Origin: Haloferax marinisediminis
GTDB lineage: Archaea; Halobacteriota; Halobacteria; Halobacteriales; Haloferacaceae
Assembly (NCBI RefSeq): GCF_009674585.1
Contig: NZ_WKJP01000001.1
Coordinates: forward strand, 1,798,001-1,862,000
Direction: 5' to 3'
DNA: 64,000 bases
Positions 1 to 64,000 of the stretch are shown one piece after another. Under the pieces are notes generated by a model. That model was not told the origin of the DNA. It searched no databases and worked only from the letters and a program-made list of their open reading frames with translations. A program made the position numbers and the translations under genes. The stretch's first letter is position 1. The number at the start of each line of letters is the position of its first letter.

Positions 1-29
1 GGAGCACTGTCAAAATTAAGACAACAAGG

Positions 30-1508
30 ATGAAATTCGATACTACCGATACAAACGAGACCGACGAAGAGACGCGAACGAGACTCTTTCCGATAACACG
101 GCGACGCGTGATGCAGTCGCTCGGTGCCGCCGGTGTGCTGGGCGGCATTACTGGAACTGCGACGGCGACGAACGGAGACTGTACGTGCGAAGGACTGGGC
201 GGCCAAGGAAGTCGGTGTTTCTTACCCGACGAAGACTGTTCGTTCTGTAAAATCGACGATAGCGACCTCTCGGTGGGCGAGACGTGTACCGTCCCCGAGA
301 CGAGTATCACCGTCACGCGTGAGAGCCTCGACTGTATCAGTTGGACCGACCCAGCTGGTGAACTCGAAGATATCGCACTCAAAGCAGGGAACATAGCTGA
401 GGAGAATTACGACAATCCTGTCGACGACGTTGCCTGTACGCTGTACTCCGAATTCGGCGTCGACTCCAACGGCCAACTGTGCACGGAGGATGGCAAAGAC
501 ATCAGCCACATCACTGTCAAACACAGTTGCGGTGACGGGAACGGCGGCGGAAACGGTGGAACCTGTGACCCAACGCTCAGCTCTTCGGCAGACTGTGAGG
601 ACGTGACTGTCGAGGCGAGCGGTCTCGACTACTGCTCGATTACGGCGATGGTGTCCTTCGATAACTGCGGTTCAGAGACGTACCCGATTTCGAACGGGAC
701 CAACACGCTCGCAGTGCCGTGTTACTGCACGCCGTCGAGTATCTCGTTCACCGACAGCAACGGTGCTGACCTGAGCGGGTTCGACGAGACCTTCAGCGTC
801 GCTGACTGCACACCGACCTTCGAAGCGGAGTTCTCGTGCGACGAAGTTGAGGTCTCAGGGACGGGGCTCCTCGACAGTTGCCCAGTCACGGCGAAGTTGT
901 ACACGAAGGCAGACTCGGAAGGTTACCCAGGATTCAATCCGTCGTGTGGCGGTCCATACACGCACTCCCTGACGAAGGGCAGTCCATCGTACACCTTCAG
1001 CCTGCCATGTGGCTGTGAAGCCGACAAGGTCGAATTCGAATACGATGGAACCGTGCTCGACACGAAAACTGCATCGGACCTCAACTGCATCTGCAACCAA
1101 ATCGAGGACGCGTGCAAGTTCGAGTGGTACGACGACGAGCAGAATGAAATCGTGTTCGACCAGTGGCTCGACTGCAATGGTGGGCAAATCAAGTTCACTA
1201 ACCCGACGTACAAAGAGGGTGAAGAAGGCGAACTCGTCTGCTTCGACTTCGAGTCAGACTTCCCCGTCTTCGAAGTGTTCGTGAAGGGCGGTGGCGGCAA
1301 GGACGCCGGCAACACCTACACGTGGTTGTGTGGGACGACTGGGTCCGGCACGGCCCCGTCGCTGGTCGAGGGACCGCAGGGTGCCACGTGGGGTGGAAGC
1401 CTCTGTGCGAACAAGCACCCGAAGAACGGGAAGCAGACCGCGGTCAGCCACGTGGTCTTCCGCGTCTGTACTGAGGAGGGCTTCGGTACCGCACCGACCA
1501 ACGGATAG
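30..1508 (+). CDS. Tat-exported cysteine-rich protein of unknown function
   Basis: 492 residues. The N-terminus has a twin-arginine motif (RRRVMQS, residues 24-30) and a hydrophobic stretch to about residue 47, so export by Tat is likely. No lipobox and no C-terminal anchor are visible. The mature part has 30 cysteines, very unusual for a haloarchaeal protein. Two similar modules follow one another (about residues 179-259 and 260-353). Each opens with a C-x-P-T motif, has a C-x-(I/V)-TA core and closes with a PC-x-C motif. A Gly/Asn-rich linker (residues 168-177) precedes them. I do not recognise a family; disulfide-bonded surface domains are an inference. Only 29 bases upstream are in the window, so the promoter cannot be judged. 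Confidence 0.85.
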   Translation: MKFDTTDTNETDEETRTRLFPITRRRVMQSLGAAGVLGGITGTATATNGDCTCEGLGGQGSRCFLPDEDCSFCKIDDSDLSVGETCTVPETSITVTRESLDCISWTDPAGELEDIALKAGNIAEENYDNPVDDVACTLYSEFGVDSNGQLCTEDGKDISHITVKHSCGDGNGGGNGGTCDPTLSSSADCEDVTVEASGLDYCSITAMVSFDNCGSETYPISNGTNTLAVPCYCTPSSISFTDSNGADLSGFDETFSVADCTPTFEAEFSCDEVEVSGTGLLDSCPVTAKLYTKADSEGYPGFNPSCGGPYTHSLTKGSPSYTFSLPCGCEADKVEFEYDGTVLDTKTASDLNCICNQIEDACKFEWYDDEQNEIVFDQWLDCNGGQIKFTNPTYKEGEEGELVCFDFESDFPVFEVFVKGGGGKDAGNTYTWLCGTTGSGTAPSLVEGPQGATWGGSLCANKHPKNGKQTAVSHVVFRVCTEEGFGTAPTNG

Positions 1509-1604
1509 TCAGTCGAACGAGCGCGGGACCACACGCAGTGGCCCGTACGCATCTTTATGCAGCCAAACGTCGTCATAGAACGACACTTAACACAAGTAGT
1601 TATC

Positions 1605-2432
1605 ATGACACCCTCGACACTCGTCGACCGGATTCGCCAACCCGAATACACCGGTGAGAATCGGTGTACGCCCTGTACCGTCGTGAACGTCGTCATCGCG
1701 GCCATCGCGAGCCTCGTCCTCGGCATCGTGTGGGCACCGCTCGCCATCGCCTCGTTCGCCCTCTTCGTAGGCGTCATCTACACTCGTGGCTATCTCGTGC
1801 CGGGGACGCCGACGCTCACGAAGACGTACCTTCCAGACCGTGTGCTCCGCTGGTTCGACAAAGAACCAGCACCCGGATACGAAGTCGGCACCGACAGTGG
1901 TGCAGCACTCGACGTCGAAGCGGTGTTACAGGGTGCACAGGTGCTCGAAGAATGCGAAGACGAAGACGACCTGTGTCTGACCGCTGACTTCGAAGCCGCG
2001 TGGAACGACGAGCTTCGTCGTACCGACGAGTCGGTGGCACGGCGACGACTCGCAGCGCTCGTCGGCGTCGACGAGACAGACCTGTCGCTCGAAGACCACG
2101 GTCGGTGGATCGTTCCCGTCGTCGACGGGACACAGATTGGCCGCTGGGAGTCACAGGGCGCACTCGTCGCAGACATGGCGGCAGACCGCGTGCTCGAAGA
2201 CCGAATCAGCGACTGGGCCGAACTCACACCCGACCAGCGAAGCACGCTCGCCAGAGGCGTCCGTGTGTACCTCGAAACGTGTCCCGACTGCGGTGGCGAC
2301 GTCCGGTTCACAGAGGAGACGGCCGAGTCGTGCTGTCGGTCGTGGGAGGTTCTCACCATTCGATGTACGGACTGTGAGGCCCGTTTTTTCGAAGCCAGCC
2401 TCGACACGTTCGAAGAAGAAGAAGCAGTCTAA
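1605..2432 (+). CDS. Membrane protein with C-terminal zinc-ribbon-like cysteines
   Basis: 275 residues from the ATG at 1605. An upstream in-frame ATG at 1557 would add 16 residues that look unlike coding sequence, so I prefer 1605. Two close hydrophobic segments (about residues 25-65) form a hairpin anchor. A soluble acidic middle part follows. The C-terminus carries CPDCGG and, further on, CTDC, a pair typical of a small zinc-binding fold; two adjacent cysteines lie between them. I recognise no enzymatic motif. The protein looks like a haloarchaeal conserved hypothetical. Partner and role are unknown. Confidence 0.8.
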   Translation: MTPSTLVDRIRQPEYTGENRCTPCTVVNVVIAAIASLVLGIVWAPLAIASFALFVGVIYTRGYLVPGTPTLTKTYLPDRVLRWFDKEPAPGYEVGTDSGAALDVEAVLQGAQVLEECEDEDDLCLTADFEAAWNDELRRTDESVARRRLAALVGVDETDLSLEDHGRWIVPVVDGTQIGRWESQGALVADMAADRVLEDRISDWAELTPDQRSTLARGVRVYLETCPDCGGDVRFTEETAESCCRSWEVLTIRCTDCEARFFEASLDTFEEEEAV

Positions 2433-2493
2433 CGCACTCAGTCGACCCGATTTCTGCGGTGAAATTTTCCCTCAGAGACACCAATTCACACCT

Positions 2494-2676
2494 ATGAGTA
2501 AAGCTCACTTCGAAGTGTACGTCGACGCCCACGGCGAGTACAGATGGCGTCTCGTCCACGACAACGGAAACATCCTCGCCGACTCCGGTGAGGGCTACGC
2601 GTCGAAACAGAAGGCCAAACAGGGTATCGAGAGCCTCAAGCAGAACGTTCCAGAGGCGGCGGTCATCGAGAAGTGA
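2494..2676 (+). CDS. DUF1508 / YegP-like small protein
   Basis: 60 residues from the ATG at 2494. The sequence has the DUF1508 (UPF0339) pattern: an aromatic-rich strand 'FEVYVDAHGEYRWRLV', then 'NGNILADSGEGY', then a basic helix 'SKQKAKQGIESLKQN'. Bacterial YegP proteins usually hold two such units; haloarchaeal versions often hold one, as here. The biochemical role of the family is not settled. A short GC-rich inverted repeat with a T-run (2716-2734) lies just downstream and may be its terminator. Confidence 0.85.
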   Translation: MSKAHFEVYVDAHGEYRWRLVHDNGNILADSGEGYASKQKAKQGIESLKQNVPEAAVIEK

Positions 2677-2715
2677 CGAGTTCCGTGCTGTGAACCCTAC
2701 ACCACTGCCGGGTGT

Positions 2716-2734
2716 GGAGGCTTTTTCCGCCTCC
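2716..2734 (+). terminator. Possible hairpin terminator
   Basis: GGAGGC (2716-2721) and GCCTCC (2729-2734) pair across a loop that contains five T residues. It lies between the DUF1508 gene and psmA. Support is from sequence only. Confidence 0.35.
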
Positions 2735-2790
2735 GGCACCGACCACGAAGTAATGACGAACGTCGCCTTCGCAAACGAGGTTGTCGTCCG

Positions 2791-3519
2791 ATGAATCGAA
2801 ACGACAAGCAGGCGTACGACCGCGGGACGTCGCTGTTCTCGCCAGACGGTCGCATCTACCAGGTCGAATACGCCCGTGAGGCAGTCAAACGGGGCGCACC
2901 GGTCGTCGGCGTCCGCACGACAGACGGCGTCGTCCTCGCGGCCCAGCGCTCTTCGCCATCGACGCTCATGGAGACGAAGAGCATCGAGAAGATTCACAAA
3001 CTCGACGACCATCTCGGTGCCGCCAGCGCCGGCCACGTCGCCGACGCGCGCAAACTCGTCGACTTCGCTCGCACGACGTCACAGCGTGAACGACTCCGGT
3101 ACGGCGAACCGATGGGTGTCGAAGCGCTCACGAAGGCTATCACCGACAACATCCAAGAGAGCACACAGTCCGGTGGCACTCGTCCGTACGGTGCATCGCT
3201 GCTCATCGGCGGCGTCGAAAACGGGTCGGCACGCCTCTTTGCGACTGACCCCTCCGGGACGCCTCAAGAGTGGAAAGCAGTCGCCATCGGCGGCCGCCGC
3301 AACGACATTCAGGCCGCGCTCGAAGCAGGCTACACCGAGGACCTGTCGCTCGACGACGGCGTGACGCTCGCGCTGTCGGCACTCCGCGAGGCCGACGACG
3401 AACTCACCGCCAGTGAAGTGAGCGCCGTCACGCTGTCGGAAGATGGCTTCGTGACGCTCGACGAGGAGACGATCGCCGAAGCGTTCGCCGACGCCACCCC
3501 CGACTCGGACGAGGAGTAG
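2791..3519 (+). CDS. psmA: Proteasome subunit alpha (PsmA2-like)
   Basis: 242 residues. The N-terminal alpha-subunit signature (residues 9-35, with 'FSPDGRIYQVEYAREAVKRG') is intact. Alpha subunits form the outer rings of the 20S core and gate entry to the proteolytic chamber; they are not catalytic, and there is no processed N-terminal threonine here. Haloferax has two alpha subunits, and from memory this sequence is closer to PsmA2 than PsmA1, so 'psmA2' may be the exact name. The C-terminus is acidic (PDSDEE). The next gene starts on the base after its stop, so the two are probably co-transcribed. Confidence 0.95.
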   Translation: MNRNDKQAYDRGTSLFSPDGRIYQVEYAREAVKRGAPVVGVRTTDGVVLAAQRSSPSTLMETKSIEKIHKLDDHLGAASAGHVADARKLVDFARTTSQRERLRYGEPMGVEALTKAITDNIQESTQSGGTRPYGASLLIGGVENGSARLFATDPSGTPQEWKAVAIGGRRNDIQAALEAGYTEDLSLDDGVTLALSALREADDELTASEVSAVTLSEDGFVTLDEETIAEAFADATPDSDEE

Positions 3520-4329
3520 ATGACGACTGGGCCCGTGGCGACGCTGGAGCGCATTGCCGTCTATCCAGTGAAGTCGCTGGACCCCGAGTTCGTCGAGCGC
3601 ACAGCAGTCGTCGAAAACGGCGGTCTCTCTGGGGACCGAGAGTACGCCATCTTCGACGCCGATGGAAACTACGTCAACGGGAAGCGCGAGCGGTCGATTC
3701 ACCGAATCCGAAGTTCGGTCTCACTCGCCGACGAGACGATTCGACTCTCCGCGCCTGACTGCGAGGACTACCACGGCCCAATCGCTGACGCCGACGACTG
3801 GCTCTCGGCGTACTTCGGTTACGACGTGGAACTCCGTCGAGACCCCGCAGGCGGGTTCCCCGACGACACCACCGCTAGCGGCCCGACTATCATCTCGACG
3901 GCGACGCTCGAACAGGCCGCGTCGTGGTTCGACGGTATCGACACCGACGAGATGCGTCGACGACTCCGACCGAACCTCGAACTCGACGCCCCCGACCCGT
4001 TCTGGGAAGACCACCTGTTCGACAGCAGAGAGACGAGCGTGGAGTTCACTATCGGGTCCGTCTCGTTCGCGGGAATCAACCCCTGCCAACGCTGTGCCGT
4101 TCCAACCCGGGACCCGGACAGCGGCGAGGACACGCCGGGGTTCCGTGAGACGTTCGTGACGAAGCGCCGCGAGACACTGCCCGAGTGGTCCGGTGGCGAC
4201 TGGTTCGACCACGACTTCCGACTCATGGTCAACACCGTCGTTCCGGAGGCGTCGTGGGGCGAGTCGCTCACCGTGGGTGACCACGTTGCCGTTGGCGACG
4301 TGGTTCCCGTCGACGCCGTTTCTGGCTGA
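3520..4329 (+). CDS. MOSC domain-containing protein
   Basis: 269 residues. The N-terminal part (to about residue 115) matches the MOSC N-terminal beta-barrel domain, with 'YPVKSL' and 'GLSGDREYAIFD'. The C-terminal MOSC domain has the conserved cysteine motif 'NPCQRCAVPTRDPDSGE' (Cys189 and Cys192). MOSC proteins bind molybdenum or sulfur cofactors, and some (mARC/YcbX) reduce N-hydroxylated compounds. The substrate cannot be read from the sequence. Its start directly abuts the psmA stop, suggesting translational coupling. A tandem repeat lies just beyond the 3' end, where it meets the convergent SDR gene. Confidence 0.88.
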   Translation: MTTGPVATLERIAVYPVKSLDPEFVERTAVVENGGLSGDREYAIFDADGNYVNGKRERSIHRIRSSVSLADETIRLSAPDCEDYHGPIADADDWLSAYFGYDVELRRDPAGGFPDDTTASGPTIISTATLEQAASWFDGIDTDEMRRRLRPNLELDAPDPFWEDHLFDSRETSVEFTIGSVSFAGINPCQRCAVPTRDPDSGEDTPGFRETFVTKRRETLPEWSGGDWFDHDFRLMVNTVVPEASWGESLTVGDHVAVGDVVPVDAVSG

Positions 4330-4354
4330 TCAGGCCCCGTATTTTACCACTCAG

Positions 4355-4394
4355 GTGGTCCCTCTGTTACCATCTAGTGGTCCCTCTGTTACCA
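4355..4394. repeat. Two tandem copies of an 18-bp repeat between convergent genes
   Basis: The 18-mer GTGGTCCCTCTGTTACCA occurs at 4355-4372 and 4377-4394. The second copy overlaps the stop codon of the SDR gene read from the other strand. It may act as a two-way termination region or be a small local duplication. Confidence 0.7.
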
Positions 4395-5126
4395 CCCAGT
4401 GAACTTGTCGCGTCGGTAGAGGTCGAGTTCGCTGACGGTCGAGTCGTCCTGGAGCGCCGCGAAGCGAATCGCGTTGGCAATCTCTTCGGGTTCGGTGACT
4501 TCGCCCGCCTCGAACCGAACTTCGAACGATTCGCCGTCTTCCGACCCGAACTCCGTCCGAACCTCACTCGGGTTGACCACCGTGATGCCGATGTCGGCGT
4601 CGCCGACCTGTCCTTCTAGACTGTGTGCAAAGCCACGGACCCACCACTTCGACGCGGCGTACACCGGGTTGAACGGACGTGGATACTGTCCGGCGAAACT
4701 CCCGACGAAGATGAGGTTCCCCGCCGTCTCGCGGAGGTGCGGCAGGGCAGCGCGCGAGATGAAGAAGACGCCGTCGACGTTCGTATCCATCATCTGTCGG
4801 TACTCGGTGGTCGTCATCGACTCCACGTCCGACCCGCGTCCGAGGCCGGCGTTGTTCACCACCACGTCGACACGTCCGAACTCGTCGACCGTCTGGTCGA
4901 ACGCCGCTTCGACGGCGTCTTCGTCGCGCACGTCGGTTGGAATCACGAGCGTCTCGACGCCGTGGTCGGATTCGAGTGCTTCGGCGATGCGGAGCAGTCG
5001 GTCTTCGCGCCGAGCGAGGAGAACGACGTTCGCGCCCGCGTCTGCGAGGGCGTGTGCGGTAGCTTCGCCGATACCCGCACTCGCGCCGGTGACGAGTGCG
5101 ACACGGTCTGTGAGATTGTCACGCAT
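4389..5126 (-). CDS. Short-chain dehydrogenase/reductase (SDR)
   Basis: 245 residues from the ATG at 5124-5126; an ATG ten codons upstream is less likely because the family usually begins just before the Rossmann fold. Cofactor motif TGASAGIG is at residues 13-20, NNAG at 91-94, and the catalytic set is Ser143, Tyr156 and Lys160 (YAASK). It is a classical NAD(P)-dependent oxidoreductase of the usual length. Arg residues after strand 2 ('ARRED') suggest NADP preference. The substrate is unknown. It is convergent with the MOSC gene and divergent from the amidohydrolase at 5260. Confidence 0.92.
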   Translation of the reverse strand: MRDNLTDRVALVTGASAGIGEATAHALADAGANVVLLARREDRLLRIAEALESDHGVETLVIPTDVRDEDAVEAAFDQTVDEFGRVDVVVNNAGLGRGSDVESMTTTEYRQMMDTNVDGVFFISRAALPHLRETAGNLIFVGSFAGQYPRPFNPVYAASKWWVRGFAHSLEGQVGDADIGITVVNPSEVRTEFGSEDGESFEVRFEAGEVTEPEEIANAIRFAALQDDSTVSELDLYRRDKFTGW

Positions 5127-5259
5127 GGGTGTCGATGTGATGGGCAAGACAATCAACGATTCCCTTCTGTGGGTTATTGCAGTCCGCGACTGGAAGGTTC
5201 ACCTGCGCTCCCTGGCCGCCACCCACGTCTTTACATCACACCACCGGCTTGAGAGAGGC

Positions 5260-6417
5260 ATGTTCACACTCACCGGCGCACGGGTCGTCGACATCGACGG
5301 AACCCGCGAAGCCAACGTAGTTATCGACGAATCGACGGGACGAATCGAGTCTGTCGGTGACGAAATCGAAGGAGAGACGCGCGACGTGTCCGGGAACGTC
5401 GTCGCACCCGGACTCATCGACGCACACGTCCACTTGATGATGGACAGTCGCCCCGACGTGGCGTCGTACCGAAGCGAAACCGTCGAGCGGGCCTGTTACC
5501 GAGCGACCGCCAGCCTCCGCGAGACACTCGAAGCAGGCGTCACCACGGTCCGTGACCTCGGGTCGCCGGGAGACCTCGCGACGAGTGCGAAAGTCGCCGT
5601 CGCCGACGGTGATGTCCCCGGGCCGCGCGTCCTCGCTGCGGGCGAGAACGTCGTCATGACCGGCGGTCACGGCCACTGGTTTGGCCGCGAGGCAGACGGC
5701 CCTGACGAGGTTCGAAAGGCTGCCCGAGAGCAACTCAAACGCGGCGCCGACGTGGTCAAGTGCATGGCGACTGGCGGCGTGCTCACGGAGGGCGCAGTCA
5801 CGGGTGCACCGGAACTCACCGAAGAGGAGATGCGCGCGCTGGTCGAGGCTGCGAGCGCCAAAGGCATCCCCACTGCGGCCCACGCCCACGGCGAAGAAGG
5901 TATCAAAAACGCCACCCGCGCAGGCATCACCAGCATCGAACACGGGATGTTCATGGACGAAGAGGCGGCGTCGCTCCTCGTCGAGAACGGAACCTACTGG
6001 GTGCCGACCGCCTCGGCAGTCCTCGAAATCGTCGAACACGGTATCGACGCCGGAATCCCCGAAGAAGCAGTCGCCAAGGCCGAAGATGCCGCCGAGCGCT
6101 TCGAAGTCGCGTGGGAACACGCGCTCGACGCTGGCGTGAAGATTGCCATGGGAACCGATGCGGGGACGCCGTTCAACGAACACGGACAGAACGCGCTCCG
6201 TGAGATGGAACTGATGGTCGAGTACGGCCTCTCACCGGCCGAGGCACTCGAAGCGGCGACAGTCAGCGCAGCAGACTTGCTCGGGCTGGACGACGTTGGC
6301 AAAGTCGCCGAAGGCTACGTCGCAGACCTCGTCGTACTCGAAGCCGACCCGAGCGAAGATGCGAGCGCGTGGCAGACGACCCAGCAGGTGTATCGCGCCG
6401 GCTCACAGGTCGTCTAA
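5260..6417 (+). CDS. Amidohydrolase family protein (imidazolonepropionase/prolidase-like)
   Basis: 385 residues from the ATG at 5260. Metal ligands of the amidohydrolase barrel are visible: HVH at residues 56-58, a lysine in 'VVKCMATGG' that could be the carbamylated bridge, His in 'AHAHGE' and 'IEHGMF', and the late Asp in 'MGTDAGTPF'. This set fits the Zn-dependent imidazolonepropionase-like or Xaa-Pro dipeptidase-like branch. Actual substrate is uncertain. The gene lies directly upstream of tRNA-Glu, with a second, only distantly related amidohydrolase on the other side. Confidence 0.88.
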   Translation: MFTLTGARVVDIDGTREANVVIDESTGRIESVGDEIEGETRDVSGNVVAPGLIDAHVHLMMDSRPDVASYRSETVERACYRATASLRETLEAGVTTVRDLGSPGDLATSAKVAVADGDVPGPRVLAAGENVVMTGGHGHWFGREADGPDEVRKAAREQLKRGADVVKCMATGGVLTEGAVTGAPELTEEEMRALVEAASAKGIPTAAHAHGEEGIKNATRAGITSIEHGMFMDEEAASLLVENGTYWVPTASAVLEIVEHGIDAGIPEEAVAKAEDAAERFEVAWEHALDAGVKIAMGTDAGTPFNEHGQNALREMELMVEYGLSPAEALEAATVSAADLLGLDDVGKVAEGYVADLVVLEADPSEDASAWQTTQQVYRAGSQVV

Positions 6418-6501
6418 TCGCAACACGGCAGCGGGTGTCACGGCCGCGTTGAAGCGACAACCTTTTACGAAACCACGCGATAATTGTGAATGTACCAACG
6501 T

Positions 6502-6576
6502 GCTCTGTTGGTGTAGTCCGGCCAATCATATCACCCTCTCACGGTGATGACCAGGGTTCGAATCCCTGACGGAGCA
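6502..6576 (+). tRNA. tRNA-Glu (CTC)
   Basis: A 75-base cloverleaf. The acceptor GCTCTGT pairs with ACGGAGC (one G-U), with discriminator A at 6576 and no encoded CCA. The anticodon arm CACC-CCTCACG-GGTG places CTC at the anticodon, which reads GAG. The T-arm contains GGTTCGAATCC. Confidence 0.95.
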
Positions 6577-6744
6577 CTTTTCCCAATTCTGACCCGCGAG
6601 CGACAGCGAGCGGTGTCTGATTCCAAACTGCGGAGGAAGGGATTCGAATCAGGGAGCGACTGAAAGGAGCGACCGTGGTTCGAATCCTATCTCACCGATT
6701 CAGTACCCCAACTATTTCACCACCGCTCTACTACCCGAACGAGG
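6577..6744. other. tRNA-Glu 3' flank with T-arm-like fragments
   Basis: This 168-base spacer carries two strings that resemble tRNA T-arms ('GGGATTCGAATC' near 6638 and 'GTGGTTCGAATCC' near 6675), but neither has an acceptor, D-arm or anticodon arm. They may be remnants of duplicated tRNA 3' ends. No integrase gene is present. Confidence 0.35.
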
Positions 6745-8064
6745 ATGTTACTCGCGGGAACGGTGGTTGCGGACGCGACCACCATCATCGAAGACGGGGC
6801 TATCGTCGTCGAAGACGACCGTATCGTCGCAGTCGGCGACAGAGCGTCGGTCGAAGAGACGTACCCAACGCACGAGCGACGCGAGTTCGACATCGTCGCA
6901 CCGGGACTCGTCGGCGGACACGTCCACTCGGTTCAGTCACTCGGGAGAGGCATCGCCGACGACACCTCGCTCCTCGATTGGTTGTTCGACCACGTCCTCC
7001 CCATGGAAGCCGGCCTCGACGCCGACGGGATGCGCGTCGCCGCAGAACTCGGCTACCTCGAATGCATCGAGTCCGGGACGACGACGGTCATCGACCACCT
7101 CTCTGTCCGACACGCCGAGGAAGCCTTCGAGGCGGCCGGAGAGATGGGAATTCGCGGGCGTATTGGGAAAGTGCTGATGGACACGAACTCACCCGACGAC
7201 CTGCAAGAAGACACCGACGCAGCGCTGGCGGAGTCGAAACGACTCATCGAACAGTACCACGACACCTTCGACGGCCGACTCCAGTACGCGGTCACACCGC
7301 GATTCGCGATAACCTGCTCCGAAGCGTGCCTGCGCGGCGTGCGCGAACTCGTCGACGCCTACGACGGGGTTCGAATCCACACTCACGCGAGCGAGAACCG
7401 AGACGAAATCGCGACCATCGAGGCCGAGACGGGGATGCGGAATATCCACTGGTTACACGAAGTCGGCCTCACCGGCGACGACGTCGTTCTCGCCCACTGT
7501 GTCCACACAGACGAGTCTGAACGTGAGGTACTCGCCGAGACGGGTACGCACGTCACCTACTGCCCGTCGTCGAACATGAAACTCGCGTCGGGCATCGCGC
7601 CCATCACCGACTACCTCGACCGCGGCATCAACGTCGCACTCGGCAACGACGGCCCGCCGTGTAACAACACGCTCGACCCCTTCACCGAGATGCGACAGGC
7701 CAGTCTCCTTCAGAAAGTCGACTCGCTCAACCCGACGAACACGCCCGCGTCGACCGTCTTCGAGATGGCGACCAGAAACGGCGCGAAAGCCGCCGGATTC
7801 GACCGTGTGGGGTGTCTCCGTGAGGGGTGGAAAGCCGACGTCGTCGGCCTCACGACCGACGTGACGCGCGCAACACCACTTCACGACGTGCTGTCACACC
7901 TCGTCTTTTCGGCCCACGGCGACGACGTGGTCTTCACGATGGTCGACGGCAACGTGCTCTACGACGGTGGCGAGCACGTTCGCGCGGACGCAGACGCCAT
8001 CCGTCGCCGCGCGCGAGCGTACGCGGAGACAATTGGCACCGACACACCCGCTATCGACAACTGA
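6745..8064 (+). CDS. Amidohydrolase of the nucleoside/guanine deaminase (MtaD/SsnA-like) group
   Basis: 439 residues. Ligand motifs of the deaminase branch are in order: GGHVHS (His59, His61), 'HTHASEN', 'AHCVHTDE', and 'LGNDGPPCNN' with the metal-binding Asp. The family includes S-adenosylhomocysteine and 5'-methylthioadenosine deaminases, guanine deaminase and chlorohydrolases. The motif series is that of this group, but the substrate cannot be chosen from sequence. It is probably a cytosolic Zn or Fe enzyme in purine salvage or methyl-cycle recycling. It is followed closely by a GNAT gene on the same strand. Confidence 0.9.
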   Translation: MLLAGTVVADATTIIEDGAIVVEDDRIVAVGDRASVEETYPTHERREFDIVAPGLVGGHVHSVQSLGRGIADDTSLLDWLFDHVLPMEAGLDADGMRVAAELGYLECIESGTTTVIDHLSVRHAEEAFEAAGEMGIRGRIGKVLMDTNSPDDLQEDTDAALAESKRLIEQYHDTFDGRLQYAVTPRFAITCSEACLRGVRELVDAYDGVRIHTHASENRDEIATIEAETGMRNIHWLHEVGLTGDDVVLAHCVHTDESEREVLAETGTHVTYCPSSNMKLASGIAPITDYLDRGINVALGNDGPPCNNTLDPFTEMRQASLLQKVDSLNPTNTPASTVFEMATRNGAKAAGFDRVGCLREGWKADVVGLTTDVTRATPLHDVLSHLVFSAHGDDVVFTMVDGNVLYDGGEHVRADADAIRRRARAYAETIGTDTPAIDN

Positions 8065-8142
8065 CGGGTCTCGAATCCCGTTCTCCCTGCGAAACCGGCC
8101 ACCATCGCCGCATCTATCTCTCCACACTCCCGCACCAGAGGT

Positions 8143-8748
8143 ATGGCTGTTCGCCTCCGCCCCGCGACGGAGTCTGACCTCCCCGCTATCCGTGACATCT
8201 ACGAACCGTTCGTCGAACAGACGGCGATTACGTTCGCGTACGACCCGCCCAGCGTCGCCGACCTCGAAACGAAACTTCGAAAGAAGACACATCACCCGTG
8301 GCTGGTCTGTGAACTCGACGGGAACGTCGTCGGATACGCGTACGCCGGCCCAATCCGAGAGCGCGAGGCCTACCAATGGGCAGTCGAGACGTCGATATAC
8401 GTCGACCCCGAGTTCCAGCGCCGTGGCGTCGCTCATGGACTGTACACCGCACTCCTCGACGTCCTCGAACGACAAGGCTACGTGACCGCGTACGCGGTCA
8501 TCACGACCCCGAATCCGGCCAGTATCGCGTTCCACGAGTCGTTCGGCTTCGAACGCGTCGGTCGATTCGAGCGAATGGGCTTCAAGCACGACGAGTGGCA
8601 CGACGTGGAGTGGTGGGAACTGGACCTACGCGCACACCCGAACGACCCCGACGAACCGCTCTCGGTCGCGACAGCGCAGACTCACGACTGGTGGGACGAA
8701 GCACTTGCGCGCGGCGCCGCGTCCGTCGACGACACCGCACAGAGCTAA
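8143..8748 (+). CDS. GNAT N-acetyltransferase (phosphinothricin acetyltransferase-like)
   Basis: 201 residues. The N-terminal 'VRLRPATESDLPAIRDIYEPFVEQTAITF' and the core 'ETSIYVDPEFQRRGVAHGLYTALLD' give the GNAT acetyl-CoA loop (Q/R-x-x-G-x-A). 'PNPASIAFHESFGFERVG' is the typical C-terminal motif. Similarity is to the Pat/Bar branch, whose members acetylate small amines, including amino-acid-like compounds. About 35 C-terminal residues extend beyond the usual domain. The acceptor substrate is unknown. Confidence 0.9.
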   Translation: MAVRLRPATESDLPAIRDIYEPFVEQTAITFAYDPPSVADLETKLRKKTHHPWLVCELDGNVVGYAYAGPIREREAYQWAVETSIYVDPEFQRRGVAHGLYTALLDVLERQGYVTAYAVITTPNPASIAFHESFGFERVGRFERMGFKHDEWHDVEWWELDLRAHPNDPDEPLSVATAQTHDWWDEALARGAASVDDTAQS

Positions 8749-8774
8749 GGAGACGTTCTGGTACCGGTGTGCAG

Positions 8775-9143
8775 TTAGACTTGCGCTCCGGCAGACTCTT
8801 CTCTGACCGACTCGGTTTCGGTGCCCGACACGCCGTGGTCGGAGTCGGTAGTTCCCGCCCGTTCGAGGACGTAGCGTTCGACAGCAGCAGACAGCATCGA
8901 CTGCCAGTCGTCGAACTCGGAGTGTGTATCCACGTATCGGTCCCACTTGTGGGTCGGGATGGACTCGAAGGACTCCTGGTCGGAGACGTCGAATCCGCTG
9001 TTATCCACGAATTCACCGATCGATGTCGCATCACAGCGTGATTCGACCCACGACGGTGGGAACAGGTCTGCGAGCGTCACTTCGCCGCCGAGTCCCCCGA
9101 TCTCGACGTCGAGTGCTGCTGCGGACGTTTCGGCCTCACCCAT
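8775..9143 (-). CDS. Conserved haloarchaeal hypothetical protein
   Basis: 122 residues from the ATG at 9141-9143, chosen over an ATG five codons upstream. The protein is acidic and soluble, with no signal or membrane segment. A helical middle region ('WDRYVDTHSEFDDWQSMLSAAVERYVLER') is the most structured-looking part, and the C-terminus is Ser/Glu-rich and probably disordered. I recognise no family. It ends close to the convergent GNAT gene and starts 54 bases from the YchF stop, on the same strand as ychF, so read-through from ychF is possible. Confidence 0.7.
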   Translation of the reverse strand: MGEAETSAAALDVEIGGLGGEVTLADLFPPSWVESRCDATSIGEFVDNSGFDVSDQESFESIPTHKWDRYVDTHSEFDDWQSMLSAAVERYVLERAGTTDSDHGVSGTETESVREESAGAQV

Positions 9144-9197
9144 ACACCGCCCCTGCACCCGAGTGTATAACCGTGTTACGGTTGCGGTCAGTGAAGG

Positions 9198-10388
9198 TCA
9201 GTTCGTAGAGATAATCTCGACCACATCACGATGTTCGAGTTCGTGGTCAGAGCCAATCTGGCGCTTCGAGTGGCAGTCGATGCCGTGGAGGAGCCCGTCG
9301 CCGATGTCGGAGTGGAGATGGTACGCGAAGTCTTCGGTCGTCGACCCCTCGGGGAGGATAAAGCAGTCGCGGAAGACGCCCTGCGAGTCGGACTTCCCGT
9401 TGGCGCTTCCGGGGAAGATGGCGATTGCGCCCATCACGTCGAACAGAGCCATCTCGAGTGACTGCTGGACGCCCGTCCCGCCGTACTCGGAGATGAACTC
9501 ACGAATCTGTTCGAGACCCGCTTCCTGTTCCTCACTCACGTCGCCGACGATCTCGAAGTCGTCGTCACCGGGCTGGTAGTCGAGGACGTCGCCTTCGTCG
9601 GCGTTCTTCAGCGCCTTCTCCGCGTGGGCACTCGTCGGGGTGAACGTGAGGTGGTCGTAGTCGGGGTCCGACGTGATTTCCTCGTAGTTCTCTTGGGAAA
9701 CTGGCTTGTCCATCTTGTTCGCCGCGATGATTATCGGTTTCGTGCGCTTGCGAATCTCGCGGGCGAGCGCCTCTTTGTCCTCGTCGTCCCACTCGTCGGG
9801 GTCGAGTCCGATGTCCAGAGAGAGAATGACCTGCTTGATTTCGTCTTTGTTCGTCTTGAACGCCGACATCTGCTCGGCGAGGTCGACTTCGATGTCCTTC
9901 TCTTCGCCGTGGTAGCCCGACCGGTACCGGTCGATACCCTTCTCGAGGATGCCGAGATACCACATGTCGAGTTCGTTCTCGAGGAAGTCGATGTCCTCGC
10001 GAGGGTCGTGGCCCTCGGTTGCCTCGCCTTCGATGTCTGTCTCGCCGGAGAAGTCGACGACGTGAACGAGAACGTCCGCTTCGTTGAGGTCGGTCAGGAA
10101 CTGGTTGCCGAGGCCCTTTCCCTCGTGGGCACCGGGGATGAGACCCGCGACGTCGACGAGTTTGACCGGGACGAAGCGCATGCCGTCGTCACAGTAACCG
10201 ACAGAGGGTGTACACGATTCGTCGAACTCGGGGGCCGCACACTCGACACGGACGTACGCCTCACCGATGGAGGGGTCAATCGTCGTGAAGGGATATGCGC
10301 CCTCCGGAACGTCGTTCATCGTCGCCGCATTGAAGAAACTGGATTTCCCGACGGAGGGTTTTCCGACGAGACCGATCTTGTAACTCAT
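9198..10388 (-). CDS. ychF: YchF-family GTPase/ATPase (Obg-like)
   Basis: 396 residues. The P-loop GKPSVGKSS lies at residues 9-17, the G3-like 'DVAGLIPGAHEGKGLG' follows, and 'NKMDKP' takes the G4 position. The C-terminal TGS domain is clear ('ILPEGSTTEDFAYHLHSDIG...'). This is the archaeal YchF type, longer than bacterial YchF because of inserts in the coiled-coil region. YchF/OLA1 proteins bind the ribosome and can prefer ATP over GTP. The coding strand is minus, and the divergent gene at 10601 begins after a 212-base gap in which I see no further gene. Confidence 0.95.
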   Translation of the reverse strand: MSYKIGLVGKPSVGKSSFFNAATMNDVPEGAYPFTTIDPSIGEAYVRVECAAPEFDESCTPSVGYCDDGMRFVPVKLVDVAGLIPGAHEGKGLGNQFLTDLNEADVLVHVVDFSGETDIEGEATEGHDPREDIDFLENELDMWYLGILEKGIDRYRSGYHGEEKDIEVDLAEQMSAFKTNKDEIKQVILSLDIGLDPDEWDDEDKEALAREIRKRTKPIIIAANKMDKPVSQENYEEITSDPDYDHLTFTPTSAHAEKALKNADEGDVLDYQPGDDDFEIVGDVSEEQEAGLEQIREFISEYGGTGVQQSLEMALFDVMGAIAIFPGSANGKSDSQGVFRDCFILPEGSTTEDFAYHLHSDIGDGLLHGIDCHSKRQIGSDHELEHRDVVEIISTN

Positions 10389-10600
10389 TCGTTGGTCGGA
10401 CTGGCGGGACGAACGCTAATAACGGTTCGACGTTCGTCTGCGCTGTGTGTGGAATTCACACGCTAGCGAGGCCGTGGCGAGTGATTCCACGGACGTGACC
10501 CCGAGGGGAAGACACCCGAGGTCGCCACGCTACATCGACCCGACTGGCCGCCCGGCAGACGTCCGGTGCATCTTTGTCCTCACGTCGCAGAGTTCCGCTG

Positions 10601-10924
10601 ATGACCGATTCGGACGACACGAGTGCGACCGACGAGACACAGGATGCAGACACGTTCGGCGTCGGCATCCACGTCACGGACACCGAACTTCGGTTCGTGG
10701 TCAACGTCCCGTCCGACATCGACTCCGGATGGACGAACCCCGAGGCGTTCCAGCAACTCGTCGAACGCATCACGTGGGACATCCTCGACCAACAAGACGT
10801 CCTCAGCACCATCGCCTCGAAGGCACCCGACGGCGAGACGGTGTTCCTCGGGACAGTCACGCTTCGCCCCGACGAGACGCTCGTCGACCACACACTTCGG
10901 ACACCGTCGTTCGAAACGGCGTGA
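10601..10924 (+). CDS. Small haloarchaeal hypothetical protein
   Basis: 107 residues from the ATG at 10601. The first 20 residues are Asp/Thr-rich and probably disordered. The rest alternates strands and a helix ('PEAFQQLVERITWDILDQQDVLSTIA'). No motif identifies a function. A second hypothetical gene begins 19 bases after its stop on the same strand, so the two likely form an operon. Confidence 0.75.
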   Translation: MTDSDDTSATDETQDADTFGVGIHVTDTELRFVVNVPSDIDSGWTNPEAFQQLVERITWDILDQQDVLSTIASKAPDGETVFLGTVTLRPDETLVDHTLRTPSFETA

Positions 10925-10943
10925 CGTACTCTTCCACACACCC

Positions 10944-11387
10944 GTGCACGACTCCGAACTGACGACCGAACTGGCGATTCGAGAGATGCAGGACGCAGCG
11001 CTCTCGAAAGCACTTGTCGACGTCGACGGAGAAGGCCAGTCTGGCAGCGACACCCAGTCGAGACAGTCGTTCGCCCTCGCAGGCGCACTCGAGACTGCCA
11101 GACGCGAATCGGCGACTGCAACGTTCGATAGCGGCGGCATCACCCTCGCTGCGTCGCTCGCGTTCATCTCGACGGTATTCGCCGACCGACGGCTTCGTGA
11201 TTCACTTCGGTCTCCAGTCCGTGCGACCGACGACTCAGCGTGGTATCCGAGCGGCGTCCCTGCACGTGTCGACGACGAACTCGTCGTCACCGGTGCAACC
11301 CTCGCAGTCGAGCGATTCGACGTGTCGGTGGAGCGAGTCAGCACACTGTGCGATATCGACGCTGAAAAGATTACTTCGGCCGAGTGA
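10944..11387 (+). CDS. Hypothetical protein, probable GTG start
   Basis: 147 residues if it starts at the GTG at 10944; an in-frame ATG at 10986 would give 133. The GTG keeps a plausible helix ('SELTTELAIREMQDAALSKAL') intact and leaves a short gap to the previous gene. The C-terminal part is beta-rich with 'GVPARVDDELVVTGATLAVERFDVSVERV'. No family recognised. Confidence 0.65.
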   Translation: MHDSELTTELAIREMQDAALSKALVDVDGEGQSGSDTQSRQSFALAGALETARRESATATFDSGGITLAASLAFISTVFADRRLRDSLRSPVRATDDSAWYPSGVPARVDDELVVTGATLAVERFDVSVERVSTLCDIDAEKITSAE

Positions 11388-11492
11388 CCGGCCACCTACT
11401 CGTCACACTCCCTGCTCGTCACGCTCCGCTTCGACAGCGGCGGCGCTCTGGGTCGCGTATTCTCCGAAAAAACTGCGTTCGACGACGAGGCG

Positions 11493-12722
11493 TTAGTTAC
11501 CGTTGCCTTTGCCGTTGTTCGACTTTCCGTTGTTCTTGGAGTCTTCCTCATCGGTCGACTCCTCTTCTTCAGTCGACTCTTCCTCTTCGGTCGAGTCGTC
11601 GTCGGTGGTTTCTGCGTCAGCGTCTTCTGCGTCAGCGTCTTCGTCAGTGTTGCCCTTCTTCGCGTGTTCAGGTGGGCCCTGTTTCTTGTCGCCCTTGTCC
11701 TTCTTTCCAGCGTGGTCTGGGCGCTTTTCGTCTGCCTTACCTGGGTTGTTCTCGGTCACGAACTCCGAGACTGCCTGACCCATCGGGCCTTCGACAGTGC
11801 TCTGCTTGAGGCGCTCGACGAACGTGCTGACGAACGCACCGAACGGGTCGTCTTCTTCGAGTTCACCGTCGATCGTGACGGTCTTCGAGATGGTCTGCCC
11901 TTCGTACTCGGCGGTTACTTCGAGCGTCGTGTTGTTCTGGAGTGGGGCCGCGAGGTCGACCGTACCGTTCTCGTCGGTCTCGTAGTCGCCAGCATCCGTG
12001 TAGTCACCGCTAACGGTGACGTTCGCACCCTCGAGGGGTTCATCGTCGTCAGTGACGTTGATGACGATGGTCGTGTTGTCGACCTGTTCGACCGTCAGTC
12101 CGAGGTCGTTGCCGTCGACACTGACCGTGGTTTCTGCCGTCAGGTCACCACTCGACGCGTTGAACGTGAGGTTCGTGGCGTTCGCGGGTTCGACAACTTC
12201 GACGGTGCCGTTGGCGTCCGTCTGGTACGTGTCGTTCTCGTAGTCGGTCCCGTTGACCTGCACCGACGCGCCTTCGACCAGTTCGTCGTACTGCGTGACG
12301 GTGGCAGTCAGCGTGTCGTTGGCGTCGTCCTGCTCGACAGAGACGTCGAGCGACTCATTGAGTGGGATGAGCTCTTCGGAGACTTCCGTCGTGTTGTTCC
12401 CATCTTCCGTGGTGACGTTCAGCGTGACGGTCACGCGTTCTTCCGGGTTCGGGAGTTCGACGGTGCCGTTCGAGTCCGTCTGGTACGTGTCGTTACCGCT
12501 GTAGTTACCGTTCGATTCGACGACGACCGTCGCATTATCGACGGCCGTGTTGTCTGTATCGTTCCGCGTCACGGTCACTGTCGCGTTGCCCGTCTCGACG
12601 TCTTGGGAGACGCCGACCTGGAGGGACTGGTCGTCGCTTTCTGCGGCGACGGCCCCGGGGACCATCGCGACGGTCAGCATCGCAATGACCATGATTGCTG
12701 TGATGAGTTTGCTACCGCGCAT
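11493..12722 (-). CDS. Secreted acidic protein with three Ig-like repeats
   Basis: 409 residues. A Sec-type signal peptide (residues 1-27, 'ITAIMVIAMLTVAMVPGAVAA') is followed by three similar beta-rich repeats of about 80 residues (roughly 34-115, 116-200 and 201-285). Each contains a 'Y(Q/E)TD-x-NGTV(E/D)' turn typical of carboxypeptidase-regulatory or Ig-like folds. The repeats are dense in N-x-S/T sites, so N-glycosylation is expected. A Lys/Gly-rich patch ('HAGKKDKGDKKQG') and a long Glu/Asp/Ser tail ending in Asn/Gly follow. No membrane anchor or PGF motif is seen, so it is probably released or held by charge. Function unknown. Confidence 0.85.
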   Translation of the reverse strand: MRGSKLITAIMVIAMLTVAMVPGAVAAESDDQSLQVGVSQDVETGNATVTVTRNDTDNTAVDNATVVVESNGNYSGNDTYQTDSNGTVELPNPEERVTVTLNVTTEDGNNTTEVSEELIPLNESLDVSVEQDDANDTLTATVTQYDELVEGASVQVNGTDYENDTYQTDANGTVEVVEPANATNLTFNASSGDLTAETTVSVDGNDLGLTVEQVDNTTIVINVTDDDEPLEGANVTVSGDYTDAGDYETDENGTVDLAAPLQNNTTLEVTAEYEGQTISKTVTIDGELEEDDPFGAFVSTFVERLKQSTVEGPMGQAVSEFVTENNPGKADEKRPDHAGKKDKGDKKQGPPEHAKKGNTDEDADAEDADAETTDDDSTEEEESTEEEESTDEEDSKNNGKSNNGKGNGN

Positions 12723-13254
12723 GTACCCCTCTCTTCTAACCCCGATACGGTAAAAGGGGTCAATCGTGACTTCGGTTTTCGCTGAATTTCACGTTATTCA
12801 ACTATTCTTGAATCGGGCTTTTGTCTGTCGATTTTCGTCCATTTTCGACCGAGAACAACCCGGATGGTACTGATAGTGTTTCACCACAGTGGCGGACGCC
12901 GACTTCGAGCCTTCCACCGCGTTCGAGTGGGAAAACACCGGGTCGAGGAAGGGGTTCGACCACCACGAGTGGTCGTGTTTTGGTGGATCGCGTATCGAGT
13001 CACGGCCGTCTTTAGACGGACGTGTGTCGAAGAGCGCCCGGGTGGAGAACGAGTGCAGTAGCGATGCGTGGGGAGACGCGAAGCGACGCTCTCCAGCGAG
13101 CCGGGTACACTCGCGATTCAATGAGCTGGATGCACTCACGATTCAATGAGCTAAATGCACTCGTGACTCCGAGCCCGATGCTCCCGCGACTCGACAGCGC
13201 TGCCGCTCTCGGATGAAAACTGCGAGCGGGAAGAATCCCACTCGCCATAAATGA
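12723..13254. other. Non-coding spacer between the secreted-protein gene and the rRNA terminator
   Basis: About 530 bases with no convincing gene on either strand. It holds the minus-strand promoter region of the gene ending at 12722, an inverted repeat CGACCAC/GTGGTCG (about 12957-12975), a small hairpin CCGTCT/AGACGG near 13007-13020 and a tandem 25-base repeat (13108-13180). It may be the far trailer of the rRNA transcription unit. Confidence 0.6.
13108..13180. repeat. Tandem ~25-bp repeat downstream of the rRNA operon
   Basis: Two copies lie end to end (13108-13132 and 13133-13157), differing at three positions and sharing GATTCAATGAGCT. A diverged third unit (13158-13180) follows. The spacing is regular with no unique spacers, so it is not a CRISPR. 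Confidence 0.75.
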
Positions 13255-13290
13255 AGAAAGCCCACCGGAGGAATCTCCGGTGGGCTTTCT
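13255..13290 (-). terminator. Strong hairpin after 5S rRNA
   Basis: A perfect 15-bp stem: AGAAAGCCCACCGGA (13255-13269) pairs with TCCGGTGGGCTTTCT (13276-13290), with a six-base loop. It lies ten bases beyond the 3' end of 5S rRNA on the minus strand. It could be the operon terminator or an RNase-processed end structure. Confidence 0.75.
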
Positions 13291-13300
13291 GAGTATGAGT

Positions 13301-13422
13301 AGGGGCGGCGAACTGGATTTCCCAGAGGATCGCTCACTCCAGTACTGACCAGAACGCAGGTGAGCTTAACTTCCGTGTTCGGGATGGGTACGGGTGGAAC
13401 CTCACCGCTCTGGCCGCCTTAA
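13301..13422 (-). rRNA. rrf: 5S ribosomal RNA
   Basis: 122 bases. On the minus strand the 5' end TTAAGGCGGCCA pairs with the 3' end GGCGGCCCCT-type terminal helix (GGCGGC on the plus strand at 13304). The internal loop 'CCCATCCCGAACACGGAAG' is the universal 5S core. No tRNA-Cys gene follows it here, although some haloarchaeal rRNA operons carry one. Confidence 0.95.
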
Positions 13423-13482
13423 TTCCGATCGATGGAATCGAACCATCGCCATACCAATATCGGTGGCGTCGATGTTGATTTT

Positions 13483-13524
13483 TGTACGTGCAATCCAGTT
13501 TGCGCCTGGACCCGTTCTCGGGTC
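13483..13524 (-). other. 3' arm of the 23S rRNA processing stem
   Basis: This stretch is the inverted copy of 16458-16500: both arms carry the GTGCAATCCAG and CTGGACCCGTTCTC blocks. Together they would form the long helix around pre-23S cut by the archaeal splicing endonuclease at a bulge-helix-bulge. Confidence 0.8.
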
Positions 13525-13534
13525 TCAGTGCGTA

Positions 13535-16445
<2,911 letters not shown>

Positions 16446-16457
16446 TATAGTCACTGT

Positions 16458-16500
16458 GACCCGGAGAACGGGTCCAGTGGACGCCTGGATTGCACGTACA
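16458..16500 (-). other. 5' arm of the 23S rRNA processing stem
   Basis: Pairs with 13483-13524 (see that entry). It lies just upstream of the 23S 5' end in the 16S-23S spacer. Confidence 0.8.
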
Positions 16501-16590
16501 CACGGTTTCATCAAACGCCCAGTAGTCTTCTGGCGCGTTTTCGACCCTTCCCAACCACGCTTGCGCGGGTTGGTGCATCAGTCGTCAATG

Positions 16591-16624
16591 CTCATTCCTT
16601 CGTATCGTCGTCCCACACTTAAGG
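16591..16624 (-). promoter_or_regulatory. Probable spacer promoter between 16S and 23S
   Basis: On the minus strand TTAAGTG is followed 12 bases later by ATACGAAGGAATG. The same arrangement, with the same spacing, occurs twice upstream of 16S (18582-18619 and 18734-18766). The copy here sits just downstream of tRNA-Ala, so it could start extra 23S-5S transcription. Spacer promoters are known in haloarchaeal rRNA operons. Confidence 0.6.
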
Positions 16625-16659
16625 GGCACGATTCAACGAGGGTTGAACATTGCTTACCA

Positions 16660-16731
16660 TGGACCCACAGGGATTCGAACCCTGGGCATCCTCCTTGCAA
16701 AGGAGGCACTCTACCACTGAGCTATGGGCCC
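16660..16731 (-). tRNA. tRNA-Ala (TGC) in the rRNA spacer
   Basis: 72 bases on the minus strand. The acceptor GGGCCCA pairs with TGGGTCC (one G-U pair), followed by discriminator A (complement of T at 16660). The anticodon loop CTTTGCAAG gives TGC. The T-arm carries GGTTCGAATCC. Its place between 16S and 23S is the euryarchaeal norm. Confidence 0.97.
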
Positions 16732-16737
16732 GTGTCA

Positions 16738-16782
16738 GCCCTAGTAGTTCTAAGGTGTCCGAACGGACGTCAGCGAACTCGG
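16738..16782 (-). other. 3' arm of the 16S rRNA processing stem
   Basis: Matches the reverse complement of 18381-18425 over about 45 bases with few mismatches; both arms share GCCCTAGTAGTTC and CAGCGAACTCGG. This forms the pre-16S helix with a bulge-helix-bulge site. Confidence 0.85.
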
Positions 16783-16825
16783 GAGATCGAAAGTGAGCCA
16801 CCCCGTCGGGGTGGTCTCGTTCGTT

Positions 16826-18299
<1,474 letters not shown>

Positions 18300-18380
18300 G
18301 GGTCGCGACCATTTAAACCTGGTCGCGGGGTGTTGGCGGGTGAATGGCAGCATAATGCTGTCAAATCACCGTTCAAAGGT

Positions 18381-18425
18381 CCGAGTTCGCTGATATCCGT
18401 TCGGATATCACCGAACTACTAGGGC
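18381..18425 (-). other. 5' arm of the 16S rRNA processing stem
   Basis: Pairs with 16738-16782. The arm is interrupted by ATATCCG/CGGATAT, which is itself self-complementary, near the expected bulge-helix-bulge. Confidence 0.85.
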
Positions 18426-18470
18426 TAACATCAGATACCGTCTTGCGGCGTACCGCAGGGGCGGAATCCT

Positions 18471-18513
18471 CATTTCCTTCGGATTTGAATCGAGGTGGTT
18501 CGAGGGTATAAAC
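18471..18513 (-). promoter_or_regulatory. rRNA promoter candidate proximal to 16S
   Basis: On the minus strand a TATA box GGTTTATACCC (18504-18513) is followed about 31 bases later by TCCGAAGGAAATGAGG, a relative of the start-site motif in the other rRNA promoters. Longer spacing makes it less certain than the two upstream copies. Confidence 0.5.
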
Positions 18514-18581
18514 CCGTCGAACCTCGCTCGACCCAACCCGTGAATCGGGACGCGTTGAAACGCCCCGAAATCGCGTTGTGT

Positions 18582-18619
18582 CGTTCGCATTCTTCCGAAA
18601 TGCCTTGGACCACTTAAGG
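18582..18619 (-). promoter_or_regulatory. rRNA operon promoter
   Basis: On the minus strand CCTTAAGTG is followed by TTTCGGAAGAATGCGAACG. The ATGCGAACG end matches the start-site region I remember for Halobacterium rRNA promoters. It lies about 280 bases upstream of mature 16S. Confidence 0.7.
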
Positions 18620-18733
18620 CCGTCGTATCATCGGCGCCCCGGGAAGGTGTGTCATCCCGTGATGCGCCAAACGACCTTGGGTCGGTGGGCGTTCGGACGA
18701 AGCCTTCGGGGGGAGTGCCCCCGTGCGCTTCTT

Positions 18734-18766
18734 CACATTACTTCGAATGGCACGGTTACATTTAAC
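18734..18766 (-). promoter_or_regulatory. Second upstream rRNA operon promoter
   Basis: On the minus strand GTTAAATG is followed by CCATTCGAAGTAATGTG, with the same spacing between the TATA-like and CGAAG elements as in the copy at 18582-18619. Multiple tandem promoters are usual for haloarchaeal rRNA operons. The rest of 18426-18920 shows no gene. Confidence 0.6.
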
Positions 18767-18920
18767 GCCGTTGATTTAGTGGCTCTGTGGGAAAAATAGA
18801 CACGAGGGGTGCCATAACTTCACGCGTGTCCACTCGTGACATCATTTCCATATCGAGTGAAATGAAGTATTAGTTTCGCGCACGTGCGAAGCGACGACGG
18901 AACCGACTCCGTTGAACTCG

Positions 18921-18945
18921 GTTTATAACGGGTCGCTTTATAAGG
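18921..18945 (+). promoter_or_regulatory. Two tandem TATA boxes upstream of tbp
   Basis: TTTATAAC (18922-18929) and CTTTATAAGG (18936-18945) are about 15 bases apart. Each lies about 27 bases upstream of a possible start codon (18954 and 18972 respectively). Confidence 0.6.
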
Positions 18946-18971
18946 AAGGAGGTATGATTAAAAAGCGAGCA

Positions 18972-19532
18972 ATGAGTGGGCCGGCAGACTCCATCGAGAT
19001 TCAGAACGTAGTCGCATCGACCGGGATCGGTCAAGAGCTCGACCTAGAAGCACTTGCCGACGACCTTCCCGGTGCTGATTTCAACCCAGACAACTTCCCA
19101 GGCCTCGTCTACAGGACGCAAGAACCGAAGGCCGCAGCCCTCATCTTCCGTTCTGGGAAGATCGTGTGCACCGGTGCAAAGAGTATCGACGACGTGCACG
19201 AGGCGCTCGGAATCATCTTCGACAAACTCCGGGAACTGAGTATCCCTGTCGACGAAGAACCCGAGATTACGGTTCAGAACATCGTCTCCAGTGCGGACCT
19301 GGGCCACAACCTGAACCTGAACGCACTCGCTATCGGTCTCGGCCTCGAAGACGTCGAGTACGAGCCAGAGCAGTTCCCCGGACTCGTCTACCGGATGGAC
19401 GAGCCGAAGGTCGTCATCCTTCTGTTCGGTTCCGGGAAAATCGTCATCACCGGCGGGAAACGGACTGACGACGCAGAGACGGCCGTCGAGGAAATCGTCG
19501 AGCGTATCGACGCCCTCGGCCTTCTCGGATAG
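18972..19532 (+). CDS. tbp: TATA-box-binding protein (TBP)
   Basis: 186 residues from the ATG at 18972, the usual archaeal TBP length. Two direct repeats make the saddle: 'VVASTGIGQELDLEALADDL...FPGLVYRTQEPKAAALIFRSGKIVCTGAKS' and 'IVSSADLGHNLNLNALAIGL...FPGLVYRMDEPKVVILLFGSGKIVITGGKR'. It recruits TFB and RNA polymerase to promoters. An ATG at 18954 would add six residues (MIKKRA); a GGAGG sits only one base before it, too close for a normal ribosome site, while a TATA box is well placed for a leaderless start near either ATG. From memory its Haloferax volcanii counterpart is tbpE. Confidence 0.95.
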   Translation: MSGPADSIEIQNVVASTGIGQELDLEALADDLPGADFNPDNFPGLVYRTQEPKAAALIFRSGKIVCTGAKSIDDVHEALGIIFDKLRELSIPVDEEPEITVQNIVSSADLGHNLNLNALAIGLGLEDVEYEPEQFPGLVYRMDEPKVVILLFGSGKIVITGGKRTDDAETAVEEIVERIDALGLLG

Positions 19533-19619
19533 CGTTTCCAACGAACACTTTCTTCGGACTGCACGCTGACGAGCGATGCGTCCACAAGTGTAAAATGTTG
19601 AACAGTCTAACGACTTAGC

Positions 19620-20420
19620 ATGAATCCACGGGAAGATGTGGCGTTCCTCGTTGGGTCACGGAGCAGGGAGTCGATACTCCAGACACTCGCAGAAAAGCCA
19701 CGTCGTCCAACTGACCTCGCACGCGTGTGTGGGTGCGCTCGCGAGACTGCACAGCGCACACTCGCAGGGTTTTGCGACCGCGGATGGGCGCGAAAGGCCG
19801 ACGGATTGTACCGCCTCACCCCCGGCGGGAAGATGGTCTACGAGCAGTATCAGGATCTCATCGATACGGTCGAATGTGCAGACCGAATGAGCGAGTTCCT
19901 GACGAACGTCGAAGGCATCTGCGAGGACGTGCCGCACGACGTCCTCACCCAGTTGTCCGTCACGACGGCCGCGGACAACGACCCGCACGCACCCATCAAC
20001 CGATATCTCACCGTCCTCGGGAGCGAACCGGTAGACGAGTTCCGTGGTGTCTCTCCCATCGTAAGTCGAGTTTTCAACGAAGCAGCGGAGCGGGTGATTG
20101 GACCAGAGACGACGATGGAACTCGCCATCGACCACGACGTGCTCGAGCGGTCGATTACAGAGTACACAGACGCCTTCGAACTCGGGCAAGAACTCGACCA
20201 ATTCTCGCTTCGCGTCGTGGACGAGACTCTCGAATTCGGCCTCCTCCTCGTCGACGGCCATGGAGTGGTTGCTGCGTACGACGACGACGGAAACATGGTT
20301 GCCCTCGTCGACGGTGACGAACCAGAAGTCGTGACCTGGGTCGAACAGTTGTACGAGTCACTTCGGGCAGCGTCGGTTCCTGTCGAACGTGACGCCTCGG
20401 TCGAACAGGTCTTCGAATAG
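19620..20420 (+). CDS. HTH transcriptional regulator (haloarchaeal DUF1724/FilR1-like)
   Basis: 266 residues. The N-terminal winged helix covers about residues 10-75 ('SRESILQTLAEKPRRPTDLARVCGCARETAQRTLAGFCDRGWARKADGLYRLTPGG'). The C-terminal half resembles the effector-like domain found after HTH domains in haloarchaeal and methanogen regulators. It shares its layout with the regulator at 62123. The gene sits between tbp and the convergent orc1/cdc6 gene. Target and ligand are unknown. Confidence 0.85.
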   Translation: MNPREDVAFLVGSRSRESILQTLAEKPRRPTDLARVCGCARETAQRTLAGFCDRGWARKADGLYRLTPGGKMVYEQYQDLIDTVECADRMSEFLTNVEGICEDVPHDVLTQLSVTTAADNDPHAPINRYLTVLGSEPVDEFRGVSPIVSRVFNEAAERVIGPETTMELAIDHDVLERSITEYTDAFELGQELDQFSLRVVDETLEFGLLLVDGHGVVAAYDDDGNMVALVDGDEPEVVTWVEQLYESLRAASVPVERDASVEQVFE

Positions 20421-20623
20421 GACAGACCAAACCGAGAGACTGCTCTCTGATACTGACTATCACACGGCCGTGACTGACCCGGTCACACGTGATATTTCCA
20501 GTCACATCACTACGCAATAAAGTATAAGTCGGCTCTCTTCCGAGAGGTAGTTGCAGTGGTAACGTAGGCCCCGCTGACGATTCGGTACGTCTACACTTCT
20601 CGGACGTGGGTCCCTTCCCTCCG
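20421..20623. other. Spacer between convergent regulator and orc genes
   Basis: About 200 bases with no gene seen. A small hairpin CTCTC/GAGAG near 20533-20546 and a pair of GTCACA-type repeats (20482-20510) are the only structures noted. Confidence 0.4.
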
Positions 20624-21823
20624 TTAGACGTCTTCAGTAAGGACGTCTTTCACCACGTCTGGGTCTTCGAGAAGCTGATGTTTGGTGTAACTCCCCTCAG
20701 CACTGCCGCCACTGTGTTTCGATTGCTCGATGATGTCGAGGAACGCGTGTTCTTTCAGTAAGTCACGGACGCGACGGAGCGAGAGGCTATCAGAGCCCTG
20801 TTGTCGGCAGATATTCTCGTAGACTTCGTACACCCGACTCGTGCGGAACCCGTCTTGCTGCTGGTTGGAGAGTGAGAGAATCGCCAGTGCCTGGAGGACG
20901 TAGCGGGAGTGCGGCGTCGACCCACGAATGAGCTCGCGGAATCGGTCGGTCTCTGCGCGCTGGCGCGCCTGCGTGACGAAGTTCTCTTTGACGGTGTTGG
21001 CACCCATGGACTGTGCGATTTCGCCAGCGTATCGGAGGATGTCGATTGCCTTGCGGGCGTCCCCGTGTTCACGGGCCGCGAGTGCTGCAGCGCGTGGAAT
21101 CGTAGACGGGTCCAAAACACCGTCACGGAACGCGTCGCTCCGTGCTTCCATGATATCTCGAAGTTGGTTGGCATCGTACGGCGGGAAAACGAACTCGCGT
21201 TCACACAGGCTGGACTTGACGCGCTCGTCCATGCGGTCTTTGTACTGAATCTTGTTGCTGATGCCGATAACACCGAGTTTGCACCCTGCAATCTTCCCAG
21301 CCTCACCGGCCCGCGACAGTTGCATGAGGATGTCGTCGTCGCTCAACTTGTCGATCTCGTCGAGGATGATGAGGACCACGTCGTAGAGTGCATCGAGGAT
21401 ACGCCACAGACGCTTGTAGTACGTCGAGGTCGAAAGCCCCTTGTCCGGGACTTTGATGCTGGTTATCGCAGGGTCGTTGACGCTGTCGGCAATCGTCTGG
21501 ACGGCCTGTGTCTCGGTAGTGTCCTGCGCACAGTCGACGTAGGCGAACGTCGCTTTCACGCCCTCTTCTTCGGCGGTGTCGACCAATCGTTGGGAGACGT
21601 ACTTCGCACAGAGCGACTTCCCTGTCCCCGTCTTTCCGTATATCAGTACGTTGCTCGGACTCTGTCCGAAGATTGCAGGATTCACCGCCGTCGCGAGGTT
21701 CGAAATCTCGTCGTCGCGACCGACGATGCGACCTTCTCCCGGGAGATGATTAATCTCTAACAACTCCTTGTTCGCGAAGATGGGGTCCTCCCGGGTAAAG
21801 AGGTCGTCGCTGGCGTTAGGCAT
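20624..21823 (-). CDS. cdc6: Orc1/Cdc6 replication initiator
   Basis: 399 residues. AAA+ motifs are intact: Walker A GKTGTGKS at residues 63-70, Walker B LIILDEID at 151-158, and an arginine-finger-like region around 'DERVKSSLCEREFVFPPY'. A C-terminal winged helix (about 300-399, 'LSLRRVRDLLKEHAFLDII') should bind ORB DNA. It reads away from the adjacent origin, and ORB 1 lies ten bases before its start codon, so it may control its own expression. By remembered gene order this matches orc5 of Haloferax volcanii. Confidence 0.96.
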   Translation of the reverse strand: MPNASDDLFTREDPIFANKELLEINHLPGEGRIVGRDDEISNLATAVNPAIFGQSPSNVLIYGKTGTGKSLCAKYVSQRLVDTAEEEGVKATFAYVDCAQDTTETQAVQTIADSVNDPAITSIKVPDKGLSTSTYYKRLWRILDALYDVVLIILDEIDKLSDDDILMQLSRAGEAGKIAGCKLGVIGISNKIQYKDRMDERVKSSLCEREFVFPPYDANQLRDIMEARSDAFRDGVLDPSTIPRAAALAAREHGDARKAIDILRYAGEIAQSMGANTVKENFVTQARQRAETDRFRELIRGSTPHSRYVLQALAILSLSNQQQDGFRTSRVYEVYENICRQQGSDSLSLRRVRDLLKEHAFLDIIEQSKHSGGSAEGSYTKHQLLEDPDVVKDVLTEDV

Positions 21824-21832
21824 GTTCGCAAC

Positions 21833-21851
21833 ACACCACGTTTCCGGTGAA
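21833..21851 (-). repeat. ORB 1
   Basis: Consensus ORB on the minus strand, ending ten bases upstream of the orc start codon. Confidence 0.92.
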
Positions 21852-21879
21852 AGGACTTACCATTCGTCGCAGGACACAC

Positions 21880-21898
21880 ACACCACATTTCCGGTGAA
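21880..21898 (-). repeat. ORB 2
   Basis: Minus-strand copy with one change from consensus (ATGTGG in place of ACGTGG in the middle). Confidence 0.9.
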
Positions 21899-21944
21899 CG
21901 ACCACGAACCTCCGTTTCCCGTCCACACGAAATGTAGGTGTGGG

Positions 21945-21963
21945 TTCACCGGAAACACGGTGT
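21945..21963 (+). repeat. ORB 3
   Basis: Plus-strand copy TTCACCGGAAACACGGTGT, facing the AT-rich element. Confidence 0.9.
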
Positions 21964-22280
21964 GGGGTGGGTTACCCGACTCCCAGTCGACGTTCGCCGC
22001 CGAAGAGACGACCGGACACTCCTCTCTCGGTCGGTTATCGAGAGCACTCGACCGAACCGCAACGAAACGGACCAGACGAGCACTCACCGGTCAGTCGGTC
22101 CGCTTCAGAACACACCACGAGAATACGAACTGCAACGAAGAGACGTCGGTGTCGAGAAGAATCATCTCGTCGGCCGAGCGTCGGAAAAGGCCTCGAAGAG
22201 CCCCTGAGAGTAGGGAATTCTGGACAACCAGTTCGACTCGAGCCTTACTCGAGTGACGAGTAAGTAGAAGTGCGCGAGTG

Positions 22281-22325
22281 TATCAATGGTCGGTAACACA
22301 AATAAACTATTTAATAGTTGCTATC
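22281..22325. other. AT-rich duplex unwinding element candidate
   Basis: The run around AATAAACTATTTAATAGTT is the most AT-rich in the origin and contains the inverted repeat 22305-22319. Confidence 0.7.
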
Positions 22326-22403
22326 AGTTGGGAAAACAGGACCTGCGACACCAGTCAGAGATAGCACAGTATCTCCCTCGACGGCGAGAGAGCTGGTCAC
22401 CGC

Positions 22404-22422
22404 TCCACCGGAAACGTGGTGT
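22404..22422 (+). repeat. ORB 4
   Basis: TCCACCGGAAACGTGGTGT; one mismatch at the second base. It is the first copy right of the AT-rich element. Confidence 0.9.
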
Positions 22423-22481
22423 CAACGACTGACATTCGAGGGGTGCGAGAAATCGGCGAACGAGGCGCGTTAACTGCAGAT

Positions 22482-22500
22482 TTCACCGGAAACCCGGTGT
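22482..22500 (+). repeat. ORB 5
   Basis: TTCACCGGAAACCCGGTGT, a CCGG variant shared with ORB 6. Confidence 0.9.
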
Positions 22501-22611
22501 GCAGGTAATAAGTGGACCGATTCGACTCGGTGACAGCAGTACACTAACCGAAAACACGGCAGGAATCCGGAGTATTCTCGCGTCACGGGTCCTCAATCAC
22601 CGTCTCAGCGG

Positions 22612-22630
22612 TTCACCGGAAACCCGGTGT
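22612..22630 (+). repeat. ORB 6
   Basis: Same 19-mer as ORB 5. Confidence 0.9.
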
Positions 22631-22688
22631 GTCTGTTTCCGTTCCCAGATCCCGACTTCCCCAACCCATCCCGCACACGTTTTGCAGT

Positions 22689-22707
22689 TTCACCGGAAAC
22701 GTGGTGT
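22689..22707 (+). repeat. ORB 7
   Basis: Exact consensus TTCACCGGAAACGTGGTGT. Confidence 0.92.
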
Positions 22708-22859
22708 CTGTCAGCGTTGTAACGTTCCCCCGAAGTCGACCCGTTCTCGTCACACACGTGTGCTGCCGGAAGCATCAGTAAAACTGTCACTTTCTCAGAT
22801 AGATTCCGGCCGTTCGACTGGTTTCGACGTGGAACTGTCGGGGGACGACTGTTGGCCGA

Positions 22860-22878
22860 TTCATCGGAAACGTGGTGT
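22860..22878 (+). repeat. ORB 8 (variant)
   Basis: TTCATCGGAAACGTGGTGT; one change in the first half. Confidence 0.85.
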
Positions 22879-22906
22879 CTCTGCCTCTCTCTCGTCACTC
22901 CTCCGT

Positions 22907-22925
22907 TTCACCGGAAGCGAGGTGT
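22907..22925 (+). repeat. ORB 9 (variant)
   Basis: TTCACCGGAAGCGAGGTGT; two changes in the centre. Confidence 0.8.
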
Positions 22926-22997
22926 GGTAACACCGTCACAACCGCCCGATGAGAAACAGTCGGAATCTGTCGAGACACGTCGAGGTACCACGTCTCA

Positions 22998-23016
22998 TTC
23001 ACCGGAAACGTGGTGT
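22998..23016 (+). repeat. ORB 10
   Basis: Exact consensus; the last copy, about 100 bases before the next gene. Confidence 0.92.
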
Positions 23017-23113
23017 GGAACCACCTGACGTACAATCTAGAACTTCAGCTACGTCTGATTGTTCTGTTCTCGTGGCGTCAATGCAATTACCCTAGAGTGC
23101 GAATAAAATACTC

Positions 23114-23596
23114 ATGCGTGTACTGGGCGAGGCGTGGGTACGCCTTCGCGAGTCCATCGGGAAAGTAGAGGCTACCAAGACGTGGTCGCTCGAGTGGTCG
23201 CGCCGGACCGAAACCCGGTGGTCGTACGACGACGAACTCATCGATTGCTTCCGATTCGACGATGGGTACGTAACGACTGTCCAGTACAAACGACAGGGAG
23301 TCAGGTGGCAACTCACACCCGGCCAAGTCCCACTCGCCAGTGCACTGGCGATGGCGCGACTCTATCTCGAACATCGCTTGACGCCACAGACAGACCGTGA
23401 AGGTCGCCCGTTCATCGGGCTCGCCGACCACGGGCCAGTACAGGTGTTCGAAGAGATTCCACCGGAACCAGTCGAGTACGTCTACCTCGACGGTATCCGG
23501 ACACTCGAGGAGTTCCCCGAGTTCATCACTGCCGACGAGAGCCTTCGGTCGGTCTTCGAACGGATGGCCCCTGCACAGTCGAGAACCTCTCGGTGA
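23114..23596 (+). CDS. Conserved origin-adjacent hypothetical protein
   Basis: 160 residues. A soluble, mixed alpha/beta protein with many aromatic and charged residues; the first half has 'WVRLRESIGKVEATKTWSLEWSRRTETRWSYDDEL'. No enzymatic motif is recognised. It lies between the origin and a Rad25-like helicase and reads away from the origin. The position beside the origin suggests conserved linkage, but a replication role is only a guess. Confidence 0.8.
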   Translation: MRVLGEAWVRLRESIGKVEATKTWSLEWSRRTETRWSYDDELIDCFRFDDGYVTTVQYKRQGVRWQLTPGQVPLASALAMARLYLEHRLTPQTDREGRPFIGLADHGPVQVFEEIPPEPVEYVYLDGIRTLEEFPEFITADESLRSVFERMAPAQSRTSR

Positions 23597-23645
23597 CAGT
23601 TCGTGTGTCGCAAGCCGTTTCCCCCTCGCGTTCGTACCCGAGTTG

Positions 23646-25706
23646 ATGACTGCCGAGGACGAGGAGCGAACTGTTCGTCCGGATGAGTCTGATGGGTCGG
23701 ACGCGCACACCGATACTGTCGACGACGTCGACGGTTCCAGCAGCGCCGATGGCACCAACAGTGTAGAAGATTCCTCCAGTGGTGAGGCGGGCGACGGCCC
23801 CGACCGTGCTGTCCTCGACCGACTCTCCGACGTAACCGAAGCGACCGTTCCGAGCGACGACGACCGGCCAACAGATGGTGTCTCGCTCGCCTCGTTCTAC
23901 GATGCGCTCGAAGCCGAGGGCCGTCCGGTCGTGACGGCACAGCAAGTTGCTCGCCGGCTCGACGTGACGCAAGCGGACGCGATGGACGGACTCGGCGCCC
24001 TCGTCGACGCCGGCCGGGTCGAGAAAGTGAACGTCGAAACAGACCCCCTCGTGTGGTATCCCACCGAATGGGGAAAACTCGCCTCGCGCGAGCGAGTCGT
24101 CTTGTTCCCGAAGCGCCGCGAACTCGTCGTCGACAACCCGACACAGTACACACGCGCGCGCCTCTCACAGTTCGCACACCTCGTGGACACGACGGGTGAC
24201 CGCGAGGGCCGAGGCCGCGGCTATCTGTACCGGATTCGCCAAGAAGACGTGTGGCAAGCCCCGTTCGACGACGTCCGCGACCTCATCGCGATGTTACGGT
24301 CGGTCGTCCCGGAGCGTTCGCCGCACCTCGAAACGTGGGTCGAAGACCAGTGGAAGCGCGCCCACCAGTTCCGTCTGTACACACACGAGGAGGGGTACAC
24401 CGTCCTCCAGGCCGCGACCGAGAGTCTCATGGGGAACGTCGCGCTCCAGAAACTCGACGAAGACCAGATTTACGCCCCGATTTCCGACACGGAAGCGTGG
24501 GTCAGAGACGAATCAGTTGCCGCCATCAAACGGATTCTCTACGACGCAGGCTACCCCGTCGAAGATGACCGTGACCTCGAAGAGGGTGAAGCACTCGACG
24601 TATCGCTCCACGTCGACTTACGAGACTACCAGCAAGACTGGGTCGACCGCTTCCTCGACCAGCGGTCGGGCGTTCTCGTCGGCCCACCGGGTGCCGGAAA
24701 GACGATCGCCGGTATCGGTGCCCTCGCGGCCGTCGGCGGCGAGACACTGATTCTCGTACCGAGTCGTGAACTCGCCCGACAGTGGCGCGAAGAACTCCTC
24801 TCGACGACCGACCTCGACGAAGACCAAATCGGTGAGTACCACGGTGGAACCAAAGAAATCAGGCCGGTCACGATTGCGACCTACCAGACTGCGGGGATGG
24901 ACCGCCACCGCTCGCTGTTCGACTCACGACGCTGGGGACTCATCATCTACGACGAAGCACACCACATCCCGAGTCGCGTCTTCCAACGGAGCGCCGACCT
25001 CCAGTCCAAACACCGTCTTGGGTTGTCGGCGACGCCCATCCGCGAGGACGACAAAGAAGCCGAGATTTTCACGCTCATCGGCCCACCAATCGGAACCGAC
25101 TGGGGCAAACTCTTCGACGCAGGCTACGTTCAGGAACCGGAAGTCGAGATTCGCTACGTCGGGTGGGAAGACGACATGGCGCGCAACGAATGGGCGTCCA
25201 GCGACGGTCGAGAGCGACACATGCTCGCCGCGATGAACCCCGGGAAAGTCTTCGAGATTCGGCGACTCCGTGCGCGTCACCCGGACTCGAAGACGCTCAT
25301 CTTCGTCGACTACCTCGACCAGGGTGACGAGATTGCGTCGGCACTCGACGTTCCGTTCGTCAGCGGTGAGACGCGCCACCATCGCCGTGAGGCGTACTTC
25401 GAAGCCTTCCGCGACGGCGACCTGCAGACGCTCGTCATCTCTCGCATCGGCGACGAAGGTATCGACCTCCCGAACGCCGAACTCGCTATCGTCGCCTCCG
25501 GACTCGGTGGGTCGCGGCGACAGGGGTCGCAGCGCGCCGGTCGAACCATGCGCCCAGCAGGGAGTGCGCTCGTCTACGTGCTCGCAACCCGTGGAACTAG
25601 CGAAGAGGACTTCGCACAGCGGCAGATGCAGCACCTCGCGGGGAAGGGGATTCAAGTTCGTGAGGTCAACTCGTCCGAGCAGTCGGGCGATGAGTCGACA
25701 CAGTAG
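23646..25706 (+). CDS. XPB/Rad25 (ERCC3)-type DNA helicase
   Basis: 686 residues from the ATG at 23646; an 83-codon upstream extension overlaps the previous gene and looks non-coding. The first ~60 residues are Asp/Ser-rich, followed by an HTH-like segment ('VTAQQVARRLDVTQADAMDGLGALVDAGRV'). The SF2 core has Walker A GPPGAGKT (about 346-353), motif II DEAH (about 436-439), 'GLSATPIREDDKE' as motif III and 'GSRRQGSQRAGRTMRP' as motif VI. XPB helicases open DNA in nucleotide excision repair and transcription. From memory Haloferax names such genes rad25. It may be co-transcribed with the gene before it. Confidence 0.92.
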   Translation: MTAEDEERTVRPDESDGSDAHTDTVDDVDGSSSADGTNSVEDSSSGEAGDGPDRAVLDRLSDVTEATVPSDDDRPTDGVSLASFYDALEAEGRPVVTAQQVARRLDVTQADAMDGLGALVDAGRVEKVNVETDPLVWYPTEWGKLASRERVVLFPKRRELVVDNPTQYTRARLSQFAHLVDTTGDREGRGRGYLYRIRQEDVWQAPFDDVRDLIAMLRSVVPERSPHLETWVEDQWKRAHQFRLYTHEEGYTVLQAATESLMGNVALQKLDEDQIYAPISDTEAWVRDESVAAIKRILYDAGYPVEDDRDLEEGEALDVSLHVDLRDYQQDWVDRFLDQRSGVLVGPPGAGKTIAGIGALAAVGGETLILVPSRELARQWREELLSTTDLDEDQIGEYHGGTKEIRPVTIATYQTAGMDRHRSLFDSRRWGLIIYDEAHHIPSRVFQRSADLQSKHRLGLSATPIREDDKEAEIFTLIGPPIGTDWGKLFDAGYVQEPEVEIRYVGWEDDMARNEWASSDGRERHMLAAMNPGKVFEIRRLRARHPDSKTLIFVDYLDQGDEIASALDVPFVSGETRHHRREAYFEAFRDGDLQTLVISRIGDEGIDLPNAELAIVASGLGGSRRQGSQRAGRTMRPAGSALVYVLATRGTSEEDFAQRQMQHLAGKGIQVREVNSSEQSGDESTQ

Positions 25707-25804
25707 GGAGACCAGTCACGGCTTCCAATATCGGTCCGCAGTCGGCCAGTTATCGACCCGGAATGAGAATTCTTAAGTCCAATCGTAGATTGAGATTCTC
25801 TTGA

Positions 25805-25878
25805 CCGCTCTTAGCTCAGCCTGGCAGAGCAGCCGACTGTAGATCGGCTTGTCCCCCGTTCAAATCGGGGAGAGCGGA
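25805..25878 (+). tRNA. tRNA-Tyr (GTA)
   Basis: 74 bases. The acceptor CCGCTCT pairs exactly with AGAGCGG (25871-25877), with discriminator A at 25878. The anticodon arm GCCGA-CTGTAGA-TCGGC gives GTA. The T-arm carries CGTTCAAATC. Confidence 0.96.
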
Positions 25879-25887
25879 CTCCTTTCT

Positions 25888-25922
25888 GACGCCGACTGCG
25901 AACGAAGTGAGCCAGCGGCGTC
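25888..25922 (+). terminator. Hairpin just after tRNA-Tyr
   Basis: GACGCCG (25888-25894) pairs with CGGCGTC (25916-25922). It starts ten bases after the tRNA, so it may be its terminator. Further palindromic pieces (GATTTG/CAAATC pairs near 25941-25986) fill the gap to the next gene. Confidence 0.5.
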
Positions 25923-26092
25923 TGCAGGTCCACCTCGACCCGATTTGAGCAGCGAGCAAATCTCTGATTTGCGAGTGAGTTCAAATCACCGTGGCTCGCA
26001 CTGCTCGCCACGAGCACTCGCTCGTTTCACTCACGAGTACGCAGAGAGGAGACTCGTTCGTAACGCCGCCCACGAACAACCTGAGCAGAGAA

Positions 26093-27277
26093 CTACTTCT
26101 CCGGTATCCTGCAGGTGTCCGGCGCGTCGTCACCAATCTGGTTGTCTTCGACGACGTTGCCGACGGAGTCCTCGTCGATTCGAATCGGTAGGTCGCCGTT
26201 CTCTCGGATGATGTTGTTGCGGACGACGTTGTTGTCCGAGCTTCGAAGCTCGATGCCGTCGCCACCATTCTGACGGATGAGGTTCCCAACGAGTTCGTTG
26301 TCGTTTGAACGGATGAGCAGGATGCCATCGCCGCTGTTTCCGATGACGCGGTTCTTCGAGAGTGTACTGCGTTCTACGTTGTCGTAGAGATGGATACCTG
26401 CGTCTCCATTCCGGAAGACGTCATTTTCCTCGATGAGGATATTTGCAATTCTGGCGTCGCGCGCGATTACGCTGATTCCGTATCTCTCGTTTTCGATGAA
26501 CCGGTTTCCTCGAACGAGACTGTCTCCCCCAGCGCCATCGTCTGTACTGATATCGAACCCTGACCTATTTTGATAGAATAGGTTGCCGACAACGCTCGAG
26601 CCAGTGCTGTTGGTCAAAGACAATTCACTGTTGTTGTAGTCGACACGGTTGTCCTTTATCACGGCATCACGGGCAAAGTCGAAGCCACCGACACTCTCGT
26701 TTCTGGTGATTCGATTTCGAAGGAGAGCGATTCGTGGAGACCCCTCGTCTTGGAAGAACGCAACCCCGTTCTTTGCGACGATGCTATCCGAAATCGTCAG
26801 ATCACGATTCTGTTGTAACCAGAATCCCTGGTCACAGTGCGTCACTTTCACGTTGTGGACTCTCGCCATGTCCGTGTCTTCGAGTTCGATGCCTACACTG
26901 CACCCTGTTACGATGACGTTTTTGACGATAGCGTTCGGGGTAACTGGATCAAGATAATCGCCAATGTCGATTCCCTTTTCTGCCCCCTTGATGTGATAGC
27001 CTTGCCCGTCGATGGTGACGTCAGGAACTCCAGACTCGACTCTGATGAGCGTCCCACCGTTCTTCGCGACGAGGTCTTTGGTCAGGACGTAGTACCCCGG
27101 CTCTGTAATCACCGTTGGTCCATCGATGGGTATCGCGTCCGATTTCTCTTCAGTCCCCGCTGCGGTTCCGACGAGTCCAGATAGTCCGAGGCCGGAAGCG
27201 GCAGCCACGGCTGCTCCTATCCGAAGAACGTCTCTACGTGCGTATCCACGACGTGGATTCGAGTGGTCGTCACTCAT
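26093..27277 (-). CDS. Tat-exported right-handed beta-helix protein (NosD-like), copy 1
   Basis: 394 residues from the ATG at 27275-27277; an upstream ATG adds 13 residues but lies before the Tat motif and overlaps promoter-like sequence. The Tat signal is 'ARRDVLRIGAAVAAASGLGLSGLVG'. The mature part is a ladder of N-x-I/V repeats ('NRITRN', 'NLFYQNRSG', 'ENDVFRNGDAGIHL', 'NNIIRENGDLPIRI'), as in NosD/CASH periplasmic copper-binding and carbohydrate-binding beta-helices. It pairs with copy 2, almost identical over the C-terminal part. Ligand unknown. Confidence 0.85.
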   Translation of the reverse strand: MSDDHSNPRRGYARRDVLRIGAAVAAASGLGLSGLVGTAAGTEEKSDAIPIDGPTVITEPGYYVLTKDLVAKNGGTLIRVESGVPDVTIDGQGYHIKGAEKGIDIGDYLDPVTPNAIVKNVIVTGCSVGIELEDTDMARVHNVKVTHCDQGFWLQQNRDLTISDSIVAKNGVAFFQDEGSPRIALLRNRITRNESVGGFDFARDAVIKDNRVDYNNSELSLTNSTGSSVVGNLFYQNRSGFDISTDDGAGGDSLVRGNRFIENERYGISVIARDARIANILIEENDVFRNGDAGIHLYDNVERSTLSKNRVIGNSGDGILLIRSNDNELVGNLIRQNGGDGIELRSSDNNVVRNNIIRENGDLPIRIDEDSVGNVVEDNQIGDDAPDTCRIPEK

Positions 27278-27436
27278 TCCTAAAGCATCGGACTGAGTAC
27301 GTTTTGTTAAATTCAATATACTGACAATTAAGCGAGTGCTGAATAAGTGGATAGGATGGCTGTACAGAACAGCGTGGTGTGCTTTCCCTGCGAATCGGGA
27401 CTGTTACCCTGAGATTTAGTCACTCACGCCAGCCTG

Positions 27437-28684
27437 TCAGTACGAATCGAGCCGACAGGTGTCCGGCGCGTCGTCACCAATCTGGTTGTCTTCGACGACG
27501 TTGCCAACGGAGTTCTCGTCGATTCGAATCGGTAAGTCGCCGTTCTCTCTGATGATGTTGTTGCGGACGACGTTGTTGTCCGAACCGAGGTCGTTGAACT
27601 CTGAGCTTCGAAGCTCGATTCCGTCGCCACCGTTCTGTCGGATGAGGTTCCCCACGAGTTCGTTTTCGTCCGCGTTTTCGAGGAAAATCCCATCACTTCC
27701 GTTCCCGATGATTCGGTTCTTCGAGACGGTACAGCGGAGGACGCGGCCAACGAGTCTGATACCGTCTGTTCCATTCCGGAAGATGTCGTTCTCCTCGATG
27801 AGTACGTCTCTCGAATCTTCTTCGACGGAGATTCCGTACCGGTCGTTCTCGATGAATCGGTTCCCCCGAATGACGTCACCCGAACCGTTGACACTCGTTC
27901 CGACAGAATCGGAATACGAGAGTCCAGCGTCGTTTTGATAAAACAGGTTGTCGACGATTTTCGAGTCGTAGGTGTAGAGCATACTCAAGGCACCGTTGTT
28001 GTAGTCGAATCGATTGTTCCTGATGAGGAGGGTAGCGGCGAAATAGAACCCACCGACATCCTCGTTTCTGGTGATTCGGTTTCGCAGGATGTGAACTGTC
28101 CTCGTTCCTTCGTCTTGGAAGAAGACGATGTCGTTCTTCGCGATGACGTTATCTGCGATAGTGAGCTCCTTGACGTTGTAGAGCCGTAACGCGACCTCAC
28201 AGTGGGTTATCTTCACGTTGGAAATCGTCCCATTTCTGTTGTCACTGTACTCGATACCGGTTCCGAACCCTGTGATGACGATATCCTTGGCCGTGACGTC
28301 GACAACGTCGTCGCTGAGATACAAGCCGGCTCTGATAGCTGTGGTGTCGGAGTACCCATCGTTCCTCGGCCCCTTCATGCGGTACCCCCGACCGTCGATG
28401 GTGACGTCGGATACCCCCTCTTCGACGACGATGACCTCGGAGACATCCTTCACGGTGATGTCCTGCGTGAGCACGTAGTAGCCGGGTTCGGTAATCACCG
28501 TGGGGCCGTCGATGGGGATCGCGTCGTCCGGGACTGTATCTCCGTTCTTGCCGTCGTCGCCTGCTGCGGCGCTTCCAGCGAAGCCAGACAGTCCAAGACC
28601 AGCCACGGCAGTCGCAACCGCACCTTTGCGAAGCACGTCTCGGCGTGAGAACCGGCGGGCCGAGTCCAAGTAGTCAGCACTCAT
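27437..28684 (-). CDS. Tat-exported right-handed beta-helix protein (NosD-like), copy 2
   Basis: 415 residues. The Tat signal has 'SRRDVLRKGAVATAVAGLGLSG'. The beta-helix repeats match copy 1 throughout, with a seven-residue insert ('EFNDLGS') near the C-terminus. The upstream regions of both copies also share a 28-base block (27304-27331 and 28711-28738), so the duplication included the promoter. Both lie downstream of tRNA-Tyr and look lower in GC than their neighbours. A surface carbohydrate- or metal-binding role is an inference. Confidence 0.85.
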   Translation of the reverse strand: MSADYLDSARRFSRRDVLRKGAVATAVAGLGLSGFAGSAAAGDDGKNGDTVPDDAIPIDGPTVITEPGYYVLTQDITVKDVSEVIVVEEGVSDVTIDGRGYRMKGPRNDGYSDTTAIRAGLYLSDDVVDVTAKDIVITGFGTGIEYSDNRNGTISNVKITHCEVALRLYNVKELTIADNVIAKNDIVFFQDEGTRTVHILRNRITRNEDVGGFYFAATLLIRNNRFDYNNGALSMLYTYDSKIVDNLFYQNDAGLSYSDSVGTSVNGSGDVIRGNRFIENDRYGISVEEDSRDVLIEENDIFRNGTDGIRLVGRVLRCTVSKNRIIGNGSDGIFLENADENELVGNLIRQNGGDGIELRSSEFNDLGSDNNVVRNNIIRENGDLPIRIDENSVGNVVEDNQIGDDAPDTCRLDSY

Positions 28685-28979
28685 TCGAGAGTATTTCCAC
28701 CGCAGGCGCTTTGTTACACTTGAAATATTGACAGTTAATCCTCCGTGAAAAATCGAGGTCAGTGAATAACCGGGATGGCGGTACGTTATCCAGAGCCGAA
28801 TCTCAGATTTTTCAGTCGTTCTGGCTTCAATGGACGTTCAATCCGCTGATATACAAACGGTCTACAACCCACCTCTGAACGCCAGTGAAACCGTGTCATC
28901 CAAATCTGTCTGAGGTGCTGATGTTCGTTAATATCAGTCATACAACTTTTTATGACTGATGACTGCGTAGACTAACTTG
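28685..28979. other. AT-richer spacer upstream of two divergent genes
   Basis: About 295 bases with no gene seen. It contains the promoter block of beta-helix copy 2 (28711-28738, minus) and the inverted repeat around a TATA-like element (28933-28960) before the 92-residue gene. Confidence 0.5.
28933..28960 (+). promoter_or_regulatory. Inverted repeat enclosing a TATA-like element (operator candidate)
   Basis: ATCAGTCATA (28933-28942) and TATGACTGAT (28951-28960) are perfect 10-bp inverted repeats around CAACTTTT. The T-rich centre lies about 30 bases before the ATG at 28980, where a haloarchaeal TATA box is expected. Confidence 0.6.
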
Positions 28980-29258
28980 ATGACTGTCATCTCTGCAACA
29001 CCTGTACTGGTGAACGTACGCGCCGAAATGAACGACCATGGGACGATGACCGTGGAGGTCCACGAAACGAACGAGACGCGTCACCTCGTCGAGTACGAGT
29101 CCGAGCGGATTCGTGATACCCTCGCCTCACTTCCAGAAGGAACCCGCGTCCCCATCGAGATGGTCCGCGTCGGGTCGCGGTCGAACGTCTGGAAGGTCGT
29201 CGCACTGCACGGCCGCCGCGTGCCGACGTACGACGCGTCTGTCTCGACCGCAAACTAA
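28980..29258 (+). CDS. Small haloarchaeal hypothetical protein
   Basis: 92 residues from the ATG at 28980. A mixed beta-rich protein ('VNVRAEMNDHGTMTVEVHETNETRHLVEYESERIRDTLASLPEGTRVPIEMVRVGSRSNVWKVVAL'). No known domain recognised. Its promoter region has a perfect inverted repeat about the TATA-like position, so it may be under specific regulation. Confidence 0.75.
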   Translation: MTVISATPVLVNVRAEMNDHGTMTVEVHETNETRHLVEYESERIRDTLASLPEGTRVPIEMVRVGSRSNVWKVVALHGRRVPTYDASVSTAN

Positions 29259-29415
29259 CCAGCACGGGTGACTGCAGTTCCCACTCGCACTTTCACGTTC
29301 GACGTGTCTCTCGATTTCTCTCTTGTCCTCTCGATTTCACTCGGCTTCGCATTCCTCGACTGGCCTCGGCACCGAATCGTCGCGGCTATATCCCTCGCGC
29401 GTGTCGCCCAGTCCA

Positions 29416-29799
29416 ATGACTGTCGTCGCCGAAGTACCCGTTCGATTCCGCGACCACGACGCCTTTGGGCACGTGAACAACGCTGTCTACGCGACCTACT
29501 GCGAACAAGCGCGTGTCGCATACTTCGAGGAAGTCCTCGACGTCCCCATCTCTGAACTCGATATCGTCGTCGCCCACCTCGAACTCGACTATCGCGCGCC
29601 AATCGAGGGCGTCGGAACCGTCGAAGTCGAAGTCGAAGCGGGTGAACCAGGTGGCAAAAGCTTCCCGCTGTTCTACGAACTCTCGTACGAGGGTGAAGTC
29701 GTCGCCTCTGGAAAGACGATTCAAGTCGCGATGGACGAGTCTGGACGGCCAACTCGCGTCCCCGATTCGTGGCGCGAGGCGATTGCAAATCAGTCCTGA
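29416..29799 (+). CDS. Hotdog-fold acyl-CoA thioesterase (4-hydroxybenzoyl-CoA type)
   Basis: 127 residues from the ATG at 29416. The motif 'VRFRDHDAFGHVNNAVYATYCEQARVAYFEE' is diagnostic of the 4HBT family, with the catalytic Asp and 'HVNN' segment. It would hydrolyse an acyl-CoA thioester in the cytosol. Length is usual. Alternative substrates cannot be told apart from sequence. Confidence 0.92.
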   Translation: MTVVAEVPVRFRDHDAFGHVNNAVYATYCEQARVAYFEEVLDVPISELDIVVAHLELDYRAPIEGVGTVEVEVEAGEPGGKSFPLFYELSYEGEVVASGKTIQVAMDESGRPTRVPDSWREAIANQS

Positions 29800-29860
29800 A
29801 CACGGAGCCGAGGCTGATTTTACGGGTGGAGTGGAACGTCGGTTCTGACGCTTGGTCACC

Positions 29861-29941
29861 AGTAACGGAGGAGAACCATCGGTTCGAGGTACGGAGGTGT
29901 GCCCTCGGCCCGAGGTTACAGAGGAGAGCCATCGGTCCGAG
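29861..29941. repeat. Three tandem 26-28-bp GC-rich units
   Basis: Units at about 29861-29888, 29889-29914 and 29915-29941 share a GGAG core and end in (T/C)CGAG. Units 1 and 3 are most alike (GAGGAGARCCATCGGTYCGAG pattern within 20-21 bases of each); unit 2 is diverged. They fill the 248-base gap between the thioesterase and queD; no gene is seen. Confidence 0.55.
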
Positions 29942-30047
29942 AGATGCGGCCTGCTGTGTACCTGTGAGGCCGACGAGCATCTTGCGTCGGATTCGCACGA
30001 CGAAGCCGAGACCGCGAGATTAAGTAGTCTGCCAATAATCTCAGAGT

Positions 30048-30524
30048 ATGCCCCAGGGAACACTCGAACGAACACGACACGCTGCTGACGAGGCAGCAGA
30101 CCCACTCGCCCGTGCGGGCGAACGTGTCCTACACATCGGTCGCGACCGGCCAATCCGTATCAGCGCCGGCCACCGACTCCTCCACCACGAGGGCAAGTGC
30201 AGTCGACCACACGGGCACAACTACGAAATCGCGGTCCGTGTCGTCGGCGAGCTCACCGACGAAGGCTGGGTCGTCGACAAAGGTGTCGTGACCGACGTCA
30301 TCGACGAGTGGGACCACCGATTCCTCGTCGAAGACGGCGACCCACTCGTCGAGGCGTTCGAACAGTCCGGGGACGCCGATGGGATGGTCGTCCTCGACGC
30401 GCCGCCGACGGCCGAAGTGATGGCCGTTCTCCTCGAAGAGAAACTGAAAGCGGCGCTTCCAGACACCGTCTCTGAGGTGTCCGTCGAAGTCAGCGAGACG
30501 TCGGAACTCTGTGCAGGCTACTGA
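30048..30524 (+). CDS. queD: 6-carboxytetrahydropterin synthase QueD
   Basis: 158 residues. The zinc site is visible: His42 in 'SAGHRLLHH' and 'CSRPHGHNY' with Cys51, His55 and His57. This is the PTPS/QueD family; the CxxxHGH motif and neighbours fit QueD, which makes 6-carboxy-5,6,7,8-tetrahydropterin for preQ0 and archaeosine. The N-terminus is about 30 residues longer than bacterial QueD. It overlaps queE by one base, and queC follows. Confidence 0.95.
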   Translation: MPQGTLERTRHAADEAADPLARAGERVLHIGRDRPIRISAGHRLLHHEGKCSRPHGHNYEIAVRVVGELTDEGWVVDKGVVTDVIDEWDHRFLVEDGDPLVEAFEQSGDADGMVVLDAPPTAEVMAVLLEEKLKAALPDTVSEVSVEVSETSELCAGY

Positions 30525-31297
30525 TGCCTGTCTCCGACTCCGTCACACGGCCAGACTCCGACACTGACGGCGACAGTCTCCCCATCAACGAACTGTTCGC
30601 ATCGCTTCAGGGAGAAGGAAAGCTCGCCGGCGTCCCGAGTACGTTCGTTCGGACGAGCGGGTGCAACCTCCGATGTTGGTTCTGCGACTCGTATCACACC
30701 TCGTGGGAACCGACACATGCGTGGATGGGCGTCGACGAAATCGTCGCCGAAGTCGACGCGCTCGCGCCCGAGCACGTCGTCGTCACCGGCGGTGAACCGC
30801 TCGTTCATCAGGAGACAGCAACGCTCCTCTCCGAACTCGCCGACGACTACCACCTCACCGTCGAGACGAACGGAACGCTCGAAACTGACGCTCCAATCGA
30901 CTTGGCGAGCATCAGCCCCAAACTCGCGTCGTCGACGCCGACGCCCGAGAACGCACCGGCAGACACCGACCCCGGGGTTTGGACGGACAAACACGAGTCT
31001 GCTCGAATCGACCTCGATGCCCTCGCCTCACTTGTCGACCACGCCGACGACTTCCAGTTGAAGTTCGTCGTCACCGGCCGCGACGACCTGCCCGAAATCG
31101 AGTCACTCGTCGAAGACGTCCGTGGCGTCACCGCCCGTGAGGTCCGCGACAGCGACGTTCTCCTCATGCCCGAAGGGCAGACACGCGAGGCCCTCGCGAA
31201 GACCCGAACCGACGTCGCCGAACTCGCGGCCGAGTTCGGCTATCGGTACACGCCTCGCCTCCACGTCGACCTCTGGAACGATGCGCCTGAGACCTGA
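30524..31297 (+). CDS. queE: 7-carboxy-7-deazaguanine synthase QueE
   Basis: 257 residues. The radical-SAM cluster motif is Cys47, Cys51 and Cys54 ('SGCNLRCWFCDSYHT'), followed by 'VVTGGEPLVHQE' and 'VETNGTL'. The enzyme makes 7-carboxy-7-deazaguanine from the QueD product. The ATG overlaps the queD stop (ATGA-type), so coupling is likely. The middle portion has an acidic insert around residues 140-160, typical of haloarchaeal members. Confidence 0.95.
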   Translation: MPVSDSVTRPDSDTDGDSLPINELFASLQGEGKLAGVPSTFVRTSGCNLRCWFCDSYHTSWEPTHAWMGVDEIVAEVDALAPEHVVVTGGEPLVHQETATLLSELADDYHLTVETNGTLETDAPIDLASISPKLASSTPTPENAPADTDPGVWTDKHESARIDLDALASLVDHADDFQLKFVVTGRDDLPEIESLVEDVRGVTAREVRDSDVLLMPEGQTREALAKTRTDVAELAAEFGYRYTPRLHVDLWNDAPET

Positions 31298-31347
31298 ACG
31301 TTCTCCGCAAACCCATCTCACCCAATTCACCTATCTCACCAATCACG

Positions 31348-32082
31348 ATGACTGACGACACACCGACGACCGACGACACAACCACCGACGAGAAACGCGC
31401 CGTCGTCCTCCTCTCCGGCGGCATGGACAGCGCGACGACTGCCTACGAGGCCAAGGAACGTGGCTACGAGATTTACGCGCTCCACACCTCTTACGGCCAG
31501 AAAACCGAGTCGAAAGAGTACGACTGCGCCCGTGCGCTCGCCGACGAACTCGACGCCCGCGACTTCCTCCACATCGAGACGAGTCACCTGAAGCAAATCG
31601 GTGCCTCGTCGCTCACGGACGACTCGATGGCGGTCGAAGACGCCGACATGGACTCCGAGGAGATTCCAACCTCGTACGTCCCGTTCCGAAACGCCAACCT
31701 CCTGTCGATGGCCGTCTCGTACGCCGAGGCCAACGACTGTGAGGCCGTCTTCGTCGGTGCGCACTCCGAAGACTACTCGGGCTACCCCGACTGCCGCCCC
31801 GAGTTCTTCGACGCGTTCGAAGCGATGGTCGACGTCGGCACGAAACCGGACACGCACATCTCACTCGAAGTGCCGTTCGTCCACGACTCGAAGACGGACA
31901 TCGCCCGACGCGGCATCGAACTTGGTGTTCCGTTCGAACACACGTGGTCGTGTTACCGCGCCGAAGAACCAGCCTGCGGAACCTGTGACTCGTGTGCCTT
32001 CCGGTTGCAGGCGTTCCAGAACCTCGGCGAACGTGACCCGATTCCGTACGCCGAGCGCCCAGACTACGTCGACGCAGCGTAG
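31348..32082 (+). CDS. queC: 7-cyano-7-deazaguanine synthase QueC
   Basis: 244 residues. PP-loop SGGMDS at 23-28, and a C-terminal zinc site with four cysteines ('CYRAEEPACGTCDSC'). The enzyme makes preQ0 from CDG with ATP and ammonia. In archaea preQ0 is inserted into tRNA at position 15 by ArcTGT (not in the window). The first 16 residues are Thr/Asp-rich and variable. It is the last of the queD-queE-queC group. Confidence 0.96.
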   Translation: MTDDTPTTDDTTTDEKRAVVLLSGGMDSATTAYEAKERGYEIYALHTSYGQKTESKEYDCARALADELDARDFLHIETSHLKQIGASSLTDDSMAVEDADMDSEEIPTSYVPFRNANLLSMAVSYAEANDCEAVFVGAHSEDYSGYPDCRPEFFDAFEAMVDVGTKPDTHISLEVPFVHDSKTDIARRGIELGVPFEHTWSCYRAEEPACGTCDSCAFRLQAFQNLGERDPIPYAERPDYVDAA

Positions 32083-32120
32083 GTCTCTCTTTTTTCACGA
32101 CGCTCGACGAACCATCGCGC

Positions 32121-32873
32121 ATGAGCGACGAGAAACGCCGAACTGCTGACCACTTTGGCGGCGCCGCCGAGTCGTACTTCGAGAGCGAGGTTCACCGACT
32201 CGGTGAAGACCGCCAGACACTCGCGGCGTGGTGCCGTGACGCGACCCGCGCGCTCGACATCGCGACGGGCGCTGGCCACACAGCAGGAGCGATTGCTGAG
32301 GTTGGTGTCTCTGAAGTCGTGGCTGCCGATGCGGCCCCACAGATGGTCGCCACAGCAGTCCGCGAGTACCCCGTCACTGGTGTCGTCGCCGACGCCGAGC
32401 GTCTCCCGTTTGCAGACGACTCGTTCGACGCCGTGGCGTGTCGCATCGCCGCGCACCACTTTCCTGACCCGGAAGCCTTCGTCACGGAAGTCGCTCGCGT
32501 TCTCGAACCTGGGGGGGTCCTCGCCTTCGAAGACAACGTCGCACCCGAAGACGGGGACCTCGCCGACTTCCTCAACGGGGTCGAACGCCTCCGCGACCCG
32601 ACCCACGTGGAACTGTATCCAGTCTCGCAGTGGCGCACGTGGTTCGAAGACGCGGGCCTCTCGGTCGAAACGGTCGAAACCGCGAAACTCACGCTCGAAT
32701 TCGACCCGTGGACCGAGCGAACCGGTGTCTCGCCCGAAGACCGTGACGAACTCGAACGTCGCTTCCGAGCGGCGTCCACAGCGGCAACAGAGATGTTCGA
32801 AATCGAATTCGACGGTGAGTCGATGGTCTCCTTCGCCAACCCAAAAGGGCTGATTCGGGCGCGACGGCGGTAA
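32121..32873 (+). CDS. Class I SAM-dependent methyltransferase
   Basis: 250 residues. Motif I 'ALDIATGAGHTAGAI' (about 44-58), motif II 'AADAAPQM', and 'ADAERLPFADDSFDAVACRIAAHHF' with the post-II region are typical of UbiE/COQ5-like enzymes ('ARVLEPGGVLAFEDN'). It acts on a small molecule or lipid, but the substrate is unknown. It follows queC by 38 bases, so it could be co-transcribed, though no queuosine or archaeosine step is known to need it. Confidence 0.9.
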   Translation: MSDEKRRTADHFGGAAESYFESEVHRLGEDRQTLAAWCRDATRALDIATGAGHTAGAIAEVGVSEVVAADAAPQMVATAVREYPVTGVVADAERLPFADDSFDAVACRIAAHHFPDPEAFVTEVARVLEPGGVLAFEDNVAPEDGDLADFLNGVERLRDPTHVELYPVSQWRTWFEDAGLSVETVETAKLTLEFDPWTERTGVSPEDRDELERRFRAASTAATEMFEIEFDGESMVSFANPKGLIRARRR

Positions 32874-32947
32874 CCTGAGACGAAAGAGTCGCATCGACCG
32901 GACGACCGACCAAATCCTCATCTATCTTCGCACCGTCATGTTATGAC

Positions 32948-33502
32948 ATGACACGAGTTATCGTGGTCGGTGGTGGCCCTGCAGGACTCTCGTCTGCACT
33001 GTTCGCGTCGAAGAACGGCCTCGACGTCGACGTGTTCGACACGGACAAGACGTGGCTTCACAGTGCGCACTTGTTCAACTACCTCGGCATCGAGTCGAAA
33101 GACGGGACCGAATTCCTCGAAGACGCACGCGAGCAGGTCGAAGGATTCGGTGCGACGCTCCACGACGGGGAGGTGACTGCAATCGAGCAGTCGGGTGATG
33201 GGTTTGTCGTCACCGTCGACGACGAGGGCCACGAGGCAGACTACGTCGTTCTCGCGACTGGGGCGAAGCGAACTCTCGCAGAAGAAGTAGGGTGCGCGTT
33301 CACCGACGATGGCGTCGTCGAGGTGGACGTGACGATGGAGACGAGCATCGAGAACCTGTACGCTACGGGGGCGATGGTCCGCGCCGAGGAGTGGCAAGCC
33401 ATCATCTCAGCAGGTGACGGGGCGGCAGCCGCGCTCAACATCCTGACCAAAGAGGAAGGAGAACACTTCCACGACTTCGACACGCCGGAGGACGCCAAGT
33501 AA
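32948..33502 (+). CDS. Short FAD-dependent oxidoreductase (thioredoxin-reductase-like, no CxxC)
   Basis: 184 residues. It has the FAD-binding GGGPAGLSSALFA (8-20), the second 'YVVLATGAKR', and 'SIENLYATGAMVRAEEWQAIISAGDGAAAALNI' near the C-terminus. It is about 60% of thioredoxin reductase length and lacks both the NAD(P)-binding domain and the CxxC pair. It may be a TrxR-like subunit or a stand-alone flavin protein with an unknown partner. The complete end motif argues against a broken gene. Confidence 0.85.
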   Translation: MTRVIVVGGGPAGLSSALFASKNGLDVDVFDTDKTWLHSAHLFNYLGIESKDGTEFLEDAREQVEGFGATLHDGEVTAIEQSGDGFVVTVDDEGHEADYVVLATGAKRTLAEEVGCAFTDDGVVEVDVTMETSIENLYATGAMVRAEEWQAIISAGDGAAAALNILTKEEGEHFHDFDTPEDAK

Positions 33503-33523
33503 TCGGCGAGCGACGTGCACTCG

Positions 33524-34378
33524 TCACGACTCGACGAGGAGGACGCCGATGACGACCAACGCGCCCCCGCCGAGCGTCACGAGCGACACCGGTTCCCCGA
33601 GAACGAGTGCACCTAGCGCGAGCGTCCCCGCGGGTTCGATGGTGCTGACGATGCTCGTCCGACTCGCGCCGATACGAGACAATCCGGCGAAGAACGCGAG
33701 TATCGGGACGACTGTCGCGACGATGGCAATCGCGACGATGATGAGCCACGACGTCGCTGTCGTCGGAACCGTGAGTTGGCCGGTCGCAGTTCCGAAGACG
33801 AGAAAGGAGACGGTTGCGGCAGGGAGAATGTGGGCAGTGAGCGTCTGTGAATCGACCGTAGATAACGCCCGCCGACTCACCACGATGTACGTCGCGTAGA
33901 CGATGGCCGCGAGGAGAACGATGAGGACGCCCCACGGGTCTACCTGCGTTGGGTCTGCCCCCGTGATGAAGACGACACCGGCGAGTGCGACGACGAGCGC
34001 CGCAACCGTCCGGCGTGTGACCGGTTCGTCGAGCACGAAGACGGCGAGTGCGACGACGAAAACCGGGTACGTGTAGAGGACGATACCGGTGAGCCCGGCA
34101 GTCAGATACTCCAATCCGACGAAGTAGAGGAGGCTCATCGTAGCGTAGCCGAAACACCCGAGGCCGAGGCCGACGAGGAGGTCACGGCCCGAGAGCAGGC
34201 GAAGATTCCCACGGACTCCGAGCCATGCCCAGACGAGTATCGTCGCGAGGAGGAACCGAAACGTGAGCACGGTCGGAATCGTCAGGCCTGCCGAGGCAGC
34301 GAGCTTTCCGAAGATACCGAGTGTACCGAACCCGAGTGCCGAGACGACGACGAGACCGGTCCCGAGTCGGTTGCTCAT
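33524..34378 (-). CDS. EamA-family (DMT) transporter 1
   Basis: 284 residues from the ATG at 34376-34378. Ten hydrophobic helices in two halves; each half has the EamA pattern, e.g. 'LRLLSGRDLLVGLGLGCFGYATMSLLYFVGLEYLTAGLTGIVLYTYPVFVVALAVFVLDEPVTRRT' and 'GALVLGEPVSLVTLGGGALVVIGVLL'. It likely exports small metabolites across the inner membrane; substrate unknown. It is divergent from a second EamA gene, 64 bases away. Confidence 0.92.
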   Translation of the reverse strand: MSNRLGTGLVVVSALGFGTLGIFGKLAASAGLTIPTVLTFRFLLATILVWAWLGVRGNLRLLSGRDLLVGLGLGCFGYATMSLLYFVGLEYLTAGLTGIVLYTYPVFVVALAVFVLDEPVTRRTVAALVVALAGVVFITGADPTQVDPWGVLIVLLAAIVYATYIVVSRRALSTVDSQTLTAHILPAATVSFLVFGTATGQLTVPTTATSWLIIVAIAIVATVVPILAFFAGLSRIGASRTSIVSTIEPAGTLALGALVLGEPVSLVTLGGGALVVIGVLLVES

Positions 34379-34442
34379 TGAAGAGTGACGGACAGCGCAG
34401 GGGCTAAAGCAATTCGCAAGCGGTAAGCCCCTTGTCTCCATC

Positions 34443-35333
34443 GTGCGGCGTGTGACCGCGTCTGCGCACGACAGCCCAATCTCTCCCTTCACTGGCCTCG
34501 GTGTCGCCATACTGGCGGTCAGCACGAGTGCCATTCTCGTTCGCTGGAGCAGCGCACCGAGTCTCGTCAAAGCGTTCTACCGCGTCGTCTTCACCGTCGC
34601 TCTCCTCGCCCCGGTTGCACTCGTCCGCCACCGCGACGCGCTGGCCAGTATCTCGCGTCGTGACCTCGTGGCCGCCAGTGGCGCAGGTGTCGCACTCGCA
34701 GCACACTTCGCATCGTGGTTCGAGAGTCTGAACCACACGACAGTCGCCGCTAGCGTCACGCTCGTTCAGGCACAACCGCTGTTCGTCGCCGTCGGCGCGT
34801 GGGCCTTCCTCGACGAACGCGTGAGTCGGCGGACGACACTCGGAATCGGCGTCGCCCTCGTCGGGATGGTGCTGATGTCGCTGTCGGACCTCCTCACTGC
34901 CAGTGGCGCGCCTCGGCCACTCTTCGGGAACGCGCTCGCTGTCGTCGGTGCGGTGACGGCGGCGGCGTACGTCCTCACCGGGCGGAGCGTCCGCCGGCGA
35001 GTCGACCTCGTCCCGTACGTCGTCGTCGTGTACAGCGTCTGCGCGCTGGCACTACTCTCTGTGGCAGTCACCCGGGGCGACCCCCTCTCGGGGTATCCGA
35101 CGCGTGAGTGGCTGTTGTTCCTCGCGATGGCGGTCGGCCCCGGAATCTTCGGGCACACGGTCATCAACTGGGCACTCGCCCACCTCGAATCGAGTGTCGT
35201 CTCCGTCTCGCTTCTCGGAGAGCCAGTTGGGAGTACGATTCTCGCGCTCTTTCTCCTCAGTGAGATTCCCACGCTCCCAACAATCGTTGGTGGTGCAGTC
35301 GTCCTCGGTGGTATCTACATCACTGCGTCGTAG
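34443..35333 (+). CDS. EamA-family (DMT) transporter 2
   Basis: 296 residues with a GTG start at 34443; a GTG at 34452 is an alternative. Ten membrane segments with the two-fold EamA design ('LVQAQPLFVAVGAWAFLDERVSRRTT', 'SLLGEPVGSTILALFLLSEIPTLPTIVGGAVVLGGIYI'). It is a distant paralogue of the divergent gene. The 64-base gap must hold two promoters. Confidence 0.9.
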   Translation: MRRVTASAHDSPISPFTGLGVAILAVSTSAILVRWSSAPSLVKAFYRVVFTVALLAPVALVRHRDALASISRRDLVAASGAGVALAAHFASWFESLNHTTVAASVTLVQAQPLFVAVGAWAFLDERVSRRTTLGIGVALVGMVLMSLSDLLTASGAPRPLFGNALAVVGAVTAAAYVLTGRSVRRRVDLVPYVVVVYSVCALALLSVAVTRGDPLSGYPTREWLLFLAMAVGPGIFGHTVINWALAHLESSVVSVSLLGEPVGSTILALFLLSEIPTLPTIVGGAVVLGGIYITAS

Positions 35334-35493
35334 TCGAAACAGCCGTTCGAGGGGGTTCTCAGAACCGATTTTAGTTCTCATCATTCGCGGATGGGACAGT
35401 CATAGCCCTCACTATTCTGGGTTTTGTACAGAAGATTATCGCGGGTGATAACCGCGACATAACGCTCATAATGGTGACCAGACGCAACACTGT

Positions 35494-37536
35494 ATGGACG
35501 ACGGCTCGGGTGCAGACGTACATGTTCTCCACGTCGACGACGAACCGAGCCTCACTGACCTCGTTTCTATCTTTCTCGAACGTGAAGCGGGTGACGTCGA
35601 CCTCTCTGTGTCGACATCGAACACTGGCTCCGAGGCGCTCGACCGACTCCGGCAAGAACGCATCGACTGTGTCGTCTCCGACTACGACATGCCCGGGATC
35701 GACGGATTGGCGTTTCTTCGCGCGGTCCGGGCCGAACACCCCGACCTCCCGTTTATCCTGTTCACCGGAAAGGGGTCCGAGGAAGTCGCTCGGGACGCGT
35801 TCCGCGTCGGTGCGACCGACTACATGCAGAAAGACACGGGCACCGACCAGTACACCGTGCTCGCGAACCGTGTGGTCAACGCTGTCTCACAGTCTCGGGC
35901 GAAAGCGGCGTCAGAACGCTATGGAACCGCCATCGAGGTCCTCGACAGCGGCGTCTACTCACTCGACAGCGACGCGCGCTTCTCGTCTGTGGACGATGTC
36001 TTCTGCGACCTCACCGGCTACAGTCGCGCTGACATCCTCGGCACCCGATTCTCCGACATCATCGAAGACGCCCCAGACGAGCTCGAAACCGTCTTCGAGA
36101 CCGTGACCGGGGCAGATGGCCCCGACACCGAGCGGTTCGAGGCACATCTCTCACCCGGCCCGAACTACCCACACGACGACCTCCTCTGCGAGGGCCACCT
36201 CGCAGCACGACCCGAAGAAGACGACGAACTGGGCGTCATCGGAACGCTCCAGGACGTCACCGAGCGACGCCGGTACCGTGACCGCATCCACTACGAGACG
36301 CGTCTGAAAGACGCTATCTTGGACACCTCCACGTCGCTCATGAGTGCCGAAGCGGACGAGATTGGAACGAAAATCGAGTGGACGCTCCAGCGGGTCGGCG
36401 AAGTCGCCGGTCTCGACCGGTGTTCGGTGTACCTCTACGACGACGAGACGAACGTCGCCGTCCGAATGCACGACTGGCAAGGCGGACAGTACACTCCCCA
36501 CCCGAACTGCATCTCACTCCACGATGCCCGCTGGCTGGTCACCCGGTTACACCAGTTCGAGAACGCGTGTCTCCACAGTGCGTCAGACCTCCCACCGGAA
36601 GCGTCGAACACGAAACGACTGCTCGAGAGCGTCGATACCGGCGGATTCGTCGCAATTCCGATGGTCTCGAAATGGTCGCTCGTCGGGTTCGTCGTCTTCG
36701 ACGTCGTCGACGACGGCCGGTCGTGGACAGACACGGAGGTCGACCTCCTCCGGTCGGTCGGGAACAACATCACGCACACGCTCGCCAGACAGCGCCGAGA
36801 GCGTGAACTCCGCCGGCAGAACGACCGGCTCGAAGAGTTCGCGTCTGTCGTCTCACACGACCTGCGAAACCCGCTCAACGTCGCCAAAGGCTTCGTCGAA
36901 CTCGCCCGTGACGAGAACGACCTGACGTACCTCGACAGGGCACTCGATGGCGTCACGCGAATGGACACGCTCCTCAACGACGTTCTCACACTGGCCAGAC
37001 AGGGCCGGAAAGTCGGCGAAACAGATTCAGTCGCCATCGAGCGCGTCGCCGAACGAGCGTGGATGGCGGTCGACACCGGGACCAACGCTGTTCTCGTCGT
37101 GGAAGACGGCCTCGGAACGACGCCGGCGGACGAAGGACGACTCCAGCAGGCGTTCGAGAATCTGTTTCGAAATGCAGTTGAACATAGTTCCACAGGCAGT
37201 CATGCTTCGCATGACAACGGTGCCGAGCATGGCCCGACGACTTCGGACGTGAACATCGTCGTCCGCGTTGGCCCGACATCCACAGGCTTCTACGTCGCCG
37301 ACGATGGCCCCGGTATCCCCGAAGAAAAACGTGAAATCGTGTTCGAACACGGACACACGACGTCCGAGTCGGGAAGTGGGTTCGGTCTCTCTATCGTCGA
37401 AAGTATCGTCGAAGCCCACGGTTGGGAGCTGTCGGTCACTCCCCCCGAACCTGACCTCGGCGGCGCACGCTTCGAGTTCGACATCGGTGGTGTCCGCCCG
37501 GAGGTCGAACCGCGGTTCTCACTCAGCGACGACTGA
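35494..37536 (+). CDS. Hybrid sensor kinase: receiver-PAS-GAF-HisKA-HATPase
   Basis: 680 residues. The N-terminal receiver has acceptor Asp63 ('SDYDMPG') and the acidic pair in 'HVDDEPS'. A PAS domain (about 135-265) is followed by a GAF domain (about 280-435, 'SVYLYDDETNVAVRMHD'), a HisKA with His455 ('SVVSHDLRNPL') and an HATPase ('NLFRNAVEH', 'VADDGPGIPEEKRE', 'GSGFGLSIVESIV'). The protein has no membrane helix, so it senses a cytosolic signal. No response regulator lies next to it. The order with an N-terminal receiver is common in haloarchaea. Confidence 0.94.
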   Translation: MDDGSGADVHVLHVDDEPSLTDLVSIFLEREAGDVDLSVSTSNTGSEALDRLRQERIDCVVSDYDMPGIDGLAFLRAVRAEHPDLPFILFTGKGSEEVARDAFRVGATDYMQKDTGTDQYTVLANRVVNAVSQSRAKAASERYGTAIEVLDSGVYSLDSDARFSSVDDVFCDLTGYSRADILGTRFSDIIEDAPDELETVFETVTGADGPDTERFEAHLSPGPNYPHDDLLCEGHLAARPEEDDELGVIGTLQDVTERRRYRDRIHYETRLKDAILDTSTSLMSAEADEIGTKIEWTLQRVGEVAGLDRCSVYLYDDETNVAVRMHDWQGGQYTPHPNCISLHDARWLVTRLHQFENACLHSASDLPPEASNTKRLLESVDTGGFVAIPMVSKWSLVGFVVFDVVDDGRSWTDTEVDLLRSVGNNITHTLARQRRERELRRQNDRLEEFASVVSHDLRNPLNVAKGFVELARDENDLTYLDRALDGVTRMDTLLNDVLTLARQGRKVGETDSVAIERVAERAWMAVDTGTNAVLVVEDGLGTTPADEGRLQQAFENLFRNAVEHSSTGSHASHDNGAEHGPTTSDVNIVVRVGPTSTGFYVADDGPGIPEEKREIVFEHGHTTSESGSGFGLSIVESIVEAHGWELSVTPPEPDLGGARFEFDIGGVRPEVEPRFSLSDD

Positions 37537-37549
37537 GGCCTGCGCGCAC

Positions 37550-38029
37550 CTACTCTAACGCCGCTTTCGTCCGTCGGTGACGCTCACGGAACATGGGCTC
37601 GAAGCCGACGCCACCAAACACGCCCGCCAGTTGGCCGAGTGGGCCGAACGGAAGTTCGTACTCCACGCGGTCATCGATAATCGTCTCGTCGCCGTCGGCG
37701 ACGAAGCGGTGTGTGTGTACCCACTCTCGGAACGGCCCCCCGGCCATATCGTCGCGGAACCACGCCGTTCTCTCGTCTTTGTTGCGACCGAGGATACGCG
37801 AGACCCACTGCTGGCGCGGACCAACGCCGAACGGTTGCATCGACATCTCGATCTCCGTCCCAGCGACGAGTTCTTCGGGGGCTTCGTCTGTGTCAGGACC
37901 ACGAACAGCCACGATTTCGAGGTTCATCCACTCCGGGGTGAGAGCCTCCAACCCAGAGATGTCCGAGTGGAACTCCCAGACGCGTTCGAGAGGGGCAGCG
38001 ACGCGGGTTCGACGCTGGTACACTGGCAT
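37550..38029 (-). CDS. SRPBCC-family protein (polyketide cyclase/START-like)
   Basis: 159 residues. 'RRTRVAAPLERVWEFHSDISGLEALTPEWMNLEIV' and 'EYELPFGPLGQLAGVFGGVGFEPMFRERHRRTKAALE' are the usual ends of the SRPBCC/Bet v1-like fold with its helix-grip ligand cavity. It probably binds a hydrophobic molecule. Function unknown. It is convergent with the sensor-kinase gene. Confidence 0.9.
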   Translation of the reverse strand: MPVYQRRTRVAAPLERVWEFHSDISGLEALTPEWMNLEIVAVRGPDTDEAPEELVAGTEIEMSMQPFGVGPRQQWVSRILGRNKDERTAWFRDDMAGGPFREWVHTHRFVADGDETIIDDRVEYELPFGPLGQLAGVFGGVGFEPMFRERHRRTKAALE

Positions 38030-38386
38030 ACAGTACTGTTAGTCGCGAGACTCAAAGCAGTAGTGGCAACGAGCGACTGAGTAGGGTACAGTAGGCAACG
38101 AGCGACGGCCAGGGTGGGGACCTGCGAGGCCGTCGCTGACGATGCAAAAGGGCCCGCACGGCAACTCATTGGGCACGAACCGTGCGGGCGGGCAAGGGCA
38201 ACGTTCGGCCGTAGTGGAATTCGGGTTGGCTGTCGGAGTACGGCCGGGAATCGTTGTATCACCACGACACGTGTCGCGGCGAAACTACCTATTCGATGAT
38301 ATACCTTAATTATTTTGCACATTCTCGTGAACGTCCGCGACTACAGAAATTGTCTCCCCCTCATTGCGCGGACCGTCCCACTGTAC
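38030..38386. other. Gene-free spacer with several perfect hairpins (candidate structured RNA)
   Basis: About 357 bases between the SRPBCC start and the end of the DUF3179 gene. It contains perfect stems GCGACGGCC/GGCCGTCGC (38102-38136), GCCCGCACGG/CCGTGCGGGC (38152-38189) and CGGCCGTA/TACGGCCG (38206-38246), then a 12-base palindrome (38265-38276). GGCAACGAGCGAC is repeated (38065 and 38094). An AT-rich stretch (38298-38320) flanks it. No gene is seen. Strand and function unclear. Confidence 0.55.
38102..38246. ncRNA. Candidate structured non-coding RNA (three hairpins)
   Basis: Three adjacent perfect stems of 9, 10 and 8 bp within 145 bases exceed what a random spacer would give. On the minus strand an AT-rich, promoter-like tract (38298-38320) lies upstream. 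I do not see the signature of SRP RNA, RNase P RNA or a tRNA. Confidence 0.4.
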
Positions 38387-39532
38387 TCAGGCGTCCCAGA
38401 CTTCGGTAGCCGGGTTGAAGGCAAGCCACGCGAACCACAGCATCGGAGAGTACTCGTTCGCTCGATGGAGTCGCTCTCCGTCGTGTGGCCCGTCGAGAGC
38501 GTGTCCCGTCTGGACGTTCCAGCGGGACCCCCCGCCGACCAACACGTCCTCCTCACGGTCGAAGTGGACGACTTCCCCAGCCACGCGCCGGTCGTAGGCG
38601 ACGAGTGTGTATCCCGGAGCGGTGGTGACGACGACAGGCAGGTCGCCTACGGTGTCGTTGACGACGCCCGCCCATCGCACACGAGTCTCTGCGTAGGCAC
38701 GGGTGACAGTCCCGTCGCGGACACCGACGACCAACTCACGATTCGAGAGGCGCGTGTCTCCATCGGCCGCACCCGGTGCCATGTCCGGGTACGCGTCCCA
38801 GACTTTTGCCCACTGGTCGTAGAGGTCGAACCCGTAGTTGAATCGCACCGCACCGACGACGGTGTCCGAGAGTGGCGGCGGGAGCAACACCGTCGTCTCT
38901 GAAACTGCCTCGCGCCACTCGCCCCACGTCGTCACTGTCGACGGGAGCAGTTCCAACTGTGTCTCGGTCGCTGGACCACGAATCGCCGTCGCTAGCAGTT
39001 GGCTCCAGAGGCTCTCTGTCGCGGTGTCGTACATGACGAGGTTCTCGTTCCAGAGAACGCCGGAGACGCCGAAAGTCGCTTCCTCGCCACCGACGCGACG
39101 GGTTGCCACCATCCCGCTTTGACACAGTGGACAGTAGGTAACCAACACCGGCCGGTCGCCGAAGCGGTCGTTGACCACTTCGTGCCAACTCAGTATCCGA
39201 AGGGGGTACGCGCGGGCGATGCCGTCGAGCTCGACGCCGACGACGAGGTCGTCGTGTCCGAGTTGTGGCCGATACGTTCCGTCACCGAGGTCGATTTCGA
39301 GGTCGTCCCAGTTCGCCGCAAACACCGGTGCCGTAATCGCTGGAATGGCGTCTCTCGCCACTGATTGTCGAAGCTCTGATTCGGGGACTGGGCGCGAAAT
39401 CGCCTGTGGAAGTGGCCGTGACGACTCACCGGTCGTCGTCGCTGCGCGGGTGTCTCCGACGACGCTGATTCCACACCCGGCTATCGACACTCCGCCCGTC
39501 ACTGCGAGGGCGAGAAACGCCCGTCTGTCCAT
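38387..39532 (-). CDS. DUF3179 lipoprotein
   Basis: 381 residues from the ATG at 39530-39532. A short signal with 'DRRAFLALAVTGGVSIAGC' ends at a lipobox cysteine, so the protein is probably a Tat-exported lipoprotein. The DUF3179 core has 'VVNDRFGDRPVLVTYCPLCQSGMVATR' and the later 'VWDAYPDM' and 'GPHDGERLHRANEYSPMLWFAW'. The role of the family is not known; the CPLC pair suggests a redox or metal site. Confidence 0.9.
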   Translation of the reverse strand: MDRRAFLALAVTGGVSIAGCGISVVGDTRAATTTGESSRPLPQAISRPVPESELRQSVARDAIPAITAPVFAANWDDLEIDLGDGTYRPQLGHDDLVVGVELDGIARAYPLRILSWHEVVNDRFGDRPVLVTYCPLCQSGMVATRRVGGEEATFGVSGVLWNENLVMYDTATESLWSQLLATAIRGPATETQLELLPSTVTTWGEWREAVSETTVLLPPPLSDTVVGAVRFNYGFDLYDQWAKVWDAYPDMAPGAADGDTRLSNRELVVGVRDGTVTRAYAETRVRWAGVVNDTVGDLPVVVTTAPGYTLVAYDRRVAGEVVHFDREEDVLVGGGSRWNVQTGHALDGPHDGERLHRANEYSPMLWFAWLAFNPATEVWDA

Positions 39533-39678
39533 GCCTACCGTTACCAACCAATAGAAAAAACAGTCGAGGAGTCGGGTAGCCGTCTCGCACGACCTGCCGG
39601 GGAACAGGTGCGGCCGAAGTGGGCCACGGTGCACCCGAACGATTCTGGGGTGTGGACTCCTCGCGCGATTCGGTACGC

Positions 39679-42600
39679 TTAGAGCGTGAACCGCGAGACG
39701 GTCGTTCCGGCTTTCGTCAGGTCGGTGTGCGTCGCAGCGGCGACGGTCACCTGATTCTCACCGTACTCGATGGCGACTTCGACTTCGAACGTCTCTTTCT
39801 TCGGTTCGACGAGCGTCGTCTCACCGGGCGTCTTGACCGCGACGATGGCTGCGTCGGTCTGTCCGGAGACGACGAGTTTGTCGCCTTTGAAGCGCGTGCT
39901 CACACGAAGGCTCGGCCCAGACGGCCGGTCACGTTCGACGTACCGGTCACGGACGAACGCGGGTGTTTCGACGGGTTCGCCGGCGTCGACGCCGTGTGCG
40001 AGGCGGACGAACTGTGCCATCGACCACGCTAGCGGCGTCGCACTGCCGGTCCCTTCGCCGAACTCCCAGTTGAACGCCGTCGAGTGTTCGCGGTCCCAGA
40101 CTTGCTCGGCGAGCATCCGTCCAGAGTTGGAGAACGCCGCCATCGTCCGGAGCAAGTTCGCCGGCGCGAGTTCGCCGTCTTCGGTGCCGGCGATGAGTTC
40201 GTACTCGGCGCGCTCGCCGGTGAAGATGGGCCAGAGGCGTCCCTTCCCTTTGGCGTCGATGGACCACGGTGCACCCTCCTCGTCGCGTTCGCGTTCGCCG
40301 TAGCCGTCACCGTTGTACCGGTAGAACGCCGGGCCGTGCGGGGTGTCGACGCGAATCGTCTCGTCGGCTTCCTCGAGCGAGTTGCGGATAATCTCGTCGT
40401 TGGCCGATTTGATGCCGAGACGGGTCAGTTCGAGGAATCCGCCGTCGATAATCTCGCGCTCGTCCAGCGTCGGACCGTTGTTCGCGAGCGTTCGGAGGTG
40501 ACCGGCGTCAGGTTCGCCGTCACGGGTGATGCGGACGTAGTACGGCGTGTTCGTGTGTCGGTCGGTTCCCGTTCGGGTCGCCGTCCAATCGTCGACACGC
40601 TCGGTCCAGTCGTCTGCGAGGGCGAGCCAGACGAGCGCGTCTTCTTCGTGCCCTTCGTCGAGTGCGACGGCGGCGGCGCAGGCGAGGCCTGCAATCTCGG
40701 CCGCGATCGACGACGGAGAGTAGCCGGCTTCTTCTTCCCAGCGCTCCTGTGCGGTCGGCGGTCCGTTCCGCGCGACGTAGTCGGCAGAGCGCTTGACGTT
40801 GACGTAGTCGTAGTCGACGTCGTCGAACGTCACACCGTGTTGTTTGAGCATGTAGGCCATCACCTGCGGGAAGGAGATGTTGTCCATCTGCTCGCCACCC
40901 CAGCGGGTCCGGCCGTTGAGGTAGGTGTTCTGCGGGATGAAGCCTCGGTCGTCTTGCTGGTGCGTGTAGATGTACTCCAGCGCGTCGATGGACGTCTCGA
41001 TGTCGCCGACGGCCTCGAAGACGGTGAAGACCTGATAGAGGTCACGCGACCAGACGAAGTTGTAGCCGTAGCCTTTCGACTCCTCTGCGGGGACGACTTC
41101 GCCCCACGGAACCGACGGCGACGCGATGCCTGCTCCGAGGTAGGTCTTGTCTTCGACCGCCCGGAGACTCATCAGACACGTCTTGTACTGTGCGGTGAGG
41201 TCCGAGTGGCTGGTGACCGACGAGGGGAGTTCTTTGTCCGAGAGGAACTCCTCCCACGAGTCGGAGTAGGCGCCTCGAACCGTCTCGTAGCCACGGGTGA
41301 GTGCCCCGGCTGCTTCACCGAGTGCGGCGGCGGTGTCGGCGTGTTCGGCGAAGCCGAGTGCCAACGTCTCAGAGAGGTCGTCACCGGTTCCGATTCGCCC
41401 GACGAGGACGACGTTTTCGTCGTCGATGCGCTCTTGTGGGGCCGGCAGTTCGCCCTTAGAGAAGAACTCCGCGAGGTACCTCGACCCGGCGACGCCGACG
41501 GTCGCCCACTCGAATCGACCCGCAGTCGTGAGCGCGATTGCGACGCTGTACTCGCGGCCGTTCTCGTCGATGAGGAGCGTGTCGCGTCCCTCACCGGCGT
41601 CGAACGCACCGGCGTCACGAGCGACGAGGTGATAGCTTCCGAGCTGGCCGAGACGGATGCCTCGGTCTTTCGTGCCGGTGTTGGCGAGCGCCGTGTCGGC
41701 GACAGTGTACAGCTCGTACTCGCCGCCGTCGAGCGATTCGAACTGCACGTCTGCGAGCATCGCGTCGTGTTCGGGGTCGATGGTGTACTCGACGACGAGT
41801 TCCCACTCGTGCCCCCGACCGTCGCCCGTCTCAGTGATGACGTGACGGAAGATGAGCGCGTCTTCTTCGACGATTTCGGCCCGTCGCTCGACCGTGTCGG
41901 CGTGGTCGTCGCGCCGAGTCTCGTTGTGCGTTCGCGCGGTGTACTCCGCCTTCGGGTCGGCGTCGACGACGAGGAAGTCGAGCGTCCGGAGGTTCATCAG
42001 GTCGACCCGTGGGAAGCGAACTTCGGTGAGTGCGCCTTCGGTGAGTGTGTACCAGAGACGCGACGGGTCGTCAGACCCGTGGTCGGCGACAGTTCCGATA
42101 CCGTACTTCTCGCCGGTCGTCCAGCGTGGGCGGTTTTCGGGGCCTGTCGGCGCAGGTTTCGGTGCCGGGAGTGCGTCGATTTCCGCGAGGATGGCCGTCG
42201 TCTCCATCCGAATCGCGTGCGGCCACCCGAGGGGCACCGCGCTGTCGAACGTCCCGTCGTCGAACACCTGTTCGGCGAGATAGCCAGCGTCCGTCGAGAA
42301 CGGCCCGTCTGGCTGGATGAGTTCGTACAGATTGGTCGCTCGTTCGACGAACCGGCGTCCATCTTTGCCGAGTCGGTCGCAGAGAATCCCGAACTTCGCA
42401 GCAGCGTTGGCGCCCCACGACGTAGAGACGGACCACACCTTTTCGCCGTCCTGGTCGCCGGCGCGCCAGTAGTCGTCCTCGAATCGGACGAGACCCGCCA
42501 CGTCACCGCGGGGGTTCCGGTACAGTCCCTTCAGCGTCGCCGCCATATGCTTGACGAGTCGGTTCGCGGTCTTGGAGTCGACCTCTTCGATGTCGGCGTA

Positions 42601-44214
42601 GGCGTCGACGGCGTCGACGAGCGCGAAGGTGGCCGAGTCGAGTCGGTCGTCGAGTTCGCCGTGTGGGCCCAGTCGGAGGGCGTAGATTTCTCGCTCTTCA
42701 GACCAGAGTTCGTCGAGTCCGTCGTACACGGCGGTCGCCTGTTCGCGGGCGTGCTCGCGCAACTCATCGTTGAGTGGGGCGGCGGCGACGGCCGAGTACG
42801 CGTGCAGGAACGTCGCGGCCGTGTGGGTGAACCGACCGGCCATGTTCTCCCACGCGTTCTGACAGACCGTCGGAAGACCGTCGTCTTCGAGACTGCTGTC
42901 GAGTCCGGAGATGCCCGTGGTGATGGTCGAGCGGATACGACCGACGAGTTCGTCGTCGAGTTCGTCGCGTCGCTCGGTGAGGAGCGTAGCGAGGTACGCC
43001 AAGACGCTCGCGGTCTGGTCGGCTTGATATTCGCCGTCGCCCGCGCCTTCGACACGTCCGTGCGCCCAGCCGGGCGCGATGCTTCCGTCGACGGCCCAGA
43101 CACGGTGTGGCCACGTGCCGTCTTCGGATTGTGTAGAACAGTAGAACTCGGCGCTCGTCGAGAGTCGGTCAGAGAGTTCGAGGTTGAACGCGTCGTCCGC
43201 GTGCGCGAGTGCCATCGAGACTTCCGCGTCGTCGCGGAACCACGTGTAGCCGTATCCACCGGAGTGTGCGTAGAATGGGTCGAACTCGGGGCCAGCGATG
43301 CGCGCACCGCTGGGTGCGGTCAGGAGTGAGAGCGCGCGGAGGTCGGAACGGACGATTCGTTCACGGGGGGTCCCCTCGGGGACGTACACCTCTGCTTGTT
43401 CGCGCGCGGCGGTGCGGAGTTTGTCGGCGGTGGCGTGCTGGAGCGCACAGTGCTGCAGGTCGGCGAGTGCGTCCGAACGCTCGACTTCACTGTGGTTGGA
43501 CAGCTGGGTGACGAGTGTCGTCCGTGCTGCTCGCCCTTCGTGTTCGAGAGGGGCACTGACGACGACGTCTCCAGAGAGGTGTGTGTCCTCGTAGCGTTCG
43601 AGCACCGCTTCGCGCGGGAAGTCGAACACGTCGTCGGAGAGCATCTCGTCGAATCGTTCGGGAATCTGCCCTCTGACGTCGTCGAGGCCGGTCGATGCGG
43701 TGACGTAGTCGTGTTCGTCTCTGTGGAACACTTCGACGGCCTGTGTTCCGTTCGGGCCACCTTCTTCGTGGATGAGGCGGCCGACCTGCGTCTCGCGCCC
43801 TTCGGGTGCGAGGGTGAGGAAGGCGGTCAGGTGCGCATCCGTTGGAATTGCACCACGGAGTTCTACGTGTGTCACGTGGGCGCGGCCGAGCGTCAGGTCG
43901 TACTGGTGGACGGTGTACTCACCGGCGTCGTACTCGGTCTCGACGAGACTCGTCTCTCGGTAGTAGTGTTGCCGAACAGAGTCGAGTTCGTCGAACCAGT
44001 GTGTTTCACCGTTCGTCTCGATGCCGAATCGAGACCTGTCGATGCCGTAGAGGCCAGAGAGTGAGGACGAGTAATCGCGGAGAGACCCGTTGAGACCGAC
44101 GAAGACGAGTCGGTCCCCATGGCCCGAAAACGCGCCATCCGAGGTTTGGCACTCCTCCGGGAAGCGCCCGCCCCGGTCACGCTTGAATTCGTTTAACGCG
44201 GTCCGAAGTCGCAT
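39679..44214 (-). CDS. Fused double glucoamylase-type GH15 protein
   Basis: 1511 residues, about twice a normal GH15 enzyme. The first GH15 unit (about 1-690) has its own N-terminal beta domain and '(G)YTWFRDDAEVSMALAHADD' (about 325). A second unit follows: a glucodextranase N-like domain ('TTGEKYGIGTVADHGSDDPSRLWYT', about 700) and a second catalytic barrel ('YGYNFVWSRDLYQVFTVFEAVGD', about 1045). A short C-terminal beta domain ends it. Both barrels have conserved GH15 segments, so both may be active on alpha-1,4/1,6-glucans. No signal peptide. It is divergent from the two GH13 genes. Confidence 0.92.
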   Translation of the reverse strand: MRLRTALNEFKRDRGGRFPEECQTSDGAFSGHGDRLVFVGLNGSLRDYSSSLSGLYGIDRSRFGIETNGETHWFDELDSVRQHYYRETSLVETEYDAGEYTVHQYDLTLGRAHVTHVELRGAIPTDAHLTAFLTLAPEGRETQVGRLIHEEGGPNGTQAVEVFHRDEHDYVTASTGLDDVRGQIPERFDEMLSDDVFDFPREAVLERYEDTHLSGDVVVSAPLEHEGRAARTTLVTQLSNHSEVERSDALADLQHCALQHATADKLRTAAREQAEVYVPEGTPRERIVRSDLRALSLLTAPSGARIAGPEFDPFYAHSGGYGYTWFRDDAEVSMALAHADDAFNLELSDRLSTSAEFYCSTQSEDGTWPHRVWAVDGSIAPGWAHGRVEGAGDGEYQADQTASVLAYLATLLTERRDELDDELVGRIRSTITTGISGLDSSLEDDGLPTVCQNAWENMAGRFTHTAATFLHAYSAVAAAPLNDELREHAREQATAVYDGLDELWSEEREIYALRLGPHGELDDRLDSATFALVDAVDAYADIEEVDSKTANRLVKHMAATLKGLYRNPRGDVAGLVRFEDDYWRAGDQDGEKVWSVSTSWGANAAAKFGILCDRLGKDGRRFVERATNLYELIQPDGPFSTDAGYLAEQVFDDGTFDSAVPLGWPHAIRMETTAILAEIDALPAPKPAPTGPENRPRWTTGEKYGIGTVADHGSDDPSRLWYTLTEGALTEVRFPRVDLMNLRTLDFLVVDADPKAEYTARTHNETRRDDHADTVERRAEIVEEDALIFRHVITETGDGRGHEWELVVEYTIDPEHDAMLADVQFESLDGGEYELYTVADTALANTGTKDRGIRLGQLGSYHLVARDAGAFDAGEGRDTLLIDENGREYSVAIALTTAGRFEWATVGVAGSRYLAEFFSKGELPAPQERIDDENVVLVGRIGTGDDLSETLALGFAEHADTAAALGEAAGALTRGYETVRGAYSDSWEEFLSDKELPSSVTSHSDLTAQYKTCLMSLRAVEDKTYLGAGIASPSVPWGEVVPAEESKGYGYNFVWSRDLYQVFTVFEAVGDIETSIDALEYIYTHQQDDRGFIPQNTYLNGRTRWGGEQMDNISFPQVMAYMLKQHGVTFDDVDYDYVNVKRSADYVARNGPPTAQERWEEEAGYSPSSIAAEIAGLACAAAVALDEGHEEDALVWLALADDWTERVDDWTATRTGTDRHTNTPYYVRITRDGEPDAGHLRTLANNGPTLDEREIIDGGFLELTRLGIKSANDEIIRNSLEEADETIRVDTPHGPAFYRYNGDGYGERERDEEGAPWSIDAKGKGRLWPIFTGERAEYELIAGTEDGELAPANLLRTMAAFSNSGRMLAEQVWDREHSTAFNWEFGEGTGSATPLAWSMAQFVRLAHGVDAGEPVETPAFVRDRYVERDRPSGPSLRVSTRFKGDKLVVSGQTDAAIVAVKTPGETTLVEPKKETFEVEVAIEYGENQVTVAAATHTDLTKAGTTVSRFTL

Positions 44215-44372
44215 AGAGGTAGACGTTGGTCCCGGAACATAAGTATTGGCCGCTCACCACCCCTTATTACCTCTACTCTTAGTAAAATTCCATGGCCTCC
44301 GCCACGACGCGATAGGGGCCTTCACAGTCTAGAACAATTATTCTCACAGGAGTAAATACAAAGTCACCCGGC

Positions 44373-46409
44373 ATGTTCACTGTAGGTATGCATCACCCAG
44401 GACCGCCGCAGTTCATGGCTGTCGGTGAGTCAGTCCAGCTCGCACCGCGAGACCCCGAACCCGATGGCGCGTACACGTGGCACGTACGAAGTGCCCCCGT
44501 CGCCAGTAGCCTCGAACTCCCCGACGACGAGGCAGTCGTCCAGTTCGACCCAGACGCCGCAGGTAACTACGTCCTCGAACTCGAAGCACCCGATGGAACC
44601 CACACGCTGACCATCCGCGTGTTCCCCGGCTCGTATCTCCCCGCAGGCTCCGTTCGAAGCGGTGCCAGTGGGATGAGCGGATACAGCGGCTACAGCGGCC
44701 AGAGCGGTTCTGCCCGGCCGACGCAGTTCAGCGGCGGTGCCTCTGGCTCCGGCAGCGGCGCCGGTGAGGCCCAGCGCGGTGAGGGTGGCCGACCTCGAAT
44801 CCGTCTCGACGCCACCGTCGAAGACGACGTCGTCGTCGTCCGCGCCGACCCGCAACCCAACCCGAACAGTACCACCGACCGTGACGACCTCGTCGTCGAG
44901 TTCGTCGTCGACGACCGCGACGATATCGACGACTCCGCAGTCGAGACCGAAGGGTGGGAACTCCGTGTTCCGCTGTCGGCAATCGGTGACCGCCTCCGCG
45001 TCCACGCCGTCGCTATCGACGAGACGTACAGCGTCCCCGACGCTGTGACCGTCGAGCGCGACGCGCTGACCGACGGTGGGCTCACAGAGACCGAGTCCGA
45101 ACCCGCGAGTCACACCGACGGGTCCGGCGCACAGCCTGTGTCGGTCTCGCGCCCGAACGACCCCCCGAAGTGGGCCCAAGAGGTCACGCTCTACGAGATT
45201 TACGTCCGTGGCTACGCCTCCGACGACGACGAGGCCGACAACACGTTCGAGGCACTCGAAAAACGACTCGACTACCTCGAATCCCTCGGCGTCGACTGTC
45301 TCTGGTTGACGCCCGTCCTCCAGAACGACCACGCACCCCACGGCTACAACATCGTGGACTTCTACTCAATCGCGGAGGACCTCGGCTCCCGAGAGGACTA
45401 CGAGCAGTTCGTCGAGGCCGCCCACGACCACGGGATGAAGGTGCTCTTCGACCTCGTCCTCAACCACTCTGCGCGCGAACATCCGTTCTTCAAAGACGCG
45501 TACAAGAACCCCGACTCGGAGTACTACGACTGGTACGAGTGGCAAGACAGCGGCGAACCGGGCACGTACTTCGACTGGGAGTACATCGCCAACTTCGACC
45601 ACCGAAACCTCGAGGTTCGACGCTACCTCCTCGACGCCGTCGACATGTGGGCCGACGTCGTGGACGGATTCCGCTGCGACATGGCGTGGGCCGTCCCCGA
45701 CACCTTCTGGCAGGAGGTCCACGACCGCGTCAAGGCGAAAGACCCCGAGTTCCTGCTCCTCGACGAGACCATCCCGTACATCGCCGACTTCCACGAGGGC
45801 ATGTTCGACATGCACTTCGATACGACGCTGTACTTCACGCTCCGGCAAGTCGGTCGCGGCGACGAACCCGCCGAACGAATCCTCGACGCCATCGACCAGC
45901 GGACCGAAGTCGGGTTCCCCGACCACGCGGCGTTCATGCTCTACCTCGAAAACCACGACGAAACGCGGTACATCGTCGAGTGCGGCGAGTCCGAAGCGAT
46001 GGCCGCCGCAGGCGCACTCTTCACGCTCCCCGGCGTGCCGATGGTCTACGGTGGCCAAGAGATTGGCCAGCGCGGCCGTCGTGACGCACTCGCGTGGAAG
46101 CACGCCCGTGACGACATCCGCGACCACTACGAGCGCCTCATCGAGGTCCGCAACGAGACGCCCGCGCTCCGGAACAGCGGGAGCGAGTTCCGCCGCATCG
46201 ACTACGAAGCGGACTCTGACCGTGCTGTCGCGTTCGTCCGCGACCACGACGAAGGCTCGTACCTCTGTGTCCTGAACTTCGGTGACGACCCCGTCACCAT
46301 CGACGTTGGTGACCTCGCCGTCGAGGCGACCGACATCGTCTCTGGCGACTCTGTCGCCGCTGAGGGCGGTATCCGCGTCGACGACGTCGCAATCTGTCCC
46401 CTCGCGTAA
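44373..46409 (+). CDS. Alpha-amylase family GH13 protein
   Basis: 678 residues. The first 270 residues are accessory: an N-terminal beta domain, a Ser/Gly-rich linker ('SGMSGYSGYSGQSGS' about 99-113) and a second beta domain. The GH13 barrel has all four regions: 'DLVLNHS', 'GFRCDMAW' with nucleophile Asp436, 'LLDETIPY' with acid Glu465, and 'ENHDET' with Asp529. No export signal is seen. It should act on intracellular maltodextrin or glycogen. From memory similar Haloferax genes are called malA. The next gene starts after 42 bases. Confidence 0.92.
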   Translation: MFTVGMHHPGPPQFMAVGESVQLAPRDPEPDGAYTWHVRSAPVASSLELPDDEAVVQFDPDAAGNYVLELEAPDGTHTLTIRVFPGSYLPAGSVRSGASGMSGYSGYSGQSGSARPTQFSGGASGSGSGAGEAQRGEGGRPRIRLDATVEDDVVVVRADPQPNPNSTTDRDDLVVEFVVDDRDDIDDSAVETEGWELRVPLSAIGDRLRVHAVAIDETYSVPDAVTVERDALTDGGLTETESEPASHTDGSGAQPVSVSRPNDPPKWAQEVTLYEIYVRGYASDDDEADNTFEALEKRLDYLESLGVDCLWLTPVLQNDHAPHGYNIVDFYSIAEDLGSREDYEQFVEAAHDHGMKVLFDLVLNHSAREHPFFKDAYKNPDSEYYDWYEWQDSGEPGTYFDWEYIANFDHRNLEVRRYLLDAVDMWADVVDGFRCDMAWAVPDTFWQEVHDRVKAKDPEFLLLDETIPYIADFHEGMFDMHFDTTLYFTLRQVGRGDEPAERILDAIDQRTEVGFPDHAAFMLYLENHDETRYIVECGESEAMAAAGALFTLPGVPMVYGGQEIGQRGRRDALAWKHARDDIRDHYERLIEVRNETPALRNSGSEFRRIDYEADSDRAVAFVRDHDEGSYLCVLNFGDDPVTIDVGDLAVEATDIVSGDSVAAEGGIRVDDVAICPLA

Positions 46410-46451
46410 GCGCTCGCTACCCACTTTCAGTAAACTGTCTGACAACTCACG

Positions 46452-48881
46452 ATGAGCACGAAATATGGCACCCCGACACTCCTGACCGACCGCACGGACG
46501 ACCTCGTCTCGTGGTACGAGACGGTCGTTTCGAACCACGACGACACCTTCGAGGCCGCGAAAGAACTGTCAGAACGACTCGGCGCGCACGTCTCCCAAGA
46601 CGGTGCTGCCGTCGAGTTCGGGTTCTGGACGCCCGAACTCGTCGAAGACGAGATTCCCGAAGACGCGGTCGAACTCGAACTGTTGACTCCGCCGGCGGAT
46701 GTCGACCCCAGTGACACAGACCACCGGGAAGTCTCGTTCGAACGCGACCGAATCTCGATGGAACGCGCCGGCGACTACCACTGGGCAGTCGTCGAAGGCG
46801 TCCGCGCAGGCACGCGAGAGACCCTCGGGTCGCTCTACCAACTCGTCTACGAGGACGAGGACGGCGAAGAACACACGATTCAGGACCCAGTCTCGTACTC
46901 GGTTCCGTTCGGCCCGTTCGCACCTGCCGAAGTGTACGACGTGACTGTCCTCGACGAGACGCGCGCCGACCGCGAGTACTTCGAAGCGCTCGGCACCGAC
47001 GACGAACCCGTCTCGACGACCGAAGACGACGGCCTCCCGCGCATCGACCCCGCGACGAGCATGCTGGAGATTCACCCCGGCACCGCCACCGAACGCGGGT
47101 CGCTCGCCGGGCTCGCCGAAGTGTACGAAGACATCGCCGAGAAACAGCGTGCCGACGAGGCCCTCGAACCGTGGGAGCGCGCGTTCGCTGGCTACGACGG
47201 CATTCAGGTGATGCCTGTCGAACCGCTGACCGAGAACGAAGAGGAACACGACTTCTGGTCGGTCGAATCTGAGACGAACGACGAAGTCACCGTCGAAATC
47301 GCCCGCCCCGACATGATAAACTGGGGCTACGACATCGTCGTCAGCGCCTTCTCCGCGCCGAATCCGGCGATTCTCGAATCCGGTCGTCCGGACGAACTCG
47401 TCGACTTCATCGCCGCCTGCCACGACCTGCCGCGACCAATCAAGGTCGTCTTCGACGTGGCACTCGGCCACGCCGACGACCGAGGTGCGGAACTCCTCAA
47501 CGACCGCTACATCCTCGGCCCGGGGATGTACGGCAAGCACCTCGATTACACCGAACCCACGGCACGCGCCGTCTTCCTCGAGATGCAGCGCCGCAAGATG
47601 GACTTCGGTGCCGACGGTATCCGCGTCGACGGCGCACAGGACTTCACCTCCTACGACCCCGAGACGGGTGAGATGTACCACGACGACGACTTCCTCGCGG
47701 AGATGGACCGCGTCGTGCAGGAAGTCGCCGGCACCGAGTATCGCCCGTGGATGGTCTACGAAGACGGTCGGCCGTGGCCACGTGAGGACTGGGAGCTCGC
47801 GTCGTCGTACCGCGCGCTCATCGAACAACACCCCCACTCGTTCCAGTGGTCACCCATCACCTTCGCGCACAACACGCCCGCGTTGCTCACCTTCTGGGCG
47901 ACCAAGTGGTGGCGCGTCCGCGAAGTCGGTGAGTTCGGTGGGAACTGGTTGACTGGCGTCGCCAACCACGACACGGTGCGAAGAGGAACCCAAATCGACC
48001 CGACGGTCGAGTTCAACCAGTCGCCGGTCAACCCCTACTTGGGAGAGGACTACCCCGAGACCCTCGACGAAGCCTACGACAACGCCGCGTCGTCGATGCT
48101 GTTCCACTGCTTCCTGCCGGGCGTTCCGATGGACTTCGTCCACGCCAACATGCGCGCCCCGTGGGGCTTCATCCGCGACACTGACCCGACGTGGAACGTC
48201 AAAGTCGTCTCCGACGAGTCGAAGTTCCTCTACTGGCAGGTCCGCGACGAAGACTTCGAAGACGACCGGTTCTTCCACCGTGTGAAAGACCTCGGCTTCG
48301 AGTCACGCGAGGAACTCCTGACGTTCATGAACGCCCTCTCGTCGGCAGTCGGCGCGACCGACTACGACCTCGACGTGATGGCCGACATGCTCTCGGCGAT
48401 GGACCAACCGCTCGGCGACGACCTCTCGGCTCAGGACCTCGAAGCCTACGGCTACGCGTGGATGCGCGACATCGACGACTTCGCCAACCTGAGTTACTGG
48501 CACGACGCACAGGACGACGAGCGGTCGGCGTACCGTCTCCAGACGAGAGAGTTCCGCCACGACCGCCCGTGGCTCCTCGCCGACCTCGACGAGGACGAGG
48601 ACTACTTCAGCTACCGACACCCGACCGACGGGACGGTCCTCTACTACGGGTTCCGGAACTCACCCGACGGTGACGAACAACTCCTGTTCGCCGCGAACAT
48701 GGAGGGCGTCCCAGTGGACGTCTCGCCCGAGTATCTCGCCGAAGACGCCGCCGAGGACGCGAACGCTCCCGACATCCCGACCGACGGATGGGAACCAGCG
48801 CTCGTCGCACCCGGCGTCGAGGACTCGACCGACGTCGCACTCGACAACGGCCAGGCAATCGTCTGGCGGCGCGAACCCTAA
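46452..48881 (+). CDS. GH13-like glycosyl hydrolase (possibly glucosylglycerol-hydrolase-like)
   Basis: 809 residues. Catalytic positions resemble GH13: 'GIRVDGAQDF' with Asp393, 'WMVYEDGRPW' with Glu437, and 'VANHDTVRR' with Asp507. Conserved regions differ from classic amylases, so specificity is uncertain. The barrel is preceded by about 250 residues with an Ig-like beta domain. From memory it resembles the long cyanobacterial glucosylglycerol hydrolases; that link is unproven. It forms a probable operon with the alpha-amylase before it. Confidence 0.85.
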   Translation: MSTKYGTPTLLTDRTDDLVSWYETVVSNHDDTFEAAKELSERLGAHVSQDGAAVEFGFWTPELVEDEIPEDAVELELLTPPADVDPSDTDHREVSFERDRISMERAGDYHWAVVEGVRAGTRETLGSLYQLVYEDEDGEEHTIQDPVSYSVPFGPFAPAEVYDVTVLDETRADREYFEALGTDDEPVSTTEDDGLPRIDPATSMLEIHPGTATERGSLAGLAEVYEDIAEKQRADEALEPWERAFAGYDGIQVMPVEPLTENEEEHDFWSVESETNDEVTVEIARPDMINWGYDIVVSAFSAPNPAILESGRPDELVDFIAACHDLPRPIKVVFDVALGHADDRGAELLNDRYILGPGMYGKHLDYTEPTARAVFLEMQRRKMDFGADGIRVDGAQDFTSYDPETGEMYHDDDFLAEMDRVVQEVAGTEYRPWMVYEDGRPWPREDWELASSYRALIEQHPHSFQWSPITFAHNTPALLTFWATKWWRVREVGEFGGNWLTGVANHDTVRRGTQIDPTVEFNQSPVNPYLGEDYPETLDEAYDNAASSMLFHCFLPGVPMDFVHANMRAPWGFIRDTDPTWNVKVVSDESKFLYWQVRDEDFEDDRFFHRVKDLGFESREELLTFMNALSSAVGATDYDLDVMADMLSAMDQPLGDDLSAQDLEAYGYAWMRDIDDFANLSYWHDAQDDERSAYRLQTREFRHDRPWLLADLDEDEDYFSYRHPTDGTVLYYGFRNSPDGDEQLLFAANMEGVPVDVSPEYLAEDAAEDANAPDIPTDGWEPALVAPGVEDSTDVALDNGQAIVWRREP

Positions 48882-49034
48882 CGGGTCGCACTTCGCTTTC
48901 GTCTCATACTCGGTGCTGGTCCCGTTTTGGGTGATAAACCTGTGTACGCGAGCCACTGGTGCAGGCTCTTCGCTGGGACGCATCGCTGGCAGTCGGGGGA
49001 ATGGTTTACTCACCGGCCTCCGTATTCGAGAGAC

Positions 49035-49532
49035 ATGCTCGACGTTGGCGACAGCGCACCAGATTTCTCCGTCCCGATTGCAGGCGGCGAAGTGTACAAC
49101 GACATCAGTTCGTTCACGCTCAGTGAAGCACTCGGCGACGGCCCCATCGTCTTGGCGTTCATCCCGGCGGCGTTCACCAGCGGGTGTACGACCGAGATGT
49201 GTACGTTCCGCGATTCGATGCACCGGTTCGAGGGACTCGACGCGAAGGTCTACGGCATCAGCGTGGACCTCCCGCCGGCACTGAACATCTTCATCCAGCA
49301 AGAGGAACTCAACTTCCCCATGCTCTCTGACTGGAGACACGAGGTCATCCACGACTACGGTGTCGTGCTCCCCGATATGTACGGCCTCTTCGAGGTCGCC
49401 AAGCGGAGTATCTTCGTCCTCGATTCGACGGGGACCGTGACGTACCGATGGGTCGAAGGCGAGGGGAAGACCGACTTCGGCGCGGCCATCGATGCGGTGT
49501 ACGACGCAGTCGCCGAGACTGTCTCCGTGTAA
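49035..49532 (+). CDS. Peroxiredoxin-like redoxin
   Basis: 165 residues from the ATG at 49035. Thioredoxin-fold AhpC/TSA protein: 'VGDSAPDFSVPIAGG', 'PAAFTSGCTTEMCTF' with the peroxidatic Cys and a second Cys four residues later, and 'VFVLDSTGTVTYRW'-type strand. It should reduce peroxides in the cytosol; the close second Cys would fit a BCP-like atypical 2-Cys enzyme. Confidence 0.92.
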   Translation: MLDVGDSAPDFSVPIAGGEVYNDISSFTLSEALGDGPIVLAFIPAAFTSGCTTEMCTFRDSMHRFEGLDAKVYGISVDLPPALNIFIQQEELNFPMLSDWRHEVIHDYGVVLPDMYGLFEVAKRSIFVLDSTGTVTYRWVEGEGKTDFGAAIDAVYDAVAETVSV

Positions 49533-49544
49533 CTCGTCCGACGT

Positions 49545-49973
49545 TCAGGCTTCGTCACCGGGTGCCGGCCGCGTGTACCACCACGCCCACAGAATGAGCA
49601 CCACTTGCAGCGGGAGGCGTGCCCAGCGAGCCGTCGCAGAGGGATTTTGCACGAATTCAGGGACACCAGTGAGAACGACGCCGCTGGTCGCCATGTAGAC
49701 GTTCGCCGGAAAGATGGCAATCAGCAGTGCAACGAGTCCCCACGCCGCGATACGTCGAGTCTGCGGAAGCAACACACCGATGCCGAGGGCGACTTCCGCG
49801 ACTCCAGAGAGATAGACGAGTTCGAGTGCACGCGGAAACGCCGGCGGAACGATTTGGACGTACGCGTCAGGAACGACGAAGTGCATCACTCCCGCGACGA
49901 TGTAGAGTGCACCCATCACGTAGCAGAGCGGGCGCTTGAATCGGGCCAACGTGGTAGTGATTTCCGTACTCAT
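49545..49973 (-). CDS. DoxX-family membrane protein
   Basis: 142 residues with four membrane helices. 'LCYVMGALYIVAGVMHFVVPDAYVQIVPP' and 'LVYLSGVAEVALGIGVLLPQTRRIAAWGLVALLIAIFPANVYMA' are typical of DoxX/SURF4-like small quinone-oxidoreductase-type proteins. Role unknown. It follows a small two-helix membrane protein with a 6-base gap. Confidence 0.9.
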   Translation of the reverse strand: MSTEITTTLARFKRPLCYVMGALYIVAGVMHFVVPDAYVQIVPPAFPRALELVYLSGVAEVALGIGVLLPQTRRIAAWGLVALLIAIFPANVYMATSGVVLTGVPEFVQNPSATARWARLPLQVVLILWAWWYTRPAPGDEA

Positions 49974-49979
49974 CTCATC

Positions 49980-50147
49980 TCACACTCGCTGTTCCAACAC
50001 TCGACCGGCCCACAACCCGAGCGCAACGCTCCCGACCAGAATCGGAATCGAGTACGCTGGACCTGACGGCGCGACCAAGAAGAGTATCTCGGCGACGACG
50101 ATAGCGACGAGCAGGCCGACGAGTCGCTCGCGGGTAACGACGCTCAC
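49980..50147 (-). CDS. Small two-helix membrane protein, probable GTG start
   Basis: 55 residues from the GTG at 50145-50147: 'VTRERLVGLLVAIVVAEILFLVAPSGPAYSIPILVGSVALGLWAGRVLEQRV'-type sequence with two hydrophobic helices. A longer frame to 50243 is basic and unlike coding sequence. It lies 6 bases before doxX and probably shares its operon. Confidence 0.5.
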   Translation of the reverse strand: MSVVTRERLVGLLVAIVVAEILFLVAPSGPAYSIPILVGSVALGLWAGRVLEQRV

Positions 50148-50320
50148 GTGGGACTCCAGTGATTGTCGACCGCGCGCGCTCCTGCGATGTACTCGGCCTC
50201 TCGACGCTCGGTCCGTTTTTTCTGCTCCACACACTGTCGTCATTCAGCAGGTGCTTGTCTGTAGCGGCCCACTCGTGGTGGTCGGACGAATAAAAAATCG
50301 GGTGCAGGGTTAGTGGAGGA

Positions 50321-50872
50321 TTAGGGCAGCAGCACGCCGTTGAGGGCGTGGATGACGCCGTTCGACGCCGTGATATCCGTAATGACGATGTCTGCTTGCC
50401 CGTCGTTCAGTTCGGTCCCATCGACGGCGATTTTCGCGCCGTTCAGCGTGGGCAGTTTCGGCACCCGCACGACGGACTTCTCCTTGCGCCGGCCGGGAAC
50501 GACGTGGTAAAGGAGGATACTCGCAACGTCGTCGATGGTCAAGCCAGCGGGCAGGTTTCCGGTTTCGATAGCGTCGAGAACGTCTTCTTCGGTCAGTTCG
50601 ACCCCAGCTAGTTCGCTGAAGAGGGCCACGAACGCATCGTCAGTCGGGGCGAGCACTGTTAGCTGTCGGTTGCCACTGAGAGCGCCGTCGAGCCCGGCGG
50701 CGACGACTGCCGCGACGAGAATATCGAACCGGTCGTCGCCTGACGCGATGTCTACGATAGTGGGCCCGTCACGAGGTGGTTTCGCGCTCGCCACACCTGC
50801 TCCACCTGCGAGCAGTAGTCCCGCGCCGCCGATCGTCTTCAGTGCTTGCCGCCGGTCTGGATTGAACGTCAT
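50321..50872 (-). CDS. Fasciclin (FAS1) domain protein, Tat-exported
   Basis: 183 residues. Tat signal 'DRRQALKTIGGAGLLLAGGAGVASA' is followed by one FAS1 domain: 'TIVDIASGDDRFDILVAAVVAAGLDGALSGNRQLTVLAPTDDAFVAL' (H1) and 'ILLYHVVPGRR...ITDITASNGVIHALNGVLLP' (H2). FAS1 proteins are cell-surface adhesion proteins. No anchor is seen. Confidence 0.93.
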   Translation of the reverse strand: MTFNPDRRQALKTIGGAGLLLAGGAGVASAKPPRDGPTIVDIASGDDRFDILVAAVVAAGLDGALSGNRQLTVLAPTDDAFVALFSELAGVELTEEDVLDAIETGNLPAGLTIDDVASILLYHVVPGRRKEKSVVRVPKLPTLNGAKIAVDGTELNDGQADIVITDITASNGVIHALNGVLLP

Positions 50873-51024
50873 ATTCGAACAGGAGAATGTTGCTTTCCGA
50901 ATTAAGTTATGTACCTTACTAGTTAGTAGATTCCTCTGGAATCGGCAGTTAAACGTCTTCTAATGCAGATGTTCAGTTTTTCAATATTGTTCTGAGCAAC
51001 CCATCCAGACGGGGCAACTGCCGC

Positions 51025-53292
51025 TCAGTTCGCTGCAGTCGCGTTCGTCTCCACCGCCACGCCCGGCAGATACTCGCCGTCGGGACCGACCCATTCACTT
51101 TCGGTTCCACAGTCGGTCGTGAGTCGGCAGACACGCGTCTCTGGCGGCCAGATGACGCGAACGTCGCCACCACTCCGTTCTACCGAGACGGTCTGCCGAT
51201 ACGTCACCGTCTCACCGAAGTCGCCGACGTAGGTGACGAGGAGGGCGACTTCACTCGCCCCATCGGGAATCGGAACTCGGTCGGGACCGGCAGCACGCGG
51301 ATAGTTCGTCACACTGACGCCCTCAGATGTGATGTCCCACTCGACGGTGTGGTCCTCGGCCATCGGGACGTCGTATCGCGCGTACTCGTCGCCCGATTCG
51401 ACCCGGACAGAGACGGTGTTGCTCCCCTCGGGCACACCGAGAGTCGTCGTCGCATCGACTCGGTCACTCTCCAGCACGCGAAGGCGGGTCAGCTCTGGGT
51501 CGACCGGCTCGACCGCACCGGTCCACGAGCCACGGTAGGTAAACCGATACGGTGTCCGGTTCGTCGCGTCGAGGACGGTGAAGTCCTGTTCGGCACCGTC
51601 GTCGATAGCGTAGAGGACTGGCCCGTCGAATCCCGGGTCGTTGCGGAGGGTCTGGAACGGGTGGGCGGACCAGTCACCGTATGGGTCGGGGTGGAACACC
51701 AGCGCCTTCGAGTCGTTCGCCTTCCCGGCACCGACCTTCGGGACAGACGGCGAAAGTGGTGGGTCTTCGAACCCCGCGTCGAGGAGCGGTTCGTACGTCC
51801 CAGCGAGATTTTCGGTACGGAGGCGGTTCTCGTCGTACGGGTCGCCCGCCGCGTCGAGGGTGACGCCACCGGCGACGAGTGCGGAGACGAGAAGCACCGA
51901 GAAGACGACGCCGCGGGCCTCGGATGCGGAAAATCTGTCGTGGGCGAAACGGCGAAGCACCCGAACCACCCCGACGATTCCGGCCGCCCCGAAGGCGGCG
52001 AGTGGGACGAGCGCGTCGAAGTGGTAGAACGGACCGAGCAGGTCGATGAGACCGTTTCGGAGTCCGTTGTGGGTCCCCCAGAAGAAGGCGTTGCCGACGA
52101 ACACGGAGACGAAGACGCCGACGAGAATCGAGGCGAGCGCGTCGTCCGACAGTTCGACGAACGCTCGCTTGCGCCCGCCGAGGCCGTGATAGCGTCGTCT
52201 GTCGCTCCCACGGAGCTTTCGGCCGGTCTGGTGCCGCCACCATCGTTGGGCCGTGAGACCGACGCCGACGACAGCGGCGACGGTTCCAAGCCACCCCATC
52301 GGCCCCCAGCGAGTCACGAGCAACCTGAGCGCCTCGATGCTCGTTTCGACACCCAGCGCGGGCGTGAAGACGATGTCGTAGCCGAGTATCGCCCGGCGGC
52401 CGAATCCGATGCCGTCGAGCGGGGCGAACGCGATGTACGGGAATCGCAGTGGGTCGCCGGTGACGACGGCGTTGTACGCGAGCGTCAGGCCGACGAAGGC
52501 GAGTCCGGGGAGTGCGATGGCGACGTATCGCCGAAAGACGGGCCACCCCGTCCCGCCTCGCCACGCGTTGGTGAGCGCCCACAGCGAGTGTACGATGAAC
52601 GGGAGGGCGAACAGGACGGCCGTGTAGGGTCGTGCGAAGAATGCGAGTCCGACGAGGCCGCCGGCGACGACGGCGTACCCCGAGGAGTCCCGTCGCGCTG
52701 CCCTGACGTAGCAGACGGCGAACCCGAGGTTGAGCATCGTCGCGGGGGCGTACGCGAGGAACGTCGCCGAGGTGAGGAGAAACAGCGGTGCAGTTCCGAG
52801 GAGTCCCGCAGCGAGGATACCCGTCTCACGGTCGAACACGTCTGCCGTGAGTGTGTAGACGAGTCCTGCGTTCGCGGCGGCGACGGCACCCAAGACGAGG
52901 TTCGGGAGTCCGACTGCGAGACCGAGGGCGAACAGGGCCGGAACGACGGGCCCGTACTTCGAGTACATCTGAACCCCACCGGGCGCGCTCGTCGTCTCTT
53001 CGACGACGAAGAACCACGGTCTGACCGCATCAGCGAGGGCACCGGGATAGAGGAACAGCTTGCCCTCCAACAGCATCGCGGCCTGTGTGAGGTAGACGCC
53101 TTCGTCGTCGTTGACGGAGTGGAACGGAAAGAGGTCCACTGCGAGCCACGTCACGAGGAGGCCGACAACCAGTGAGATGACGAGGGCGGCCGCTCGGCGT
53201 CGCGTTCGCGTTCGGTCGAAGTCCAACTGGAGGTCGAAGTCGAAGGGAAAACTGCGGTCGATATCTGGAATACGGGACCCGCGCCGACCCAT
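51025..53292 (-). CDS. Large membrane glycosyltransferase-like protein (GT39/ArnT type)
   Basis: 755 residues from the ATG at 53290-53292, three bases after the stop of the ABC ATPase gene. About ten membrane segments fill residues 30-475, with a luminal 'FPFHSVNDDEGVYLTQAAMLLEGKLFLYPG' loop carrying the Asp-Asp-Glu pair found in GT39-like enzymes, and a 270-residue beta-rich exported C-terminal domain. Members use a lipid-linked sugar. The start is close to the ATPase, but a shared function is not evident. The substrate is unknown. Confidence 0.85.
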   Translation of the reverse strand: MGRRGSRIPDIDRSFPFDFDLQLDFDRTRTRRRAAALVISLVVGLLVTWLAVDLFPFHSVNDDEGVYLTQAAMLLEGKLFLYPGALADAVRPWFFVVEETTSAPGGVQMYSKYGPVVPALFALGLAVGLPNLVLGAVAAANAGLVYTLTADVFDRETGILAAGLLGTAPLFLLTSATFLAYAPATMLNLGFAVCYVRAARRDSSGYAVVAGGLVGLAFFARPYTAVLFALPFIVHSLWALTNAWRGGTGWPVFRRYVAIALPGLAFVGLTLAYNAVVTGDPLRFPYIAFAPLDGIGFGRRAILGYDIVFTPALGVETSIEALRLLVTRWGPMGWLGTVAAVVGVGLTAQRWWRHQTGRKLRGSDRRRYHGLGGRKRAFVELSDDALASILVGVFVSVFVGNAFFWGTHNGLRNGLIDLLGPFYHFDALVPLAAFGAAGIVGVVRVLRRFAHDRFSASEARGVVFSVLLVSALVAGGVTLDAAGDPYDENRLRTENLAGTYEPLLDAGFEDPPLSPSVPKVGAGKANDSKALVFHPDPYGDWSAHPFQTLRNDPGFDGPVLYAIDDGAEQDFTVLDATNRTPYRFTYRGSWTGAVEPVDPELTRLRVLESDRVDATTTLGVPEGSNTVSVRVESGDEYARYDVPMAEDHTVEWDITSEGVSVTNYPRAAGPDRVPIPDGASEVALLVTYVGDFGETVTYRQTVSVERSGGDVRVIWPPETRVCRLTTDCGTESEWVGPDGEYLPGVAVETNATAAN

Positions 53293-53294
53293 TC

Positions 53295-54446
53295 TCAGTC
53301 CGAGTAGAGACCGGTCTCGGGGCGTTGTTCGCGCGGGAACCACGCGAGTTCGTGACCCGCGTCGAGCGTCACTTCGACGCGACCATCGGTCGGCACCGTC
53401 TCGTCGTGGTTGTGCATACACAGCAGGTTGTCGCCGCCATCGAGCGCGACTTCGTAGAGGATGGTTGGCCCGAGATAGCGCTTGCCGACGACCTCACCGT
53501 GGCCTTCGCCTTCGCACGCGTGAGCGGACACGTCGTCCGGGCGGACGAGAATATCGATGTCGGTCTCGTCGTACTCGGGTGCGAGGCCGTGAATCTGCTC
53601 GCGTGTGACCGACCCGAGTTCCGTCTCTACCACGTCGCCGGAGATGTGGCCGGGGAGGAAACCAGCGTAGCCGAGGAAGCCAGCGACGAACCGTGATTCG
53701 GGGTGTTGGAAGACCTGTTCGGGTTCGCCAATCTGTTCGAGGTCACCGTCGTTCATCACGGCGACCCGGTCCGAGATAGACATCGCCTCTTCTTGGTCGT
53801 GAGTGACCGAGACGGCCGTCACGCCCGCTTCTTTGAGGATGCGGCGGACCTCTTCGCGCATCTGGACGCGGAGGTCAACGTCGAGGTTCGAGAAGGGTTC
53901 GTCGAGGAGCAGAATCGCTGGTTCCGGCGCGAGCGAACGGGCGAGGGCGACCCGCTGTTGTTGCCCGCCGGAGAGTTCGTCCGGGTAGCTCCCACCCTGC
54001 GTTTCGAGCCCCACGAGGTCGAGCAGTTCCTGCACGCGGGCGTCGCGCTCGGCTTTGTCGAGGTCCTTCAGGCCGAAGGCGATGTTCTCTGCGGCGGTGA
54101 GGTGCGGGAACAGTGCGAACTCTTGGAACACGACGCCGACGCCGCGTTCTTCGGGTGCGGTGAACGAGCCATTGCCCGAGACAGGAGTCCCGTTCAGCCG
54201 AATCTCGCCCCCGTCCGGGTGGTCGAGGCCGGCGATGAGGCGAAGCGTCGTGGTCTTGCCGCACCCAGACGGGCCGAGGAGCGTGAGAATCTCGCCTTCT
54301 TCGACGGCGAGCGATAGCTCTTCGATGACCGTCTCGGCTCCGTACGACTTCGAGACGCCGTCGAGTTCGAGGACGGTGTTGGTGTCTGCGTTCGGCATCT
54401 GTTTGTTGTCCGAGCGTTCGGTGGTCGAAAGTGTACTATTTGACAT
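53295..54446 (-). CDS. ABC transporter ATPase (ferric-iron/putrescine-like import)
   Basis: 383 residues. Walker A GPSGCGKTT (58-66), Q-loop 'VVFQEFALFPHL', signature LSGGQQQRVALARSLAPEP, Walker B 'ILLLDEPFSNLD', H-loop 'SVTHDQEEA', and a C-terminal TOBE region ('DILVRPDDVSAH'). An ATG 16 codons downstream is an alternative start. It overlaps the permease gene by 11 bases. It is of the FbpC/PotA group, which fits iron import. Confidence 0.94.
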   Translation of the reverse strand: MSNSTLSTTERSDNKQMPNADTNTVLELDGVSKSYGAETVIEELSLAVEEGEILTLLGPSGCGKTTTLRLIAGLDHPDGGEIRLNGTPVSGNGSFTAPEERGVGVVFQEFALFPHLTAAENIAFGLKDLDKAERDARVQELLDLVGLETQGGSYPDELSGGQQQRVALARSLAPEPAILLLDEPFSNLDVDLRVQMREEVRRILKEAGVTAVSVTHDQEEAMSISDRVAVMNDGDLEQIGEPEQVFQHPESRFVAGFLGYAGFLPGHISGDVVETELGSVTREQIHGLAPEYDETDIDILVRPDDVSAHACEGEGHGEVVGKRYLGPTILYEVALDGGDNLLCMHNHDETVPTDGRVEVTLDAGHELAWFPREQRPETGLYSD

Positions 54447-56031
54447 CGTATCCCTCTTGTGTGATGATGACGAGCATCGACAGCCCCGAGACGAAAAGCA
54501 GGATGAGCGCGGGCACTGCTGCCTGCCCGAAGTATCCTGCCGCGTAGGCCGTCCAGATGTGCGTCACGAGCGTTTTGAACCCCGCCGGACGCAGGAGAAG
54601 CGTCGCCGGGAGTTCTTTCATGGTGGTCAAGAAGACCAGCGCCGCGCCGCCGAACAGGCCGGGCGCGACGAGGGGGAGCGTCACGTGACGGAACGCCCCC
54701 GATGGCGTCTCTCCGAGGGTCCGTGCTGCCTCCGGAAGCGCCGGGTCGACCCGAAGGAACGAGGCACGGAGCGACCCGACCGCTTGCGGGAGGAAGCGGA
54801 TGACGTAGGCGAAGACGAGCAGGTAGAGCGTCTGGTAGATGGGTGTCGCGTACGAACTGCCAAAGAAGACCAGCGCGAGTCCGAGGACGACCCCGGGAAC
54901 CGCGTAGCCGACGTAGGTGGAACGCTCGAACACCGAACTCACCCGCGATGGGTGACGCGCGGCGAGGTACGCGACGGGGAGGCCAGCGACGGTTGCTGCA
55001 CCGGCAGTCGCGGCCGCGACGAGCACGGAGTTGAACGCGTACTCGGGCTGGAACGCGAGTGACTGACTCGTCTCGGCGACGCCTTCCGCGAACCACGTGA
55101 GCAGGATGCCCAGCGGGACGACGAGGGCGACTGCCGCGACGAGAGCTGCGAACCCGATTGCGGGGTACTTCCAGCGTCCGAGGCGCATCACGCTCCCCGA
55201 CCGGCCGCCGGTCGTGGTGCGTTCGTCACCGCGAATCTGTGATTCGAGCGTGAGGATGAGGAGCGTCACGGCGACGAGTTGGAGCGACAGGAGCGTCGCA
55301 GTGTCACGACCGAACGACCCGAACTCCACGTAGATGACGCGAGTGAACGCGTCGAACTTCATGATGGCGGGCGTCCCGAAGTCAGACAGGGCGTAGAGCG
55401 CCGCGAGCAGTGCCCCAGCGGCGACGGCGGGGCGAATCTGTGGGATAGTCACCCGCTTGAACGCCTCCCAGCGGGTGTGGTTCAGGGTCCGCGCAGCGTC
55501 GATGAGCGTGGTGTCCATCGACTTCAGCGCGGCCCGGGTGGTGATGAACACGTACGGGTACGTGTAGAGCGTCAGCACTAAAACGGCTCCGGGTAGCCCG
55601 TAGATTTCGGGAAGTGATTCGACACCGAGCGGTTCCAACAAGCGCTGGAACACACCACGGGGGCCGAACGCCGAGACGAACGCGAACGCGCCGATGTAGC
55701 TCGGAATGACGAGCGGCAGCGCGATGATGATGGTCCAAAATCGCTTGAACGGGAGGTCGGTTCGAACGGTGAGATACGCCAGCGGGACACCGAGTGCGAC
55801 ACACGCGGCCGTCACGAGGACGACGAGGACCGTACTGTTCAGGAAGACTTCGACTGTCGTTGGCCGGGTGACGAGTGCGACTGCTTCGGAGAATCCGACG
55901 TCGAGTGCCGATTTGACGAGCCACAACAGCGGGACGATGACGGCAGCAGCGACGGCGGCGCTCGCGACGGTCAGTCCGAGCGGTTGCTGGTCTTCGCCGT
56001 CACCGGTCTTCGTCTGCTGTTCTGTGGCCAT
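54436..56031 (-). CDS. ABC transporter permease (fused FbpB-like)
   Basis: 531 residues with about 12 membrane helices and two permease domains. The two EAA loops are visible: 'DAARTLNHTRWEAFKRVTIPQIRPAVAAG' and 'EAARTLGETPSGAFRHVTLPLVAPGLFGG'. Such fused permeases are typical of FbpB/AfuB iron importers. It lies between the binding protein and the ATPase genes in one operon. Confidence 0.94.
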   Translation of the reverse strand: MATEQQTKTGDGEDQQPLGLTVASAAVAAAVIVPLLWLVKSALDVGFSEAVALVTRPTTVEVFLNSTVLVVLVTAACVALGVPLAYLTVRTDLPFKRFWTIIIALPLVIPSYIGAFAFVSAFGPRGVFQRLLEPLGVESLPEIYGLPGAVLVLTLYTYPYVFITTRAALKSMDTTLIDAARTLNHTRWEAFKRVTIPQIRPAVAAGALLAALYALSDFGTPAIMKFDAFTRVIYVEFGSFGRDTATLLSLQLVAVTLLILTLESQIRGDERTTTGGRSGSVMRLGRWKYPAIGFAALVAAVALVVPLGILLTWFAEGVAETSQSLAFQPEYAFNSVLVAAATAGAATVAGLPVAYLAARHPSRVSSVFERSTYVGYAVPGVVLGLALVFFGSSYATPIYQTLYLLVFAYVIRFLPQAVGSLRASFLRVDPALPEAARTLGETPSGAFRHVTLPLVAPGLFGGAALVFLTTMKELPATLLLRPAGFKTLVTHIWTAYAAGYFGQAAVPALILLFVSGLSMLVIITQEGYDVK

Positions 56032-56043
56032 CAGTGATTCACC

Positions 56044-57207
56044 CTAAAGCACGCCCACCTCACGCAAGAGTCGCACGGTTCCTTCCAGGTCCGCCAGTTG
56101 CGTCAGGTCGAGCCCTTCTGGGGGGTTGAGCTCGTCGATGGGCGGGAGTTCGCCGATTGGGTCGACGCCCGAGACGAGCGGGTACTCGAAGGTCGTCCGC
56201 GCGAAGTAGTCCTGTGCTTCTGCAGAGAGCAGGTGACGGACGAAGTTGGTCGCGAGGTCTGAGTCGTCTGCAGTGTCGAGGACGAGTGCGCCGGCGACGT
56301 TGAAGATCGACCCGGCGTCGCCAGCAGTAAACGCAGTCCCGAGCGGTGCCTCGGACCGGCCGGCGAGGATACGCTGGATGTAGTAGTGGTTCGCGAAGCC
56401 AGCGCCGATTTCGCCGTCGGCGACGGCCTGCGAGACGAGGAACTCGTCGTTGAACTCGGTGACACCGAGGTCTTGCATCCCCTGCAGCCACTCTTTCGTC
56501 GCTTCTTCACCTTCGAGGACGCGCATCGCGGTGATGAACGCCTGGAAGGAGGAGTAGGTCGGTGCCCACCCGATGTTGTCGCGGAACGCTTCCGTCTCCG
56601 GGAACGCCATGATGTCGTCCGGGATGTCCGAGTCGGCGAACTGGTCGGTGTTGAACGGAACGGTTCGGGCGCGGCCCGAGGTCCCGGTCCACTGGCCGTC
56701 GGGGTCGTGGAACTCGTCGCGGACGAGGTCGAGGACGTCCGTCGGAAGCGACTGTGTTCGACCCTCGTCTTTCAGGGCACCGAGTGAGCCCGCGTTGACC
56801 GAGAAGAACACGTCGGCAGGACTGTTCTCACCTTCGGTCAGGATCTGGTTGACGAGTTCGGTCGCGGAGTTGTACCGTGGGCGAATCGTGAAGTCGTCGT
56901 AGTACTCTTCGAAGAACGAGATGAGTTCGCCGACGAGCGCCTCACCGCGTCCAGAGTAGAGCGTAAGTTCACCCGAAAGCTCCGGCATCTCTGAAATCGA
57001 CACGCCACCGGTTATCTCACGGTCGCCGAATGGTGAGCGGCCCGAGCCAATCTGCTGGACTGGTTCGCCTCCTTCGGCTTCTGTCGTCGTCTCTTCTTCG
57101 CCGCCAAGTCCGGTACAGCCGGCGAGTGAGCCGAGACCAAGTGCCGCCGTCGCCGCGATGAACCGGCGACGACCGTGGCCGCGAGGCTCCCGGTCGTGGT
57201 CTTGCAT
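56044..57207 (-). CDS. ABC transporter substrate-binding lipoprotein (ferric-iron type)
   Basis: 387 residues. Tat-type signal (RRRF at 13-16) ends at a lipobox Cys31 ('SLAGC'). The rest is an extracellular binding protein of the FbpA/thiamine-Fe3+ group: 'ELTLYSGRGEALVGELISFFEEYY', 'ENSPADVFFSVNAGSLGALKDEG' and 'AFITAMRVLEGEEATKEWLQGM'. It is the first gene of a binding protein, permease, ATPase operon. A perfect palindrome just before the start (57215-57230) suggests metal-dependent repression, so iron is the likely ligand. Confidence 0.93.
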   Translation of the reverse strand: MQDHDREPRGHGRRRFIAATAALGLGSLAGCTGLGGEEETTTEAEGGEPVQQIGSGRSPFGDREITGGVSISEMPELSGELTLYSGRGEALVGELISFFEEYYDDFTIRPRYNSATELVNQILTEGENSPADVFFSVNAGSLGALKDEGRTQSLPTDVLDLVRDEFHDPDGQWTGTSGRARTVPFNTDQFADSDIPDDIMAFPETEAFRDNIGWAPTYSSFQAFITAMRVLEGEEATKEWLQGMQDLGVTEFNDEFLVSQAVADGEIGAGFANHYYIQRILAGRSEAPLGTAFTAGDAGSIFNVAGALVLDTADDSDLATNFVRHLLSAEAQDYFARTTFEYPLVSGVDPIGELPPIDELNPPEGLDLTQLADLEGTVRLLREVGVL

Positions 57208-57214
57208 ATATGGA

Positions 57215-57230
57215 TTTAGGTCGACCTAAA
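57215..57230 (-). promoter_or_regulatory. DtxR-like palindromic operator
   Basis: The 16-base palindrome TTTAGGTCGACCTAAA has TTAGG/CCTAA half-sites like those bound by DtxR/Idr metalloregulators. It lies between the TATA-like ATATAAAT (about 57233-57242, minus strand) and the start codon at 57207. Confidence 0.8.
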
Positions 57231-57283
57231 CCATTTATATCTACCGGTTGGACTCGCTCTTTGAGAAAGGTGGGACCGAGGGC

Positions 57284-58441
57284 TCAGTCGTCAGCAGGGA
57301 CTGCTGCACGGGGCGCTGCCAACTGGTCTAGACAGGCTAACCAGTCTTGCATGTGCGTCCCGACGTAGTTGAAGAACTCGCCGTTTCGGTAGTCGGACCA
57401 GTCGCCGTCGGCGAGTGCGTCGGCCATCGCCTCGAACACGTCGGCGTAGGTGTCGGCGTCGTCACCGACAGCGTCGACGACTTCCCAGAGGTGTTCGTTG
57501 AGTTCGAGACCCGGAACCTCGTTGTTGAGGTCGTCGAACGTCGGCCGTGCGGCCTTGTTGTGCTCACAGAGCGGATAGCCCGTCACGATGTCCTTTTCGA
57601 GCACGTCGGCGGCGCGTTTGAGGAAGACGCCCGACCAGATGTCGTCGAATCGGCCGACCTCCCACTCGTTGTCGTCCATCGGCAACTGGTAGAACGCCGG
57701 GATGACTTCGCGCTCGAACGCGAGGTTCATCGAACAGACGGTGAGATACTGGCCGGGTTCGGCCACGAAGTCGCCGTCGAAGTCGTCGAAGTCGGTCCGC
57801 GTCTGCGCCTGTCCTTCGAGGTCACCGTCCATCAGGATGCGAACGGCGTCGAGGTCGGGAACGTTGGTCCAGAGTCCCTGTGAGGCGACCACGTCACGGA
57901 GTTCACGGGTTCCCGTCTCGACGGTCTCGTCCATCGCCGAGTACGGGTACCCTCGCGGGTACAGTCCGTGTTCCTCGGCGTTCTGGTAGAGGACGTTCAC
58001 CCACTGCTCGTCGCTCGAGACAGACTCGATTTCTCCCTCGCGGTGGAGGTTCTCCATGTGTCGGCCGAAGAAGTCCCACTCGTCGTGCGGCAGTGTATCG
58101 TCGTCGATGAAGACGCCGTAGTCGTACTCGGGGTGGGCCCACATGTAAAGGAGGCCGAAACTCGTCTGGGCGTGACTCGCCGCAGGAACGAGGTGCGAGA
58201 ATTCGTCGATTCCGTGTTCAGCGTACCATTCGTCGCGTGCCGACTCGTCGAAGACGGCGCCAGCGACGCCTTCGTCGTCGAGCATCGCTTCCATCCCCTC
58301 GGTGTCGCAGAAGTCCTCGGTCACGAGGAGGACGAACAGGCGGTCGAGGTCGAAGTCGTGTGCACGGGCGTTGTCGAAGTACGCTCGCATGCACTCGTAC
58401 TCGCGGATGGTCGGCACGACGACGCAGATGTCCGGTTCCAT
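57284..58441 (-). CDS. Reversibly glycosylated polypeptide (RGP/GT75)-like protein
   Basis: 385 residues. The N-terminal nucleotide-sugar region has 'VVVPTIREYECMRAYFDNA' and the acidic 'YGVFIDDDTLPHDEW' (about 109-123). This fits the alpha-1,4-glucan-protein synthase (UDP-forming)/RGP family; those proteins act as self-glycosylating glycosyltransferases or mutases. No membrane segment. It lies upstream of the ABC operon with a promoter between, and has its own similar operator. The link with iron transport is not explained. Confidence 0.75.
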   Translation of the reverse strand: MEPDICVVVPTIREYECMRAYFDNARAHDFDLDRLFVLLVTEDFCDTEGMEAMLDDEGVAGAVFDESARDEWYAEHGIDEFSHLVPAASHAQTSFGLLYMWAHPEYDYGVFIDDDTLPHDEWDFFGRHMENLHREGEIESVSSDEQWVNVLYQNAEEHGLYPRGYPYSAMDETVETGTRELRDVVASQGLWTNVPDLDAVRILMDGDLEGQAQTRTDFDDFDGDFVAEPGQYLTVCSMNLAFEREVIPAFYQLPMDDNEWEVGRFDDIWSGVFLKRAADVLEKDIVTGYPLCEHNKAARPTFDDLNNEVPGLELNEHLWEVVDAVGDDADTYADVFEAMADALADGDWSDYRNGEFFNYVGTHMQDWLACLDQLAAPRAAVPADD

Positions 58442-58453
58442 CGTCTGTATGAA

Positions 58454-58469
58454 TTTAGGCCGACCAAAA
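58454..58469 (-). promoter_or_regulatory. Imperfect DtxR-like operator upstream of the RGP gene
   Basis: TTTAGGCCGACCAAAA differs from the palindrome at 57215-57230 at two positions. It ends 12 bases before the start codon at 58441 (minus strand), so the two genes may share regulation. Confidence 0.6.
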
Positions 58470-58547
58470 ATACCTGTTGGTCCGCGACAGAACGCTTCAG
58501 ACAGCCGAAAGGTTCGGGAGAAATCGATATGCTGCGATAACTCCCCG

Positions 58548-60878
58548 TCAACGATTCCCGGTCAACGACTCCAACAACGTCACCGCCGTCTCTTTTGCCA
58601 GCGGGTCGTTCGCGTTCCCGCACTGCGGTGACTGCACACACGATGGACAGCCGTCCTCGCAGTCACAGTCGTCGATGAGTGCGGCCGTCTGTCGCATCAA
58701 TCGCTCGACGATGTCGTATCCCGCGCGGGTCAACCCGACACCGCCGGGATGACCGTCGTAGATGAATATCGTCGATTGCTCGGTGTGCGGGTGGTAGGGT
58801 GTCGAGAGGCCGCCGATGTCGCCGCGGTCACACAGGAGCGTCAGCGGAAACAGCGAAATCATCCCGTGTTCTGCGGCGTGGATGCCGCCGTTGAAACCGT
58901 ACTCGCCCCCCATCTCACGCATCTCCGACTCCACGTCGCTTGGGACGGTGAAGTACAGCGCTTTGGTTCGAAGACTCGTCTCTGGGAGGTCGAGCAACTG
59001 TTGGCCGAGCGTCGATCCGCGCTTCGGGTCGCGTCGCTCGAACCCCGTAATCTGTTTTCGCATCGTAATCTCTGCGAACCGAACCTCCACGTCCGGACGT
59101 GCTGACAGTGGTTTCGACACGATATCCCGCTCGACGGTGATGTGCTTGTCGTGGAGCACACGCGTGTAGTAGTCCGCCCACGTCGGTTGCAATCGGGCCA
59201 CGTCACGGTCTAAATCCAAGTCTGCGACTTCGTAGGTCTGGCCCTGATGGTGGTATACCGCGCCGGGGTGGGCATCGCGGAGTGCGTCGTCGAATGCGAG
59301 TTTCGCGATGGTCTCGTTGTTCCGCGAGTCCATCAATCGAATCTCTCGGTCGGTGATGGTCCGGAGACTCATCGCGTGTTGTGGACTCTCGTCGCCGTCG
59401 TGAGTCCACCGAACGCCGTTCTCAGTATCCCGTCGCGCCAGCGTTCCCGCCTCTTCGAGGTCGGAGACGACGCCCGGGAACGACGTGCCGAAGTACGCGT
59501 CGTCCGCAGTCGAGAGCCAGTTTTCGGCCGCCGCACAGGCGACGTGACTTGGCATGAGGTGGTCGTTTTCGGGGTCGGACACCGCCCGCTCGGGGTCACC
59601 GTCGAAGAACTCTGTGGGGTGTTTCATCAGGTACTGGTCGAGTTGGTCCTCGCCACCGACGAGGACAACCAGTGCGGGTCTGTCACCTCGACCGGCCCGG
59701 CCTGCTTGCTGCCACGCCGACATCCGGGTCCCCGGATAGCCGTCGATAAGAACCACGTCGAGACCGCCAACGTCGACGCCGAGTTCGAGTGCGTTGGTAC
59801 TCCAGACGCCACTGATGTCACCGTCGTGGAGCCCTGCTTCTATCTCTCGCCGGCGGTCGTGTGTGAGTGCGGCTTGGTAGGCAGCAATTTCGCCGGCGAG
59901 ACCGTGTTCGCCTCGGTTCCGGAGGTCGCTCGCGCTCTCGGACGCGTATCGCTCGGCGGCCTGCCGAGCACGAGTGAACGCGAGGGTCTGATGTCCGCGC
60001 GCGACGAGGTCCACGAACAGGTTCTTCGTCTCGACGTGGCCCGAGCGACGACGACCCGACCCACCCGCGTCTGGGTTCTCGTACTCAGGCGGGTTCCACA
60101 GGAGCCAATGCGTTTCACCGGTTCCGCTCGTGTCGTCGTCTACGAGGGTGAACGACGTTTCGGCCTCGCCGGTGATTCGCGCGGCGTGTTCGACTGGGTT
60201 GCCGATGGTCGCCGAACAGCAGACGAACTGCGGGTCCGACCCGAACCGTTCACAGACTCGCTTGAGGCGGCGGAGGAGGAGCGCAACGTGACTCCCAAAC
60301 ACGCCGCGATAGCCGTGAACCTCGTCGATGACGACCGTCTCGAGTGACGAGAAGAACCACTCCCACAGGCGGTGCGCGTGCGGGAGCAGTGCGTAGTGGA
60401 GCATGTCTGGATTCGACAGGAGAACCGTCGGCATTCGTTTTCTGACCTCCCGCTTTTCGGTCTTCGAGAGGCGACCGGTGTACTGGTCGACCGAGACCCG
60501 GCTCCCGAACCCCAACCCGTGTGCGAGGTCTGAGAGCGTGTCGAGTTGGTCAGACACGAGGGCGTTCTGCGGACCGAGGTAGAGGGTTCGACCCCCGTGG
60601 TCCATTGCTCGCTCGAACGCTGGAATCGTGTACGCGAGGCTCTTTCCGCTCGCGGTTCGCGTCGCGAGGACGACGTTCTCCCCCTTGCGAACTGCGTCGA
60701 CTGCCTCCGCTTGGTGCTGGTAGGGGCGGTCGATGCCGCGGTCTGCGAGGGCCGACGCCAATCGGGGTTCGAGGTCGAGGTCGGCAAACGAGGGGTCTCG
60801 GGCGTCGAACCGGCGGTGCGACTGAATCTGCCCGTCGTAGTACGGCCGGTCTCGAAGCCACTCGATGAGGTCGTCCAC
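58548..60878 (-). CDS. MrfA/YprA-type DEAH-box helicase (DUF1998)
   Basis: 776 residues. Walker A 'ATRTASGKS' (72-80), DEVH box at 185-188, 'CCSATIGNP' motif III, 'STNALELGVDVGGLDVVLIDGYPG' and 'QQAGRAGRGDRPALV' motif VI. The C-terminus has the DUF1998 cysteine cluster 'CDCEDGCPSCVQSPQCG' (about 743-759). This set marks MrfA/YprA, a 3'-5' helicase implicated in DNA-damage repair in bacteria. It is the first gene of the minus-strand series leading to the RGP gene. Confidence 0.93.
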   Translation of the reverse strand: MDDLIEWLRDRPYYDGQIQSHRRFDARDPSFADLDLEPRLASALADRGIDRPYQHQAEAVDAVRKGENVVLATRTASGKSLAYTIPAFERAMDHGGRTLYLGPQNALVSDQLDTLSDLAHGLGFGSRVSVDQYTGRLSKTEKREVRKRMPTVLLSNPDMLHYALLPHAHRLWEWFFSSLETVVIDEVHGYRGVFGSHVALLLRRLKRVCERFGSDPQFVCCSATIGNPVEHAARITGEAETSFTLVDDDTSGTGETHWLLWNPPEYENPDAGGSGRRRSGHVETKNLFVDLVARGHQTLAFTRARQAAERYASESASDLRNRGEHGLAGEIAAYQAALTHDRRREIEAGLHDGDISGVWSTNALELGVDVGGLDVVLIDGYPGTRMSAWQQAGRAGRGDRPALVVLVGGEDQLDQYLMKHPTEFFDGDPERAVSDPENDHLMPSHVACAAAENWLSTADDAYFGTSFPGVVSDLEEAGTLARRDTENGVRWTHDGDESPQHAMSLRTITDREIRLMDSRNNETIAKLAFDDALRDAHPGAVYHHQGQTYEVADLDLDRDVARLQPTWADYYTRVLHDKHITVERDIVSKPLSARPDVEVRFAEITMRKQITGFERRDPKRGSTLGQQLLDLPETSLRTKALYFTVPSDVESEMREMGGEYGFNGGIHAAEHGMISLFPLTLLCDRGDIGGLSTPYHPHTEQSTIFIYDGHPGGVGLTRAGYDIVERLMRQTAALIDDCDCEDGCPSCVQSPQCGNANDPLAKETAVTLLESLTGNR

Positions 60879-60984
60879 AGGCCCTCTGCGGACTTCGTCC
60901 TCCTAACGCTGTCGCCGGGACGGACTCCACGCCTCTCATCACAACCGCCGTGCAGCTTTTGTTCTCAGCGTCCCGACGGAATGT

Positions 60985-61410
60985 ATGGACGTGGACGCCG
61001 TACTCATCTACGACGGCGAGTGCCCATACTGCTCTGTGGCCGCGACTGCGCTGAAGCGTCTCGACGACGTCGAGGCCATCTCGTGGTACGACGACGCTGC
61101 ACAGGCGTTTCTCGCCGAACAGTTCGACGAGATTCCCTTCGCGATGGTCCTCGCAGACCGACACGAAGGGAACGTGTACGCGGGCCGCGCCGCCGCGAAG
61201 GAACTCGCCGATAGAGCGGGGATGCCCGGTCTCGTCGGAAGTCTCGTCCGCGACAACTACGAGACGATTGCCCGCGTCGTCGGCGTCGCAAGTGGTCGGG
61301 GTCGTGACCCTGACGACGTCCACAGTCGATACCGGATGCACCCAGCGGCTCTCGAACAGTTCGACACGCTCGTTGCCAACGCTGAACCTCGACCCGCCGC
61401 CCTTTCGTAG
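60985..61410 (+). CDS. DUF393 (DCC family) thiol-disulfide-type protein
   Basis: 141 residues. 'LIYDGECPYCSVAATAL' with Cys13 and Cys16 is the DxxCxxC signature, and 'MHPAALEQFDTL' closes it. The DUF393 family has a thioredoxin-like layout. Role unknown. It begins 107 bases from the divergent helicase. Confidence 0.9.
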   Translation: MDVDAVLIYDGECPYCSVAATALKRLDDVEAISWYDDAAQAFLAEQFDEIPFAMVLADRHEGNVYAGRAAAKELADRAGMPGLVGSLVRDNYETIARVVGVASGRGRDPDDVHSRYRMHPAALEQFDTLVANAEPRPAALS

Positions 61411-61431
61411 CGGGCATCCCCTCCGACACTC

Positions 61432-61908
61432 GTGACCGTTCACTCGCTCGACCCCGGAACACTCGGGACCGACGACGACCCTCTTGACCTCGACACGCGT
61501 TCACCACGCGGAACCTACGCGCTGGTCTTCTCCGTTCCAGCGACGACCATCGATGTCGGAGCACTCGGAGCGTGCGCGTTCTCCGCTGGTGGGTACGTCT
61601 ACGTTGGAAGTGCCTTCGGGGCTGGCGGACTCCGCCGTGTGCTCAGACACCGCCGTGTCGCCCACGGAGAACACGACGCCCGCCACTGGCACGTCGATTA
61701 CCTCGGTGGCCACCCCGACGTCGAACTCTCTCGGGTGGTCTGTGTCACTGGAGACGACGTGGAATGTGAAGTTGCATCCGCGCTCGGGTCGGTCGCTGCC
61801 GCTGGATTCGGTTCGTCAGACTGCGACTGCGAAGCACATCTCTCTCAGTTTCAGGACGTCGAGACGGCCACGTCGCTCGTGGAGTCAGCGTTTCGAAGCA
61901 AAATGTGA
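61432..61908 (+). CDS. GIY-YIG-like DUF123 protein, GTG start
   Basis: 158 residues from the GTG at 61432. 'GTYALVFSVPATTIDVGALGACAFSAGGYVYVGSAFGAGGLRRVLRHRR' and 'HWHVDYL' match DUF123, a GIY-YIG-like domain of archaea; 'DCDCEAHL' is also conserved. Related archaeal proteins sit beside endonuclease III, but no such gene is seen here. It follows the DUF393 gene by 21 bases. Confidence 0.85.
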   Translation: MTVHSLDPGTLGTDDDPLDLDTRSPRGTYALVFSVPATTIDVGALGACAFSAGGYVYVGSAFGAGGLRRVLRHRRVAHGEHDARHWHVDYLGGHPDVELSRVVCVTGDDVECEVASALGSVAAAGFGSSDCDCEAHLSQFQDVETATSLVESAFRSKM

Positions 61909-61927
61909 AGGGGGGTCCCGCCCCCTT
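61909..61927 (+). terminator. GC hairpin after the DUF123 gene
   Basis: AGGGGGG (61909-61915) pairs with CCCCCTT (61921-61927) around a short TCCCG loop, followed by CT-rich sequence. Confidence 0.6.
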
Positions 61928-62079
61928 CTGCCGCCCAGACCGGGCCGGGCACCCCGGTCGAGGCGGCGTAGCCGGTTGTCAGAGGCACCCCGGCGATAGG
62001 TAGTACTCTGTCTAACCACTTTACTTCATCTCTCGGGTAACTCGGTCATGAGCTGAAAACAACTATATAAAGCTAACTG

Positions 62080-62090
62080 CTATTTATACG
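62080..62090 (+). promoter_or_regulatory. TATA box of the HTH regulator gene
   Basis: CTATTTATACG (62080-62090) lies about 35 bases before the ATG at 62123, as expected for a short-leader transcript. Confidence 0.5.
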
Positions 62091-62122
62091 TTGTGGCCAC
62101 CCGCACCGTTCATTTATGTGTC

Positions 62123-62935
62123 ATGAATGTCTCATCCACTGATATGGGTGGGTTCGACCTCGAAGAGGCGTTCGACGTGCTCAGGTCACGAGCAGCGTTG
62201 CTCGCCGCGGTTGCCGACGCAGCGCAGACACCGGCCGACCTGGCCACCGAACTTGGAGTCTCCCGCTCGACTATCGACCGTGGTCTCAACGAGTTAGAGC
62301 GCGTTGGCTTCGTCGAGACTGTCGGTGGGACCGTGTTACTCACACTCTCCGGACGAATGGCTCTCAGCACTCACACTCGGTTCGTCGACCAACTGAACGA
62401 CGTTGGCGAGGCGGCCGATGTACTCGAGCCACTCGCTCCCGACGCACCGTTCGACCCGGTGCTGGTGGACGGAAGTGACGCTATCGTCGCGTCGGACCCG
62501 GACGACGAGGAACCACTGAACAGGTTGACGTCGTTTATCGAGGACGCGAAGGCGGTACGCGGGTGCAAAATGGCCGCGCTCCCCGCCCAGGTCGACGCGT
62601 ACTACCGACGTGTCACCACCGACACCATCTCGGTCCAACTCGTCGTCACGGAGGCAGTGGTCGAACGACTCGTCACCGAGTATCGGCCACAACTCGCCGA
62701 ACTCTCCGCCATCGAATCCGTCTCGCTTCGGTCTATCGAGTCGCTTCCGTACGGTCTCCTCGTCGTCGAGCGACCGAGTGGGCCCGTCGCAGTCCTCTCG
62801 ATATACAGTTCTGACGGACTCGTCGGTGTCGTTCACAACGACAGCACCGACGCTGTCTGCTGGGCACACTCACAAATCGACCGCTGGTGGGCGATGGCAG
62901 ACCCACTTCCCGCTTCGACCACGTTCGAGGAGTGA
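62123..62935 (+). CDS. HTH transcriptional regulator (haloarchaeal, DUF1724/FilR1-like)
   Basis: 270 residues from the ATG at 62123; an ATG at 62144 is an alternative. N-terminal winged helix ('SRAALLAAVADAAQTPADLATELGVSRSTIDRGLNELERVGFVETVGG') and a C-terminal effector-like domain, as in the regulator at 19620. It may control the neighbouring genes or be self-regulated. Ligand unknown. Confidence 0.85.
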   Translation: MNVSSTDMGGFDLEEAFDVLRSRAALLAAVADAAQTPADLATELGVSRSTIDRGLNELERVGFVETVGGTVLLTLSGRMALSTHTRFVDQLNDVGEAADVLEPLAPDAPFDPVLVDGSDAIVASDPDDEEPLNRLTSFIEDAKAVRGCKMAALPAQVDAYYRRVTTDTISVQLVVTEAVVERLVTEYRPQLAELSAIESVSLRSIESLPYGLLVVERPSGPVAVLSIYSSDGLVGVVHNDSTDAVCWAHSQIDRWWAMADPLPASTTFEE

Positions 62936-62994
62936 ACTCATCTGTTCCGCCTGCCACCCCAACGACTTACGATAGCCGAATCGAAGAGGGTCCA

Positions 62995-64000
62995 ATGACG
63001 ACGACGTTTCCTAGAATTCCGTATCTGGAGTGGATTTCTGACCGCGCCGAGGAGGCGACGTTCGACCTCGCGACGAGCGACCTTCGCGTGGCCGAAGACG
63101 ACGACGCAATCGTCCCGCCTGTTCTCTCTTCGCTACCCGACCCCGAGGGCGAGACACTCGAAAGCCAACTCGCAGCCCGGTACGGCGTGCCCGAATCGTG
63201 GGTCCTGGTCACGTCGGGTGCGTCGAGTGCGAACTTCCTCGCAGCGTGTGCGCTGCTCGACGCTCCCACCGACGCCGACGCGGATGAAGACGAAACAGAC
63301 GCGACTGGTGACGACGACGAACCACGACCACAGGTCCTCGTCGAGAAACCGGGGTACCAACCGCTGTGTGCGGTTCCCGAAGCACTGGGCGCTCGTGTCG
63401 ATCGATTCGTCCGCCCGCCGGAGTACGACTACGATATCGAACCGCATCGAGTCGAAGCCGCAGCGTCCGAGTCGTTCGCGTACGCTGTCGTCACGAACCG
63501 ACACAACCCGTCGGGACGTCTCGCCTCGCGTGCGGAACTCGCTGAATTGGCGAAACACACCTCCGACGCTGGCGGCCACCTCCTCGTCGACGAAGTGTAC
63601 GCGCCGTACGTCGACCCTGCCCGCGACGGTCCGTTTGGCGGCGTGACTGCGGCAGGTCTCTCGAACGTCGTCACTACCGGGTCGTTGACGAAGTTCTACG
63701 GCCTCGGCGGCCTTCGAATCGGATGGATAATCGGCGACCCGGCCATCATCGACCGGGCACAGTCCGCATCGATGTACTTCCCGACGGTCGCACACCCGAG
63801 TCGGAACCTCGCGCGCCGCGCCCTTCACAACGCAGCCGAACTCGAACCAGCGGCCCGTGAGCACCTTTCGGCGAATCACGAACTGCTGGCGTCGTTCGTC
63901 TCTGACCGGCCACTGGTTTCGGGCCGAATCCACACCGGCGGGTCGTTCGCGTACCTCTCGCACGACGAACTCGATGGCGACGACGTCGCCGATGCCGCGT
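62995..64000 (+). CDS. Class I/II aminotransferase, 3' end outside the window
   Basis: Open from the ATG at 62995 to the window edge (335 codons visible). Fold-type I PLP enzyme: 'VLVTSGASSANFLAACALLD', 'NRHNPSGRLASRAELAELA', 'LLVDEVYAPYV' and the Schiff-base Lys233 in 'GSLTKFYGLGGLRIGW'. The DGDE insert of about 20 acidic residues around 96-116 is a haloarchaeal-type loop. Amino acid specificity is unknown. Confidence 0.9.
   Translation, partial: MTTTFPRIPYLEWISDRAEEATFDLATSDLRVAEDDDAIVPPVLSSLPDPEGETLESQLAARYGVPESWVLVTSGASSANFLAACALLDAPTDADADEDETDATGDDDEPRPQVLVEKPGYQPLCAVPEALGARVDRFVRPPEYDYDIEPHRVEAAASESFAYAVVTNRHNPSGRLASRAELAELAKHTSDAGGHLLVDEVYAPYVDPARDGPFGGVTAAGLSNVVTTGSLTKFYGLGGLRIGWIIGDPAIIDRAQSASMYFPTVAHPSRNLARRALHNAAELEPAAREHLSANHELLASFVSDRPLVSGRIHTGGSFAYLSHDELDGDDVADAA

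Follow-up and report, generated by a model that had tools for sequence, protein, structure and literature searches.

The intergenic stretch between an SRPBCC gene and a DUF3179 gene in Haloferax marinisediminis contains a conserved minus-strand fold directly behind a conserved promoter-like element. We propose, with about even confidence, that it is a single-copy minus-strand sRNA gene with a promoter-like element of its own, whose loops would pair with mRNAs in trans; of the readings considered, a trans-acting sRNA presenting conserved loops is the most likely. The window analysed was the whole 64,000-nt stretch G000:C1:1798001-1862000, and positions are given within it (Table 1). The first-pass annotation had marked three perfect hairpins between the genes as a possible novel RNA. 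These hairpins are present, and the suggestion of a novel RNA is borne out by the conserved fold, the conserved promoter-like element and the lack of any match to the Rfam 15 covariance models in the region, both at gathering thresholds and up to E 10. The regulatory role also suggested there would be plausible. Of the stem lengths given there (9, 10, and 8 bp), the 10- and 8-bp values stood, and the first stem measured 10 bp instead of 9. The AT-rich tract noted upstream on the minus strand lies at 38319-38304 and coincides with the promoter-like element, and the repeated sequence before the hairpins is a 13-nt unit, GGCAACGAGCGAC. Stem H1 and the outer half of H2 had been overlooked.

Table 1. 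Features of the RNA locus and its neighbours (positions in the window).
Feature	Position	Strand	Remarks
SRPBCC (Polyketide_cyc) gene, downstream neighbour	37550..38029	-	PF03364; in 15/15 genus genomes
T-run CTTTG, probable own promoter of SRPBCC	38053..38057	-	~28-29 nt before ATG
13-nt repeat, copy 1	38065..38077	+	not conserved
13-nt repeat, copy 2	38094..38106	+	overlaps one H4 arm; not conserved
Hairpin H4, downstream of core	38101..38137	-	perfect 10-bp stem 38101-38110/38128-38137; invariant 21/37 (four genomes); kept in the four closest only
Conserved RNA core, 137 nt	38152..38288	-	start inferred from distance to TATA-like element
Stem H3, 10 bp	38152..38189	-	perfect stem 38152-38161/38180-38189; 18-nt loop 38179-38162; 67/70 cells paired
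C-rich linker CCCTTGCCC	38190..38198	-	invariant 8/9 (four genomes), 2/9 (seven; three far sequences shifted here in the alignment)
Stem H2	38199..38256	-	outer 38256-38252/38203-38199; inner 38246-38239/38213-38206, a perfect 8-bp stem read off the sequence; 83/83 cells paired in hand-fitted alignment, 8 gapped cells excluded
Stem H1, 8 bp, at or near predicted 5′ end	38260..38281	-	55/56 cells paired
Promoter-like element, BRE/TATA-like TGCAAAATAATTAAGG	38304..38319	-	invariant 15/16 (four genomes), 9/16 (seven)
DUF3179 gene, upstream neighbour	38387..39535	-	

Relatives of the element were found at the same place, upstream of SRPBCC, in six of the 14 other genus genomes. The bearers therefore number seven of 15: H. 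marinisediminis itself, H. profundi (G005), H. larsenii (G008), H. elongans (G009), H. marinum (G010), and the genomes G012 and G013. Sequence inspection upstream of SRPBCC did not find the element in the remaining eight. Across the bearers, the loops were kept better than the flanks, the three stems were conserved, and the promoter-like element lay directly upstream. The 25-nt H2 loop (38238-38214) was invariant at 22 positions in four genomes and at 11 in all seven, its motif being altered in G012; the corresponding counts for the H3 loop were 11/18 and 7/18. The spacer after the TATA-like element was variable (invariant 8/22 and 2/22), as was the 3′ flank at 38100-38031 (11/70 and 2/70). 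The lower counts in seven genomes are in part an effect of the MAFFT alignment, in which H2 is misplaced for the three distant sequences. The promoter-like element was recognized by the TATA and BRE consensus given in passages of PMC4983044. Hairpin H4, which was not maintained across all seven sequences, is perhaps part of the 3′ end of the RNA. The 13-nt repeat occurs twice only in the window sequence among these seven, and a scan for terminator-like sites of the bacterial type found none.

The fold was supported in several ways. The minus strand at 38030-38285 folded to -99 kcal/mol (z -4.6), and none of 200 shuffled sequences was equally low; the plus strand at 38050-38300 gave a z of -1.6, and 12 of 200 shuffles were equally low. 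In the unfitted MAFFT alignment of seven sequences and 31 pairs, 90.3% of the 217 cells were paired, compared with 28-48% when the partners were slid. Covariation among the Haloferax copies, which had been named in the first-pass annotation as a check, was present: ten pairs changed on both sides in this alignment, a number reached in three of 500 shuffles. The number of further pair types did not stand out from shuffled alignments, 243 of 500 of which were equally high. When H2 was refitted by hand, 17 of the 31 pairs changed on both sides, although an alignment of this kind is biased towards the structure to which it was fitted. The covariation sample comprised seven sequences, several of them close, and these seven support the fold.

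Folding the seven cores singly gave independent support for the structure. The lowest-energy folds contained H1, the inner H2 stem, and H3 in all seven. In G008 and G009 the outer H2 stem merged with the inner one, in G010 and G013 it took another register, and in G012 it was extended. The z scores of the single cores ranged from -1.9 to -4.4 on the minus strand and from -0.8 to -2.5 on the plus strand; the minus strand was lower in 7/7, and the values were modest for G008, G009, and G012. Each helix also kept more pairs when read as the minus strand than as the plus strand, a comparison in which the structure itself had been derived on the minus strand. The RNA does not encode a protein: read frame by frame, no stop-free frame was common to the seven cores (that of G010 was open in all six frames), and the pairs changed on both sides.

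The first-pass annotation had also considered a dispersed non-coding repeat family. That view was not upheld, since the RNA is single copy: BLAST matched the own genome once, and the covariance model gave one strong match there, together with a 20.3-bit match that was the same place on the opposite strand. The RNA element had no match on plasmids. A BLAST search over 59 genomes recovered four bearers (the own genome, G005, G013, and G010). Among 170 family genomes, the covariance model scored the seven genus sequences at 115.9-152.7 bits and the next best at 23.8 bits. When 392 genomes drawn from the order were scanned, nine matches reached E 0.01: six strong matches within the genus and three outside it (22.9-23.5 bits). 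Both scans used strict filters, with which weak matches are lost; without filtering, the best score among 15 SRPBCC loci from other genera was 10.2 bits. Of 23 fetched loci with weak family matches, 12 were submitted for alignment; ten of these alignments, plus two more, were inspected, and the stems could be drawn in some of them; the loop motifs were absent, and we therefore took the weak matches outside the genus for chance. The motif CAGYSARCCCGAATTCCA occurred in 75 stretches of the genome contigs, four of them in Haloferax, and these four and five others were inspected. Three viral matches to it scored 9.6-19.0 bits with the covariance model.

The distribution within the genus was compared with a protein tree of SRPBCC (30 rows), on which presence of the RNA requires two changes. 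This one-gene tree is consistent with a single origin at the root of the genus and a single loss in a clade of eight RNA-less genomes. The RNA-less clade, which probably corresponds to the H. volcanii group, had a support of 99/93. Support for grouping the bearer G012 with it was less than strong (80/87), and the branching at the root of the genus was unresolved; thus, other two-change histories are possible. If the RNA was lost in one clade, it is dispensable there.

The gene next upstream of the RNA was DUF3179 in four bearers and GH15 in three, and SRPBCC was constant, which indicates that the RNA is not bound to the upstream gene. DUF3179 stood at the locus in none of the eight RNA-less genomes, where GH15 comes next. 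A different conserved intergenic element was observed in two genomes of one other family genus (G097 and G021; loci L167 and L168), ~100-330 bases before the SRPBCC ATG. It sits between GH15 and SRPBCC, the position of the Haloferax RNA, and comprises an invariant CGTAAGTGTCAG and several stems. Over 131 bases, its copies in the two genomes are 79% identical. This element is possibly another RNA gene, and no sequence relation between it and the Haloferax RNA was found. Elsewhere in the window, Rfam identified a complete rRNA operon (16S, tRNA, 23S, 5S) at 13300-18299 on the minus strand.

For the trans-acting sRNA, the following mode of action is conceivable. Transcription from the TATA-like element would produce an RNA of at least ~137 nt, in which H1 would shield the 5′ end and H2 and H3 would keep their loops open. 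Target mRNAs might then be bound in trans through base pairing with the H2 loop and the linker; the loops might also be contacted by a protein partner.

Several searches for pairing partners were carried out. The exact complement of CAGYSARCCCGAATTCCA lay at the gene start in three Natrinema/Haloterrigena loci. This gene is presumably an acyl-CoA dehydrogenase, judging by its N-terminus, and the finding prompted the idea of such genes as targets. The starts of 26 acyl-CoA dehydrogenases (PF02771) in four genomes gave mean energies of -12.4, -19.3, -11.8, and -12.8, compared with -13.6, -17.4, -13.1, and -14.7 for a control of 43 ORF starts of the window, some of which are not genes. G008 had two single strong cases, and G012 had one. 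Acyl-CoA dehydrogenase start codons as a general target were rejected, being no better than the control in three of the four genomes.

The long perfect complement GGAATTCGGGYT occurred 18 times in 14 genus genomes. Six occurrences were the RNA itself, four were copies of one repeat of the own genome, and one site common to G004, G009, and G012 lay on the strand opposite a long open frame; no shared target was found among these perfect complements. The four repeat copies (L183, L192, L195, and L196, on contigs 1, 2, and 3 of the own genome) share a stretch with GGAATTCGGGTTCGAAA. ARAGORN detected no tRNA at two complement sites or repeat copies (L175 and L176). With up to three mismatches, the complement of the H2-loop 18-mer was found 338 times in 14 genomes, versus 97 times for a reversed control (~3.5-fold; sums made by us). 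This excess was alike on the two strands (168 and 170) and was seen also in RNA-less genomes, and we tentatively read it as coding composition, although the control is weak. Duplex energies of the H2 loop, the linker, and the H3 loop with the rRNAs and four neighbouring mRNAs gave nothing clearly below shuffles. The lowest results were those of the linker with 23S rRNA (4/60 shuffles) and of the H3 loop with the SRPBCC mRNA (12/60).

The main rival of a trans-acting sRNA is a protein-bound RNA. Here, a structural or guide RNA would act mainly as an RNP, its loops would be protein sites, and those of H2 and H3 might contact each other through AAUUC and GAGUU. We regard this as possible, though doubtful. 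Covarying stems and conserved loops would be expected of it as well, and the searches found no pairing target for the RNA. The AAUUC/GAGUU pairing was present in 34 of 35 cells and persisted through changes in G010 and G012; however, these changes were one-sided, a type of change that often preserves a pair by G-U, and none was double-sided. The absence of any Rfam family match also speaks against this reading, as does the rRNA comparison, in which the H2 and H3 loops paired with 16S and 23S no better than shuffled loops and the linker stood out only at the level given above for 23S. Narrower still, and in our judgement unlikely, is a new Haloferax class of RNP RNA with touching H2-H3 loops and a dedicated protein, already present in the genus ancestor and lost a single time, in the eight-species clade.

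The RNA could instead be a cis-acting leader of SRPBCC, either a long 5′ UTR or a riboswitch-like element, since it lies upstream of this gene in the same direction in 7/7, with a distance of 79-167 nt from core to ATG. We consider this improbable. A promoter-like T-run, CTT[TA][TGC], was found at -28 to -30 from the SRPBCC ATG in 29 of the 30 loci examined, whether the RNA was present or absent: six of the seven bearers, all eight RNA-less genus genomes, and all 15 loci from other genera. The exception was G010, which has CTATT at that position. Because SRPBCC has its own T-run, the RNA probably forms a transcription unit of its own. The core begins 212-302 nt ahead of the SRPBCC ATG, whereas coding transcripts of H. 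volcanii are mostly leaderless (72% of coding TSSs, PMC4983044), and the position of the T-run would be compatible with a leaderless SRPBCC mRNA. Moreover, the gene is retained in the eight genus genomes lacking the RNA. A DNA-level feature mimicking an RNA, such as a mobile-element remnant or a protein-binding site, is very improbable: H1 is near-palindromic and the element is missing from 8/15 genus genomes, but its pairs are better kept on one strand, through G-U, it is single copy by BLAST and covariance model, and its position is fixed beside a conserved promoter-like element.

The genus provides a natural experiment, in which sister species with and without the RNA share the same gene neighbourhood. 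If the RNA-less species include H. volcanii, as we infer, the RNA can be introduced into a genetically tractable species to measure its effect; alternatively, a deletion can be made in a bearer, for example H. larsenii.

A literature search found no earlier description of this RNA; the gene tags of the H. mediterranei sRNAs in PMC5852579 could not be mapped to the locus. Among known systems, the archaeal SRP RNA and RNase P RNA are likewise structured and 100-400 nt long, yet the region had no Rfam match to them. The archaeal H/ACA and C/D guide RNAs resemble it in being small and structured and in having unpaired stretches that are conserved; unlike them, it matched no Rfam family up to E 10, and its pairing with rRNA, judged by simple duplex energies for three unpaired stretches, did not exceed shuffles apart from that of the linker with 23S (4/60). 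Closer are the intergenic sRNAs of H. volcanii, the number of which was raised from 145 to 540 according to PMC4983044, and of which s479 (PMC8155600) and sRNA132 (PMC6560208) were reported as regulators of transporter genes. Like these, the proposed Haloferax RNA gene lies between protein genes and has its own promoter-like element, here at the sequence level. In contrast to them, it belongs to another set of species, its model had no match in the RNA-less eight-genome clade, and it has a conserved three-stem fold. Intergenic sRNAs of haloarchaea are an established kind, and the Haloferax RNA fits no searched family. The comparative support for its fold is better than usual; to our knowledge, few archaeal sRNAs have a comparatively supported fold.
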